A DNA stretch of 64,000 bases from Ectocarpus siliculosus (taxonomy: Eukaryota > Sar > Phaeophyceae > Ectocarpales > Ectocarpaceae). This document shows, piece by piece, positions 1-64,000 of this stretch. The stretch covers positions 1 to 64,000 of the forward strand of contig FN648456.1 of the NCBI GenBank assembly GCA_000310025.1, given 5' to 3'. Each line of letters opens with the position of its first letter. Position 1 is the stretch's first letter. The position numbers and the translations under genes were made by a program. The notes beneath the pieces were generated by a model, which was not told where the DNA came from, searched no databases, and saw nothing but the letters and a program-made list of their open reading frames with translations.

Positions 1-1050
1 CAAGGTGCATCTCTTTCTTTTCTTTCTTTCCGGTACACATGCCTACCTATCTATCAATTATCTCTTACCTACGGTGCCCCCTTTGATCTTTCTAACCGTT
101 CTGCCAAAACCACACGTGTTCGCGCCTATAGGAATTGAAAAAAAAGTACAGACAGGAAATCACGCCGCCGGTTTCAGCGGGGTTAATTTTGTTTCATCCC
201 CTCCCCATATTGGACATGGCTGAGCCCAGTTCTTTCACCACCTCGTGCTCCTTACACAGACCTTGTCGTTTCACAAAAACAGGCGGGCGCTTCAAGCAAG
301 TCATACCCTCCATCGGAAAGCTGGTTTTACCCTTTGATTTTGCTTTGAGCCGGAGAAATGTCTAGCGATCTGAGTTGAAGCTGCCTTCCTGCTGCTGCAC
401 GCAACCTTTTCAGCTCTGAGAAGCAACTTTCATCCAAGTTGGTTACCCGCTTCAGAGTCCCAATTCGGCCAAAACTCCGCACCATAGCAGAGATAAAAGA
501 CCATAGAATGAATGTATGATGTGCACTAAATGGGATCTGCACCACAGCGATGGCAGTGGGCCTGCAAAAGTCGGCCTAAATTCAAGTCTAAACTCCAGTA
601 GTCAGCAGAGAGCCCCCCAGAACGATCATGAGCCTACCTCCAAAAATATAGGGTAATCCAAGCCATGGAAGCACGCACCGCACCTAGATGCCTTTTGGTT
701 ACCCACGTAGGGTGGACCAAATCTCACGAAAATTGGTGTGTGTGTGTCTTTACATGTGGGCAATCCATAGATGACGTGCACTAATTGGGATCAGCACTAC
801 AGCGCGAGTTGTGGCAGAATAACCAAAAACACTGCGCGGAGAGACTGCTTCCCGATGTGATTCCAGGATTTGTAATGTCTGCATAAAAAAAAATATATGG
901 AATTTTTTCCATAGGCGCGAACACCTGTGAAACACCAGGTTGTACAACACAACCTTTCCACGTGTGTGTATGTATGTATGCGGTATGCAGTAGCGTGCAA
1001 GTGCAACCAGGCGGTCGCACGGATTTGAATTTGACTACAAATAAATAAGG
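1..1050. other. Intergenic, nothing recognised
   Basis: Short open frames occur on both strands, but none resembles a known protein and none shows convincing splice structure. The stretch ends at the TA dinucleotide that flanks the first pogo-like transposon. Confidence 0.5.
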
Positions 1051-1052
1051 TA

Positions 1053-1257
1053 CAGTAGAGGTCCCTGTTTAAGGCCGCCCTGTGACAGACGAAATAACCG
1101 GCCTTAAATAGGGCACCCGGCCTTATTGGGAACGGGTCTTGTTTAAGGCCGGTACCGGCCTTATAGAGGATTGAGTTTTCCTCAATAAGGCCGATACCGG
1201 CCTTATTGAGGAATATTGATGCTGCACTCAAGCCTTTCGGGACGGTGGCGGGCCCCA
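1053..1257 (+). repeat. P1 left terminal and subterminal inverted repeat
   Basis: Starts CAGTAGAGGTCCC and continues with several copies of the GGCCTTA/TAAGGCC motif in both orientations. It pairs with 3427-3597 at the other end. Only the outermost 26 or so bases are an exact inverted match; the rest is a family of diverged motif copies. Confidence 0.8.
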
Positions 1258-1771
1258 ACTTGTCTGAAGGCTCGCAGGAAGCACGCTATACATGAAAGAT
1301 AAATATTGCCGCACAAGTCGTGACAAAAAATGATGTTGCATATTTCCAAATATGTATTACTTGCTGCCGCAGCTGACGTCAACAGAAAATATGTAGAAGT
1401 ATATTAGAAGTATTTCACTTGGTACGTGCGAAGTACATACATATCTCATCGAGTGACACCCTCGTGAAGGTCGACAATAATACTGCCAATCCTGATCAGA
1501 ATGAGAGGACGCCCACAGCAAAAAAAAGTCCGACGATCTGCACAACACAACAACCATGGAAAAATGCACATGTTGCACCGACTGACCAACTGGTGCTTAC
1601 CCGTCGAACACAAAGTCGACACAAAAATCGAACAGCCCGACCTCTCCACCCCCAGATACACTAACAACGGCACACGAAAGTTGAAAATACAAGGATGAAA
1701 CTGGACATGACACCGGACGCGTGAGAACCACACTCAATCAACTGATGCCTCCCCCCTTGCGCCTATCGAGT

Positions 1772-3305
1772 CTACAAAAATTGCCTCATGTCTGTCTGCC
1801 TCGTTGCCTTCGAACCATGCGCTGCGATCATTGCCATTTTGGCCTTCTGAATGTGGAAAGCGGCGTCATGGTTGCCGCTCCCCTCCGCTGCCGCCTCCAG
1901 AGCCCCGAAGTGCGACGAAAGTGCCTCGAACGCGGCAAGATACGTCCTCCTGGCTATGAGCTTCCACTGGATGCCGGTCTCGTCGACGTTGAAAATGTTC
2001 CTCGCCGGGTACTTCTCGCAAGCAGCGCGGACCTCCTCCATGCCCTCTTTGATGCGGTCGTGGTCGACGCTGCCGGCCGTCCCATGAAGTTTGTGGCTGT
2101 GGAGGTCGTTGCGCTTCACGAAGTTCTTGCTCCACTTGTCGCCAGCCTTGAAGTCCTCGAGCCTCTTCCTCACGGAGTCAGTCGTTTTTTCCGAGCCCAA
2201 CAGGGTGGCCTTGGCAGAGCGGCCGAACGATCGGATAACGTTGCCGGTGACGGTGTACTTCGCCATCCGCGCCTTGTTGACGAGGTCCAAAACTAAAGAA
2301 TCCAACTGTACAAAGTCAGCAGCAAGCACCACAGGGTTCAAATCGGTGTGCGCGGGTTAGAACGGTACTGCTTTCACGGATGAATAATATCACAAAGTTA
2401 CGCACCAGCACGAAAGTTCACGCCACCCTAGCCAAAATGCACATGCAGATAAAATGAGCAGTGGAAAAAAATGTGTATAAATTTAAATATGTTTGTGCCT
2501 TTTTTTGTCGTGTGTGGGTGGTGCATCAGATGAAAAATGTTCGTGGTGCTTCCAATGCAGTTGACCGCGCAAAGCATAATCTCAGTGCATAATCCAGACT
2601 GCTTTGGGGGGGGTCGCTATTTGCACACATGAAGCACTGCGATTTTTTCTTGAAAGTGCGATATCAACCGAGTGTGGTACAAACGGCAGGCTGACAAAAA
2701 AAAAAAATCAACACCGAGTGGTACAATTCAGGCTGCAAAAAAAAAATCAATACATACTCTAGCATACCTCGGGAAAATCCCCCGCCCGAAGGTTCTTCCT
2801 TGAGGTGGCGCTGCTGCGAGTTTTGGCGGCCTGATTCTCTATCTTCGCCCGCTCGGCCTTGACGTTACGCACCGTGCGCTCCCCGCAGTTGAACTGCTCT
2901 GCGATCGACTTCTGCGTCCGCGTGCCCTTGTCCAGCAGACGTAGGATCTCCATCTTGGTGCCGATGTCCATCCGCGTCCGTCCGCGAACCAGTCATGTCC
3001 GGGTGGTTGGCTGGTTTCGTTTTTTTTGGTCTTGCCGTGTCTCCGCTCTCCGTGGCTGACCCTTTGCGCTTGCCCTTGCCAGCTGTGGAGCCCTTGCCAG
3101 CTGTGGAGGCATCACTAGCCTTTTGCTTTTGCTTGGAGGCAATGCACGCATAGCAGATGCGGGCGGTTTCGAACTCCGCATCTTGGTCTTGTTCCCCACA
3201 CAGTCCGTGCAGTCTGCCGCCACACCCTCCGTGACATTGGTGGCCGTCAGGGGCTTCTGGCGTACGGTCTGGCAGTTGGCACAGTTCACCAGCCGCACAA
3301 GGCAT
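1772..3305 (-). pseudogene. P1 pogo-like transposase, frameshifted and DDE-deleted
   Basis: Minus-strand transposase gene of P1. Exon 1 (3305 to about 2767) encodes an N-terminal Cys/His cluster (GCGGRLHGLCG, then CYAC), a basic linker, and a psq-type helix-turn-helix (MEILRLLDKG ... CGERTVRNVKAE). A 1-base frameshift near 2975-2995 separates the two. A GT-AG intron (about 2306-2766) follows DFPE, at the same place as in the P2 gene. Exon 2 (2305-1772) has a CENP-B-like DNA-binding region (KWSKNFVKRN) and the start of the DDE domain with the first Asp (NVDETGIQW). It then jumps from RRTYL to a C-terminal tail (SSHFGALEAAAEGSGN). The second and third catalytic acids are missing, so it cannot be an active transposase. 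Confidence 0.8.
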
Positions 3306-3426
3306 GTGTGCCCCTACTGGTTGGGTCGGTAGGGGTATGCGCTAGGTATTGCTGTTGTGTAGATCTCTGGAGTGGTTGTGTTGCGGCTTGAATAATGCTG
3401 GCGAAGAACTGGGTGCGTCACACCAA

Positions 3427-3597
3427 AACCGGCCTTATATAGGGTGCGCGGATGCCCTAATAGGCCTTAAATAGGGACTAACCCTGTTTAAGGCCTATGC
3501 GGCCTTAAAAAGGAAGGAAAGTGTGACAGACGATTTCACCGGCCTTAAAAAGGGCCACCGGCCTTAAATTTGCGGCCTTAAACAGGGACCTCTACTG
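3427..3597 (-). repeat. P1 right terminal and subterminal inverted repeat
   Basis: Ends in GGGACCTCTACTG followed by TA. It holds at least six GGCCTTA motif copies and is the inverted partner of 1053-1257. Confidence 0.8.
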
Positions 3598-3675
3598 TAT
3601 GGCATACATGTACTTCCATGATGTGAGGACCGGGCAACAGCGGCAGGCCTTCATCAATAGAGTGGCAGCTAGACA

Positions 3676-3846
3676 CAGTGGGGGGCCCTCTATAGTGCCG
3701 GTTGAATAGTGCCAACTGCCGGTATAGTGCCGGTAAAATCTCTCCACACAGAAAGCGCCCTCAATAGTGCCAAACGGCACTATTGAGGGCGGGCCTGGTA
3801 TAGTGCCGGTTGGGCACCACGTCAGCCCGCAATAGTGCCGGTTCAC
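3676..3846 (+). repeat. P2 left terminal and subterminal repeat
   Basis: Starts CAGTGGGGGGCCC. It contains about six copies of the AATAGTGCCGGT-type motif in both orientations and is the inverted counterpart of 6168-6326. Confidence 0.8.
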
Positions 3847-3931
3847 ACACGCACGCACACACACCACCACACTCCCAAAATACAGACACCGTGCTGCTGC
3901 AGTCCAACACAGCTCTACGCAGAGGCGCACC

Positions 3932-5787
3932 ATGCCGTGTGCGGAAGGTGAACTGTGCCTTCAACAGAACAGAACGCCGAAGGCCCCTGATGGCCACGTC
4001 TGCAAGGGAGGATGTGGCGGGCGGCTCCATGGCACTTGCGGCAGCGTGGAGGGTGACTTCGAAACATCCCGCATCTGCAGTTCTTGCGTCGCTGCTAAGA
4101 CTGGCAAGCGCAAAGCGACCGCAGCTGGGGTTGATGCTGGGGCGGGACCATCTAAACGTCCGACAGAGAAAGGGGGGGGGAAGAAGGCTTCTCGCGCGCG
4201 GCTGAGCAACGCTGACAAGGTTGAGGTCCTCAAGCTGCTGGATGCCAAGATTTCTCATGAGCAGTTAGCAGATCGCTTTAAGTGCTCGGAACGGCTGGTC
4301 CGCAAGGTGAAAGCTGAACGGAAGGAAGTGGAGGCTAAGGCAGCTGCAGGCGACGGAAGCCAGAAAACCGCACGCAGAGGAGACTTTCCGGAGGTAGGTA
4401 GAGTACACGACATCCCTGGCAATTTCCTCTCGAACGTTGTTTTTCCCTGCCATTTTTCAAAAATGCCCTCATGTCGCCGATTTCTACTGCTGTATGTACC
4501 TTTTTTTTTTTGCCCTTCCTTGTTTCTTTGCCTTTCCCTTTTCGTCTTTTCGATGTATCATATGGTGGGTTTTTTTTTCATGTCACCTCCTTTTTTTCTT
4601 TCTGTTTGCCTTTTTTTGTTATGTCTTTGGCCTTTGAGGTCCTCGATGTCCACACTCATAGACCTTCCGATTATTTGTCCTTGAAATTGAAAGAGCACTG
4701 TTGTGTACATATTCGCACCCGCTTTTTTTTCAAAACAAACAAGCAGATGTAAGCAGATGTAAGCAGATGTAGCCTGTACGAGCGTCTCCTCGCAACTTTC
4801 CCTTTCCCCTCCCGCAATTTTTTCTTTCCGGGTGTAGTGGCACTTAAAAAACATCAGCTTTGTTTACGGTGTACCGCGGCGTCGTCCCTCGTATCTGCGC
4901 CGCGCAGTGTAGATGCTTACGTTTGAAACTAATCGTTGGTCGCTTGAACCTCTGCATTGTATACTCTTTTTCGCCGGCAGGTGGATGAGATAGTTATTGA
5001 TCTGCTCGATAAAGCCCGGAAGGCCAAGATGCCCGTCACACGGGACGTACTTCGAAGCTTCGGCCGTTCCACGGTGGCAACCCTGCTCGCTGAGCCCGCT
5101 ACTTCTGCAGCAGTGAGGGCGAGGGTCGAGGACTTCAAGGCCGGTGAAAAGTGGGCCAAGAACTTCGTGAAGCGCAACAAGGTGCTGAGTGCGAGACTTC
5201 ATGGCGAGGCTGGTAGTGTCGACCCAGCGGCCATCGAGAAGGGCATGGAGGAAGTCAGGAGCCTTTGCGCGAAGTACCCAGCTAGGTTCATCTTCAACGT
5301 GGACGAGACAGGCATCCAGTGGAAGCTTATGCCCAGGCGCACGTATCTTTCCTCCTCGGAGGACCGCAAGAAGGCGCGGGGCTCCAAGAGCATGTACTTC
5401 AAGGATCGGATGTCTGCCATCATGTGCAGCAACGCCGACGGCACTGCAAAGGTGGACATGGCCATCATCGGGAGGTGGAAGGTTTTTCGACAGGATGCAG
5501 CGGACGAAATGACGGCACAGCTAGCGGGAACGCGCCTATCTACCTGCCGCGAGGAGGAATCCGAAGATGAGGCGGACAGTGATCATGAGGACACGGGGGG
5601 CGGCCGCCGCGCCCCACCGGCTTACGGTGAACTGTCTTCTCACTTCGGCGTCCTGGAGGTGGCCGCGCGGGAGAGTGGAAACGGGGACGCTGCGTTCCAC
5701 CTATCGAAAGCGAAGATGGCGATGATCGCGGCGCATGCCGCTAAGGGCGTGCGCCAGACAGACATGAGAAAGTTTGTTGATGAATGA
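3932..5787 (+). CDS. P2 pogo-like transposase-derived protein, intact but without the DDE core
   Basis: Two exons, 3932-4393 and 4981-5787, with a clean GT-AG intron after DFPE; they join in phase into about 422 codons. In order: an N-terminal Cys/His cluster (residues about 1-60; GCGGRLHGTCG, CSSC), a basic linker, a psq-type helix-turn-helix (VEVLKLLDAK ... CSERLVRKVKAE), a CENP-B-like DNA-binding region (KWAKNFVKRN), then the start of the DDE domain (NVDETGIQWK, CSNADGTAKVDMAIIG). After GRWK the catalytic core, including the second and third acids, is absent. An acidic linker and the same C-terminal tail as in P1 follow. DNA binding should survive while cleavage should not. It may act as a repressor or be a passive deletion derivative (inference). 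The ATG has a favourable context (CACCATGC). Confidence 0.8.
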
Positions 5788-6167
5788 GGGGGGGACAGCT
5801 ATTATACCGCAGTTTTTTTCTTTTTGTTTTGTTTTATTTTTGTCCGCTTCGTTGCTGGCGCGTTTATTGGTTTTGTTGGCGTGTCTCATCACGCAACATC
5901 GTAGGGAGGCAGCGAGGAACGTGATATTTTTTCAAGTATACTAAGTTGCACGGACGGGAGCTGTACACGGGGTTTGGCTCCGAAGGTGAATTCTGCGCGT
6001 GCATGCGGGAATGGTTTCGCGGCAAACTCACCTATCAGAGTGGAACCCACATTTGTCTCAGAAAAGGCTGCCCCTGCCGCCCACAAAGTATATTCACCAC
6101 ACTCGATCCACATGCTACTCTGTTGGCCTCGCAAATGGTAAGCGATACACCATGAACTCAAACAGCA

Positions 6168-6326
6168 GTGCCTCAGTAGTGCCAGACCGGCACTACTGAG
6201 GGATATCGATCACCCGAATAGTGCCGTTTGGCACTATTGAGGCACTATTCCCAGTTGTGCCGGTGCCCGCTATAGTGCCGGTGAACGCCCTGCGCACGTA
6301 CCGGCACTATAGAGGGCCCCCCACTG
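6168..6326 (-). repeat. P2 right terminal and subterminal repeat
   Basis: Inverted partner of 3676-3846. It contains copies of CCGGCACTAT and TAGTGCC in both orientations and closes in GGGCCCCCCACTG followed by TA. Confidence 0.8.
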
Positions 6327-6328
6327 TA

Positions 6329-7690
6329 CGTGAAACACCAAATAGCCATGGTTGGTTGTTGTGGACACCAGCGTGCCTGTGTGCAGTGCAGGAGGGGTTT
6401 CGTCGTGAAGAAAATGCGTGGACAACAATAGTTGGGCAATGGCGTGTAGCAGCTCTAACAACTACCATGTCGATAGCTGCACAAACATACAAGCACAGCA
6501 ACACGTAAACCTGCTGTGGACAAACATCAGCGTGTCTGTGTACCGGGGGTTTCGTCATGAAGAGCACCGTGAGGACACAGCGTGTGCAAGAGGGATCGGA
6601 GAGCGGCACAACGGTTTGCAATAGTTTGCAACATCCAACGAGACGTAACCAAATGTGAAACGTCTGACAGCAACATCGGCGTCTTATGTGCAACAACAGC
6701 TGTATGTAGTACCGTATCAGTGCAAAACGAACAAGACCGCAGTCATCAGAGAACAAGCTGCCTGTGTTCGGCGACCCGCAGTCAAACGAATTATTAGTTG
6801 TGTTGATTGCGCGACCTTCATGGGAGAACGTCAACACACAACGAACGGTGCGCGCACCGAATTGTATATAACGAGAGTGTAGCTGAAGCAATAACCACAC
6901 AACAAGAAGGAGGCACTCCTTCGTGGTGCGACCCCAGGCCGCCTCATCAGTGTGTATGGCAGACATACGTGTGTGAGACCAAGCAGCCATGTCCGCCCCA
7001 GAGTTGTGGACAAACCGAACACCGAGCAGGTGTTCCACGGGCAACATTCGTGCGTGTGTCAACAGTGCTGCATCGATCGCAACGGAACCATACAGCAGTG
7101 CCATCCGACACACGACGCGCGCGCATGTCTCCGCGCGGACAGACAGCCTAGCACGGGCATGACACGTCAACTTGGAGTACGACGTCATACCCCGAAGAAA
7201 ACTCGCACGCGAACCAACGGGTGCAGATGTCAGCACGAAACATTCGTGTGTGTGCATTTTTTTTTTTTTTGAGAACTAACTAGCAAATCCATAACGTAGG
7301 TATGTTCTTCCGCAGAAATCAATGATGCTTGTCCGCACATAAGACCACCATGGTTGCAGTGTCCACGTCAAGAATACCGCCAAACACCATCCTGCACGCG
7401 GCACAGGGACGGACACCGATATGGCGGTGCAGACAAAACGGTTAGACTATAGTGTGGCGAGACCTACCAGCGTAGTCTATATATTTCGAAGGGCGTGGAG
7501 GAGGAAAACTCGCACCACAAAGATTGGCACACAACTTGTACATGAGTGTGTGTGTATTTGTTTTTTTTCTTTTTTTCATTCCATTGGCACGAAGCGGGCA
7601 TCGCACCTCTGGTTTGTCGTGTGCCCAGTGAGCAGCGCTGTTGGAAGAAGCGGCACCCAGATGTGGGCACTCCCCCCAAACGCAAAAGCA
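6329..7690. other. Degenerate non-coding stretch
   Basis: A 316-codon open frame spans the minus strand (7257-6307) but runs into the P2 terminal repeat, has no recognisable motif, and consists of short repeated phrases (GTGGACA, GCAGTGC, ACACACG variants). Two diverged copies of a roughly 65-bp segment (GTGGACACCAGCGTG-like and GTGGACAAACATCAGCG-like) are visible at about 6360 and 6518. I see no gene. Confidence 0.45.
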
Positions 7691-8070
7691 CGTCCTCTAA
7701 CAACGAGCCCTGATCGCTCAACTCATGCGGTTGTGGTCAAAGGACCCCCCCAAGGTCCAACGTAGCCCCCCCCCGTGCCCGGCACCAGCGCGGTGTAGCA
7801 CGGCGAAGCATAGGCCGCGATGGTCGCGTCCACGAACGTGGCCGTCTAGCGGTCAGGTTGACGAAGGAGTGGAGGTAAAAGCGGGCCTACCGGTGAGCGC
7901 GCAGTCGCTGTGGGGCCGAGAGAGCCACCGCCAAGCAGTCGCCGAAGCCGCCGCGGCGGAACGCCGCGTGTTGCGAGGCGGCCTGTTACTCTCTCAAGTA
8001 TTTCCTGTCTCCTCGATAGCTCCGGCGTGTTTCGGGAGAGAGAAAGAAAGGGGACTGAACGAGGTAGAGT
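7690..8070 (-). pseudogene. Inverted fragment of the tyrosine-recombinase gene (N-terminal part)
   Basis: The reverse complement resembles 24520-24870, the 5' part of the YR gene. Shared pieces include CGCCTCGCAACACGCGGCG, the stretch around CTATCGAGGAGA, and GCCGTGCTACAC. The copy is broken by indels and has no long frame. Only the 5' flank and N-terminal Ala-rich region are present; no recombinase domain follows. Confidence 0.6.
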
Positions 8071-8120
8071 CATCTCCCTTCTTCCCCTCGCTGCCTCGGC
8101 AAGGTTTTGCTTAGGCATGA

Positions 8121-9440
8121 CCCAAAGCGAGGGGGGGGGTCTTTCTAGCGAGCAGGGCTAGACTCACCCTCAAGGGACCGATACCTTCTTGCTACAAGGC
8201 GCACCCTCCGCGAGGCGTGCGTAGTGGTGGAGTTGGGTCGGCACTGGTGCGTCAGGTACAAAGGTGCAGATGCGCGGGCCTCGAGGCCGTCGGTGCAGGC
8301 AGCAATGCCCATCTCATCTTTGTGCGCGGAGGCAGACGCCACCAGAAAGGTGGACGGGCACTATGTACACGGCCCTATGTTTGCTAGAGGGAGCTGTACT
8401 GTCTCAGTAACCTGGTTTCGCCATCAAATGAGGAGTGGACAGGTGGTGACGAGCTGACTGGGCTGGTTGACCCTTCGGCGCGAGAATTTTCAGACCAAGA
8501 ACCCTAAGTGCAACGAGGGAGAAAGCGAGGAACCGACTGGGAAGGACAGCAACGAGAGCGTGTACGAAGCGGAGCGGGTCGAGTTTGGTCGTGCTAGGAC
8601 TGGCCACAGCGAAACCGGAGAAGCGGCACCGGAGCAGCGGCACCGGAGCAGCAGCGGAACCGGAGCAGCCGGACGGCATCGAACCGTGTCGCACGGACAA
8701 ACATCTCTTGTGTTGTCAATTATTCTACGTTTTTTTTTTCCTGAATATAGGTGTTAGGTATGTGTGATGACGTCACTGGTTTTGTAGAGAGACGCGGCAG
8801 AGATGGCGCGGATAACCCGGGTGCCTTAATTGTGTACCTGCATCGTGGAAGACCCCTTCAATGTGGAACGATTCCTAGTCAGTGTCGATGTTTACACTGC
8901 TGTGTCTAACACAGATGATCTGGATAGATTCGGGCGATTGTCAAGTGCAATGATGATGGCTTTGGTTGGTTGTTCTTCTTCGTTGTATGTCCACGGACCC
9001 ATTCTGACAGCACTTCAGACAGCAGCTGCATGCCCCGAGCTTGTTGTGCACCATACACCATGCATGGTGTTATTTTTGTGCAGACAGCACTTCAGACAGC
9101 AGTACGCTGTAGTCGACAAACATTCATTTTGGTCAAGTGCGGGACAAGGGGGGCGATGCCGCCTGCTGTAGTAGTCGAATTGTAGTGTGTGGGCGTGTAG
9201 GTCAGTTGTGAGCACGTAAACGTGCTGCAGGGATTGTAGGTGTATCTCCTTGGGCTTGTGTACCCTTTTCTTGCTAATAGTGTGCGTGTTCTTTAGATCT
9301 TCTGATGGCTTTAGCATTTTTGTGACCACGGGCCGAGTCTTTGCTAGATTTTGGGATTAGCAACTGACACGAGTTTAATGTGAAGAAAAACAAACAAAAA
9401 CAAACAAAAAATTTCCAACATAGTATTACATGCTTCATGG
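8121..9440. other. No gene recognised
   Basis: Open frames are short and overlap on both strands without family resemblance. Small GGAGCAGCGGCACC-type repeats occur near 8610-8660. Nothing further can be supported. Confidence 0.4.
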
Positions 9441-9441
9441 G

Positions 9442-9500
9442 ATATCTGACTCTTCCCGATTTCGTTCCGAAATCCGGATTCGTCTCAAATCCGAGATTAC
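9442..9500 (+). repeat. 59-bp inverted repeat, left copy (candidate terminal repeat)
   Basis: ATATCTGACTCTTCCCGATT ... CCGAGATTAC. It is matched in inverted orientation by 24419-24477, with three mismatches by eye. The pair brackets the left KDZ unit with its nested insertions, so it is a candidate for that unit's terminal inverted repeat. No flanking target duplication is obvious. Confidence 0.5.
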
Positions 9501-9504
9501 CGAG

Positions 9505-9928
9505 GCATCCTCAAAATATCGCGAGGCGCGCCCTGTAGGGCGATATCGGTCTGTTGGCTGGTGTCAATCAAACAGTAAGAATTGCTTTCTCCGAACCTTG
9601 CTCGATCGAGAAGACAAACAGAGCGATGAAGCGCGGTGAAGACGAGATACTACAGCAGTATATATATACTTGTAGCGCGCATGGTCGCAAATGGCCGCAA
9701 CCTTGTGGCGTACGCTACTGTACGTCAAAAAATGTCTACGAAACTGTGCGAGGGGAGGCATACTCAAGATGGCGGGACGTGCACCGTACTGGAGGTCGAC
9801 CCAGGTCTGTTGATTCTGCCTAACTAACAAGCTCACCATGAGATTTAAACATTATTCCAAAAAGAGCGATGACGATAGGAAGGAGGTGAACCAGTGAGGA
9901 AGACGAGAGAGAAACAGCGCGCATGGTC
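9505..9928 (+). repeat. Dispersed repeat, copy 1 (second copy at 60.7 kb)
   Basis: About 425 bp that recur in the same orientation at about 60677-61105 with scattered substitutions and small indels. The two copies part exactly where this one runs into CAATCATATACACTATCG. In the 60.7-kb copy the sequence instead continues GCACACGACCGCACAC. That dates the CCATGGGTAC-bearing end at 9930 as a later insertion into this repeat. Confidence 0.75.
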
Positions 9929-9956
9929 CAATCATATACACTATCGTTATTCGTGC

Positions 9957-10010
9957 CCATGGGTACCCATGGGTACCCATGGGTACCCATGGGTACCCAT
10001 GGGCACACAC
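9957..10010. repeat. Decamer array (CCATGGGTAC)n
   Basis: Tandem CCATGGGTAC, about five units. The unit is its own reverse complement up to a shift (alternating CCATGG and GGTACC palindromes), so both strands read alike. Three units give one 10-residue peptide repeat, which explains the open frames without implying coding. Confidence 0.85.
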
Positions 10011-10639
10011 GGCCACCAACGGCCCACGGAGGACCGTAATGGCCTTCACCTCCACGGGGATGGATCACAACGGGTACCAAGATTAAGCGTACTCTATAAC
10101 ATCGATTAGGCGGGGTCGACGAAGGCGCGGCCGCAGCGAGGTGGTACACCCAAGGTTCCGTGGGAGGCTCACAGCACAGCAGTTGGTGAGTCCAGCATTA
10201 TTCCAGCTCGGCGCAAGAATGTAAAGAAAGAAAGGATACAACTGAACTGGCTTGGTGTGGGCGTGGAGGAAAGCGCGTCAGTGTGGCCTCACCCAGATCC
10301 ACGGCGCTAGGCTCACCCAGGTCCACGGCGCGACGCTGAGGGCGTAGTCGCATCTCCCGTGTTTCGTACAGTGCACGCGCACGCCGAGGCCTTGGGCAGG
10401 TCTCTTCATCATACTGACTTGTTTCAGATTTAAACGGTACGGTGGGTTTAGTTGTTTTCAAAGCTCCAAGACATGTCGTCTTTCCTTCGTCAGGACGAAC
10501 AGGTCCCTTGGTGATCATCCCGAATTCCCGTCGGCACCCGTAGGGTGCTACACCACCGATACCAACGGATCGCTACCCACGGTTATCACCAACGGGTGCC
10601 TGTGGCTACCCACGGTGACGAAAATGGGCTAGCGTTAGG

Positions 10640-10870
10640 CATCAGTTTGGGTGCCCATGGGTCACCATGTGTGTGGCCATATGAGTCACCATGGGCACCC
10701 ATAGGCATTGCCCGTGGTAACCCATGGGTACCCATGGGCATTGTCTGTGGGAACCCATGGGCATTGTCTGTTGGAACCCATGGGTACCTATGGGCATTGT
10801 CTGTGGGAACCCATGGGTACCCATGGGTACCCATGGGTACCCATGGGCATTGCCCAAGGTGAACGTGGGT
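10640..10870. repeat. Degenerate decamer array, left copy
   Basis: Diverged CCATGGGTAC units mixed with GGCATTGTCTGTGGGAAC-type spacers. The longer counterpart is at 43640-44050 in the inverted copy, where more units are preserved. Confidence 0.8.
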
Positions 10871-10876
10871 ACCCAC

Positions 10877-11241
10877 TGTTGATTGGCCCCAAGCCGAGTG
10901 CTGCTGGATGAGCACGGCTGTCCCGTTTGACAATGTGAAGAGATGGTAAAGTCGTTTTATTGGTCGTCCTCGTAGACACAAGCAACGGAAGAGAGTGGGC
11001 ACCCAGGTGCATCACAAACACCGAGGCACGCGAGCAACAGTCGCAAGACGCATTCGGAACTCGGAATACATGACAGCAAGGAATGCGCGACAACTTGCCA
11101 AAGATCCTACTACCGGAGATACCCCGAAGATCCAAATGACCGATGGACGGTCACGCACTTGCGCACCTGCATAGCTCAAAACCACACATAAGTACTACCG
11201 CAGTAGCCTTCGTAAGGATGGCATAATCCACCTCACGAACA
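10877..11241 (-). repeat. LTR element 1, 3' LTR
   Basis: 365 bp, same sequence and length as 13860-14224. Preceded (element sense) by AGGGAGGG and followed by the CCCAC target duplication. Confidence 0.9.
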
Positions 11242-12482
11242 CCCTCCCTGATTCTGTACATCATAACGAATGCTCTCAAAACCAAAGCGCTCAGGGTACT
11301 CATAGAAAACTCCAAAAAGAAACAAAAATAAAACAAACGAAGGGAAACCCGGCCACCGGATCAAAACCCTCCGCCCCCACGGGTCATCCTGCTGATTGAA
11401 CTGTCAACACAATCAACACAGCAGTCACAAAGTTGCAAACCTACACGTCTACAACTGTCAGGCATTTGTACTACCCCTTTTCAAGTAGTCCCCTCCCAGC
11501 CAACAGGATCCCTACTGTATCGAGTTGCTGTCAGCACCGCGGCGCGCCTAAGGCCACAAGCACCAATGCCAAATTGCAGCGGTAAAACGTAAAACCTAAC
11601 GCTACATCGCTAAATGACATTTTTATAGAGGGCGATCAACCAAGAGGAAGATCAAGCAGTATCTCAACCACAACGGTACCCCGCTTCGAGAGACACTGGA
11701 CCTAGACATTTTTTGCTACTCCTTCACAAGTAACTCCCTCCCAGCAACAGGATCCCTACTGCTGTATCCAGCTGCTGTTAGCAACGGGGCGCGTCTGCAA
11801 CCAACCCCGATCACCATTGTCGATCACATGACAGTGAGGGGTGCCCCCCTCGGTCTGTACATCAATGAAAGATCATATAAAAGGGCAATCAACCACATGT
11901 TAGGGGAGGGTGCCCCCTCTCAGCCTACACATCAGAGGACGATCGAAGCAGCATATCAATCACAAACAGTTCATCAACCAGCCTGCCGGTACCTGCTAAT
12001 ATGAGAGACGCTGGTAGCCATCTATCACGGAAAAAGGCGTCATTCATCAGCCCTCCCTGATTTCAGGCAAAATAATTCCGAACATCATCAATCAAATTGG
12101 TGTGACCGCAGTGCCCTGCGGATCACCATTCCTCAAAGTGAGACGACAACGGAATGCCACACCATCCTCAGTATTTCATCGTGCAATAAGCCTCATCATG
12201 GCTCAACCTACGCGGTTAGTTACTGAGATGCGCATGGTATACCGGACAGGCAACATCGAGTTTCGTGGACTGCGTTCGTATCCCTATCGAACACACAAGA
12301 AAAAAAAACAACGAGCGAACGGCGGAAAAGTAACAGGCCAGAAAAAATTCCCCTTTGTACTTTCGTCAGTCGTATCATCAAAATCGGCTCTTGATGGGGA
12401 AATGCCGACGAGCCGAATTGCACGCAAGGCACGAAAGCGAACGGGCGTTGATGCACCGCTGGGAAAACAGATCTAGACAACA
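11242..12482. other. LTR element 1, non-coding internal region
   Basis: Between gag and the 3' LTR. A related segment occurs twice (CAAGTAGTCCCCTCCCAGCC near 11480 and CAAGTAACTCCCTCCCAGC near 11727, each followed by CAGGATCCCTACTG), about 245 bp apart. I see no protein domain where pol would be expected. Confidence 0.7.
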
Positions 12483-13824
12483 TCAGAGTGCTTCGTATGC
12501 GACGTCCAACTCAACACCACCGACTCCAACTTCAATCGCGGCGACTGCAGTTTCAGTTCTCGATGGGCAGTTTTTCGCGTTGTGCCCCTTTTTTCCGCAC
12601 CTCTGGCAAAGCTTCTCTGGGCATGCACTCGCATAGTGGTCACCATCACAGACGTAGCACTTGACTCTCTTATCGCTAGCTATATTCGCCTCTTCGTAAC
12701 CTCGGTTTTGTTTCGGACGTCTCTTTCCTCCCCCCTTCCCCTCTACTGCTACGAACGCATGATGGTTCGCTCGCCGATCACTCTTCCCCTTCTTTTCCTC
12801 CGCTTTCAGTTGCCCAGCCCGTGTGCGAAGCACTCTCAAAATCTCTTCTTCATCGAGTGTTTTCTGGGCGAGCAGCTGTTGCTTTTGAATCTCGAATTCC
12901 GGGGAAAGCGCATCGAGGAACCGTGCATACACGAGCATTTTTGGGATGGGCTGGTCGAATGCCAACTCTAGGTTAGTCACTACGCACTTGAACTCCTGGA
13001 AAAACACTCGGGGTTCCTGGTTCTTCCCTTGTTGGGCATTATAAAACTTTCCGATCAGCGAGATCTGCTCGCCGCCGGTCAAGGGGGTGAATGTTTCTTC
13101 TAACGCACGCCACGCTGCCGAGGGCCCCTTTCGATCGTACACCAGCATTTTTGTGGAGTTGTTGGATATCGCTCCGGTCAGCATCCCCCACAAATCCCGG
13201 TACATGGCTATCTCTCCTACTTCCACTCCTTGCTCTATCATGCCATCATCGTCTACGCCTAGGACCCTCAATGTCTCTGCTGTCGCTCAAGGCGCGACCC
13301 ATCCCACAAGTCTGAACCTGCGTAATGAAATCGTTTCGGAACATCAGCCAGTTTTTCTCGTCTCCGTTGAAGTCCAACTGTTTCAGGCGTGGGATACGGG
13401 CATGCGAGCTGAAAGCATACCGTGAAGCTTGCTCCTCTCTGCTGATTCCCTCTCGCGAGATAGCACCGTGTGGTGGTGTAGGCTCTCGTGTTTCCGGGCC
13501 TCGCAGTCCTCTCGCTCCCTCGAGCCCTCGTCCAGTATTCGGCGCTTGGTCTAGCTGACCCGCGCCAGGGAAGGCGTGCGTCCTCCCCTGTGACTCCCCC
13601 CCGCCGCCCGCTGCGGTCGCACTTCCGGCGGGCGGTGTCCCGGGCACTAACCGGGACAAGGTGTTCATGATGCCTTCCAGTTTCTCCGTCACCATCTTCT
13701 CCATTCTGGTGCTGGCGTCGCCCACGGCGTCGTCGATGGCCGTCCTAAGCTCCTCATGAGTCGGGCCAGCCTCGCCCCCGCCAGAGTTCACAGAGTCGTT
13801 CGAAGACATGTGTGTCTGCCGCAC
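12483..13824 (-). pseudogene. Gag of LTR element 1, split by one frameshift
   Basis: Two overlapping frames, 13824-13246 and 13271-12483, read as one Gag once a single base shift near 13255-13270 is allowed. The first part is an acidic N-terminus and Gly/Pro linker followed by LKQLDFNGDEKNWLMFRNDF, a typical start of a Copia-type (UBN2-like) Gag. The second continues the capsid-like domain (AAWRALEETF, IGKFYNAQQG, FLDALSPEFE) and ends in two zinc knuckles, CYVCDGDHYASAC (CX2CX3HX4C, one residue short) and CQRCGKKGHNAKNC (CX2CX4HX4C). The protein would package element RNA. The shift may be an inactivating indel or a programmed site. Given near-identical LTRs it must be young if it is a lesion. 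Confidence 0.8.
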
Positions 13825-13859
13825 TAGACTATGACGTTAACGCCACAAGAACTCTAGAG

Positions 13860-14224
13860 TGTTGATTGGCCCCAAGCCGAGTGCTGCTGGATGAGCACGG
13901 CTGTCCCGTTTGACAATGTGAAGAGATGGTAAAGTCGTTTTATTGGTCGTCCTCGTAGACACAAGCAACGGAAGAGAGTGGGCACCCAGGTGCATCACAA
14001 ACACCGAGGCACGCGAGCAACAGTCGCAAGACGCATTCGGAACTCGGAATACATGACAGCAAGGAATGCGCGACAACTTGCCAAAGATCCTACTACCGGA
14101 GATACCCCGAAGATCCAAATGACCGATGGACGGTCACGCACTTGCGCACCTGCATAGCTCAAAACCACACATAAGTACTACCGCAGTAGCCTTCGTAAGG
14201 ATGGCATAATCCACCTCACGAACA
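13860..14224 (-). repeat. LTR element 1, 5' LTR
   Basis: 365 bp, direct repeat of 10877-11241. Its inner end joins CTCTAGAGTTCTTGTGG in element sense; I do not recognise a tRNA complement there. Confidence 0.9.
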
Positions 14225-14229
14225 CCCAC

Positions 14230-14965
14230 GGGGTAATATCACTTGGTTCTGTATGGATTGGGTACCCGTGGGTACCCATGGGCATTGCCTATGGTGCACG
14301 TGGGTACCCACCGTGTGATTTCACTTGGTTATGGGCCAATGTATCAAACATCTGCACCGAGACACAGAAATAAACGGAGAACCCCGACGCAATGAAGAGG
14401 GCCGCGGGGCGGGAAAGCTTCGGGTATGGTTTGAAACCCTTTTGTCACCTGAGCGGGCACGCACGAATGCGTGTATACTACCTCGGCGAGAGATAAAGTA
14501 AGGAACAGAACGTCAATTGGCAATGCGGGTTCGCTTCGGCGACGATATGAAACCCGGTATGTATGTCGTGACCATCTCGTGTCCACGTGGTTGAAACCCC
14601 CTTACGCTTCTTGGGGCGGGGTCGCTTCTGCCACGACCTGAATCCCTTACCCCTTGCTGTATATGACCCATATTCGGCACTATTTGGCTCGGTCCTGAAG
14701 AACCACGAAGGAAATACTAACATACGTAATGACGCCACAAAAAGACGATGTTGTGAAAAATATATGAAGCCAAACACCGCACCATAGAAAATCCACGCTC
14801 GACACCTTCACGACGAACTCCGCGTGGGACATTGTAAAATATCGTCGTTACGCTGTGTACGACGCAACAAGGAAAAAATATGTCGTCGGAACCAAGATAT
14901 TGACAAGAAGTCGGAACCACGATGTTGACATACACACGGCACATATCGTCCCGAGAACAGACAAC
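14230..14965 (-). repeat. KDZ unit, left copy, middle segment
   Basis: Reverse complement of about 43000-43740. Small open frames are shared between the copies but show no family resemblance and have diverged by substitutions. I treat it as non-coding sequence of the unit. Confidence 0.7.
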
Positions 14966-14970
14966 ACTCC

Positions 14971-15157
14971 TGTTTGGGGTGCTCGGCAGAGTATACTGTC
15001 TATGGGGCCTCCGGGGGGTACGCGGATGAAATGTGTTGATGGGCATGCTGCATGGCGATGGTTTTGCCTACCGCATGTCTCTCACTCTCTAATCAACCAA
15101 GGTCTTGAGTCAACCTTCTTTCTCTTTCGGCCTCTGACGGGCTACCGCACCCAAACA
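14971..15157 (+). repeat. LTR element 2, 5' LTR
   Basis: 187 bp, direct repeat of 19349-19535, with 8-bp inverted ends TGTTTGGG/CCCAAACA. Confidence 0.9.
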
Positions 15158-15408
15158 CAATATATTGTGCGGCCTGGTGTTGGTAGTGGGTATTGGCGTC
15201 TGAGCTGTATGTGCCGGGCCAATGGGGCGGCGAATACGATATATATAGCTAAGCTGGGACGTGGCCAACGGGGACGGGACAGCACGGCAGCGGGTAGTGT
15301 ATAGCTGGGACGGTGGCCATCGCGGACCGGGACAGCAGGGGGTGTACTGCTGGGACAGCGCTTCAGGGCTGGGACAGCAGGGTACGGGATATTTTTCAAG
15401 CGTAGACT

Positions 15409-17670
15409 ATGGCGGAGAGAAGCGGCGGAATAGGAAGAGATTCGCAAAGGGAGGAGGGTACAGTTGTGCGCATCAAGATGGAGGAGAGGTCGCGCAACGC
15501 AGCAGAGAAGCTACGAGCTGCCGAGTCGGAGGTGGAGAGGCTGGTGAAGGTGCTCAGAGCTGCGGAGGCTGCCGAGTATGAGAAGGAGAGACTTAGGCGG
15601 CAGCAACAACAACAACAACAGCAGCAGCGATGGAGTGCTCAATGGCAGCAGCAGCCATCGCAGGTACAGCAGTGTTCTCGTGGTGGTTTTGTCAGTCAGC
15701 AGAACCAACATTGCGTTTTCACTCAGAGCCACCAGGCGCGGCAGCACCAGCAGTTGGCGCGGCAGCAACAGCAGCTGCCGCCAACCGGAGTTGGTGGGAT
15801 ATATGACTGCGGGAGCAACGCCGTGTATTTCCAGCAGGAATCACCCTCTCCGCCTGGTACGGTATACCATTGCACTCGGTGCGGCAGGAACGGCCACCAC
15901 GGCGAAGAATGCGCCGCACCCCGCAGGTTCGAGGGTACGTGCGGCGCCTGTGGTCAGTACGGCCATATGTGGCGGAACTGCGCCGTGCATCTTCATGGCA
16001 GCAGCGGCGAGGATGACGGCCGTATCGTCCGCGGTGGCTGCTGGATGGGCGTCAATGGCGGCGGCAGCTGCATGGACATCGGTGGAAGCTCGGTCGTACA
16101 GCAGCAGGTGGTGGTAGAGAGCGAGTACCGCTCTGATTTTGTCGACCTGGTTCACGTTGGCGGCGAGGTGATGGCAGAGAGCGAGTACCGCTCTGATTTC
16201 GTCGACGTGGTTCACGCTGGCGGCGCTGTGGACGGTGATGATGACGGATGGTTTGGATGGAATGATTCTGTGGACATGGTTCACGCTGGTGGCAGTGTCT
16301 GCGATGATGTTTTCCCCGCCGCTGGGGCGGGAGAAATGGCCGGAGCGCCTGCGTTGGCGACTGGAGTGGCGGCATCGGCAGCAGCTCCAGCGGCGACGGC
16401 GGCGATCTCCGGCGGCAGTGTTTTCCCCGCGGCGGCGGCGGGGGGAACGGCCGGGGTCCCCGCGGTGGCAGCACGAGCGGCGGCATCGGCAGCAGCTCCG
16501 GCGGCGATGGCGGCGACCTCTGGCGGCAGTGTTCCCCCCGCGACGGCGGCAGGGGGGATGACCCGAGTCCCCGCGGTGGCAGCACGAGCGGCGGCATCGT
16601 CGGCAGCTCCAGCGGCGACGGCGGCGACCTACAGCGGCGGTAGTGTTTCCCTCGCAGCGACGGCGGCGGGGGGAATTGCCGGGGTCCCTGCAGTGGCGGC
16701 AGGAGCGGCGGCATCGGCAGCAGCTCCAGAGGCGACGGTGGCGACCTACGGCGGCGGTAGTGTTACCTTCGCAGCGACGGCGGAGGAAGCGCCCGGAGGA
16801 CTCGCGGCGACAGCTGGAGTAGCGGCATCGGCGGTGGTTCCAGCGGCGACGGCGGCGGTGCCTGGCGACACTGTTATCTCCCCGACGGTGGCGGGGAGAA
16901 CGACCGGAGCGCCCGCGTTGGTGGTTGGAGCGTCGGTATCGACGGCGGTTCCAACGGCGGCGGCGGCGGCACCCGACGGTGTTGTTTCTCCCGCTGCTGC
17001 GGCGGGGAGAATGGCTCGAGAGCCCGCGCAGGTGGCTACAATGGCGACATCGGCGGCTGGAGTGGCGACATCGGTGACGGCACCACCCGCGACCGCGGCG
17101 ATGGCACCGGCCGCTACGATGGCGACCGTCGGTGACGTTCCCCCCGCCATATCGGTTGGGGGGGCGGCCAGCAACGGAGAAGCGGTGGTCAACGGCATCG
17201 ACGACGGCAGCGATGATGGAGGTTGGTGCGCAGGTGAGGTTGATGGCTGCTGGGATGACAGCGTCTGTGGCGAGAGGGGGGCGTCCACGCACCCTTTCGA
17301 TCCCGGCACCGTGTGTTCGGGGGTGCGCGGCGCCAACTATCCCGGGGTGGACGACCTGGTCGATGGCTCCCGCAGCAGTAGCGGCAGCAGCAGCAGCAGC
17401 AGCAGCAGCATCGGCAGCAGTAGCAACGACGAGGCAGAGGGGGTGGATGTGGCCTGGTTTGGGGCACTGCTGCGCCCCTTCGACCCGGGGAAGCTGTGCC
17501 GGCTGAAGGCTGGGAGAGTGGGGCTGGTGATGGGGATGGACACCCCGTTCGACCGTGGAAAGATGTCGCGTGGGCAACGGCCGGGGAGCCCGTGTTCGCG
17601 ACCGGAGCAACGACAGGAGGATCATGAAGCGGGGAAAGGAGTTCGGAGGATCGGGCGAGTCCAACAATGA
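15409..17670 (+). CDS. Gag-like zinc-knuckle protein with Ala-rich tandem repeats
   Basis: 753 codons, uninterrupted, the only gene of LTR element 2. An N-terminal charged coiled-coil-like segment (residues about 20-60) leads into a Gln-rich tract (QQQQQQQQQ and further Gln-rich pieces). Two perfect CX2CX4HX4C zinc knuckles follow (CTRCGRNGHHGEEC, CGACGQYGHMWRNC; about residues 155-190). Two near-identical SEYRSDFVD repeats come next. Residues about 300-580 are about seven imperfect 37-39-residue repeats dominated by Ala, Gly, Val and Pro (unit of the type AAAGGTAGVPAVAARAAASA). The C-terminus has three FDPG/FDRG-type repeats separated by a Ser-rich run. Zinc knuckles in an LTR element mean Gag. 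The Ala-rich repeats are not a normal Gag feature and their role is unknown. The 642-codon frame on the other strand is a shadow of the GC-rich repeats. Confidence 0.75.
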   Translation: MAERSGGIGRDSQREEGTVVRIKMEERSRNAAEKLRAAESEVERLVKVLRAAEAAEYEKERLRRQQQQQQQQQRWSAQWQQQPSQVQQCSRGGFVSQQNQHCVFTQSHQARQHQQLARQQQQLPPTGVGGIYDCGSNAVYFQQESPSPPGTVYHCTRCGRNGHHGEECAAPRRFEGTCGACGQYGHMWRNCAVHLHGSSGEDDGRIVRGGCWMGVNGGGSCMDIGGSSVVQQQVVVESEYRSDFVDLVHVGGEVMAESEYRSDFVDVVHAGGAVDGDDDGWFGWNDSVDMVHAGGSVCDDVFPAAGAGEMAGAPALATGVAASAAAPAATAAISGGSVFPAAAAGGTAGVPAVAARAAASAAAPAAMAATSGGSVPPATAAGGMTRVPAVAARAAASSAAPAATAATYSGGSVSLAATAAGGIAGVPAVAAGAAASAAAPEATVATYGGGSVTFAATAEEAPGGLAATAGVAASAVVPAATAAVPGDTVISPTVAGRTTGAPALVVGASVSTAVPTAAAAAPDGVVSPAAAAGRMAREPAQVATMATSAAGVATSVTAPPATAAMAPAATMATVGDVPPAISVGGAASNGEAVVNGIDDGSDDGGWCAGEVDGCWDDSVCGERGASTHPFDPGTVCSGVRGANYPGVDDLVDGSRSSSGSSSSSSSSIGSSSNDEAEGVDVAWFGALLRPFDPGKLCRLKAGRVGLVMGMDTPFDRGKMSRGQRPGSPCSRPEQRQEDHEAGKGVRRIGRVQQ

Positions 17671-19348
17671 CGGCAAGCAGCGCGACTTCTGCTGGGGTCT
17701 TAAACTCGCCAAGGCACGTGACGTTTGTTTGCGTATTCTTGTCATTTTTCTGAAATTTGTTTTGTGCACGATGTTGTTCTTGTGTTTTGATCTTCAGATA
17801 CAATGCTGCATTTTTCACCGTCTGCAAATCATTTTTCCTATCGTTGGCACATTTGCAGGTTTGGATTTGTTTTTGTTTTGTTCTGTAGAGATGCCCACCC
17901 GCGTTTTACCTTGCAGGGACACTAATTTCCACGGCCAAATGGCAGGGAATTTCCATGGCTGATTATTGTTGTTTTTCTGGGAGACAAATGGAATGTTGCG
18001 GCCGGGGGGCTGTTGTTTGTCAAGACAATATGTCAAATGGCGGTGGTAGTATTATTTCTGCGTACGGTTTGTTCCACTTTGGTTTTCCTTCTTTGTTGGG
18101 ATCACATTCTCTCTATGTTTTTCTGATGGTACTGGATGTATGTAGTAGGCATTGGCTTGGCGTTCGACGTGCTGGGTAAAGACGTTGGGGGGCACGCACC
18201 GTTTCTCTGTCCCCCCGATGTACCGGTACCCGACGAGTCAATCCTTGCGGAATACCAATTTCCTTTCCAAGTAGGCCTGTACGGCAGGCTGGTATGTGCT
18301 GGACGTGTGACGCCTTTTCTTTGATATGTTTTGTTTTCTTGTTTCGGTTTGGAGTTGATGAAGTTGGATGCAGAATTGGCATGCTGGATTTTGCGGAATC
18401 ACGCCTGATTGTTGCACTGCTGTCGGAAATCATGGGGGGGGGAATGTGATACCATGCTGTCCGCCGCAGCACAACAAGCAGTGTTTCTGACATCGGGTTT
18501 GGTAGTTCATGTTGAGATTTTCCGTGTTTTCCCTGGGGATTTTATATGGAATTGATGTTGGCTGAGGGTACTTCATGTCTGGATCGTTTTCCGCGTTTTA
18601 CCTGCGGAGGTGACATGGAATTGAATATTGAATGGGATTTTCGTTGCGTTTATATGAGATGTCCCAGCAGGGGGGATGCGGGATTGTTGATTGTCTGTTT
18701 TGGATTTGTTGGTTTCTTCATGTTTGTTTCGGACTTGTTTGTTTGGTTTCTTCGTGTTTGGGATGGGTGTTACAGCAGGGAGGCTGTTGGACTGGTATGT
18801 TTGTCAAGGTATTGGGTATTGGAGGAAGGATTTGGCATGTTCTCGTAAGTCATGGTTGAAGCCTTTGTGCTTCCGAAGGTTATTTGAGCTGGTCAATGAG
18901 TTGAAACATGAATGCTTATCTGAGGAATTTGTTCTGAGTAAGTCAGGACGTTGGACACATTTTTCCGGAGTTACCCGTCCCCGTTCTGACGTGATTCTGA
19001 TGTAATGTGTATCTATGCTGGGTATTTTTCCAAGGGTGACTGTTTGTGTTTTGACTTCTTGAGAATTTGGTAAAGCATTTTTCTCAAGAGGGTGAATTGT
19101 TTATTGACAGACCTTTTAGGAGATAGTAATTTGATATCATCAGAAGATTTGAAAGATTTCGTAAAGCATGTTTTATTGGGAGATCGACAGATTTCGTAGA
19201 ACATTGTTTTATTGGGAAATTGTTTGAATTGGAATGAATGGTGGATGATTTCCGTGTGGATGCGTAGTTTGATTTATCGCCGTTTTACCTGGCAATGATA
19301 GTCGTGACGAGGATTTCGTAGATCGTATCTCGTACCGAGCAGGGGGGC
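17671..19348. other. LTR element 2, non-coding 3' internal region
   Basis: T- and G-rich sequence between gag and the 3' LTR with no pol domain. It ends in the polypurine tract at 19341-19348. Short frames are of low complexity. Confidence 0.65.
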
Positions 19349-19535
19349 TGTTTGGGGTGCTCGGCAGAGTATACTGTCTATGGGGCCTCCGGGGGGTACG
19401 CGGATGAAATGTGTTGATGGGCATGCTGCATGGCGATGGTTTTGCCTACCGCATGTCTCTCACTCTCTAATCAACCAAGGTCTTGAGTCAACCTTCTTTC
19501 TCTTTCGGCCTCTGACGGGCTACCGCACCCAAACA
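19349..19535 (+). repeat. LTR element 2, 3' LTR
   Basis: 187 bp, same sequence as 14971-15157 as far as I can read. Followed by ACTCC. Confidence 0.9.
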
Positions 19536-19979
19536 ACTCCCGCCAGGAAGGAAACCCATACCGGGAAACGTTGGCAATTTTCAATGTCAACCGTGCAATG
19601 GGACCAAAAAAACAACGACAACAACGTCAACCCATTCTAGTAAACCCACTCTAGGAAGAAACGTCGCCGATCAAAGTGACATGACGCAGCTAGATAAGAG
19701 GAAGCAACCTAAACGGCTCGAATGTACGTAAAGCAGCCCCATTAGGTAGCGCGAATGGTGTAACCATAACCAAGTGCATCCTTCAGCCCATCACTCCAGG
19801 ACATCTGTGCGGGTGGGATTCCTCTCTGCTAGGTAGAGAGCACCAGGGAACTCGGATCGGTAGGAATGTTGGCCCGCTCTCGACACACCGTAGGAGGACG
19901 AAAAAGATGGCAGCGGGAGCTGTACGGTTCCTGACGTCTACAACCTGCCGTTCCGGATGTATGTGTTGTACGTGCTTCA

Positions 19980-22900
19980 CTAACGGTCAAAGGTCGGGTG
20001 CTGGGACAACAGCTTTTTGGTGAGCAGGAGCTCGTTCTTGAAGCAGATGTTGTTGTCCAAGACGAAACGGTTCAGCACCTTTGGCATGCGCATGAGGACA
20101 TGTCGAAACCCTGGTCAACAAGAGAGGCATGCGTTTCAGAACAGGTGTGGGTAGTTAACGTAGTTGGAGGTACTTAGCCTTAATGGATGAAACAACACGG
20201 ACTACGAGTGAGACAGCGAGGAAAAGACATCAACGGGGGTCTGTAATGACGGTGTTAACCAGAAACTGGTATTGGTTCGACGCAGGGTGTATCTGACGCA
20301 CGGCTTAGCCACCCGTTGTTGGACTCGGCGATGGAGGAGTTCCAGCAGAACTCGGGTGGGTCTTGCTGCAAGTTCCACAGAAGAGGGTTGTGGTAGTCGT
20401 TTGGGTTGTTGAGGATAGACAACGCAAGCTCCGTATGGCCCCGATAATGGAACCTGCCGGCGTCCATAGTAACGATATGCGCACAACGCGGGTATTGGGT
20501 ACGGCCGGGGTATGTGGTACTGAATTCCAAGTTGGGGTTCGGACACACTGTACACGTCACCCCCAACGCCACGCCAACTACAACTTAGAACGCCCAACCT
20601 GCTGCTGTGAGTAACTCACTACCAGGGAGCACGCCCTACTTTAGGCCGAGGTGTACGTAGTCTCTCGTTGAATTGCCCCGGGTGCTTTGGAAACACCGGC
20701 CCACGTGTCACGTACCGGTCGACGATCAGCATCGTTCCAACCCAGGACAGATCCCCTCGGCCGCTCAGGTAGCGGTCCAGAACGCAGGCCTTGTCGTAAA
20801 AGAGGATGGTCGGGCGTCGATCCTCATCGGGAAAAATATGTTTCAGGGCCGCGTCCACATCGGCACATCCTTCCGCCTCCAAGAGGGGCACTATCCCGCA
20901 GATGATCCCGCAAGACCAGCTCGCGGAAAGACTCCCCCAGCTGATCTTCCTTCCTAGAACTGCACGGAGCATCCTCATGTCCTCAGGCTATGTTGTCGGC
21001 ACACACACGCACGCAGTGACAAGGGAGCAAGGGGTTTGTGATGGTGCCGATCAATGTGGCTTAAGTCCGGCTGCTCCCATGCGCGCCAGATTCGTTATGA
21101 TACACTCGATACCGCCACGTTCAAAATAGGTTAAACCCGAAGCCTGCGGTGTCAGTGGGCTTCAATCGCAGGCCCTCCTACAGTGTATTCTTGGAGTACA
21201 TGGTGATGTACACCCTCAACTGATGTTGGTGTGTGGAGCTTCTGTCTCAAGTCCATGCGGTGTGATAAAAATCGTTCGCGTCGTCTGCCGGGCGCGTTCC
21301 GTCCTCGGCTGAGAACCCATGTCGGAGGGACCATCCCGGCCGGAACGCGCCTATTGTCCTGTAGCTGTGGTGGGGTTAGGAGTAGAGTTAGGGGTAAAAT
21401 AGCTTGCGCTGTTCAAGGAAAAACGTTGAGGTGGGTATTTTTCACCCGTGAAGCAGAGGGGAAGTCGATGCAAAAACCACGGCGCTTGTGCGAGACTTTT
21501 TAGATTGGAACGTGCGCACATCACGTTGCTGAAGAAAAACCGGCACCCCTATCGGAGCGGTTTTCCAAAAAAAAACTGCCAAAAATAAAGAACCCAAGGG
21601 GAAAGGAGTAACAGTTGTTGGGGTTCTGTAAAACGGGCCAGATGAAGGAGGAGGAGCCAAGCAGCTCTGTACCTTCGAAGAAGTCCAAAGACTTTTATTC
21701 AGACTCACGACGAAACACGTACTTGATAGGTAGTTGATAAGCCCTCCCGAACCCTCTGGTGATGTAAAGACGATATCATGTCGGTAACCAATCACAGAGT
21801 ATGCCACCGCCGCAATTGTTGTTTATGCAGAAACCCGACATCAACAACCCTTCGTCGTAGGTTGCTGTTTCGTCCTAAAGGGGGGTGGGCGTAGCATGCG
21901 TTGATTATACGACACCTCCTGGCCCAAGAAGCGCGCTCGCTGTGCAGCAGTCCACGTAGCCTCCCGGTTCCTTCTGTAGAACTCGTCCTCCTGTGCCTTG
22001 TGTGCTGTGCACGTTAGCCTGTTGTCCTCGCGAATGTTTCCGCAGGGCGGTTGTGCGACCCAGAACGCGCATTTGTGCCCGTGTACAGCAGCGTGGTCCT
22101 CGCAGTATCTGCCATTCAAAGATCACAAAAGATCACGAAAAGACCTCGGCGTATCTTGATTATTGTTGCCTTCCTACGATACGCAGTTTGTGTTGGTTGC
22201 CGTTTGACTGGTCTCGCAGTGTATGGAAGACGTAGCTGGTTACGTTATGCATGCTGTTGGTGAGCCTCTGTGTCACGAAAACCTCAGCCATCGATCTAGC
22301 GTTGTACAAGCGGCACGCCTTACTATCCCAGAAAGCTAATCGACGGCGCAGCTGCCATCGTTTTTCCTCATACCGATACGTCGATTAACGCGTCTCTCAG
22401 CAAGCGTGATGAACTTGGGCATGACGCTACCATTCAGGTAGCTTTAGCGACACGTATTGAACGTTGGTTGTGGTGATGATGCACGAATACGTGCAGCCTA
22501 GCGGCAAGGGCTTGGGACAGGGCCTCGGACGAGGGTTAGCTACTAGGGAATCGTGCTCAACCGTGTCTTCGCTTGACACTAAGTTGCAACGTACGTCTGC
22601 GTGGAGTGAAGCCCTTCAATGTCACGGTCACACTTGAAAGAGCACGGGCTTGTGAAGGCGCGGGACGTTTGAAGGAGAGGGTGGTGTCGAGTTATATTTT
22701 GTGGGATCAACAGGCGTTACAAACGACGTTGATGGTTGGTCTGTGCGTGAGCTGGGCAAACAAAAAAAATCCGGGAACCATGCGACAACAAAGGAGTGTG
22801 TGTACGGGGACGTTCAAGTAACACTTAGCGCCCCCACCCACGGCGCCTCGAAAGGCAGGTCCATGTGAAACACACGGCAGCGCCAACTAACGGCGATAAC

Positions 22901-23462
22901 ATCGAAATGCGCCTAACAAAGTCCCGGCAATACGCATCATTTAAGAATAATACCATCTACCCGCCGCTGTGCAACGTCCTTGGCAGTGTTTGGAGCGGAC
23001 AAACCCAAACCGACGAGCGGAAGGTATGGATAGCGGCGACGAAGTATGAGACTGTTTTGCGACACCAGAATAAAACGAGCCAAGAGTAAGGCATTCTCCG
23101 CCGAAAAAAAACACTTGCAGACCTTGAAGTATCGCGTGGACGTATGCCGTCTATCGCGGCCGCCTGCGTCCAGAAGTCCTGTCCCTCTATGGCAGTGTAT
23201 TTCCGGCACTGATCACAAGCGTGATCTACCCACGGGGAGTCCCTCCAGTACCTGTCGTTGAGCTCCTCCTCGACACGACGTAGCCCCGCCCAACACTATT
23301 GCATCCTGACTGCTCACCTCTCTCATCAAACACATCGACAGCCTTGGGATCCCTTGGCTTGAGTGCCTGGGCCGGCAATGCGTACCACTTGTGTGGACCT
23401 TGCACGCAATCATAACGGAGAAAGTTTGAGTAACGGCAAGCAAGACTAAGAACTTGAGTCAG
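19980..23462 (-). CDS. KDZ-superfamily transposase, multi-exon (left copy)
   Basis: Minus-strand spliced gene. Exon 23462-23318 (CVQGPHKWYALPAQ) has clear AG and GT borders. Exon about 23268-23123 encodes WVDHACDQCRKY and AAAIDGI. Exon about 22111-21841 encodes a Cys/His cluster (RYCEDHAAVHGHKC ... CGNI ... CTAHKAQEDEF). These match the order of the cysteine clusters that precede KDZ transposases in fungi. The core starts near 20978: SWSCGIICGI, then FYDKACVLDRYL with the first acid, then MLIVDR. A GT-AG intron (20715-20454) splits codon R so that splicing yields VDRFHYRGH, the hallmark second motif. The third acid is probably in SIAESNNGWLSR. A 1-base shift near 20300 seems needed to reach VRQIHPASNQYQFLV. 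The C-terminus LLSQHPTFDR ends at a stop at 19982-19980. The N-terminal exons are incomplete in my reading. Confidence 0.7.
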
Positions 23463-24001
23463 CTGCCAGAACGATAGCTGAAGGCGACTCGCCATCGGTT
23501 GTCGGTTCTGTGTGAATAACCCTCCGTGCTGTAGAGGAGGCGCGGTCGTTCGTGTAACCGCTAAGGCTTGTCAAACATCTCCCACCCCCGGTAGGTGTCC
23601 CACCCCTTGCGTAATGACAGAGGAAAGACAAGAAGAAACAATCGATTGACTACTGCCAAATAAAAGGCTCGCACGCATGTCCCCTGCTCGGCGCTCCCTT
23701 ATCCTTCCTACGAGAAGTTACTGTTAACCTGTACGCGGTCGGAATGGGGATTGGGTGCTAAATTTTGTTCGCCTTCGATGGAAAATGTATTCCAATGCGG
23801 GGAGAGGTCTGCTGTGTTGTCACAACAGAATACAACATGTTGCAGTAAGGGGACAACGCAACTTTCTTACCGACATCATTTGCGGCCTTAAGCACGGCGT
23901 ATATCTCCCAGCACTGCAGGAGCTCTGAACCCAGGAGGCGCAACTCCCGGCCGCCGCCGACGTCCGCGGCGGCCGTGTTGGAGTGCAGTGCAGCGTAGGA
24001 A

Positions 24002-24418
24002 TTGAAGCCCCCCCTGTCAGATGTGCAACGTAGCAGCGATGTGTGCCACAGTAACTCACAGAGGGATGCTGGATCCTCTCCTCAGGAGTACCCTAGGCGA
24101 CGAAATTTACCAGGGGCCGACATACGACAGAGAATCGTTAGAGTGGCTAACCAAGCTGAAGCCATCGACTGCGGTTGCGAGTACTTGGTCAGCATGTACG
24201 TCCGCCCCTTCTTTTAACAAGTTCCACGACAACATGCACGGCGTCAGGATGATGTCGATTTCCGCGGACTTATGGTCCGCTAGCGGGCAAATCACATGTT
24301 CGCATGTTGCCGCCGAGTCACTTGCGTGTATTTCGGGCGTGTATTTCGGGCCAAGGATTTATTCGACTCGCCCATGGACGGAGTGGTGTGGCCGGCCACC
24401 GTTGAGGTGATGTCGTTC
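24002..24418. other. No gene recognised upstream of the YR gene
   Basis: A 129-codon open frame (24021-24410, plus) has no family resemblance, so I do not call it a gene. It lies between the KDZ exons and the inverted repeat at 24419. Confidence 0.35.
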
Positions 24419-24477
24419 GTAATCTCGGATTTGAGACGCATCTAGATTTCGGAACGAAATCGGGAAGAGTCAGATAT
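24419..24477 (-). repeat. 59-bp inverted repeat, right copy
   Basis: Inverted match of 9442-9500. It lies 107 bp before the start codon of the YR gene. Confidence 0.5.
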
Positions 24478-24583
24478 TCCAGAAAGGATGTTGGAAAATG
24501 ACCCCACCTAGTTTAGTCCCCCTTTTCTCTCCCGAAATACGCCGGAGCTATCGAGGAGAAGGGATATATTTGAGAGTCGTAAC

Positions 24584-26462
24584 ATGCCGCCTCGCAACAC
24601 GCGGCGCTCCACGGCGGCGACTTCGGCGGCTGCTTCTTCTACAACGGCTTCCTCAGCGGCTGCGCCTGCTTCCTCAGAGGCTTCTGCCCCGGCGGCGGCT
24701 GCCGCGGCCCCAGCGGCTGCCAGCGCGCCGATGGGACCGCTTTCCCTGCCTCCACCTGGGCTGCCTCCCCGGCCCGACCGCCAGACGGCCGCGTTTGTGG
24801 ACGCGACCACGGCAGCCTACGCTCTGCCGTGCTACACGGCGCTGGTGCCGGGAGCAGGGGCAACGCTAGACCTTGGGCGGGTGTTCGACCGCAACCGGCT
24901 CGGTTGCGATCAGGGCACTGTGGAGGAGCTGGTCCTCCGTTTGGGTGAGGTGGCCACTCGGCTGCCGCCCCTTCCCGGGGTGGAGACCTACACGGCAGTT
25001 TTGGCGCGCGCCAGGAAGGTGGCCACTTCGCGGGCGGGCGACAAGTCAGTTGCCTACCGCCAGGCCGAGGCGAAGAAGCTCCTGGCCGAGTACACTGTGG
25101 AACTCGCGCTCCGCCATGGCCGCCTCCTGCAGTCAGAAGGCTGTGTTCGTCGTGCCAGACGGAAAACGTGGGACATTACAACTATTGTTGATCCTGCGGT
25201 GTTCAGCCTGCCCGCGGGCGTCCGGTACCGCGTGACCCTCAAGCGGCTCGGGTGTCGATCGATTTCGACGCGCTGCGCGCTCGTGGTGATCAGGTCCTCT
25301 CGGCCGCGTCTAACCGTCGTGCTCAACAGTGCAAGTGCGCCGTAGCGGACGGGTTCGACGCTTTCATACTTTCGGCGACTGAACAACGTCGGGGTTGGAA
25401 GCAGGCGTCGGACCGAGACGTGTTTGACTATCTCTGCTTCTTGGAAACACAAGGTAGTGGTACCAAGCGGGTGCACGACAGGGCATGCCCTGGTGTCGGC
25501 ACGACTCACGGCCGCGATTGTCTTCCAAACACGCCATGTGCTAAGCGGAGTGCCGCCGCGTCCATGCAGAAAGGGATCGTGTCCAAGCTGAAGATGGCAA
25601 TGCAAGAACTGTTGGGAAAAGACAGCAGCTGGGACCCTGCCACGCGCTCGGGCAACCCCTGTTGTAGTCCTCTCGTCGACTCCTACCTCGTCTTCACGGG
25701 GGAGGAAAAAAAATGTGTGGGTGTCGCTGTCAACCAGGCAGAGGCTATGTTACCGCACGTCCTCATCGATCTGTTGAGGGACATGCGCTCTCGCGCGCAG
25801 ACTGCGTCCTCTTTGGCGGAACGTATTGAGCTCACCAGGGACGTCGCTTTGTTTTCGCTGGCGTTCGCCTCCATGCGGCGAGGCCATGATCTCTCCTTCA
25901 CTATGGGATCGCAAGTTCTGCGGTTGCCCGCGGGGCAGGGTCTTCTGATTTTCAACTTCCAGTTTGGCAAGACCCTCCGGGACTCTGTTGATGCCGTGGT
26001 CGTGCGTCCGGACGTCGCTTGCCCGTCTATTTGTGCGGTGAGCAATTTTACGGCCTACATCAGTGCGGCGGAGCGTATTGGCTGGGATTTGTCCCAAGGG
26101 CATCTGTTTCCTATCGTTCTGCTGGATGGAACTCGGGGCTGCGCTCCGCTTACGGCGGTTCAGATGACGGCTGCCCTACAAGGGCATTTCCGAGCGGCGG
26201 GACTGCCGCACCGCTACTATGCACTCGTTCCGCGTCGGAGGTTCTGTAGCGCAGTCGCTTGACGGAACGGCGATGGTCGCTATCATGAAAATTGCCGGGT
26301 GGCGCACGGAGAGTGTAGCGAAGCGATATGCTGGCGCCACTACTAGTGTGGGGGAACCGGGTTCCAAGAGGACCCGTAGCGAGCTGTACGCAGACTCAAA
26401 CGCGTTGCCGTTGTCTGCTGACTTCACATGCGATTTCTCTGCGTGTGCTCGCCGCGAAACAT
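24584..26462 (+). pseudogene. Tyrosine recombinase (Crypton/DIRS-type), two frameshifts
   Basis: Starts with an Ala/Pro-rich N-terminus (residues 1-60), then a helical region (DQGTVEELVLRLGEVATRL). Frame one runs to about 25250, where a 1-base shift passes to a frame continuing as VSIDFDALRARGDQVLSAA and ending at 26262. A second shift near 26220-26240 restores the C-terminus to 26462. The catalytic set of a tyrosine recombinase is there but split: first Arg in FASMRRGHDLSF, HxxR in MHSFRVGG, Trp in AGWRTES, and the Tyr nucleophile in AKRYAG. A Cys-bearing insertion (NPCCSPLVDSYLVF, EEKKCVGV) lies before the first Arg. Such enzymes move Cryptons and DIRS elements by recombination. I see no reverse transcriptase beside it, so Crypton-like is possible. 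A broken copy of the 5' part is at 7690-8070. Confidence 0.75.
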
Positions 26463-26612
26463 AAAGAAAGTTTGGGTGGGCGAGACCTAGCTTAGAGGCT
26501 GAGTGGTCAATAACTAAGATGTGACAGATCGGATAATTAACAAGAAAGTAATGGGCGGGACCACAGACCGGCGCAAGAGGCCTCACCCAACCAAATCCAA
26601 TACTTACATCGA

Positions 26613-27590
26613 ATGATCTGGGTAAGGGATAAGAATATAACAGGATCCGGCTACGAGAGCCGCTTCAACCAGCCACTCGAAAGTATCAGTATGCCTCCTA
26701 ATTTGAAGCAACTTTCGCTAGAAAGCACATTCAACAGGTCCATCGAAGGTGTGACTTTCGTAGATTCCATCGAGGACATTCGTCTAGGAGGATGCTTCAA
26801 CCAGCCAATCGCCGCAGTCCGGTGGCCCAGTAGCTTGCAACGTTTGGCGTTTGGTACGTGCTTTGACCAGACATTGGCCGGCTATCATTGGCCGGATGCA
26901 TTGATCGCTCTGACGGCCGGTGATGCGTTCCAGCAGAACCTGCTAGGCGTTATCTGGCCTGATTCGCTGCAGTATCTCACCTTGGGGGGTGCGTGGAACG
27001 GGGGGCTGAGGCCTCCTGTGGTACTCCCTGCCACGCCCAAGGTCCTACGGTTGGGGGGGAGTTTCAACAGCCCAATACAAGGCATGCAGTTGCCTGACGG
27101 GCTGTAGGAGGTGTCGTTTCCCTTAAAATTTAACCAGGAGGTTGATGCCGTTCATTGGCCCAGGAACTTGCATAGGTTGTGTTCCCGGATGATTTGGACG
27201 ACATGGTTTCCGTCGAACGCGCTAAGTGGCCGTCCACGCTAGAAGCTTTCGAGTTTGGGTCAGGCTGCGGGTGGCGTGTAAGCGACACCACCTGGCCTAC
27301 GAGCCTAAAGACGTTGGTGCTTGAGGGTAAGTTCAACACGAAGGTTTACACCTTGCAGTGGCCGCCTGGATTGGAGTCGCTTGCCTTCGGGGGACCATTC
27401 AATCACTCTCGAGTCATGTTGGGCTCCTACCCGGAAGGAGTTGTCGTTTGGCAAACGCTTCCAACAACCACTGTCAGGCGTACGTTGGCCGAGAGCTATA
27501 GTCGAACTGAGGTTTGACGGGATGTCTACAGGTGACGGTTTTACGTGTGGTTACATGTGGCCAAGGTCGCTGAAGAGAGGTTCAGTTTAG
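26613..27590 (+). pseudogene. FNIP/LRR-like repeat protein, fragmented
   Basis: Tandem repeats of 22-24 residues with consensus W-P-x-S-L-x-x-L-x-F-G-x-x-F-N-Q-P-L-x-G-V. Examples are VRWPSSLQRLAFG, YHWPDALIALTAGDAFQQNL and VIWPDSLQYLTLGGAWN. The first frame (26613-27107, 164 codons) ends at a stop after LPDGL. Repeats continue past it in other frames (WPSTLEAFEFG, TWPTSLKTLVLEGKFN, QWPPGLESLAFGGPFN, FGKRFQQPLSGVRWP), requiring at least two shifts. About eleven repeat units can be counted. This is the FNIP type of leucine-rich-like repeat known from amoebae, giant viruses and stramenopiles. I see no F-box or other partner domain. It lies directly after the YR gene and may have been carried with it or hit by it. 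Confidence 0.75.
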
Positions 27591-27642
27591 AGATGCATCT
27601 TTGACTCGTTGAAAGGAAAAACACTTGAAGCGCGCAGTAATA

Positions 27643-27904
27643 GGAAGGTTTGTTCGTCGAAGCAGATAGAATAAACTGGTGTTTATTTTGTAACAGTCGA
27701 ATTAGAATTTGGCTTCATTTTCTACCGGAAACCCAGGGTCACGGTGTTTGGAATTATTAGTCTATAGTTGGGGGTGTCATTCCGTGATCGAGTCCACGCA
27801 GGGGCTGTAGCAAAGTCGGGTAACGTGTGACAGCTACAGAGCGCGTGAAGCAACGGAAGGACAGCAGCAGCCGCCTAACGCAGTAGCGGCGGCAGTTTAG
27901 AAAA
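27643..27904 (+). repeat. Split direct repeat A1
   Basis: 262 bp, starts GGAAGGTTTGTTCGTCGAAG and ends GGCAGTTTAGAAAA. Direct copy of 33340-33601. Confidence 0.9.
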
Positions 27905-29059
27905 GGGCGGGACGGGACACGGCGCAAGCATTGGGGAAGTGACCAGCACGCGACTCTCCATATAAAGGTGTGTACTCGTGTCCAACATCCATCGTGTCGG
28001 CCGTGTTCCTATTCGCGTCCCGCTACTCTTGTGACCTCACCGCTGCGTGCATTTAGCACGAGGGGGGAGGGTGCAGTAAGATAAGCGGCGGCAAGCCAAC
28101 GCAGTCTCGCTCGCCGCGCCGCTCAGATAGGTCCCTTCCCAAACATGGGATGCGGTTCATCCCAACCGAGACGTACTCTCGCTGAAGAAAAAAAATGCGG
28201 TTCGTCCCAACCAGACGTACTCTCTCTGAAGAAAAAATTCAACGGCAAAAAGAAAGAGCGGGGCCTGTTGTATGGTCGCACGCTGACTTGTCGCGGTTGA
28301 TAGCAGCCATTGTACTGCACGGGGTGGAGGAACCCTGCGGCATCGGACATAACCAATCGACCCGCGGCAGTAGGGCATGATGCTGTCACGATTATGCACA
28401 TGGGGCAGGTGCCTTGTTTTCTGTTTCCCCCGGCTTACTAGGGACTACTTGCCGGTACAATCTTGTCTGTGCCGCGCACAGAGGGGCATATAGCTGAAGG
28501 AATCGACGATAATATGCCCACTCACGTAAGCAATCGTCTCCACGGATGGTATTGACAAGTCCCCACTGATGGTATCGACAAGTCCCATGGCATACAAAGC
28601 GGCCGCATACGTAATCGGAAAGTGCATTCAACAGCATTCACGGGAACGGATAAAAGCAAAAACACATGCATGCGAGAGAAAGACTCAAAGAAAAAGACTG
28701 AAAAACAATGAAGACGAGAAAAAAAAACGAGACAGCGAACTACGTGCTGTATGCATAAGGAAAAAGAAGATGTGAAAAAAATAGGGGGGGGAGGTGGATG
28801 TGACACGCGAGGTTCGAACTCACGAGGAACGTCAGGTAGCGGTACATGTGAGTGCATCACGGTCTCGAGGGGCATCACGTCAAATTTATTGCCGCCGTGA
28901 CACAAACCTTCTATAAGAATACGTCACGTCCATCGACGATTAAGCGACCAAAAACGCCCCGGACAGCAATTGATGCATGCCAAAAACTCGTCAACCTGCC
29001 GTAGGATTGTCTATGCGGAAGTGATCTCAATGAAAATAAAAAAAAACAAGGACACGCAC
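27905..29059. other. 5' internal region of the split-repeat element
   Basis: Non-coding by my reading. It holds a two-copy tandem repeat of about 46 bp (ATGCGGTTCATCCCAACC at 28149 and ATGCGGTTCGTCCCAACC at 28194) and a purine-rich tract near 28680-28790. No reverse transcriptase motif is visible on either strand. Confidence 0.55.
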
Positions 29060-30550
29060 CAGCACGGGACGCGCCAATAGTGGAAGCACTCGTCCGTGCT
29101 GTTGGCGAGTGAAAGTTAACCGATCTCAACGCAACGAAACACGAAGTCATACATGTATCAGCACGGGATGCGCCAATGAGTGGAAGCACCCGCGCTGTTG
29201 GCGAGTAGAGTTAACCGAATTCAACGCAGCGGTAGAAAAATACCACAAATCATGCATCAGTACGGGACGCGCCAATGAGTGGAAGCACCCGTGCTGCATA
29301 TGTGATGTCAGCCTCAGCACGGGACGCGCCAATGAGTGGAAGCACTCGTGCGGTTGGTGAGTAGAGTTAACCGATCTCAAAAAGAAAGAACAAAACGCCG
29401 TACATGTATCAGCACGGGACGCGCCAATGAGTGGAAGCACCCGCGCTGTTGGCGAGTAGAGTTAACCGAATTCAAACGCAGCGGTAGAAAAATACCACAA
29501 ATCATGCATCAGTACGGGACGCGCCAATGAGTGGAAGCACCCGTGCTGCATATGTGTTGTCAGCCTCAGCACGGGACGCGCCAACGAGTGGAAGCACTCG
29601 TGCTGTTGGCGAGTAGAGTTAACCGATCTCAAAAAGAAAGAACAAAACGCCGTACACGTATCAGCACGGGACGCACCAATGAGTGGAAGCACCCGCGCTG
29701 TTGGCGAGTAGAGTTAACCGAATTCAACGCAGCGGTAGGAAATACCACAAATCATGCATCAGTACGGGACGCGCCAATGAGTGGAAGCACCCGTGCTGTA
29801 TATGTGTTGTCAGCCTCAGCACGGGACGCGCCAACGAGTGGAAGCACTCGTGCTGTTGGCGAGTAGAGTTAACCGATCTCAAAAAGAAAGAACAAAACGC
29901 CGTACACGTATTAGCACGGGACGCGCCAATGAGTGGACGCACCCGTGCTGTTGGCGAGTAGAGTTAACCGAATTCAACGCATCGAAAACGAAGTCGTACA
30001 CGTATCAGTACGGGACGCGCCAATGAGTGGAAGCACCCGTGCTGCATATGTGTTGTCAGTTTCAGCAAGGGACGCGCCAATGAGTGCTGTTGGCGAGTAG
30101 AGTTAACCGATCTCAAAAAGAAAGAACAAAAACGCCGTACACGTATCAGTACGGGACGCGCCAATGAGTGGGCGCACCCGTGCTGTTGGGCGAGTAGAAT
30201 TAACCGATCTCCACGCATCGAAAACGAAGTCATACACGTATCAGTACGGGACGCGCCAATGAGTGGAAGCACCCGTGCTCATATGTGTTGTCAGTTTCAG
30301 CAAGGGACGCGCCAATGAGTGGAAGCACCCGCGCTGCGTACAAGTATCATCAGTGCGGGTCGCGCCAATGAGTGGAAGCACCCGTGCTGCATATGTGTTG
30401 TCAGTTTCAGCGAGGGACGCGCCAATGAGTGGAAGCACCCGCGCTGTTGGCAAGTGGAGTTCACCGTATCCAACGCATCGAAAAAAAAAAAAAACACGTA
30501 TCAGCACGGGACGCGCCAATGAGTGGAAGCACCCGTGCCGATGGCGAACC
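29060..30550. repeat. Array of 19 hairpin units with three-unit higher-order period
   Basis: Each unit is about 39 bp with CAGCACGGG at one end and CCCGTGCTG at the other, enclosing ACGCGCCAATGAGTGGAAGC; a 9-bp stem is possible. Some units keep pairing through G-T (CAGTACGGG with CCCGTGCTG). Starts are spaced about 98, 58 and 96 bp, giving a higher-order period of 251-252 bp (29170, 29422, 29674, 29925). Three spacer types alternate: GTTGGCGAGTAGAGTTAACC followed by one of two tails, and CATATGTGTTGTCAGCCT. Short open frames through it are a by-product. Confidence 0.85.
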
Positions 30551-30861
30551 GGGGTTCACCGAATCCAAGAAAATATATATATAAAAAAAAAAAAAAGAGA
30601 AACCATCGCTAGTGTTCCAAAGAGAGAAATATTCGGGATTGGTCGACGTCCGGTGACCGTAGCGTCAGCAGCAATAATCACTCCATTCAATCCACAGGCG
30701 TCGAGAATGAACTAACGCGAGCTCGCGATATAACAACGCGTCGTTCTGGGCCCGACGAAAACCCACGTCAGATAGTTTCGCCCGAAGATAGGATTTGTAG
30801 ACCATTCTAACTGCAGATCCAGGCGCGCGATCGACTACGCCCACGATGAAGAGGAAAAGAA

Positions 30862-31811
30862 GTGTTCCCGCAACGCCGCCCTGACGCTCGCCCGCCGCCT
30901 GCCGCCGGTCCGCTGCTTATACGACTCCAACCGCGACCAGATGCCGACACGGGCCTCCACGCGGAGCGGCAGGGCAGCGGCTGGGCAAGCAGGGCGAGGT
31001 CGGGCGGCGACACCTTCGACACCACGCACGAGAGGTCTACCGCGCGATCGGTGGCGAGCTCGACGGCTCGCCCCTCGACGCGCAGCGGATCACGTACTCC
31101 CGCGAGGCGTCGAGCGGTATCCTCCTCGCGAGCGCCAGGGACAGGCACCCGCGGCGACCCCCCCGCTGATGAGACTGAGCTCGCTTCTCTCCGCGGGCTG
31201 GTGGACGGCCTGAGGGAGGAGCTGCAGCGGAAGCGCGATGAGGCTGCCGGTGATCGCCAGCAGCTTCAAGCAACGATCGACGACCTGATCGCCACCCAAG
31301 CAGCAGGACCTGGCCTTCCGGGGGGGGGGTGCAACTTGTGGGGCACAACCGCCCCACCATCGGCCTCTCGGGCCCCCGCTACACCCAGCGCCGAGGCGGC
31401 TAAGGCTACGGCAAAGGATAGAGCGCGGATGTGGGGGGACCTCCGCCGGGTAAAAGCGTGGCTCATCCTGGGGCGGCCCCCGGCAGTTTCAAAACTGTCG
31501 CAGATGGAGTGGCAATCCTTGCTTCGCAAAGGCGTCCTGGTGACAGAGAAAGTGGCGGCATCGCTCGACACGCTCGTGGTTACTGCTTCGCCTTCAACTC
31601 GTCGTCCGGTTGCCATGATCGTAACTGCCCACACATCCACGCCCAGAACCCTTCCCACGCTAGGCGCGGAGCGTCCGAAACTCCGGCAACCGGCGCGCGC
31701 GGCGTTGGCCACGGCAACGGGGGAGGGCGCGGAGGAGAGGCGCGCGCCGCTGGCGAGGGCGGCGCGAGACCCAAGGCCGCTGGCTTCTTCACCCACGGGA
31801 AAGACAAATAG
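30862..31811 (+). pseudogene. Gag-like protein with CCCH finger, one frameshift
   Basis: The first frame (30862 to about 31560) has an Arg/Pro-rich N-terminus, a coiled-coil segment (LASLRGLVDGLREELQRKRD) and a helical domain (ARMWGDLRRVKAWLILGRPP, SQMEWQSLLRKGVLVTEKVA). A 1-base shift near 31540-31570 leads to ARGYCFAFNSSSGCHDRNCPHIH, a compact CCCH finger (CX8CX4CX3H) like those ending DIRS-type Gag proteins. A Gly/Ala/Arg-rich tail ends at the stop at 31809-31811. The next gene starts less than 100 bp on, leaving no room for reverse transcriptase. Gag would bind element RNA. The shift is either a lesion or a frameshift site. Confidence 0.65.
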
Positions 31812-31904
31812 GGGTGCGGGCTCTCCCGCGTAGCGGGGGGGCCTACCTCGGATGGCAGCGCACCTGCGGCTAAATCGAACGGCAGCACGCCGGTCTACAC
31901 GAGG

Positions 31905-33059
31905 TTGGCTCCAGGGCTATCAGCAGGTTCAGGACCTGGGACAGGCAGGACGGGACTTTGTTACCGACGTCTTGGCATGCAGCTCGTCGAGCACTCAGTT
32001 GCGTCTTCGTCTAGAAGGACTTACACGTCAGGCTTCAACTCTTGGTGCACGTTTCGCAGGCTGACGGAGAAGCCCAAGTTCCTAGGGCAACGTGCCGGGG
32101 ACCTTCATGTGTGGGAGTTGATAGACTTCGTAGCCTGGTGTTTCGAGTCTGAGGGTAATCTAGCGAGTACAATATCCGGAAAACTCACGGCTGTACAACA
32201 TTTTCATAGGCTGGAAGCTTCTGTCGAGCTAGACTTGTCGTCTCCGATGTTGAAATGTGCGCTAAGGGGGATTGCGAGGAACCACGTGGCTGTGGGGACG
32301 GTACGCCGTGTGCGCCTGCCTGTGTCTTGGCGTATGCTGCTGGACGGGGAAAGCGCAAGCCAGAACTGGGGGGAAGGGGGCAGAGTGATGTGGCTGTGTC
32401 TGTGCTTGTCCTATCTCTTTATCACACGGTCTGATGAGGTGTTCGCGAATGATGCGGGCAGGGTGCATGAGGCACACTGTCTTACGAGGGCGGACGTAGC
32501 ATTGTTTGCTGGCGAGACGCAATTAGTCTTTAGTCACTATCGTAGAGCAGACCGTGTCGAAATGAGGTTTAGAGGGCACAAGGCCGATCAAGAGCAGAAA
32601 GGAAACATACGGGTTCGTACGCGAGACGAAGTCACCGGACCGCAGTCAGGTGTGAGAGCACGCGGTGGCGCGGTGGCTCTTGTGGTGGAGCTGTTATCGT
32701 GTCATGCGACGTTCCCTGACTCCGCACCGTTGGCTTCGTACCGTAGTGGAAGAGCAGTGAGAGTAGTGAGGTATACTGCTGCCCTCCGTGCACTCAGAGA
32801 AGTGGTAGCGAGGTCGGGGCGTAACCCCCAGGAGTACGCGTTGCACTCGTTGCGAATTGGAGGCGCGACGGCTCTTGCATCGGGCGGAGACATCGCAGAA
32901 CGAGTGATTCAGAGAGAAGGGAAGTGGAGGTCGGATGCATACAAGCCGTACGCGCGAAACAATGTAGAGGATTCGCGGCGAGTGTCACGGAAACTTACAG
33001 ACGGCAGTAGGATCGTATCGAGACAGCCGGGGGAGGGGACCGTCTGGGGGAACGGATAG
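31905..33059 (+). CDS. Tyrosine recombinase of the split-repeat element
   Basis: 384 codons, uninterrupted. The N-terminal core-binding domain begins around SSSRRTYTSGFNSWCTF (residue about 35) and runs through WELIDFVAWC and ISGKLTAVQHFHRL. The catalytic domain has the first Arg in LFITRSDEVF, a candidate Lys in RGHKADQEQK, HxxR in ALHSLRIGGATAL, Trp in GKWRSD, and the Tyr nucleophile in YKPYAR. All positions needed for strand exchange are present, so it could be active. It probably recombines the circular element with the target, as in DIRS, PAT and Ngaro. The stop at 33057-33059 lies 41 bp before B1. The start is the first ATG in frame; translation could begin slightly earlier by frameshift from gag. 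It is only distantly similar to the YR at 24.6 kb. Confidence 0.85.
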   Translation: MAPGLSAGSGPGTGRTGLCYRRLGMQLVEHSVASSSRRTYTSGFNSWCTFRRLTEKPKFLGQRAGDLHVWELIDFVAWCFESEGNLASTISGKLTAVQHFHRLEASVELDLSSPMLKCALRGIARNHVAVGTVRRVRLPVSWRMLLDGESASQNWGEGGRVMWLCLCLSYLFITRSDEVFANDAGRVHEAHCLTRADVALFAGETQLVFSHYRRADRVEMRFRGHKADQEQKGNIRVRTRDEVTGPQSGVRARGGAVALVVELLSCHATFPDSAPLASYRSGRAVRVVRYTAALRALREVVARSGRNPQEYALHSLRIGGATALASGGDIAERVIQREGKWRSDAYKPYARNNVEDSRRVSRKLTDGSRIVSRQPGEGTVWGNG

Positions 33060-33100
33060 TTGACTTATTCGGTAGTCGTCCAGAAACTGACCTCGATGTG

Positions 33101-33339
33101 GGTGTTGTAGAATGGTGTGTACCATTTGAGGACTTGGTCAGTTTTGGGACTCCTGCGTTTGCAGTCGTAGTCCCCCGGCTAGTATTTGTGGGGAGAGAGA
33201 TGGATTTGTAAGAGTTGACGCCGGCCTTTGCAGCTAACGCGGCCGGAGAGACGATGAGCGTTTCGTGCGTCTCTCTCCCCAACACGTAGCCTAGAAACCG
33301 AAGAAATAATGAAGCAATTCGAAAGAAAACAAAATAAAA
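33101..33339 (+). repeat. Split direct repeat B1
   Basis: 239 bp from GGTGTTGTAGAATGG to GAAAACAAAATAAAA. Direct copy of 33670-33908. Confidence 0.9.
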
Positions 33340-33601
33340 GGAAGGTTTGTTCGTCGAAGCAGATAGAATAAACTGGTGTTTATTTTGTAACAGTCGAATT
33401 AGAATTTGGCTTCATTTTCTACCGGAAACCCAGGGTCACGGTGTTTGGAATTATTAGTCTATAGTTGGGGGTGTCATTCCGTGATCGAGTCCACGCAGGG
33501 GCTGTAGCAAAGTCGGGTAACGTGTGACAGCTACAGAGCGCGTGAAGCAACGGAAGGACAGCAGCAGCCGCCTAACGCAGTAGCGGCGGCAGTTTAGAAA
33601 A
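33340..33601 (+). repeat. Split direct repeat A2
   Basis: 262 bp, direct copy of 27643-27904, abutting B1 with no spacer. Confidence 0.9.
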
Positions 33602-33669
33602 TCCCGCCCTCCCATCCCTTTTCTTTCGAAGGTGGGGGCATAAGTTCGGGAATATTCGGTATCTAGTCA

Positions 33670-33908
33670 GGTGTTGTAGAATGGTGTGTACCATTTGAGG
33701 ACTTGGTCAGTTTTGGGACTCCTGCGTTTGCAGTCGTAGTCCCCCGGCTAGTATTTGTGGGGAGAGAGATGGATTTGTAAGAGTTGACGCCGGCCTTTGC
33801 AGCTAACGCGGCCGGAGAGACGATGAGCGTTTCGTGCGTCTCTCTCCCCAACACGTAGCCTAGAAACCGAAGAAATAATGAAGCAATTCGAAAGAAAACA
33901 AAATAAAA
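33670..33908 (+). repeat. Split direct repeat B2
   Basis: 239 bp, direct copy of 33101-33339. Its last base is the right end of the element. Confidence 0.9.
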
Positions 33909-35819
33909 TGCGGGGAAATGCCTGGTGGTGACCAGCTCCATACTTCGTGATGAACGATCGTGGTTTTGTAGACCAGGGCATTCGAGCTCGCTCTGGCACG
34001 GTGGGGTGAAGAGGTTTACGAATGGCGCCCCGTGCATGTTCCGACGCGGGGTATTCCCTGGTTTTCTTTGTGGGACTTCAGTCGTTCGTGTTGTGCCACG
34101 TTTGTTTCTCGCAGTTGTTTGGCGTTTTCAATCGAAGTGTATGGAACGACTTATTACCATCATCGGGTCCTCATGGGTTTTTCTCTCTCGCAGTTGTTTA
34201 GTGTTTTCAATCGAAGTATGGCACGACTTACTACCCTCAGCGGGTCCTCCAAGGTCATTCTCTGCCTCAATGGAAGTGACATCCTTGCGGCTGCCTGCTT
34301 AATTTTCAGTGGTCGTTACCTGTTGCCATGTTCTCGTATACCGTGTATCGGCAAGAGCGTCCGCGGGTGTGTTTTCGGTGAGAGGCTTCAAGGTGACGAC
34401 AACCGCGTACGTATATGACCATTTTTGTACGGCCTTCCCAGGTTTCTATTGGTGGCGTCCAACTTGGTATGGCGACAGTACTCTCATTTTCGTCGTGAGA
34501 CGTATACGACACTTTTCATTGTACGCAGAGTAATAAAATGTACACTTTCAGTATCCTTTTTCCGTACAACTACAACCATCCAAGGCTACACAGGAGGGGT
34601 GTGTGGACAAGAAATCCAATCCTTGTCGGCAGCTCCTGCGTACGGCAACGAACAGCACGTATTACAAGTAATTTAGCTTTCGATGTCCCTTGTAAGTACC
34701 AAAGCACGTGGTTCAGCCTTGTAGCCGGTCACGAGGAAAACTTGACCCACAGCTTCACGCACGAGGTGTTGCGACACGTCATTCCATGTAGGTACACTGT
34801 TCGTGGTTGCCAACCTCCGTGAGAGGTTGTGCCAGCGGACTCCCACCTCTTCTTGCACGAGGACGACGACAAGAGTGCCCAGGACAACAAAAGCAATCTT
34901 TGGGAAGATGTGGCGCATAGAACCCTCCGTTGACAAGGCCCCTCACGCATAAATATTTTCTACCACGAGCATTTACCTTATTTTTTGCTCGTTTTATCCA
35001 AAGAACACACCACACTTATTCCATTCGCCGTACACTGCGACACAACCCCGAACAATCACACACATGATCTACGTTATTACCAAAGTTGGGTGCACACGCT
35101 CAGCCTAGTTGAACTGCTGCGCAGCGTATCACCGTGCCCGCCGCAATGTCTAAAAGGCCAACGGTGCGGTCCATGGACTCTGCGGTAACGCTTGGGGCGG
35201 CAGCAGCAATGGAATCAGCATGATGTAACAAGTTGTGGCCATGAACAAAAGCGAAGAGTCGAGTTATTCGCTGTTGGTACGTACACCAAGGCTGTAAACT
35301 GCGACCGGGGCGGCAACTCACTGGCGCTAACCCTCACGCGCCCCCGATACCCTTTCGCTGGGGGGGACGCGACCCCGACCATAATGCCATCTGACTAGAG
35401 TAGCGTTTCCAGCTACCTGCCCTTGGTAGCTGATGACCTTCCGCTTGAAATACGTGCTCTGGGATCTTTACACTTCGTATATACGCATTTCCTCCGTCAG
35501 TCAGACTATGCCTTCATATGTTGCTAGGTGATGGATCATCGCCTTTCTTTGTCATGGGTGGTAAGCATAGCGCGCGTATGCATCCAGTTTACGCGAGGTT
35601 GAACGGTAAGGACAGGCGCCACAGGTGAATGGCTTACGAGTACCAGCCATGCGCAGTGTTGCATCGCGTTACCCGCTGTGTGCCCCCGAGAAAGAGAGTG
35701 GCTTGTCCGAGAGGAAGAAAATGCCGGGTGCCGAACCCAAAGTGTCCACAACGAGGAGTACGTATGCATACATCTAACAGAGGGAGTTTTGCAATTTCCA
35801 ACGTCGTTCCCATAGTCTA
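33909..35819. other. No gene recognised; one short tandem duplication
   Basis: A 79-bp step separates two copies of CTCGCAGTTGTTTGGCGTTT / CTCGCAGTTGTTTAGTGTTT near 34109 and 34188, each followed by an AACGACTTA/CACGACTTA block. Other frames are short and unlike known proteins. Confidence 0.45.
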
Positions 35820-36088
35820 GGTACCCACGCCTTATGGGTGCCCATGGGTACAATGCCCATGGGGCGTGGGTACCCATGGGTACCCATGGGCATTGCCCAT
35901 GGGTTCCCATGGGTACCCATGGGTATGCCCATGGGTACCCATGGGAAGCCATGGGTATAACCATGGGTACCCATGGGTACCCGTGGGCATGACCATGGGT
36001 ACCCATGGTCACGCCCATGGGTACCCATGGGTATACCCATGGGTACCCATGGGCACGAATAAGGATAATGTACATCACCCGAACAGCG
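35820..36088. repeat. Decamer array at the truncated end of the right KDZ unit
   Basis: About 24 CCATGGGTAC-type units, some with GCATTGC or GTATAC variants. It ends GGGCACGAATAAGGATAATG, a relative of the unit terminus at 44744 (GGGCACGAATAACGATAGTG) in the same orientation. Left of it the similarity to the left KDZ copy stops, so this may be a short array-only insertion that cut the right copy. Confidence 0.75.
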
Positions 36089-36656
36089 CAAGCTATTTTA
36101 CCCCTAACTCTACTCCTAACCCCACCACAGCTACAGGACAATAGGCGCGTTCCGGCCGGGATGGTCCCTCCGACATGGGTTCTCAGCCGAGGACGGAACG
36201 CGCCCGGCAGACGACGCGAACGATTTTTATCACACCGCATGGACTTGAGACAGAAGCTCCACACACCAACATCAGTTGAGGGTGTACATCACCATGTACT
36301 CCAAGAATACACTGTAGGAGGGCCTGCGATTGAAGCCCACTGACACCGCAGGCTTCGGGTTTAACCTATTTTGAACGTGGCGGTATCGAGTGTATCATAA
36401 CGAATCTGGCGCACATGGGAGCAGCCGGACTTAAGCCACATTGATCGGCACCATCACAAACCCCTTGCTCCCTTGTCACTGCGTGCGTGTGTGTGCCGAC
36501 AACATAGCCTGAGGACATGAGGATGCTCCGTGCAGTTCTAGGAAGGAAGATCAGCTGGGGGAGTCTTTCCGCGAGCTGGTCTTGCGGGATCATCTGCGGG
36601 ATAGTGCCCCTCTTGGAGGCGGAAGGATGTGCCGATGTGGACGCGGCCCTGAAACA

Positions 36657-36753
36657 TGTTGAGGCAACAGCACTGTCACTGCAGTTGCTGTACAGCTATT
36701 CCTTCAGCTGTGGCTACAAAGTAGCTGGCATGTGATGCGAGGTTAGGTAGGCA
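36657..36753 (-). repeat. Copia 3' LTR, truncated
   Basis: 97 bp matching 41438-41534. The remaining 140 bp or so of the LTR and the polypurine tract are missing, replaced by the homopolymer that follows. Confidence 0.85.
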
Positions 36754-36787
<34 letters not shown>

Positions 36788-36790
<3 letters not shown>

Positions 36791-39700
36791 TCCGCTTTCT
36801 GAAGCGACGTCGATATTTGCTTCACGTCTACGACTCCATCAGCTACCAGCGACCTTACGTGGTGAAACTTTACGTCAATGTGCTTCGTCCTTGGGGTGAT
36901 ACGGAAGCTACGAGTTAATTTTAGAGCTCCCGAGTTGTCCTCCCACACCACGGTTGCTTCTTCCTGAGTCTGATTTATGGTGTCCAGCAGGTGGCGGAAG
37001 TACTTGATGATGTTGCACCCCTTCGACAAAGCCACGAACTCTGCTTCAACGGAAGAGGTCGCCACCACCGTCTGCTTGGATGATGTCCATTCCACCGGTC
37101 CACCAGCGAAGTACAACACGACTCCCGTGGTGGAGTAGCCCTTGTCTAGGTCGCCTGCAAAATCTGAGTCGACAAACGCCGTAATGACGTTTCCATCTCC
37201 GGCGTCCTCGCCGTAGCGTACACCGATTGATATCGTACCTTTCATGTACCTGAGTACGCGTTTGAGTTTCTGCATCGCCCTCGGACCTGGTTTCGCCATA
37301 CTCCGCGTCAGAACCATTACGGAGTGAGTAATGTCGGGCCTTGTGCACCTGCTGAGATATAGAAGCGAGCCTGTGGCGGAGCGGAAATATGTGGTATCCT
37401 CCGCTGACAGCACCTCGTCCTCCAAGACGGACACCGGTCCAGCCTCAGACGGAGATGTCGTCGGACGCGCGTCGGCCATGCCGAACTTGTCCAACACTGC
37501 GTTGGTATACGCTTCCTGTTCCAAAAGAATCGTCCCTGCGGCTCTGTCTCGGTTGATTCCCATACCGAGTAGGAATCTGGCTCCTCCCAGGTCCACCGTT
37601 TCGAAACGCTCATTCAGCTGATCGACTATGCTCAGCACTTTGTTCTCGCCCTCCCCGGTCAGCAGAATGTCATCCACATAAACGAGAAGGAGCACATCTC
37701 CGTCGTCCAGGATGTACAAGCACGGTTCAGCGGTGCTCTCAACAAATCCGATCTTCAGGAGAAAGTCGTGCAGAGTGCCCCACCAGCCTTTTGGGGAAAA
37801 ACGCAACCCGTAAAGCCATGCTCTGAGCTTCCAGACTTGCCTGGCTCTCCCGCTGTCGCACGAGAATCCTTCCGGGGGAATGACGTACACTGGTTTCGAT
37901 CTCGGTTCCATCCTCGCGTGGAGGAACGCCGTCCTGATGTCGGCTTGGCGAAGAACAAGTCCATTCTTGGCTGCATGCGCAACTATCAGATGGACGGCTT
38001 GGAGAGACGCTACCGGTGCAGCATTGTCGGTTCCGGTCTCAGCTTCGTAAAATCCTTGCACTACGATTCTCGATTTCTGTCGCACAGCGATGCCGGCCTC
38101 GTTGTACTTCCATTTGTAGATGTATTTTGACGGGATGATTTGAGCATCGCACGGGGGATCGACCCACTCATAAACGTCGTGGTCTAGCAAGGAGCGATTC
38201 TCCTCCTCCATGCTTTTCATCCATCCAACAGCATCTGGTCCGTTGACCGCTGCGCGGTAGTTCGGTGGATCGGCGGGCATGTATCCTAGTTGGCCAGGTA
38301 TCCCTTGACCAAGGTTCCCGATCTCACCTCCGATCACCAGCGCGTATTCCGTTTCGAACACCTGCTCCGTCGTAAACAGGTTCAGACGGTCCCGCGGCCT
38401 TGTCGTACGACCGCTTTTGCGCACCGCGGGTGGTTCTTCGTCCGGTCCGTCGTTCGTTTCTGCTAGTTCTGGTTCCTCGTCTTTTGTCTCGGCCCCAGTA
38501 GTGATGATGCCGGGCTGGAAAATCTGGCCTTGTTCGGGAAATGGGTCAGACCCGTGCATGGGGCGGGCGACGTCGCAGGCATCTACCTCGCGGAATGACA
38601 CTTCAGCAGAGTTTGTAATTTTGAGTGGTTCCGCCGGGTCCCATAGCCGCCACGTCTTGCTGGTTGTATTGTATCCCACCATGTAATACTTCTTGGCCCT
38701 GGCAGAAAACTTATCGTTTCGCGAGCGAGCTTCTACGTGTTTAAACGCTACAGACCCCCACTCATGCATGTGCTTCAAGCTGCCGAGTGGTTTGTCCTCC
38801 CAAACCTCAAGTGGTGCTTTGCCGTCCAGGACGTCAGTAGGTGTGCGGTTCTTGATGTAAATGGCGGCCTTCACGGCTTCCGCCCACAGTTGACGCGGTA
38901 GGTGCGGAGCTCCAAGCATGAGACTACGTGCTGCACCGATGACGGTCCCGAAACCGCGTTCGGCGACAGCATTCCCTTGAGGGACGTACGGGGGGCTTGT
39001 CTCCACAGCGATCCCGAAGGACCGACACATTGCTAAGAACCTACCCTTGAAGTCGGCTGCGCCATCGCAATGGATTTTCCCGATGCAGATGCCCTCGGGA
39101 TCGGCGACTTCTTTAATCAGTGTTTCGAGCGCGTCAGTCACTCCATCCTTTGTCTTCAGGGGAATGCCCCACCGCATGCGAGATTTATCGTCGGTGAACA
39201 TTACGATATGCTGACATCCGCTATACGATGGCACACCATGTTTTCCCCACAGGTCGAGATGCATAAGCATCATTCGCGTCAGTGAACGGGCGCGGGCCAA
39301 CCGGGGGGTGACTCGCCTTCTTGCTTTTGGATACATCGCACACTTCGCAGTCACCTGGTTGAATGTTGGTGATGAACTTGATGCCGGTGCCTTCCTTATC
39401 CGAGAGCTGCTTCAGGGCGCGCGCATTGCAATGTCCCATCCTCCGGTGCCAGACACCGGCATCGGTATCGGCACGGAAAACCAGCGGAGAACTAGGCAGG
39501 TCGAGATTCAGGTCGTCCAGGATGAGATTCACGACGTACATTCGAGGCACCTCTGCTGTTGATATGGGGAAAGACAGGTTCCGGCTTCGCAGGGCCGGAG
39601 GTGCCGAAAGTAGATCCGTCTTCACCCCCTTCTCATCCAACGCTCCGACAGAAAATATGTTTGCTCCAAGATCCCGCACAAGCAGAACCTCCAATTCTAT

Positions 39701-41380
39701 CGGGACGGGTTGACCTTTGTCATTCTTGAGTTTGAACTTCAGCGTACCTTTCTTGGTGGCGCTGGATGTGCCGCACGAACCCTTGATGCGGACGTCGCAG
39801 TCAACCAAGTCGACTACATGTTGTGAGACTGGGCTCTCGCCGCTTACCATGTGTCCCGAAGCGGCGGTGTCGATGAACACCCTCGTATGCTCGGCGGGCG
39901 CTGTCTTGTCCACTGCACGAAAAACGTTGGTGTACGCGACCAGCTCCTCATGCTGTATCGCGGCAGGCGGGTCCATTTCCTGCTCGTAGGAGGCAGCAGG
40001 CTCCTCGGTTTCCTCTGCTGTGGCAGGCGCAATCGGCACCTGCAATGGGACAGCACGTTCCAACAATGGTAGCGAAGCTGTGGCAGGCGCAGCCAACACC
40101 TGCCCTACATTGACATCGGACGCCTCCTCAGGGGTCGATGCAGCAGGCGCAAACGGCACCTGCTCGGGATCGCCTATGGCGATGTCGAACGATTCCAGCG
40201 TGAGGTCGACCTCGCGCGCGTGCGTGAGCCACGCCTGTGTCGTGGCTTCCGCGATCGTGTTGACCTGCTGCTGCTGCTGCGGTTGCTGTTGTTCACGGTT
40301 CGAAAACCGCGTGGCATTGGAGGCGCGAAGCGGGCAGTTCGTCCAGGTGTGTTCCGTAGAATTGTGACAGTAACTGCATAAGCCGTCCCTGTCGTACCCG
40401 CGTCTTTGCTGTGAGTGGTTTGGCCGTCCAGAGGGCCGGTTGTCGGAAGACGCACCACCAGCTCCGTTGCCAGAAGTTGCGCCGCCATGGTTCTGGTCGT
40501 TGCTGTTGTTCCCCCTCGACGACCCGTTGTTACGGTTCGACGAGTTGTTCCAGCTGCCACGTCCGCGTCCACCGCGCTGCGCGCGTCCACGACCATGATG
40601 ACCGCCGCCCTTACGGAAAGAACGCGCTCCACCGTGTGTGACGGTATTCAGCGCACGGCTGCTGCTTCCGGACGCGTTCTTCGAGGCAACTTTACCACGA
40701 ATGTGCATCGCGTGGAACGAAGTGGCTCGGTCGGCGACCTCCTCGAAGGACAAGACGCTCCCAGCAGCCTGGCCGCACAGCAGCCCTGTCTTGAACTCTT
40801 TGTAGTGGTCGTCCGGCAGTGCTTTCAGGAAAGCGAACGTCTTTCGGTGGTCAGCCACCGTGTCGTTATACACGGCTAGCTCCGTGCAGATCCGGCGCAT
40901 GTCTTGAATAACATTGGCCGGATCAAAGTCGTGGTCCGCAGTAACTGCCAAAGATATGAACTTCTCGTGCAGCTCCTGCGTACGGTATACCCCAGCGGCC
41001 TGGTACTTTCGTTCCAAGGCGAGGAATGCTCCACGACCGTCTCCGTTGTAGGAAGACCCGATAGGCGCGTATGCCTGCACAGTCTGTGAGGCCGCGCTCT
41101 GGTAGCCCCCGGTTTCAGATGTAGCGAGCATCAGCCGGGTAAAGATCTGTCCGTTCTTGTCCTGGTATCCTTCCAGGGCAGTTTGGTATGCCAAAGTCTG
41201 GTTTGGCGTAGCGCTTGGTCCAGGATCCGTAGGGGCTTTCTCCACTCCCAACAGAACCTTGTGCAGCTTGTCCTCCATAAATAAGGAGGTCTGCAGAGTT
41301 CGCCAGCCGACGTAGTCGCCTGGGTCACCACTGAACTTGGCGAATCCTCTTCGGATCTCGCCTGACGAGCCGGTAGCCAT
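36788..41380 (-). pseudogene. Copia Gag-Pol polyprotein, one frameshift and 3' damage
   Basis: From ATG at 41380: Gag capsid-like domain (FAFLKALPDDHYKEFKTGLL), Gly/Arg/Asn-rich linker, one zinc knuckle CSYCHNSTEHTWTNC (CX2CX5HX4C), protease (VFIDTAASGHM), GAG-pre-integrase HHCC zinc site (WHRRMGHCNA ... CEVC). A frameshift near 39260-39300 then falls inside the integrase. The second frame continues with the integrase DDE (MHLDLWG, IHCDGAADF, NAVAERGFG), the reverse transcriptase (LLVYVDDILLTGE), and RNase H (ITAFVDSDFAGD, VEAEFVALS, VVWEDNSGAL). The end TSLQKADIF is normal, but then the poly(T) run is read into the LTR. A shift inside a domain is a lesion, not programmed gag-pol shifting. 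In other respects it looks young and could have been the trans-acting partner type for gag-only elements, though LTRs here do not match theirs. Confidence 0.85.
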
Positions 41381-41437
41381 GCTTACCGACGCTTGTGACT
41401 CTGGTGTACTAGCTCGAGCAACTCGAGGCTCAAAACC

Positions 41438-41675
41438 TGTTGAGGCAACAGCACTGTCACTGCAGTTGCTGTACAGCTATTCCTTCAGCTGTGGCTACAA
41501 AGTAGCTGGCATGTGATGCGAGGTTAGGTAGGCAAACACACAGAGTGATATTATTATCCACACAGACGCCCAAGCTGTCTTCACCTGACGGTTACAGACT
41601 TGGCAACGCCTTCACAATACCGCATAAACCCATGCAGTAGAATAGAGTCGTTCTTGTACCGCAATTACTCCAACA
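41438..41675 (-). repeat. Copia 5' LTR
   Basis: 238 bp, TGTTG...CAACA, followed by AAACA. The inner side reads GGTTTTGAGCCTCGAG in element sense; I cannot assign a primer tRNA. Confidence 0.85.
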
Positions 41676-43639
41676 AAACATATTTTTCCCGATGAGGATC
41701 GACGCCCGACCATCCTCTTTTACGACAAGGCCTGCGTTCTGGACCGCTACCTGAGGGGCCGAGGGGATCTGTCCTGGGTTGGAACGATGCTGATCGTCGA
41801 CCGGTACGTGACACGTGGGCCGGTGTTTCCAAAGCACCCGGGGCAATTCAACGAGAGACTACGTACACCTCGGCCTAAAGTAGGGCGTGCTCCCTGGTAG
41901 TGAGTTACTCACAGCAGCAGGTTGGGCGTTCTAAGTTGTAGTTGGCGTGGCGTTGGGGGTGACGTGTACAGTGTGTCCGAACCCCAACTTGGAATTCAGT
42001 ACCACATACCCCGGCCGTACCCAATACCCGCGTTGTGCGCATATCGTTACTATGGACGCCGGCAGGTTCCATTATCGGGGCCATACGGAGCTTGCGTTGT
42101 CTATCCTCAACAACCCAAACGACTACCACAACCCTCTTCTGTGGAACTTGCAGCAAGACCCACCCGAGTTCTGCTGGAACTCCTCCATCGCCGAGTCCAA
42201 CAACGGGTGGCTAAGCCGTGCGTCAGATACACCCTGCGTCGAACCAATACCAGTTTCTGGTTAACACCGTCATTACAGACCCCCGTTGATGTCTTTTCCT
42301 CGCTGTCTCACTCGTAGTCCGTGTTGTTTCATCCATTAAGGCTAAGTACCTCCAACTACGTTAACTACCCACACCTGTTCTGAAACGCATGCCTCTCTTG
42401 TTGACCAGGGTTTCGACATGTCCTCATGCGCATGCCAAAGGTGCTGAACCGTTTCGTCTTGGACAACAACATCTGCTTCAAGAACGAGCTCCTGCTCACC
42501 AAAAAGCTGTTGTCCCAGCACCCGACCTTTGACCGTTAGTGAAGCACGTACAACACATACATCCGGAACGGCAGGTTGTAGACGTCAGGAACCGTACAGC
42601 TCCCGCTGCCATCTTTTTCGTCCTCCTACGGTGTGTCGAGAGCGGGCCAACATTCCTACCGATCCGAGTTCCCTGGTGCTCTCTACCTAGCAGAGAGGAA
42701 TCCCACCCGCACAGATGTCCTGGAGTGATGGGCTGAAGGATGCACTTGGTTATGGTTACACCATTCGCGCTACCTAATGGGGCTGCTTTACGTACATTCG
42801 AGCCGTTTAGGTTGCTTCCTCTTATCTAGCTGCGTCATGTCACTTTGATCGGCGACGTTTCTTCCTAGAGTGGGTTTACTAGAATGGGTTGACGTTGTTG
42901 TCGTTGTTTTTTTGGTCCCATTGCACGGTTGACATTGAAAATTGCCAACGTTTCCCGGTATGGGTTTCCTTCCTGGCGGGAGTGTTGTCTCTGTTCTCGG
43001 GACGATATGTGCCGTGTGTATGTCAACATCGTGGTTTCGGCTTCTTGTCAATATCTTGGTTCCGACGACGTATTTTTTCCTTGTTGCGTCGTACACAGCG
43101 TAACGACCATATTTTACAATGTCCCACGCGGAGTTCGTGGTGAAGGTGTCGAGCGTGGATTTTCTATGGTGCTGTGTTTGGCTTCATATATTTTTCACAA
43201 CATCGTCTTTTTGTGGCGTCATTACTTATGTTAGTATTTCCTTCGTGGTTCTTCAGGACCGAGCCAAATAGTGCCGAATATGGGGCATATACAGCAAGGG
43301 GTAAGGGATTCAGGTCGTGGCAGAAGCGACCCCGCCCCAAGAAGCGTAAGGGGGTTTCAACCACGCGGACACGAGATGGTCACGACATACATACCGGGTT
43401 TCATATCGTCGCCGAAGCGAACCCGCATTGCCAATTGACGTTCTGTTCCTTACTTTATCTCTCCCCGAGGTAGTATACACGCATTCGTGCGTGCCCGTTC
43501 AGGTGACAAAAGGGTTTCAAACCATACCCGAAGCTTTCCCGCCCCGCGGCCCTCTTCATTGTGTCGGGGTTCTCCGTTAATTTCTGTGTCTCGGTGCAGA
43601 TGTTTGATACATTGGCCCATAACCAAGTGAAATCACACG

Positions 43640-44050
43640 GTGGGTACCCACGTGCACCATAGTCAATGCCCATGGGTACCCATGGGTACCCAATCCATAC
43701 ATAACCAAGTGGTATTACCCCGTGGGTACCCACGTTCACCATGGGCAATGCCCATGGGTACCCATGGGTTCCCACAGACAATGCCCATAGGTACCGATGG
43801 GTTCCAACAGACAATGCCCATGGGCACCCATGGGAACCCATGGGTATACCCATGGTTACCCATGGGCACCCATGGGCATGCCCATGGGTACCCATGGGTA
43901 CCCATGGGTACCCATGGGTTCCCACAGGCAATGCCCATGGGTACCCATGGGTTCCCACAGACAATGCCCATGGGTACCCATGGGTTACCACGGGCAATGC
44001 CCATGGGTGCCCATGGTGACTCATGGCCACACACATGGTGACCCATGGGC
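43640..44050. repeat. Long decamer array, right copy
   Basis: About 30 CCATGGGTAC-type units with GGCAATG and TTCCCACAGAC spacers. Counterpart of 10640-10870 plus 14230-14300 in the inverted copy, where LTR element 1 sits between the two parts. Confidence 0.85.
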
Positions 44051-44694
44051 ACCCAAACTGATGCCTAACGCTAGCCCATGGTCGTCACCGTGGGTAGCCA
44101 CAGGCACCCGTTGGTGATAACCGTGGGTAGCGATCCGTTGGTATCGGTGGTGTAGCACCCTACGGGTGCCGACGGGAATTCGGGATGATCACCAAGGGAC
44201 CTATTCGTCCTGACGAAGGAAAGACGACATGTCTTGGAGCTTTGAAAACAACTAAACCCACCGTACCGTTTAAATCTGAAACAAGTCAGTATGATGAAGA
44301 GACGTGCCCAAGGCCTCGGCGTGCGCGTGCACTGTACGAAACACGGGAGATGCGACTACGCCCTCAGCGTTGCGCCGTGGACCTGGGTGAGCCTAGCGCC
44401 GTGGATCTGGGTGAGGCCACACTTACGCGCTTTCCTCCACGCCCACACCAAGCCAGTTCAGTTGTATCCTTTCTTTCTTTACATTCTTGCGCCGAGCTGG
44501 AATAATGCTGGACTCACCAACTGCCGTGCTGTGAGCCTCCCACGGAACCTTGGGTGTACCACCTCGCTGCGGCCGCGCCTTCGTCGACCCCGCCTAATCG
44601 ATGTTATAGAGTACGCTTAATCTTGTTACCCGTTGTGATCCATCCCCGTGGAGGTGAAGGCCATTACGGTCCTCCGTGGGCCGTTGGTGGCCGT

Positions 44695-44720
44695 GTGTGC
44701 CCATGGGTACCCATGGGCAC
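44695..44720. repeat. Short decamer array at the unit end
   Basis: Two to three units (CCCATGGGTACCCATGGGC) just inside the terminus. The left copy has about five here, so array length differs between copies. Confidence 0.75.
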
Positions 44721-44744
44721 GAATAACGATAGTGTATATGATTG

Positions 44745-47700
44745 CAGACTCTCGAACAACTGCGACCAACCTCTCCCGATTGCACCTGCTCCCGATGCAA
44801 AACAACCAACCCCCTTGTATTTTGCTGCTAGATAGGGATAATAAATCTAATGAAGTATCGCCCCGAGGGGGAAATTCAAGAAGGACGCTCTCAACGCACC
44901 CGTTCTTCGCGTGAAGAATCTCGACATTCACCCTTTCCCCATCAACACAGGCCCTCGAACAAGGTAAGAAATGGTAGATACATCCGAGATCATTCCTCCC
45001 TTCTACCCCAATTGCCCCCGTCATCCTCGTTCCCTGACGATGACAACACATAAATCACTTGGCAAGTACGAACATGTGCAAAAGAGGTCATACGCCATAC
45101 AAGGGTGGGTGTGGCAACGCGAACAGAAAGCGAGTAGAAGGGCACAATCGACCGCCGAAATGATGACGGAATGCAACGGGGCCTCAAACCCCTTAAAAAA
45201 AAGAAAAAAGACCGGAATCAACGAATGAGTAACGTTGCCTTTCACTTCCAACCCGGGAACCTCGGAAAAACAAGTCCGCTGCACAAGGGATCAAATGGTC
45301 CCTCCCCTGCAACACCGACGGTAGGGCACGGCATCTTAGGACGCGTGTATGGCGGATCCCAAGAATCCGGTTGTGTTATTTGTCTCCCGCGCAACGTGGG
45401 GAAGGTGTTTTCCACGTGGAGGCGAGTTTCCGTCGGCGCTCGAAATACTGCTCACAACGAGACCCTCGCAGCTTTCGCGACAACGGCGAAACCAACCGAA
45501 TTCCCTCAGCCCCGCGGCGTGTGCTGTCTTGGGACATGCAGCGTGGTATACAAGGCCTACGGCAATATCGTTTATTGCCCGAACCCTCTGTTCAACAACA
45601 ACATATGAATGCGTATCATAGAGGCAAAAATGAATCCCATGGCAGCGACGTTTCACACTCCGCAGGAACGCGTCACCCCGCCCACAAAAAACCGTGAAAG
45701 GGGGAGTAGTACCGGGAGTCGACACCATTAAAAAACTAGAAAGACGCAAGACATTTAGACCCGAACCCATCACAATCATGAAAATGAAAACCAAATCGTG
45801 CAGCTCTTGTCGGTCAGTACAGCTTGACCACAGTCGGCGTTGCTCTTCCGAACATACAGCACCCCGACTCTGCCCCCAGCTGGTTCCTACGACTTCCAAA
45901 CACTGCAAGAGACACCTCCCTCCAAGAAAGAAAATCACGCCAACACAAACATCGTCCATCTCCACACCCACCCAAAAGCGAAAAAAATATTGACACTCAC
46001 GGGGCCACCACCGCCTCTACTACTGCCTTCAGCACCTAGGTCAAAAATAAAAGAAAAAACACAACAGGCAGGTCCTATGGCCAGCATCTTCCGCAGGGTT
46101 TGAAGGGCGCGCCCCAAACCGTTCGACACATACATTGTACACTGTCCCGCGTAGGCGTACCCTCACCCGGACCAAACTTACCAATCCCCCTCTCCATGGG
46201 TCACGCTATGTGCTACCCGCCCGCCGATAATTGTTTGCATACACAACGCCCCCTCCTTACTTTCACGCATTTGCTTCTCCCCCATCGAGTGCTAGAGGTC
46301 GAGCACCCTCTCCTGTCGCGGACGGCATCCCCCCCTCCCCCCTCTCCGCCGACAAGTTTCTCCCCTCCTTGCCCTGGCCATGCTTGAGCTGCAACTGCCC
46401 CCATCCGTCAAGCAACGCTTGCGCCTTTTGTTCGCATCTGTCGTCGGCAAGTTGTTCTCCACAGGTACGTCTGTGGCCACGAACATAGCACGACCACCTT
46501 GTCGCCCCTTCCAGGCCAACGCGCAAACGTCGCACCCACGCACAACAGCACCCGCAAGGAAGGCACGTGAAAACCACCGGCCTGCCGGGTGTGGTGCATG
46601 AACGCATGGGCCCTGAGCGTCGAAGCCCCTCGTCAACTGACGATCGGCGAATAATGATGTCGGTACTCCAGCTGGCACCGAGCGCCGACGTCACGATGGC
46701 ATCGGTCCAAGATGTCGTGCCCTCCACTTCACTTCCACGCTCATCGTCCTGTTTCACGCCAACACGAGACAGCAGGATCAGTGTCCACGGTCTCTCGACT
46801 CAAGTTGGTTCTCGTTGGTTGGAATATGTAGGCGAGGGAAGTTACGCATGTCTTGTGGGTGTCTCGCGTTCATTGACGGGATTTGGTTTCGCGCCGAAGC
46901 GGGGGTAAAAAATAAAAAACAACCAACGTTTCAAAAACTGGAAGAGTAATGAGAGAACGGCCATGATGACCCTGATGACGGTGAACGCAAAGTCGTCGAT
47001 TGCGCGACGTTACTTCTAAGTGGGTCCTGGTTCTTGCGGTGATACAAACGCGAAGGGCAACTCCAACTTTCCCCCATGAACCTTCATTCACAAGCTGGGA
47101 ACGGCCAGTGGGAACGGCCAGTGCTTTACTCGCTTCTCCCGTCAGGTCCCAAGTCAACAGTGACGAGAGTCTTCGCTGGTCCCCTGCCACCGGCCTGCAA
47201 GAAACAAGCAAACATGAAAAATAAACAAGTGGAAGCTAACCATGTCAACAGAGAACCACACAACGTCCGTGAGGTTTGGGGAGCGATGGAAATCACGAGG
47301 GAACTGGGGGCAGCGGAGCACCCACAGAAATGCACAGGAGCGTGAGAACGAGTGCGAGTGTGAGTGCTTTCGTTAAAAAAAACAAGTGTGGGAGAGACCA
47401 TGGCGGGCGTCGGTCTGCCGCGAAGGTACCGAGCCTAACAAGCACTGGTTGGTCGACACGTGTACGCACCTTCGTAACAGGGCAACACGGACTACGCGAG
47501 GGAGGGTAGAACAGACAACTGCACACATACGAAGCACCAAACCTAGCCCATGATGCACCCATGACGGCAAGCGATCAGAAAACGCAACAGAGACTCTACT
47601 GCTGTGCGTGAAGTGTGCAGATCGAGCTTGACAACGAGTCGGGTGCATCGTAGCAGAGCGGTTTCGGCACTCGACTGTATGTGACGGGGAAGCAACAACA

Positions 47701-50516
47701 GTCACTACTACTGCCACACAGCCCCCGCTTGCGACGAAAACAATATTCGAGAAAAACTGCAACCCCCCCCCCAAGAAAACACATACCGGGGAGAGGGCAT
47801 CAGCTTTGAGCTCGTCGTACGTATACCCCGACAGGCGTCACCGCGGACCCGTCCGATGCGGACTATATGCAGTACACGCGCGCTCAGAATACACGCATCC
47901 TGGATGGATGGTGCATTTCGTCAGGTCGTACGCCTTCTTCGCCCTGCCAGTCCGATGCCGTCCGACGGCGGACCGCGGAGAGTCACTCGTCATGGCACGA
48001 CCACCACCAGGACGACCCATGAAACCCTCTCTCCTGCTGTGCACGATATATCTACTGTAAACCTACTCTCAATACTGATGTACACGTGCTCAAGGATAGA
48101 GTGTATGCGCTGACAAGTGAGCACGTTGTTCTGGGTTAGAATTCATTATTTGTGGAGTGGCATCGGTTCAATCATGGCCCGGGAACGTAAAAAAAACGTC
48201 CCACTGGACCACTGGACGCGTGGTGACACATGGTGCGTGGTCCCCTCTCCGGATAAGGAGCAGTGCTGACGACGTCTATTTCCCGCAACTAACTGTGCAT
48301 GGATATGATGAGAGCGGGGTAGACTGCTGTAGCACTGCGGGACGTTTGCCCAACGACCCCGTGCTGAAAACTGAGAGGGAATACTGCATGGACTGTTATA
48401 TTCACCCGAAAATGCCAAATGCCAATACACCAAAAACCAATGACAGAGTGGAAGTGTACCCTGATGCATGTTGTTTCACGATGTAATTGTGGTCTTGGGA
48501 GACCGACTACGTAGAGGAACAGGAGTTGCTGGACTCACTTTGGTTGTTGAGGTAGCTTCGCTCGTCGACCGCTCGAAGAGTGAGAGAGAGGGGATCGCAC
48601 GCTATCAATTCATCCCAGGAGCGAAGTTAGCACCCCCGGAAACGGCGGGAGATCTCCGAGGACGGTTGGTGGTAGATTCCCGGAGATGGTGAGAATATCG
48701 TCTCGAAGTGTGCGTCACTCTGCCGCCGCTTCGACTGCTGTCGTGCTTCGTTCCGGTGTGTACAGCGAGGACATCAGAGAGTGGATGAGGATTGAAGGTC
48801 AATCAAGGAGTTCTCGTGAGCGGAGAACTACTGGTTCTCCTCGAGTTTTTTTCCGTGGCGCCCTTCTTTCCGATCTCCCGATTGGATTGTTCTTTTTTTG
48901 TCCAGGGGGGATCGGTGTAGACTATACTTCATAGCATACCTACTATAAAGTCTGTTGTGTTCTTCTGCTCTTGTTTCCCTTTGCGATGGACTAGGCAAAC
49001 TAGAAATGCAGACTAGATTTAAAACCTATGTGATTGACAATCTTAGTATCCATTTGGGCTGGCCTTAACCGGACTGGTAGCCGCTTCACAACTACACCAA
49101 CGCTTCGATGCGAAACCAGACCTAGTTTAGTTGGTTGCTCGGCGTACCAGCGAATGGGCTGTGGTGAAGGTGTTGACGTGCTGGTTCGCGGTTGTCGGGG
49201 CTGTGGCCAGTGGGCTCCTTGAGGACTGTGCGGGCCGGCAGTTGTTGGTGCGTCGACGTGGGGAGACGGAGCCTGGCCCCAGTGAGCCAATTGGAGCTGC
49301 ATGGGCTATCTACATAATAAACCTATGACACACACGAGCGCTCCTGCGTCGGCACCTGAAACAGCTGTGTCAAATTTTCTGTTCACACTTGGCCGTTAAT
49401 GTACTATGGGTCGGCTCTACGATACAGATGATTCTTTCGGGAATGAATTGAAGAGTGAACTCTTGACCTGTTTTTGCCAGTTCGATTTGTTTTCGAAACT
49501 CTTGCGAAACCGTCTTTAAGACAATAAAATAACTCCTGCACATCTCCATCGGGGTGAACCTTCGAGCCCTATCGTACCAAGCGAGACCTAAGCAGTATGC
49601 TCAGTAGCCTGCAGTCTCTGCTGCAAGCACTCGAAACCAACCCATGTCACATGTGACGACAACACGTAGAAGTCCGGCTCGCACAACAATATGAAAAAGA
49701 ATTCCGTTTCCTGCAAATTGAGTTTCTACGGTTTGGTCAGTTGTACTCGTTTGCCACAGGAATGAACATAGAACTCCCGCATGGGAGGAGTTGCTCAAAA
49801 TACTCGCACCGGGGACAGGAAATACTTTGGAACCCAGTACATGCTACTCCAAGAATGCATGAATCTTCACTTTTAACAGTCTGCACCAACCGCAAGCGCA
49901 TGTATATCACGTTGCACGTACCCATCCATGCATAAACAAAAATCGAGTAGACATAAACATCCAACAAGGCCCCCAGATGGAAAACTCGACGAACTTCGAG
50001 AACATCTCGCTCTTGTCGTACCTACCGTCGATTCAGTCAATTTGCGTAGAATCTGTTGCATCGGACGGCCGAACATTCTTTCTCGCGAGGCGTGGCGCTC
50101 ACGTACACTACATTCGAACATTATCGGAGCTTCGCATACAACCAGGATTGGCTTGAAATTGACACATGCACACAACGCTAAAAACTACACAGTCATTATT
50201 GGCCGCCTGCGCTCACGAGGGTTGCCATTTGCCAACAACCGTTTCACCTAGACCAAAGACCAAAGGTAACAACTATGTTGCGTCGTGACGAACCCACCGC
50301 CGAAGAACCGGGGATGTTCCCGAGATGGTGGGGGTTGGTATGTTCCCAAAGCGACCGAATCACTGCCGACACAGCTCCACCCTCGTGTTGATCGTCAAGG
50401 TTCGTCGTGTTGTGCCACGCTTCGGGCAGCGAAAGCGCCGGATCAGAGGTAGGTGCTCTGTCGCATGTCGTTCACCACTTTCTGACATTACCGAGGGTTG
50501 TAGCACATGCCGCGAT
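44745..50516. other. Unique-looking sequence without a recognisable gene
   Basis: Several open frames of 80-210 codons overlap on both strands (the longest, 45971-45336 minus, 211 codons). None shows a family signature, and they compete for the same bases. A Cys-bearing frame at 45781-45993 (CSSCRSVQLDHSRRC) could be an exon, but nothing supports it. Promoter or untranslated regions of the neighbouring gene may lie here. Confidence 0.35.
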
Positions 50517-50734
50517 CTATTCGGGAGAGCTGCCGATGATGCACGGGGCTTCGTCGGTGTCATCGCAGTACCTGCCGCTAGCCTTGACCCCTGACCCGCA
50601 GCAAGACTCAGCGCCAAGACCGGCCGCACGGCCGGCATGGGTGCAGCCGGATCCTCCGCACTGGTTACATTCCATCGGACAGCACACGATACCGTTACCG
50701 TCGATGCCTTGGACGCCGTTGCTGCACGTCGTGA
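50517..50734 (-). CDS. Terminal exon with secreted Cys-rich domain
   Basis: Minus strand. An AG acceptor precedes 50734 and a TAG stop is at 50519-50517. About 70 residues with ten Cys: TCSNGVQGIDGNG, VCCPMECNQCGGSGC, ESCCGSGVKASGRYC, DEAPCII. I recall this spacing (CC, CGGSGC, CC, C...APCII) as a recurrent domain of secreted brown-algal and oomycete proteins (from memory, no search done). It is probably the last exon of the GH88 gene upstream, the next minus-strand coding sequence, but splice links across 51-53 kb are only partly resolved. Confidence 0.6.
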
Positions 50735-52180
50735 CTGCTTTCCGGAAACCACATGATTTTCGGGAAACGCGTCGAACGTAGGTGTGAGGCATTTTCTTGC
50801 AGGTATCATGTATGCGGAAGCGTTGCGTTGGATGCTCCTACTTTCGAGGCTGTTGCTGCCGGTCGTGCCTGCCGAGTAGTGTCCCTGCAAGAATAAACGC
50901 AGACGTCTGCCACCCTCCTTTGCATACCAACTGGAACATCAGGTTCGCTTCGAACAGTACCTTACCAGGAGAAACGATTTCACCAAGGCTCATACGCCTC
51001 GTTTCCTGCTTGATGCAGCATGCGAGGACGCAATCTACGTCGACTCACAGACCCTGGCCTCTTTTATTCGCCTTGGAATAAGTAGAAGCCGGAAATCGGC
51101 CATTTCTGATCGGCGTGCGACTGGACGTGGGCCGTGGTGTCGGAACGCAGATAGATGCTCACTCACCGCTCGCAGAATCGAAGGCCTCAACAACTCCAGC
51201 GTCACCAGTCTCGAGCGATCTGACATGTTGTCGATCACATCAAACGTCGAGTGCAGAAGATGGCAGTGCGAATAAATGTCACGGTTCACACGAATGAACA
51301 GAACTCGCTTCGGTCTTGCATTTCTACGTATCCCACCTTTTCTATGAACATCTACGCAGGGCTTGTTGCGAGATTTCGGGGTTGCCGCCGGGAGTCTAGA
51401 TATTGGTTTTGACCTGTGTCGATAAAACCTTCATAGTAAATCCGACGATTTCATCAAGAAGAGGTATCGAGTCGGGGCAACTGCGATGGCGACAGTTAAC
51501 GCGTCTGCGGAGAATAATGATGGTCGACAAGACACCATAGCGTGAACCGTGTGGAGTCAATATTCGCGCTCCGCTCGACTCGGTGCGTCCGCGATGTCCT
51601 GTGACGCCTGACGTTTGTTTCGGCACGAGTATCATGCACACTCTCTCATGGTGTGTCTCACGTGTTCAGTTGGTGTCCAAGTACGAGGTAGTCGACGGTC
51701 GCCGCCGTGGTTACCGCCGAAACCTGGCCGAAGGAGAGCGTTACGCTGTCTACGGTGGACAGCCCCGAGAACGTTCCTGCCGCCACGGAGAAGGAAACCC
51801 TGGCATTGTACAATGAACGGACGATCAAGTCGACGTGAGGGTGACGTGGAGGACGGCGTTGAAAAAGGGCGGGGTGGGGGGGGGATGAGATGTGTGGCAG
51901 GCGCCCTGAGCTTACTCTGTTAGCGCCAGCGACGACCCGAATATGCCGCCATTACACGGCGTGAAAAGGTTCTGTCAGTCTAGTCAATAGGCAACAAGAC
52001 GTTCAGATCCACCGACCAACCTCCTACCTGAGAGTATTTCGTGTCTTTGCCGGGGTATTGATACAAGTCACCGTTGCGGCCTTTCAACAAGGTGCCCAGT
52101 GCTACCAACCACGACAGTCAAACTCGTATACCTACTCTCCACGGCCAAATCAAACAAAACTTCGTGTCAAGGTTTCTCAC

Positions 52181-52933
52181 CCGTTTGACCCCGTGTTCCA
52201 GCCCCCGTCGGGCTGTTCAATGTCCACCGTCACGGACGCCGAACCGCTCCCGAGTGTCAGCGATTCCGGAACGTATCCGGCGTCGGTCAGCGTCACCCCG
52301 AGCCTGGTTGAACGGCCGAGGACGAGTCGATTAGGTATTTCTGTTGAACAATGGTCGAACGGCGCAACATACAAAATTGGACCTGCAATGGCACGTCAGC
52401 TGTGCTGCGATTGATACCCCCACAAGGGCGAAGTGCTTGGGGAATATTTTCGAGACTCGGCACGTCGTCACTCAAGGTCCCACCTGATGAGCGGTACCGG
52501 AATTGAACAAATGGAAGGTCTAGGCACACACTTCTTGCGAGAGCTGATTTTGCAAACTGTGGTTCTGAAGTATCGCGCACGTACGTATTATCCAGCTTCA
52601 TACTCCGATATTCCACCGAGGAAGGCGTTGGAGGCTTCGAGTTATGTCGAGTAGCATGGGCAAGATACGTCTGCACGAGAACATCAACGCTTGCACTCCC
52701 CGAAGAACGCATTTTTGTGAGCTAGCCGTCGTTGTGGACAAACTCTCCCTTTCGTTTCGTCGAATCTCGACATCTCACCAAGTGATGACGGGAGAGTCTG
52801 CCGATAGCCCGGAGAGGTCAACGTCGTTGTCGAGAGCGGTTCCGGAGAATTCGACCGATGGCTGGGTGTCGGTGATACTGACCTCCGTCTCGTTCCGCAG
52901 AATGATGGAAGGGGACATGGTCTGGTACCGGAC
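52181..52933 (-). CDS. Two probable exons, beta-rich extracellular region
   Basis: Exon 52933-52779 (AG acceptor, GT donor) encodes SIILRNETEVSITDTQPSVE ... SGLSADSPVIT. Exon 52303-52181 encodes VTLTDAGYVPESLTLGSGSA ... GGWNTGSNG, also with AG and GT borders. A third candidate near 51830-51670 reads VSFSVAAGTFSGLSTVDSVT. The composition (Ser/Thr/Val, alternating polar) suggests beta-sandwich extracellular modules. They most likely continue the GH88 protein towards the Cys-rich terminal exon. I cannot name the domain. Confidence 0.45.
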
Positions 52934-53406
52934 CTGACGTCAGCACCAACGAATAGGGTGGCAAGAGAACACGGCTCGGAAAACTCAGTGACACGCTCGA
53001 AAACATCAGGCTACAAACTCGTGTTGATCGTTCCGGTGCAAACATGTCCGGCCGTGTGTGGCTACGAATTTTCTTGTGCGCCAATGCGAAAGTTGACCCC
53101 GGTCTATTTCAAAGAGTTATTTGGTGTTGGGACGGGGCACGGGCGTGACATCCGCACCTTTCAAAATACCAACTCTTGTTTCGGGATGTCCTCCCTGTTG
53201 CCACAGGCAGAGGTCTGGGAGAGTGATTGCAAGAAGGTAAACATCGACATGTGCACATGTTTTGGCGATACCTGCTTTCCAGTATCCCCCGCTCGCGCTC
53301 AACCTACCGTGTACCGTGCAGTGGTTGGCTTCGCCAGAAACAAAAGAAACACGGTCATCGCAACAAGCAGGCGTCCGAATCATGCGTGGGAAGCAATGCC
53401 ACTCAC

Positions 53407-56400
53407 CATCGATTCCAGGAGAAAGTAGTCCGCGGTGACGGAGCCCACCGCCGCATCACCCCATGCTGCCGCCGAGTTTCTGAGGATTGCTTGCCACCCG
53501 TCGGTTGCCGAGGAGTCGAAGTAGTTGGGCGATAACAGTAGCGAAGACAAGAACTCCTGGCCCTTCTCGAGGTAGCTCGGTTCTCCTGTTTTTCGTCGGC
53601 AGGGAAACCAAGAGAGGTGTTGGAAGGGGAGGTGCGCGTAGTGCGCCCTCGCGGCAGCAAAGTAAAACCAAACATACCGCAGCCTGTGGAGGTATATGAA
53701 GAGGACATGGCTGCGTGGGATTGTAGGGTGTTGCGGTGGAACGGAGACAGAGTGCCACTGAACAAAGGGAAAATCAAGCACCCAGAGCAAAACAAACCGA
53801 GTCATTTGTATTATCAACGTTTGGCATCCAATACAGCACGACCAGGTCCGGTTCTGGCATGAATCATGCCACCTACGCTCACCGGTTTGTTCGAAGAGTT
53901 CGAAGAGGGCGGAGGTCACGATAGCCGTGGCTGACGAATCCTTGGGGTTGTCCGAGTCCACGGGAGCGTCGAAGTCGGCGTAGGGCACGTTGTCGTCGGG
54001 AAGGTTGTCGACGAAGTAGCTGTCACGAGTGTTAAGACCAAGACGCGTCATCAGGTACTTGGCAAGGCAGTGGTCAATTTTTTTTTGCATAGTGTAAAGA
54101 ACCAGAAACCGCAAGCAACGTGCCCGGTCGGCCTTCCTATCCCCTCCACCAATCCATCGTTTCTGAAGCAGGGGAGTGAAATTACCTGACGAACGCGCCC
54201 CCTTTGAGTCTACTCGTTGTGGGGTTTATTACCTGAGGGTGTTGATGCCATAGTCCAGGAACCTCGGCTTCTGGAGATAGCGGTGTACCATGATGAAGCC
54301 GTAGATGGCCCATGCCTGCCCCCTGGACCAAGTAGAGTCGTCTTGCCACCCCTGGTACGTGCCTGCGGAGAGAATGTACAAGAACATGTGACGAACGTAC
54401 AAGGTGTGGTCGGAATATCGACAGGTACTAATGGACGAATGCTTGCTTTCCAGATCACACCTTGTACGGGCTCTGTATTGACAAAAACCGTCGTTTCCTT
54501 TACACATGATACTTGTTTCGGGATCTGGTGTTGCGAGCTACTCACAACTTTCTACAAACGGGTGCTCCCGAACCATCGCCGGTGGGGTTCCGGGGAATCA
54601 ATCTCATGGGGGGCGCTCTCGATAGACGTTTCTGTATCAAGACGACAAAGGACGCCCCGTCCCGGCTTGCCACGCACGAAGAGGTTTATTCACAGCACGA
54701 CACGCTTCATGCCTTGGGGGGGGGCGTTTGCTTGACGAAAGGGCGGCCAACAACGGCCCCAGTAGGCCATCGTCGGCATAGATCTTGGTCATCGGTGCCG
54801 AACGTATTTTCGATCGGATATTTTTGTCGGGTTCGCAGAAATCCGGTACCTTGACGGTAAAGACGGTAAAGTCCAGCATGAGTTTTCGCTGAAAAAAACC
54901 TCAGGGTAATCCCAGAAGGCGATCAGCATATTTTTGGCGAAAAACGATCACCGGGAATCTCTGACCGAAGTCGGGGATATCATCGTGCACAAAATAGAGC
55001 AAGCAGAGGCCTCCGTGGTCGCAACTATTCCAGCGGAGGCGGGAAGGTTTGATGGGGGGGGATGGTGTGAACGGTCAAGAGCAACATTAACATAGCAACA
55101 ACCCCAAACGCAACAAGAACACACGATCGACAATCACTTGATATTGTCCTAACGGTATGCCTCTTCGTGTCTTCGTGTCGTAAGAAAGGCATCTCCCCGT
55201 AGGTCAACTCGGAGGCATGGGCATCTACACAAGGAGGATAGAGAATTGCGGCGCCGGCAGCATCTGTATGTTTTCCGGATCGCTATGACGATCTCGGTTG
55301 AGACAGGCATGGCATCTCATACCTAGAGGGGAGAATATTCTTCTGTATGCAGGAGAGCCATTCTCAGGCCTGTTGGCGACGGAATTACCTATGTACCACC
55401 GCGGCTCCTTGGTTGCGCCAGCGGAGACGACAGAGAAAACACCCATCAACAATTGGATATACCGATCGTTCACATCGTCTTGTCAGCCTTACCTTTGTCT
55501 ACTAGCTCCCCCGTCGATTTGTTGTAGTCCGCCACATGGAACGTGCTGTAGTCATCCCTTACAAGGTCTGCCCACGTGGTGTCGGCGTGGCTGCGAGCGA
55601 GACACGGATGGATAATTGGTCGAGCGAATCTAGCGATGGGCGAAATGTGGGTGGCATTATTTTTTCCTGGCGGAAAGACGACTACAGCAGTAGTCACGTT
55701 CACCTGGATCAAAGGCACTCATGCATCGGAATCTTTCGTGGTGCTGGAGGCCTCCGGCGTTGGATGCTCACTGGTCAAAAGGTACGTTTTCCACCATTGT
55801 CCGGTCGCCCCGGTGGTCTAGTTGGTACCCTTGGAACCTTCTACAGGTCAGGTCAGGGGTTCGAATCCCGGCGTAAGCGAGCGTTTCTTGCAAGTTGGGT
55901 TTTTCTCTCGCTTTCGCTTCTGGCCTAGTGGATAGCGCTAGTTCGTGTGTACACAGAGGGAAGAGTGTGCTGAACTCTTCTCTCCTTAAAAATCGACGGC
56001 AAAGGACCGCAAGAAAAAAAAAATGTTGATGAAGACCCCATGCTTTGGCACTACGTCGGCAACTTGCACACGGCGTCATCAAATACGGCTTGCCAGCGAG
56101 ACGTCTAAGCCGACTTTTGCCCAAGATATCCAAGCGTTAGGCTCGTCTCACTTTTCTGCGGCATCGGAGTACTCGGCGTCTCCGTCATTGACGGCGGCCC
56201 AGAGCATGATCTCCATGTTCATGATCATGTCCACGTTGACGGCCCGCTCCCACTGTGGCTCACTCTTCGGGTTTGCCCACGACCAGAACGCTGGAATATT
56301 GCTCTGGAACGAGGGCGGCGGCGGGCAAGGCATCGAGCACTGATATATAAGGGCCGGGAATACAAAATCTACCGCCAGGTGGGAGGTTGTCAAAAAAACA

Positions 56401-58329
56401 CTAACTGCTGCCTGTGCGATATATGCTTGCAGATACGTTCTTGGTTTCTACACGATGAAAACTATCGAATGGGGCGTTGCCGGTTCCATTCAGCCAGCTC
56501 GCTATGGCCACACGAAGTTTGATTCCGCCAAGAAGGAGGTAGAACCCGGAAATCAGATAGTCACACCCACGCAGCGTCACTGAAAACGTCTACGAAAAGA
56601 GACGGGGGGCGAACGTACCACGTAGCGGTAGTCATACAGGGACTGTGCTCCAGATAAGGTTATGTCCTTGAATGAGCTTGTGCCGACGAGCCTGTACCCC
56701 AGTCCAAACGAGTTGAGCGTTTGAAATCCTAGGTCGTTGTCGTCCAGGAGCTCGACTCCCTCCAGGCCTTCCTGCATGTCCTCCGCATAGGTCTGTATTC
56801 ACAGCAGAAATCGACGGTGACGTGAAGCATACACGCAGCAGGGATTGGATACGTTCTTTTAATGGGTGTGTGATTGTGCTTGGGTGTGACGTAGTCACCA
56901 CGTTTCGTGTTGGTCGGCGGTCGACCGTAGTGAGCCTCTGTCATTGCTCATTCTGTCAACATTTTAGGGAAAGTCTACGTATTGTAGGCGTCAAAGTTGC
57001 TATGCTGTAGCCCATACCTTTATCGCTTCATCGTCATACCGCCGTCTGGATAAAAAGCGCTCTACCTTACGTAAACACACGCGTTAAATCCGCTCACCCG
57101 CCATATGTTTTGCCCCGTAGCTTCGTACTGGTACCAGAACATGCCAGCCACCATGCCACTGTAAGTGACAGCCGAGAGGCGCAGAAACAAGCCGGGGCGC
57201 AGGGAGCCCGTTTCCATGAGGATGATGACACATACTTGGGAATGGCGTGAGACTGCTTGTGCAATAGGACATTTTCACAATACAGAGGCAAGACAGAAAT
57301 GTGTTCACAACACCTGTTCGATAGAGACGACACGCGACCGACCCTGGATGAGAAGTCTGCGATGATTGTATGAGCCCTAATTATGTCACAGGGAAATTGT
57401 CTCGACCGTGTCAAGTATTGGCGTCGTACGACATACCTTGTCCAGACGGTGAGGTCGATGACATCTCCGTTATCTTTGACCGTGATCCACTTCATTCGGA
57501 GAACAACGCGTAGCAGGTAGCGGAAAAGAGTGAGGGTAGTGGTTATCGTATCGCGTGGCTGACAACAAACCCACAGAGTGTGATGAGTCGGGAGGCACCG
57601 CATGTCGCAGTAGGGTGTGGCATAAGCTCTTGTGATCCCAATGTATTCTGGCCTTCGCGTACCTGTCCGTCTTCATCTGTGTAGGATGTGAAAATGTAGT
57701 TCTCCACAAGGACGTCATCCTTCAAGACCGTCAGCTGCTGGCCAGCGAAATCTGCCGCCGACAACAAAATGTTCAACATTATGTAAAACAAATTCAGGAT
57801 CCAATGGCCTGTGGGTAACATCAACCAGTCTAGGACAACCACGAATTCAATACGGTGTAGGTTAGCCTCCCAAAAAACGATACCAACACCGGGAACTCGT
57901 CCGAGCTCTCGGGTCGCGCCATACGCTTGCGTTATGTTTTCGCTTGAAAGCGGAGTGAACAAATATTTCTGCCGGACAGTTGTGCCGGCCTGTCGGCTCA
58001 TTTCATTTCGCGTTCCAACAGTGCAAACGCACTCCCTGCAGGAGGAGATAGAGCTAGGACAACCAAGCATTGGGTGAGCTACGGGTCTTTTGCACGCCCT
58101 ATTACCACTGGGATATGAAACCTCTTCTGCTGCCCGTGGGTTGGAATTCTTCGCTGCGTAAGGCACTTCGCTAAGTGACATTCTTTCGCATGTGAATATT
58201 ACCGAACGCCGCGCTGACAACGCCGTTGAGGGTGTCATCGGCTCCAACAAGCACCGGCCGGCAGCTCGAAAGTGACAACAGAGAAACCGCTAGAGCAGTC
58301 AACGGCCGACCGTTTCGCCTCGCCTCCAT
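53407..58329 (-). CDS. Secreted GH88 unsaturated uronyl hydrolase
   Basis: Minus-strand gene with at least eleven exons (borders within about 2 bp): 58329-58203, 57751-57663, 57489-57437, about 57234-57098, 57045-57018, 56792-56619, 56339-56152, 55590-55493, 54362-54233, 54057-53884, 53585-53407. Exon 1 encodes a signal peptide (basic start, then LTALAVSLLSLSS). Exons 1-3 join in phase; the joins around exon 4 are unresolved. GH88 motifs appear in order: SGMVAGMFWYQYEATG; LLDDNDLGFQTLNSFGLGYR (first catalytic Asp region); VNVDMIMNMEIMLWAAVNDG (second Asp); TWADLVRDDYSTFHVADYNK; GWQDDSTWSRGQAWAIYGFI; NLPDDNVPYADFDAP and DSSATAIVTSALFELFEQTG; AVGSVTADYFLLESM. The family hydrates and releases the unsaturated uronic acid left by polysaccharide lyases. 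It would act outside the cell or in the secretory system on wall or epiphyte polysaccharides (inference). Confidence 0.8.
55800..56020 (+). repeat. tRNA-derived SINE-like sequence in a GH88 intron
   Basis: An A-box-like GGTGGTCTAGTTGGTA and a B-box-like GGGTTCGAATCCC are spaced as in a tRNA gene. A second A-box-like GGCCTAGTGGATAGCGC follows near 55920, and the piece ends in an A-rich tail near 56010-56020. The acceptor stem does not pair, so it is not a functional tRNA. It sits antisense in the intron between GH88 exons 56152 and 55590. Confidence 0.5.
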
Positions 58330-59560
58330 AATTCCTTGTGAAGGTCGGGTTGCTGAACTGCGAGCACGTGGGGTCATTCGACAGCAGCACACACATGAGT
58401 TGTCGTGAGTTTTTATGGGAATCTCCAAAGCGAACCCGCGTTCATCATATTGTAGGCGTTTCCTGCCAAAAAGCTAACAAAAGGGAAAACGCGGAAACAT
58501 GTTATCTGAAGGGAAGCTTGAGCCTGGCCGTACAAGATCAGCTCCATACCATAGATGTTCTATGCTTAGTGTATTTGTACAGGTTGTGGGGGCAACGACA
58601 GTTCTGATCGAGAGAAGCATATACTTGTAGTGAAAATGCAGGTGGAACCTCGGAGTCAACCGGTCTGTCTCAAACCGTCATGTGTGAACCTTGATAAACC
58701 CTGTTTTAGTCCTGAGCAAATGAAATTTGCAAGATCATCCACGTTAAGGCAGCAGTAGCAGCCGCCGGGGTAGCAGCCTGCGCGTGCGGCGGTTTGAACG
58801 GGTCAAATCTGTTCGTCCCAATGGGTCCCAAGAGATTTCAACCACGAACCGTTATTGCACGGGTCAACAAAGAGAGATATCGCTGGGCAGTTCAAGGGCA
58901 GGTGCGAAGGCCTGCAGTTGGCCATATTGGTGTCTGTCAAACGTCAAATGGATGATCAGGGCAGTTTGGAGGAGTTTATCTTTGTCAGGGCAGATCAGAT
59001 CAGGACATGCTGAAGTCGTCACACGGCAGGTCGTGTGCTGAATGAAATTTCAAAGGGTTGGTCAGAGGTTGTGACCTGAAGGACGGACGAAGTGCCACAG
59101 GTCAGCTCGTGAACTGCGAGGTATGCATCGTCCGCTGCCTGTGACTGAAAACACCCGATGTTCATTACACTACGACCTGCTGTGGATGGAGACTTACACG
59201 CCAGGCGAGGAGATCGAATCGTATCGTCGAATACTGCGTAGACAGTGTTGGTGTGATGCACGGTAATATATTTGTCGGTTACAATATATAGACTGATCTG
59301 CTCCGATCCGTGCGGGGACAAGCGTCGACTCCGCTCGGGTCAGACCTAATGGTCAGATTCATGCCAATACCAAGACTCCGAGACACATATAGTCTACTGC
59401 TGTAGGAAACTTGCGGCAGCAACAACAAGCGCTTGTACGGTTTCACATGATTTGCCCCAAGCGGTTCGAATGAGAAGATTACGCGAAGGATTTCATCGAG
59501 GCAACAACAGCAACGACAACAACAACACCTGCCGCCTGACCAGCAGCAGCCCCGCTGTGC
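58330..59560. other. Upstream of the GH88 gene, nothing recognised
   Basis: Should contain the GH88 promoter and 5' untranslated region. No TATA-like or other element stands out, and open frames are short. Confidence 0.35.
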
Positions 59561-59561
59561 G

Positions 59562-59985
59562 GATTGAACAGTCGAACAGGTTCGACGGGTACATTAGATC
59601 GCAATTGTGGTATCGCTCATGATGTTGTGCTCGGGATTTACACAAACGACCACCCCGTAATCCGCGGGTTGTTAGAAAAAGGGGTACAGTACTGTAGATC
59701 AACCAGGGCAATATCTTTCACAGTGTTGGGCAGGCAAGGTCAGGTGAGGTGAACAAAAATCATACCGAGATTGAGCAGTCGAACAGGTTTGACGCGTACA
59801 TACATTAAATCGCAATTGTGGTATCGCTCATGGATACTTGTGCTCGGGGGTCACACAAACGTCCACCCCGTAATTCACGAGTTGTTAGAAAAAGGGGTAC
59901 AGTACTGTAGATCAACCAGGGCAATGTCTTTCACAGCAGTGTTGGGTAGGTAAGGTCAGGTGAGGTCACCGATATTCATACTGAG
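59562..59985 (+). repeat. Two-copy tandem repeat, period about 211 bp
   Basis: Two diverged copies, starting GATTGAACAGTCGAACAGG (59562) and GATTGAGCAGTCGAACAGG (59773). Both contain TTAGAAAAAGGGGTACAGTA and end AAGGTCAGGTGAGGT. Confidence 0.85.
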
Positions 59986-60676
59986 ATTTACAATCAAGAG
60001 GCAAGTCCCGCAATGCTAAAATCCTCGTTCTTGAGATGCTGACGAGCTTCTGGCTACTGCTGCGCTAACGTGAATGCACGTGCACGCTTGCGATGCTCGT
60101 GACAAATTGAATTATTGAATGTATTGACCGTAGATTGCACAAGATGTGGCACCGCCCCCACCCCCGCGTGATGATAATTGGGGTTCACAACCACACGGAC
60201 GGTCCGTTTCGTGATGGTGTGTGTGATGTCATATATTGCTGGGACACACGTGGAATGAATGAAAATGAATCTCATCCTATCTCGACATGCGCTGTTTACA
60301 CGTTTGTACACCTGGCACATTTCTACTGATGATGCAGGATGATTATGACGCAGCAAGGACCCTTGAGATTCATAACCTGCCGAACTTCTGCATAAAATCA
60401 AACGATGGAGAGTTCGCATGAATGCATACGGTGGCACAGCAGTGCTGGCCTATGCACAATGCTAAACCACCACTACTGCAATGAATAGACACACGTGATG
60501 CCGTTGCGTTTGTTACCACCAAGCGGACACTGACAATTCGATTTTTTCCCGAAATGGGTCGACAAGAAAACAAGATCGGTGCAGAGGAGAGGACCCGGTC
60601 ACATACACTTTTGTGGCGCGTGCTTCTGCTCTCGGAGGGTTACGAAATTTGGCGAGGACCCACGAATCACGATGCC

Positions 60677-61105
60677 TATCGAGGCATCCTCAAAATATCG
60701 CGAGGCGTGCCCCGTAGGGCGACATCGGTCTGTTGGCTGGTGTCAATCAGACAGTAAGATTTGCTTTCTCCGAACCTTGCTTGGTCGAGAAGACAAACAG
60801 AGCGATGAAGCGCGGTGAAGACGAGAGACTACAGCAGTATCTACTTGTAGCGCGCATGGTCGCAAATGGCCGCAACCTTGTGGCGTACGCTACTGTACGC
60901 AAAAAAATGACTACGAAACTGGGCGAGGGGAGGCATTCTCGAGATATCGCGGGACGTGCGCCGTACTGGAGGTCGACCCAGGTCTGTTGATTCTGCCTAA
61001 CAAGCTCACCATGAGATTCAAACATTATTCCAAACAGAGCGATAAGGATAGCAAGGAGTTGAACCAGTGAGAAAGACGAGAGAGAAACAGCGCGCATGGT
61101 CGCAC
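60677..61105 (+). repeat. Dispersed repeat, copy 2 (uninterrupted)
   Basis: Same orientation as 9505-9928. It shows the continuation (GCATGGTCGCACACGACC) that the first copy lost to the KDZ-unit end. Related GAGGCATNCTCGAGAT phrases recur within and just after it (60680, 60930, 61193), so it may itself be built of diverged subrepeats. Confidence 0.75.
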
Positions 61106-62315
61106 ACGACCGCACACTTGTGACTTATTCTACTGCACGCGGAAGTCATTCAAACTTGACGACTGGCCATGATTAGCGCTGGATGCCCTACCGAGGCATA
61201 CTCGAGATGTCGCGAGCCATGCGCCATAGGTGGAGATCGGCTCTTGAGACACGGTCGGGCAAGGGTGGGGGAATGGAAATAAGAGGGTCGGTCTGCGACA
61301 AAAAAGGATCTAGGTCGGAGAGGTTGAAGCTTACAGCTTTCAGAATTTCACGAGGAGAGGCTCTTCCCCGCCGTTTTTGAAATCTACAAATGCGACATTT
61401 GATCCCGTTGGGTTGTCGTACCATCAGTGACGCATTAGATAAGAAGACTGGTATACAGCGTGCACGGTAATCAGGGTATAGCAGTCTTTTATCAGGTTAT
61501 AGCGTTTTTCCTGTCTTGTTCGGTGTGGTGGGCAAACAGCAAAAAACAAGAGATATAATGCATGGATGGATGGTTGACGTCCCTGTTGTTGTCCCTCAAA
61601 TAATGCGCCGAGCAATCTTGTTGAGACCATGTCGAAAAATCATGTCGTAGAGCATCCAGCGAGTAGTGGTTAGCATCTTCTCCGTGTGGAGAAGTGGTGT
61701 GGACATCTTACCTGGAGTACAACAAACACGTGAAAAAATAACCCACCTGGATATCAACGATCAGCGAGAATGTCCCAGCCGCCCGCGAGGTGAAACTGGA
61801 GGAACAACTTTGCACGAACTCGTCACAGCCTTCCCGTCTTGCCTCAAGTCTTGGCGGAGTTGCAATATATATATATTTATGGTATGGCGCCACAGGGATC
61901 CGAATGCCGGCTGCTCCGCGCACAATGGGAGGCTTACGGTGGGGTTGTGTGGTGTGGGGCTGGGAGTGATGTGCAAAGAAAGTTGCTCTTCACCTGACCC
62001 ACAGCCCGTTGTATTTATTTTCAGAACAAAAAGCGTCGTATTTTCACCTGTTCGAATGACGCCCTAGTTGATTTCAGATTAGAATATAGCCAAATAATTT
62101 AGTAATTTCTGCATCTATTTTTTTCGTTGCAAGGGACACGGGTCTCTGCCTTCCCCTTTGCTAATGGAATATTAGGAAAACTATATACAAACAACATAGA
62201 AATACTACCCGTTTGAGATATCCACTGCTGTGTTCCCCCGCCTTGCGAACGGATATATGTTTGTAAAAAGATAGACTAATGATAGAGATAGATTCGTTGT
62301 GTCATATTAAGGAAA
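61106..62315. other. No gene recognised
   Basis: A 133-codon open frame (61666-62067, plus) has no recognisable motif. The stretch is AT-rich towards 62100-62280. Confidence 0.35.
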
Positions 62316-62317
62316 AA

Positions 62318-62318
<1 letters not shown>

Positions 62319-62356
<38 letters not shown>

Positions 62357-62520
62357 CGACTACCCCGTTCGAGATGTTCAGGAAACCCGTTGCCCCTTCA
62401 TCACCAGGAAACCCGTTGCCCTTTCATCACCAGGAAGCCCGTTGCCACACACACGCACACACACACACAGACCGACTACCCCGTTCGAGATGTTCAGGAA
62501 ACCCGTTGCCCTTTCATCAC
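62319..62520 (+). repeat. (AC)n microsatellite and associated duplication
   Basis: About 17 AC units at 62319-62353, then ACCGACTACCCCGTTCGAGA and three CAGGAAACCCGTTGCCC-type units. A second shorter AC run (62444-62468) is followed by the same ACCGACTACCCC block. Confidence 0.9.
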
Positions 62521-62721
62521 CATCACTACTACTCTGTTTTGTGCAGAGTACATCAAAGTTTTGATGATTCAGGTTGTTGACAGCGCTACACATTCATTGA
62601 TCCCCATGATGATATCCTAGTATTGGTACCATCCGGATGGGAAATTTGACATTTGTCCGAGGTTGGTTCGTTCCTTTTCGCCTCCCGGTGCTTTCATTTT
62701 TTTTTTGTGACATGCTAACTA

Positions 62722-62952
62722 CTACGGTGTTTGCGAACATCTGATTCTGGTCTTCTTGTCTTGATCTTTTTTGTCCCCTCGAGCGCCGAAGTCCGATGGA
62801 TCTTTAGGAATCTGGTCTTTTGCTTTCGCGAATTGCCCCCGAAGACCCGAGAAAAGCCCCGATTTTGTCTTGCTCAGTTTTGTCTTTGAAAGAATACTCC
62901 CGACGTCCTCCCGACAGACGCCGCACCATCCCGTCGAGCTGCCGAAACACAC
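62722..62952 (-). CDS. Possible exon, Lys-rich
   Basis: Minus-strand open frame with a charged segment (LRGQFAKAKDQIPKDPSDFG followed by a Lys/Asp-rich end). I do not recognise a family, and no splice partner is identified. It is listed only because its composition is more protein-like than its surroundings. Confidence 0.2.
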   Translation of the reverse strand: MCFGSSTGWCGVCREDVGSILSKTKLSKTKSGLFSGLRGQFAKAKDQIPKDPSDFGARGDKKDQDKKTRIRCSQTP

Positions 62953-63234
62953 ACAACTCGGCCGTCATAGGCGACACCATGGCGAACCAACTACAGCAGT
63001 ACCGCCAGCCAGAAAGTCATATAGAGTCACTGCACCGCACACCCGATGCGCATTGCATGCTGCCGACATGGAGCAGCTTTTGCGTTATCTTAGATGTATA
63101 TGCATGCTTGAACCGAAGCATGCCGCTCTACATGCATGCATGCATGCTCATAAGTGACACATCAAGCCGGCGTGAGGAGGGTGAGGCGGTGAGGCGGGCG
63201 GCATAGATCTCAGGAGTGTGGCACAGGTGCAATC

Positions 63235-63270
63235 ATTTACACTATCGTTATTCGTGCCCATGGGTACCCA
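63235..63270 (+). repeat. Isolated KDZ-unit terminus
   Basis: CAATCATTTACACTATCGTT followed by ATTCGTGCCCATGGGTACCC, then unrelated sequence. It matches the outer 40 or so bases of the unit at 9930 and 44744. A severely truncated copy or a footprint. Confidence 0.75.
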
Positions 63271-63279
63271 TCACACGTA

Positions 63280-63450
63280 GCCACTTTGTTCCATGGGCAG
63301 GGTGGGCTACTTCGACCTTGGCAGGGTGGTAACATAGAATGGCGGACGAGATTTATGGTTACCCTGTGACAATTATGCTCCATGTGCAGGGTGGGCTACT
63401 TCGACCTTGGCAGGGTGGTGACATAGAATGGCGGACGAAATTTATGGTCC
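63280..63450 (+). repeat. Two-copy tandem repeat, period about 85 bp
   Basis: The block GCAGGGTGGGCTACTTCGAC through AATGGCGGACGAGATTTATGG occurs at about 63297 and again at about 63387 with few changes. Confidence 0.85.
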
Positions 63451-63480
63451 CGCCCTGGCAAAAAACAACAGTAAGGGTAT

Positions 63481-64000
63481 ACCCTAATACCCTCGTCGCA
63501 TGGTCACAACCCTCGGGACAGACCCGAGAGGTTCCTTGAGGGGGTACCGTGCCAGGGGGGGGGGTGGCAATGATAACTTCTGCGAAGGGTTAAGCCGAGG
63601 CTTCACTGAGCATTTAGCTGTATGAGCATTCAGTTTCTCGATTTGTTTCGTATTCGGGGTTGGTTCATTCGTCATGTTTCTCCTAGTGACTTCAAGCATC
63701 GTCAACAATCCTAAAGTTCGGGCAAGCAGCCCCACAAAGCTGTAGCCCGGACTCCGGCTCGGTACATGTTGACTCTCACAATACATGAAACCCACCCGGC
63801 GGGGGCTTCTGTGCGACAAAAGAGGACGAGAAATTACATCGCCATCAACAACACTGGACAAGATCATTTCGCGCGACGCATTCAGCTAGACTACTGTCGT
63901 TTTTTGAAGGCGAAGCAGAGAATCACTTGGTACCCCCCCCAAAAAAAACACGCTCTACGCGGACTGGGTCCCAATTCCAAGAGGTCGGCTGTAGTGCTCA
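63481..64000. other. Window end, nothing recognised
   Basis: A 127-codon minus-strand frame (63867-63484) has no recognisable motif. No repeat of note beyond homopolymer runs. Confidence 0.35.

Follow-up and report, generated by a model that had tools for sequence, protein, structure and literature searches.

Putative deletion derivative of a tyrosine recombinase retrotransposon, without reverse transcriptase, in the genome of Ectocarpus siliculosus

Described systems and class assignment

Non-autonomous retrotransposons usually retain cis signals only. In PMC4157794, PMC3266345 and PMC6681497, PAT-like and Ngaro-like tyrosine recombinase (YR) retrotransposons are defined by split direct repeats (A1...B1A2...B2), by gag, reverse transcriptase-RNase H (RT/RH) and YR, and by insertion without target-site duplication. 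SIRE, a truncated derivative of VIPER, is the A2-B2 region of that element and keeps no YR (PMC6681497). Type 2b Ngaro elements of Cafeteria burkhardae include repeated internal deletion variants with ORF1 removed (PMC8547959). Cryptons encode YR and no RT (PMC3212892). Ectocarpus has 15 Ngaro and 5 PAT-like families (PMC12477816).

The element described here lies on contig FN648456.1 of Ectocarpus siliculosus (GCA_000310025.1). The whole stretch of DNA analysed, positions 1-64,000 of the contig, is the window; the element at 27643-33908 is the window copy. Split direct repeats, a YR frame and duplication-free insertion are present, and the earlier assignment to the YR retrotransposons with split direct repeats is upheld. 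RT/RH is absent here and present in the relative L043; the element is therefore filed as a derivative. Similar to PAT-like and Ngaro-like elements in the repeats, in the gag/RT-RH/YR content of L043 and in insertion without target-site duplication; differs in that the window form has neither RT/RH nor an intact gag. LTR retrotransposons, with a DDE integrase and a short target-site duplication, do not fit: two sites show no duplication, and the element has a YR. Like Ngaro, L043 gave no methyltransferase match (three frames, E ≤ 10), a weak result, since RT itself reached only E 0.02 there. The CCCH-like motif in gag, recognized by eye, may correspond to the zinc finger of Pat1-like elements. 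Shares non-autonomy and descent from a split-direct-repeat element with SIRE, but has a YR. Differs from the Cafeteria burkhardae variants in that RT, not ORF1, is deleted. Has YR without RT in common with Cryptons and differs from them by RT-bearing ancestry and split direct repeats. No RT-less, YR-keeping derivative is described in the open-access literature searched, which included passages of PMC12477816, PMC4157794, PMC3266345, PMC6681497, PMC8547959 and PMC3783388. The RT-less, recombinase-keeping, high-copy derivative may be new; it may also be catalogued among the families of PMC12477816.

Description of the window copy

27643-33908, + strand: entire RT-less element (27642-33907 if an ambiguous A is assigned to A1), delimited by the repeats, by alignment to RT-bearing L043 and by the empty site AGTAATATGCGG in three of three fetched unoccupied copies
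27643-27904, + strand: A1 terminal repeat, 100% identical to A2 and 98.1% to A1 of L043
27905-29000, + strand: leader without an assigned long frame; identity with L043 is 85% across 1124 aligned columns, with 10 indels
29060-30550, + strand: tandem repeats at a period of about 252 bases, with 17 units that carry an imperfect palindrome, from repeat analysis (14 units in L043, 12 in L011)
30776-31811, + strand: gag remnant in several frames, CCCH motif at 31584, without 510- and 79-bp stretches that L043 has
31812-31928, + strand: stub of the parental RT frame (its initial 39 codons), continuous in frame with YR and with the RT/RH deletion point (GCAGGT) at its 3' end
31812-33059, + strand: open YR frame, 415 codons including the stop, first Met at 31977; from the stop-to-stop frame, motif positions, relatives and a profile match
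33101-33339, + strand: B1 repeat, 100% identical to B2
33340-33601, + strand: A2 repeat, immediately 3' of B1, from repeat comparison and the B1|A2 junction
33602-33669, + strand: A2-B2 spacer of 68 bases, 100% identical to L043
33670-33908, + strand: B2 terminal repeat, 100% identical to B1

Self-comparison of the window gives two repeat pairs, each 100% identical, of 267 nt (27638-27904 and 33335-33601) and 239 nt (33101-33339 and 33670-33908). The split direct repeats A1...B1-A2...B2 are intact, as the preliminary description had stated. Its reading of the B1|A2 junction as the end of B2 joined to the start of A1 also agrees with the sequence (...AAATAAA-A-GGAAGG...); a single A is ambiguous, so the element spans either 27642-33907 or 27643-33908. 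For two insertions, comparison with empty sites (three of three and two of two fetched) reveals neither target-site duplication nor loss. The first of these is the window insertion site, of which unoccupied copies exist.

The YR gene is open and has all the catalytic residues that had been ascribed to it. Residues R206, H345, R348, W372 and Y380 are conserved in relatives and stand at what we take, from motif reading, to be the catalytic positions (R, HxxR, H/W, Y) of a tyrosine recombinase. The profile match to the YR of Ngaro elements (E 3.1e-5, probability 73%) aligns H, R, W and Y. Pfam gives nothing at E ≤ 1 for the window YR frame; the YR relative L034 (39-42% identical) matches Phage_integrase at E 0.0046, below the curated cut-off. 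Structure prediction from the single sequence gives no reliable model (mean pLDDT 30.2). An identical recombinase is encoded by 13 copies, the window copy included. The genome search with YR lists 102 matches (101 of 755 candidates scored). One enzyme of three is retained in the element, and codons 1-415 are covered without a stop in 43 of the 102 matches listed. YR dN/dS is 0.16 between the window copy and L043 (14 synonymous and 7 other substitutions), 0.16-0.49 between L043 and C79, C187, C147 and C156, 0.36-0.49 between the window copy and L011-L014 and L062, and 0.38-2.62 between the window copy and seven RT-less copies of its own group. The last range does not demonstrate present selection on YR.

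Gag is not intact. Its pieces are spread over several frames by indels and two deletions (510 and 79 bp), and the single Gag-like frame reported to end less than 100 bp before YR is correct in position only: the last piece (31422-31811), which carries the CCCH motif at 31584, ends one base before the YR frame. The motif, CX8CX4CX3H, is recognized by eye there and in the gag of L043 and has no Pfam match; Pfam searches with the gag frames give no useful match. YR alone is whole in the window copy.

Reverse-transcriptase-bearing relatives and the deletions

L043 (contig C74) is 8.4 kb in length, in the order A1-leader-Gag-RT/RH-YR-B1A2-B2, and has the same termini as the window copy. Relatives with RT/RH between gag and YR, the existence of which had been left as a question, do exist: the RT-side junction occurs at seven places, and L043 is the relative compared here. 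The window copy follows the plan of L043 minus 2,048 bp of RT/RH, with the breakpoint at the 6-bp repeat GCAGGT; alignment gaps in L043 coordinates are 5700-7747, 4753-5262 and 5391-5469. RT/RH is one clean gap in this alignment, and neither the element nor the rest of the window is matched by tblastn (E ≤ 0.01) with the RT-RH proteins of L043, L039 and Ngaro L022. Loss by deletion, not decay, as first proposed, is borne out. The gag centre is still held by five RT-less copies, which points to stepwise loss. L043 shares the termini of the window copy and has RT/RH exactly where the latter has its gap. The deletion-derivative alternative of the preliminary description is therefore favoured, and on these alignments the window copy is read as a deletion derivative of an RT-bearing YR retrotransposon. 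Of three RT-bearing copies retrieved over sufficient length, L043 alone has gag, RT and YR all open; gag is interrupted in L044 and RT in L045.

The parent was reached via YR relatives found with PF00589, then L039 and L043. It was not reached by the Pfam RVT_1 genome search (best 150 of 1041 candidates scored, 150 matches listed). A DIRS-type RT query (115 matches, best 150 of 348 candidates scored) led to Ngaro elements, four of which were fetched (L021-L024). Their RT-RH is homologous to that of the L043 clade by profile (E 1.7e-12). They have other termini and a different YR: no A match, short and weak B matches (best E 0.46), YR only remotely related. L011-L014, suspected as RT carriers from extra DNA, have no RT there.

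Across the 189-Mb genome, 107 places match the exact RT-less junction and seven the RT-side junction, with reversed-pattern controls of 0 in both cases; the ratio is about 15:1. The sharing of one exact gag-YR junction by many copies is thereby established, and the RT-less form is far commoner in the genome than the complete relatives it came from. Many near-identical copies and identical terminal repeats suggest recent activity. Most copies were found by YR query, with a bias toward YR-keepers. L018, found through A repeats, has lost most of YR with both ends present; an own YR is therefore not always kept. Small rearrangements occur in L010, L018 and L019.

Recombination among retroelements is common. 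The RT-less junction is common to two groups whose YR sequences diverge by about 5-6%. In the recombinase tree (without L018 and the near-identical window-type rows L001-L008) RT-bearing copies are nested among RT-less ones, and a single clade of RT-less rows is rejected (AU p = 0.0016). A second AU test (p 4.6e-7) is discounted, as it forces L059-L061 together with RT-bearing copies. Since the YR tree does not join the two RT-less groups, the same RT deletion would have either two origins or a spread by recombination. A single ancestral deletion, carried by recombination onto diverged copies, is a variant within the best explanation; it would agree with the frequency of such recombination and with the deletion end points, identical in both groups. 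Against it stand the rejected clade and the single base that flanks the junction on its left (GGCA/GGCT), which divides the groups as YR does: L011-L013 and RT-bearing C187 in group 1; the window copy and RT-bearing C74, C27, C79, C156 and C14 in group 2. This variant, as opposed to two independent deletions at the 6-bp repeat, is considered possible but less likely than not.

Mode of movement

The window copy is very probably a non-autonomous deletion derivative of a YR retrotransposon with DIRS order and split direct repeats, with RT-bearing parents in the same genome, moved via the RT of a partner. The best-supported route consists of RNA copying by the partner's RT and subsequent insertion through a tyrosine recombinase. 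Internal deletions removed RT/RH and parts of gag; the termini, the array-bearing leader and an open YR frame were retained. RT-bearing relatives would supply the Gag that packages the element RNA and the RT that copies it. With the A/B repeats as guides, this would yield a DNA circle containing a B-A junction, which a tyrosine recombinase (own, partner's or both) would insert without target-site duplication. Weighing against this explanation are the interrupted frames of L044 and L045, the loss of most of YR in L018 and the dN/dS range within the RT-less group of the window copy. The proposal that the element borrows RT and supplies its own recombinase agrees, in its first part, with a deletion derivative that has RT-bearing relatives; as to the second, we infer insertion by the element's own YR. 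With this element one can test which YR retrotransposon functions can be supplied in trans (Gag and RT) and which might act in cis (YR).

RT-less, YR-keeping forms could be a stable strategy rather than debris, the deletion having arisen twice at the 6-bp repeat and the RT-less form being in excess by about 15:1. YR would then have stayed whole because it acts mainly in cis on the circle of its own RNA, with Gag and RT borrowed. The in-frame fusion of RT stub and YR would then be a working recombinase. This is rather unlikely, the more so as L018 has lost YR and the YR of a neighbouring Ngaro piece is broken. That piece (24419-26643, 1 kb away) may be a second, older case of RT loss with the YR region kept.

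Movement by another route, as a gag-YR lineage, is disfavoured: A1 and A2, and likewise B1 and B2, mostly resemble each other more closely inside one element than across subfamilies. Within ten elements A1 and A2 differ by 0-3 and B1 and B2 by 0-4 substitutions (the extra first A of L019 dropped; A2 of L044 counted over 234 bases, the remainder being offset by an insert). Between the window copy, L011/L012, L043 and L044, A1 differs by 3-16 and B1 by 3-10. The contrast rests on L011, L012 and L043, because the substitutions inside L044 (A 3, B 4) are no fewer than those that separate it from the window copy (3, 3) and all copies of the window group differ by 0-1 in the A/B repeats. A Crypton-like DNA route, in which YR alone excises a B2-A1 circle and reinserts it with no need of RT, would explain why YR alone is kept whole and B1|A2 equals B2 plus A1, and its precise, duplication-free insertion would look identical. 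It is improbable nonetheless: the ancestor is an RT-bearing retrotransposon, cut-and-paste alone does not explain about 107 copies, and DNA excision would not restore the repeats of L011, L012 and L043, near-identical within and different between elements, although gene conversion could. A separate gag-YR lineage in which RT was never present accords with two diverged groups sharing the RT-less junction; it is highly improbable in view of the 39-codon stub of the parental RT frame with which the YR frame begins, the RT/RH of L043 exactly in the gap, and the nesting of RT-bearing copies in the YR tree. An assembly artefact, or an accidental adjacency of A and B copies from separate insertions, is scarcely credible. 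Nothing in the window copy speaks for it, and the small rearrangements concern other copies (L010, L018, L019); unoccupied copies of the window copy's site exist, and this anatomy is repeated amid other flanking sequence on further contigs, which refutes the idea.

Anatomy of the element and of its RT-bearing parent

The window element is 6.27 kb in length, with split direct repeats. A1 and A2 are 100% identical, as are B1 and B2, and the B1|A2 junction, AAATAAA-A-GGAAGG, equals the end of B2 plus the start of A1, as the preliminary description had it. The interior from A1 to B1 comprises a leader, a tandem array, a gag remnant spread over several frames, and a tyrosine recombinase (YR) frame, described earlier as open and found uninterrupted; its first Met is codon 56. 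Three reverse transcriptase-RNase H (RT-RH) queries gave no RT match in the element or the whole window at E ≤ 0.01, in agreement with the reported lack of RT in the interval.

Features of the window copy (forward strand)
27643-27904, +, split direct repeat A1
29060-30550, +, palindrome array, 17 imperfect palindrome units (CAGCACGGG...CCCGTGCTG type)
31812-33059, +, open YR frame, 415 codons
33101-33339, +, split direct repeat B1
33340-33601, +, split direct repeat A2
33670-33908, +, split direct repeat B2

The array is also present in the RT-bearing parent-type element L043 (14 units) and in L011 (12 units), of a second, diverged RT-less group. It is a possible packaging or binding signal; the comparison for its folding energy is limited to ten mononucleotide shuffles.

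Features of L043 (contig C74, reversed)
1297-1558, A1
3955-5646, gag frame, 564 aa
5583-7886, RT-RH frame, 768 aa
7706-8881, YR frame, 392 aa
8926-9165, B1
9166-9427, A2
9496-9734, B2

A leader, followed by the array, lies between A1 and gag of L043. Profile comparison pairs the RT-RH of its clade with Ngaro RT-RH (E 1.7e-12, probability 97.7%); against Pfam RVT_1 it reaches no better than E 0.02. The order gag-RT-YR is also found in more distant relatives (L039 with L033; RT 39%, YR 37-39% identical).

Missing from the window copy are L043 positions 5700-7747 (2,048 bp, GCAGGT at either border), 4753-5262 (510 bp) and 5391-5469 (79 bp). Since 2,048 is not divisible by three, the RT deletion fuses the first 39 RT-frame codons in frame to YR. 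The element had been proposed to be a deletion derivative that borrows RT and supplies its own recombinase. The gaps establish the deletion derivative; it probably takes RT and Gag from a partner, and its recombinase may be its own.

Copy number and loss of RT

The YR protein has at least 102 genome matches among those listed (101 scored of 755 candidates); 13 listed rows, the window's included, are identical with the top score, and 43 of the 102 cover codons 1-415 without a stop (own count). A and B repeats each have at least 40 genome matches, all 40 listed at 100%. The RT-less junction (27 bases, ≤2 mismatches) has 107 genome matches, whereas its reversed control has 0; the 100 listed comprise 88 exact matches and 12 with one mismatch. 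The RT-side junction (28 bases from the parent, ≤3 mismatches) has 7 matches (C14, C27, C74, C79, C156, C187, C147; control 0), and protein search alone adds an eighth RT-bearing place, C85 (93%). The two checks suggested earlier, for a gag-YR junction shared exactly across copies and for relatives with RT/RH, were thus both positive, L043 carrying gag, RT-RH and YR.

The second group, L011-L014, has the same RT-deletion end points as the window copy and a different gag deletion (4773-5462); in its member L062 a further small deletion adjoins the junction. RT-less rows do not form one clade in the YR tree (31 rows, 25 vs 6; lnL difference 26.4, p-AU 0.0016; bootstrap correlation 0.989, values rough), and a variant left of the RT-less junction splits the copies into the same two groups. 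Two separate RT deletions at the same repeat are preferred; possibly, recombination spread one deletion between the groups. In L011 a further 2.6 kb (3561-6120) separates the array from gag, with no RT in the stretch; parts occur in L011-L014, and it is partly missing in L013 and L014.

Loss in the window group is stepwise. The gag centre (30 bases, ≤3 mismatches) has 12 matches: 6 at RT-bearing places, 5 with the RT-less junction (C11, C269, C344, C71, C137), and C492 with neither junction among the matches listed. C187, the seventh RT-bearing place, is absent from the 12. C71 and C137 (L049, L050) stand at the base of the window group in the YR tree with modest support (86/88 and 82/75).

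Still shorter derivatives occur (L059, L060, L061), with the left end and a little leader joined almost directly to a YR without its first codons. L018 has a rearranged end, where an additional 569-base B-A unit is present (5471-6847). Partial left-end repeats of about 377 and 452 bases are present in L010 (1124-1762) and L019 (435-1148).

Route of transposition, insertion sites and constraint on YR

Ten elements have both repeat pairs. Within them A1 and A2 are 0-3 substitutions apart (5 in total; L017 has 2 gap columns as well), B1 and B2 0-4 apart (7 in total). Between the window copy, L011/L012, L043 and L044, A1 differs by 3-16 and B1 by 3-10; L011 is separated from L012 by 4 in A1 and 1 in B1. 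L011, L012 and L043 show this contrast clearly. L044 does not (3 in A and 4 in B inside the element, 3 and 3 when compared with the window copy), and the window group, whose copies differ by 0-1, is uninformative. Such a contrast is predicted by copying from one template each round; the reverse-transcription model has repeats nearly identical at insertion (available part of PMC6681497). Excision as DNA, repeated over rounds, does not predict the contrast; gene conversion could produce a similar pattern.

Ten joined flank pairs were searched. The 40 listed matches (of 973 candidates, 40 were scored) comprise 31 for the window copy and 9 for L012, with none among those listed for the other eight. 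Five unoccupied sites were fetched; the window site reads AGTAATATGCGG (3/3) and the L012 site GAAAACTGGC (2/2). Both are consistent with insertion of A-GGAAGG...AAATAAA without duplication or loss, which suits a tyrosine recombinase, not a DDE enzyme. The base 5' of GGAAGG is A in 12/12 copies with a left flank and may belong to the element itself; several of these flanks look A-rich. The flanks 27564-27642 and 33904-33981 are part of a repeat. Since they match 31 unoccupied sites among the 40 listed, the window element is nested in another repeat.

The alignment of the window copy with L043 shows no indel in YR (0 over 1080 bases), against 4 over 792 in the 5' part of gag (5, 1, 2 and 1 bases) and 10 over 1038 in the leader. 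Had YR gained indels as fast as gag, it should carry about 5.5 (own arithmetic; Poisson probability of zero about 0.004), a comparison weakened by homopolymers in gag. The dN/dS of this YR pair is 0.16. Past constraint on YR is plausible; constraint at present is no more than a possibility, because dN/dS ranges over 0.38-2.62 in seven pairs from the RT-less group, L018 (found via A repeats) has lost most of YR, and most copies were recovered with the YR query.

Classification and neighbouring sequence

Published class definitions (available parts of PMC4157794, PMC3266345, PMC6681497) place the origin of the element among YR retrotransposons with split direct repeats. The absence of a methyltransferase match in the three L043 frames (E ≤ 10) points to Ngaro, whereas the putative Gag zinc-finger motif points to Pat1-like elements; YR is only remotely similar to that of the genome's own Ngaro elements. 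The nearest non-autonomous or shortened forms include SIRE (PMC6681497) and type 2b Ngaro (PMC8547959), neither RT-less with YR kept in the descriptions available from these sources. For Ectocarpus, a TE paper (PMC12477816) lists 15 Ngaro families and 5 PAT-like ones, and this one may be among them already. The interest lies in the success and recurrence of the RT-less form, not in a new class.

A Ngaro-family piece (24419-26643), 97% identical to L021 and without any RT/RH, retains A1, leader, one B and most of a YR with one stop and one frameshift. An open frame left of the element (26541-27107) has five FNIP repeats (Pfam E 6e-20). Both window ends resemble DNA adjoining other YR retrotransposons, with matches to L034 and L041 for 1-110 (95-98%) and to L040 for 62791-63229 (77%). 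The N-terminal half of the Ngaro YR in L022 (5855-7408) has a weak ALOG-domain match (Pfam E 7.9e-5, under cut-off), in agreement with the title of PMC3537659.
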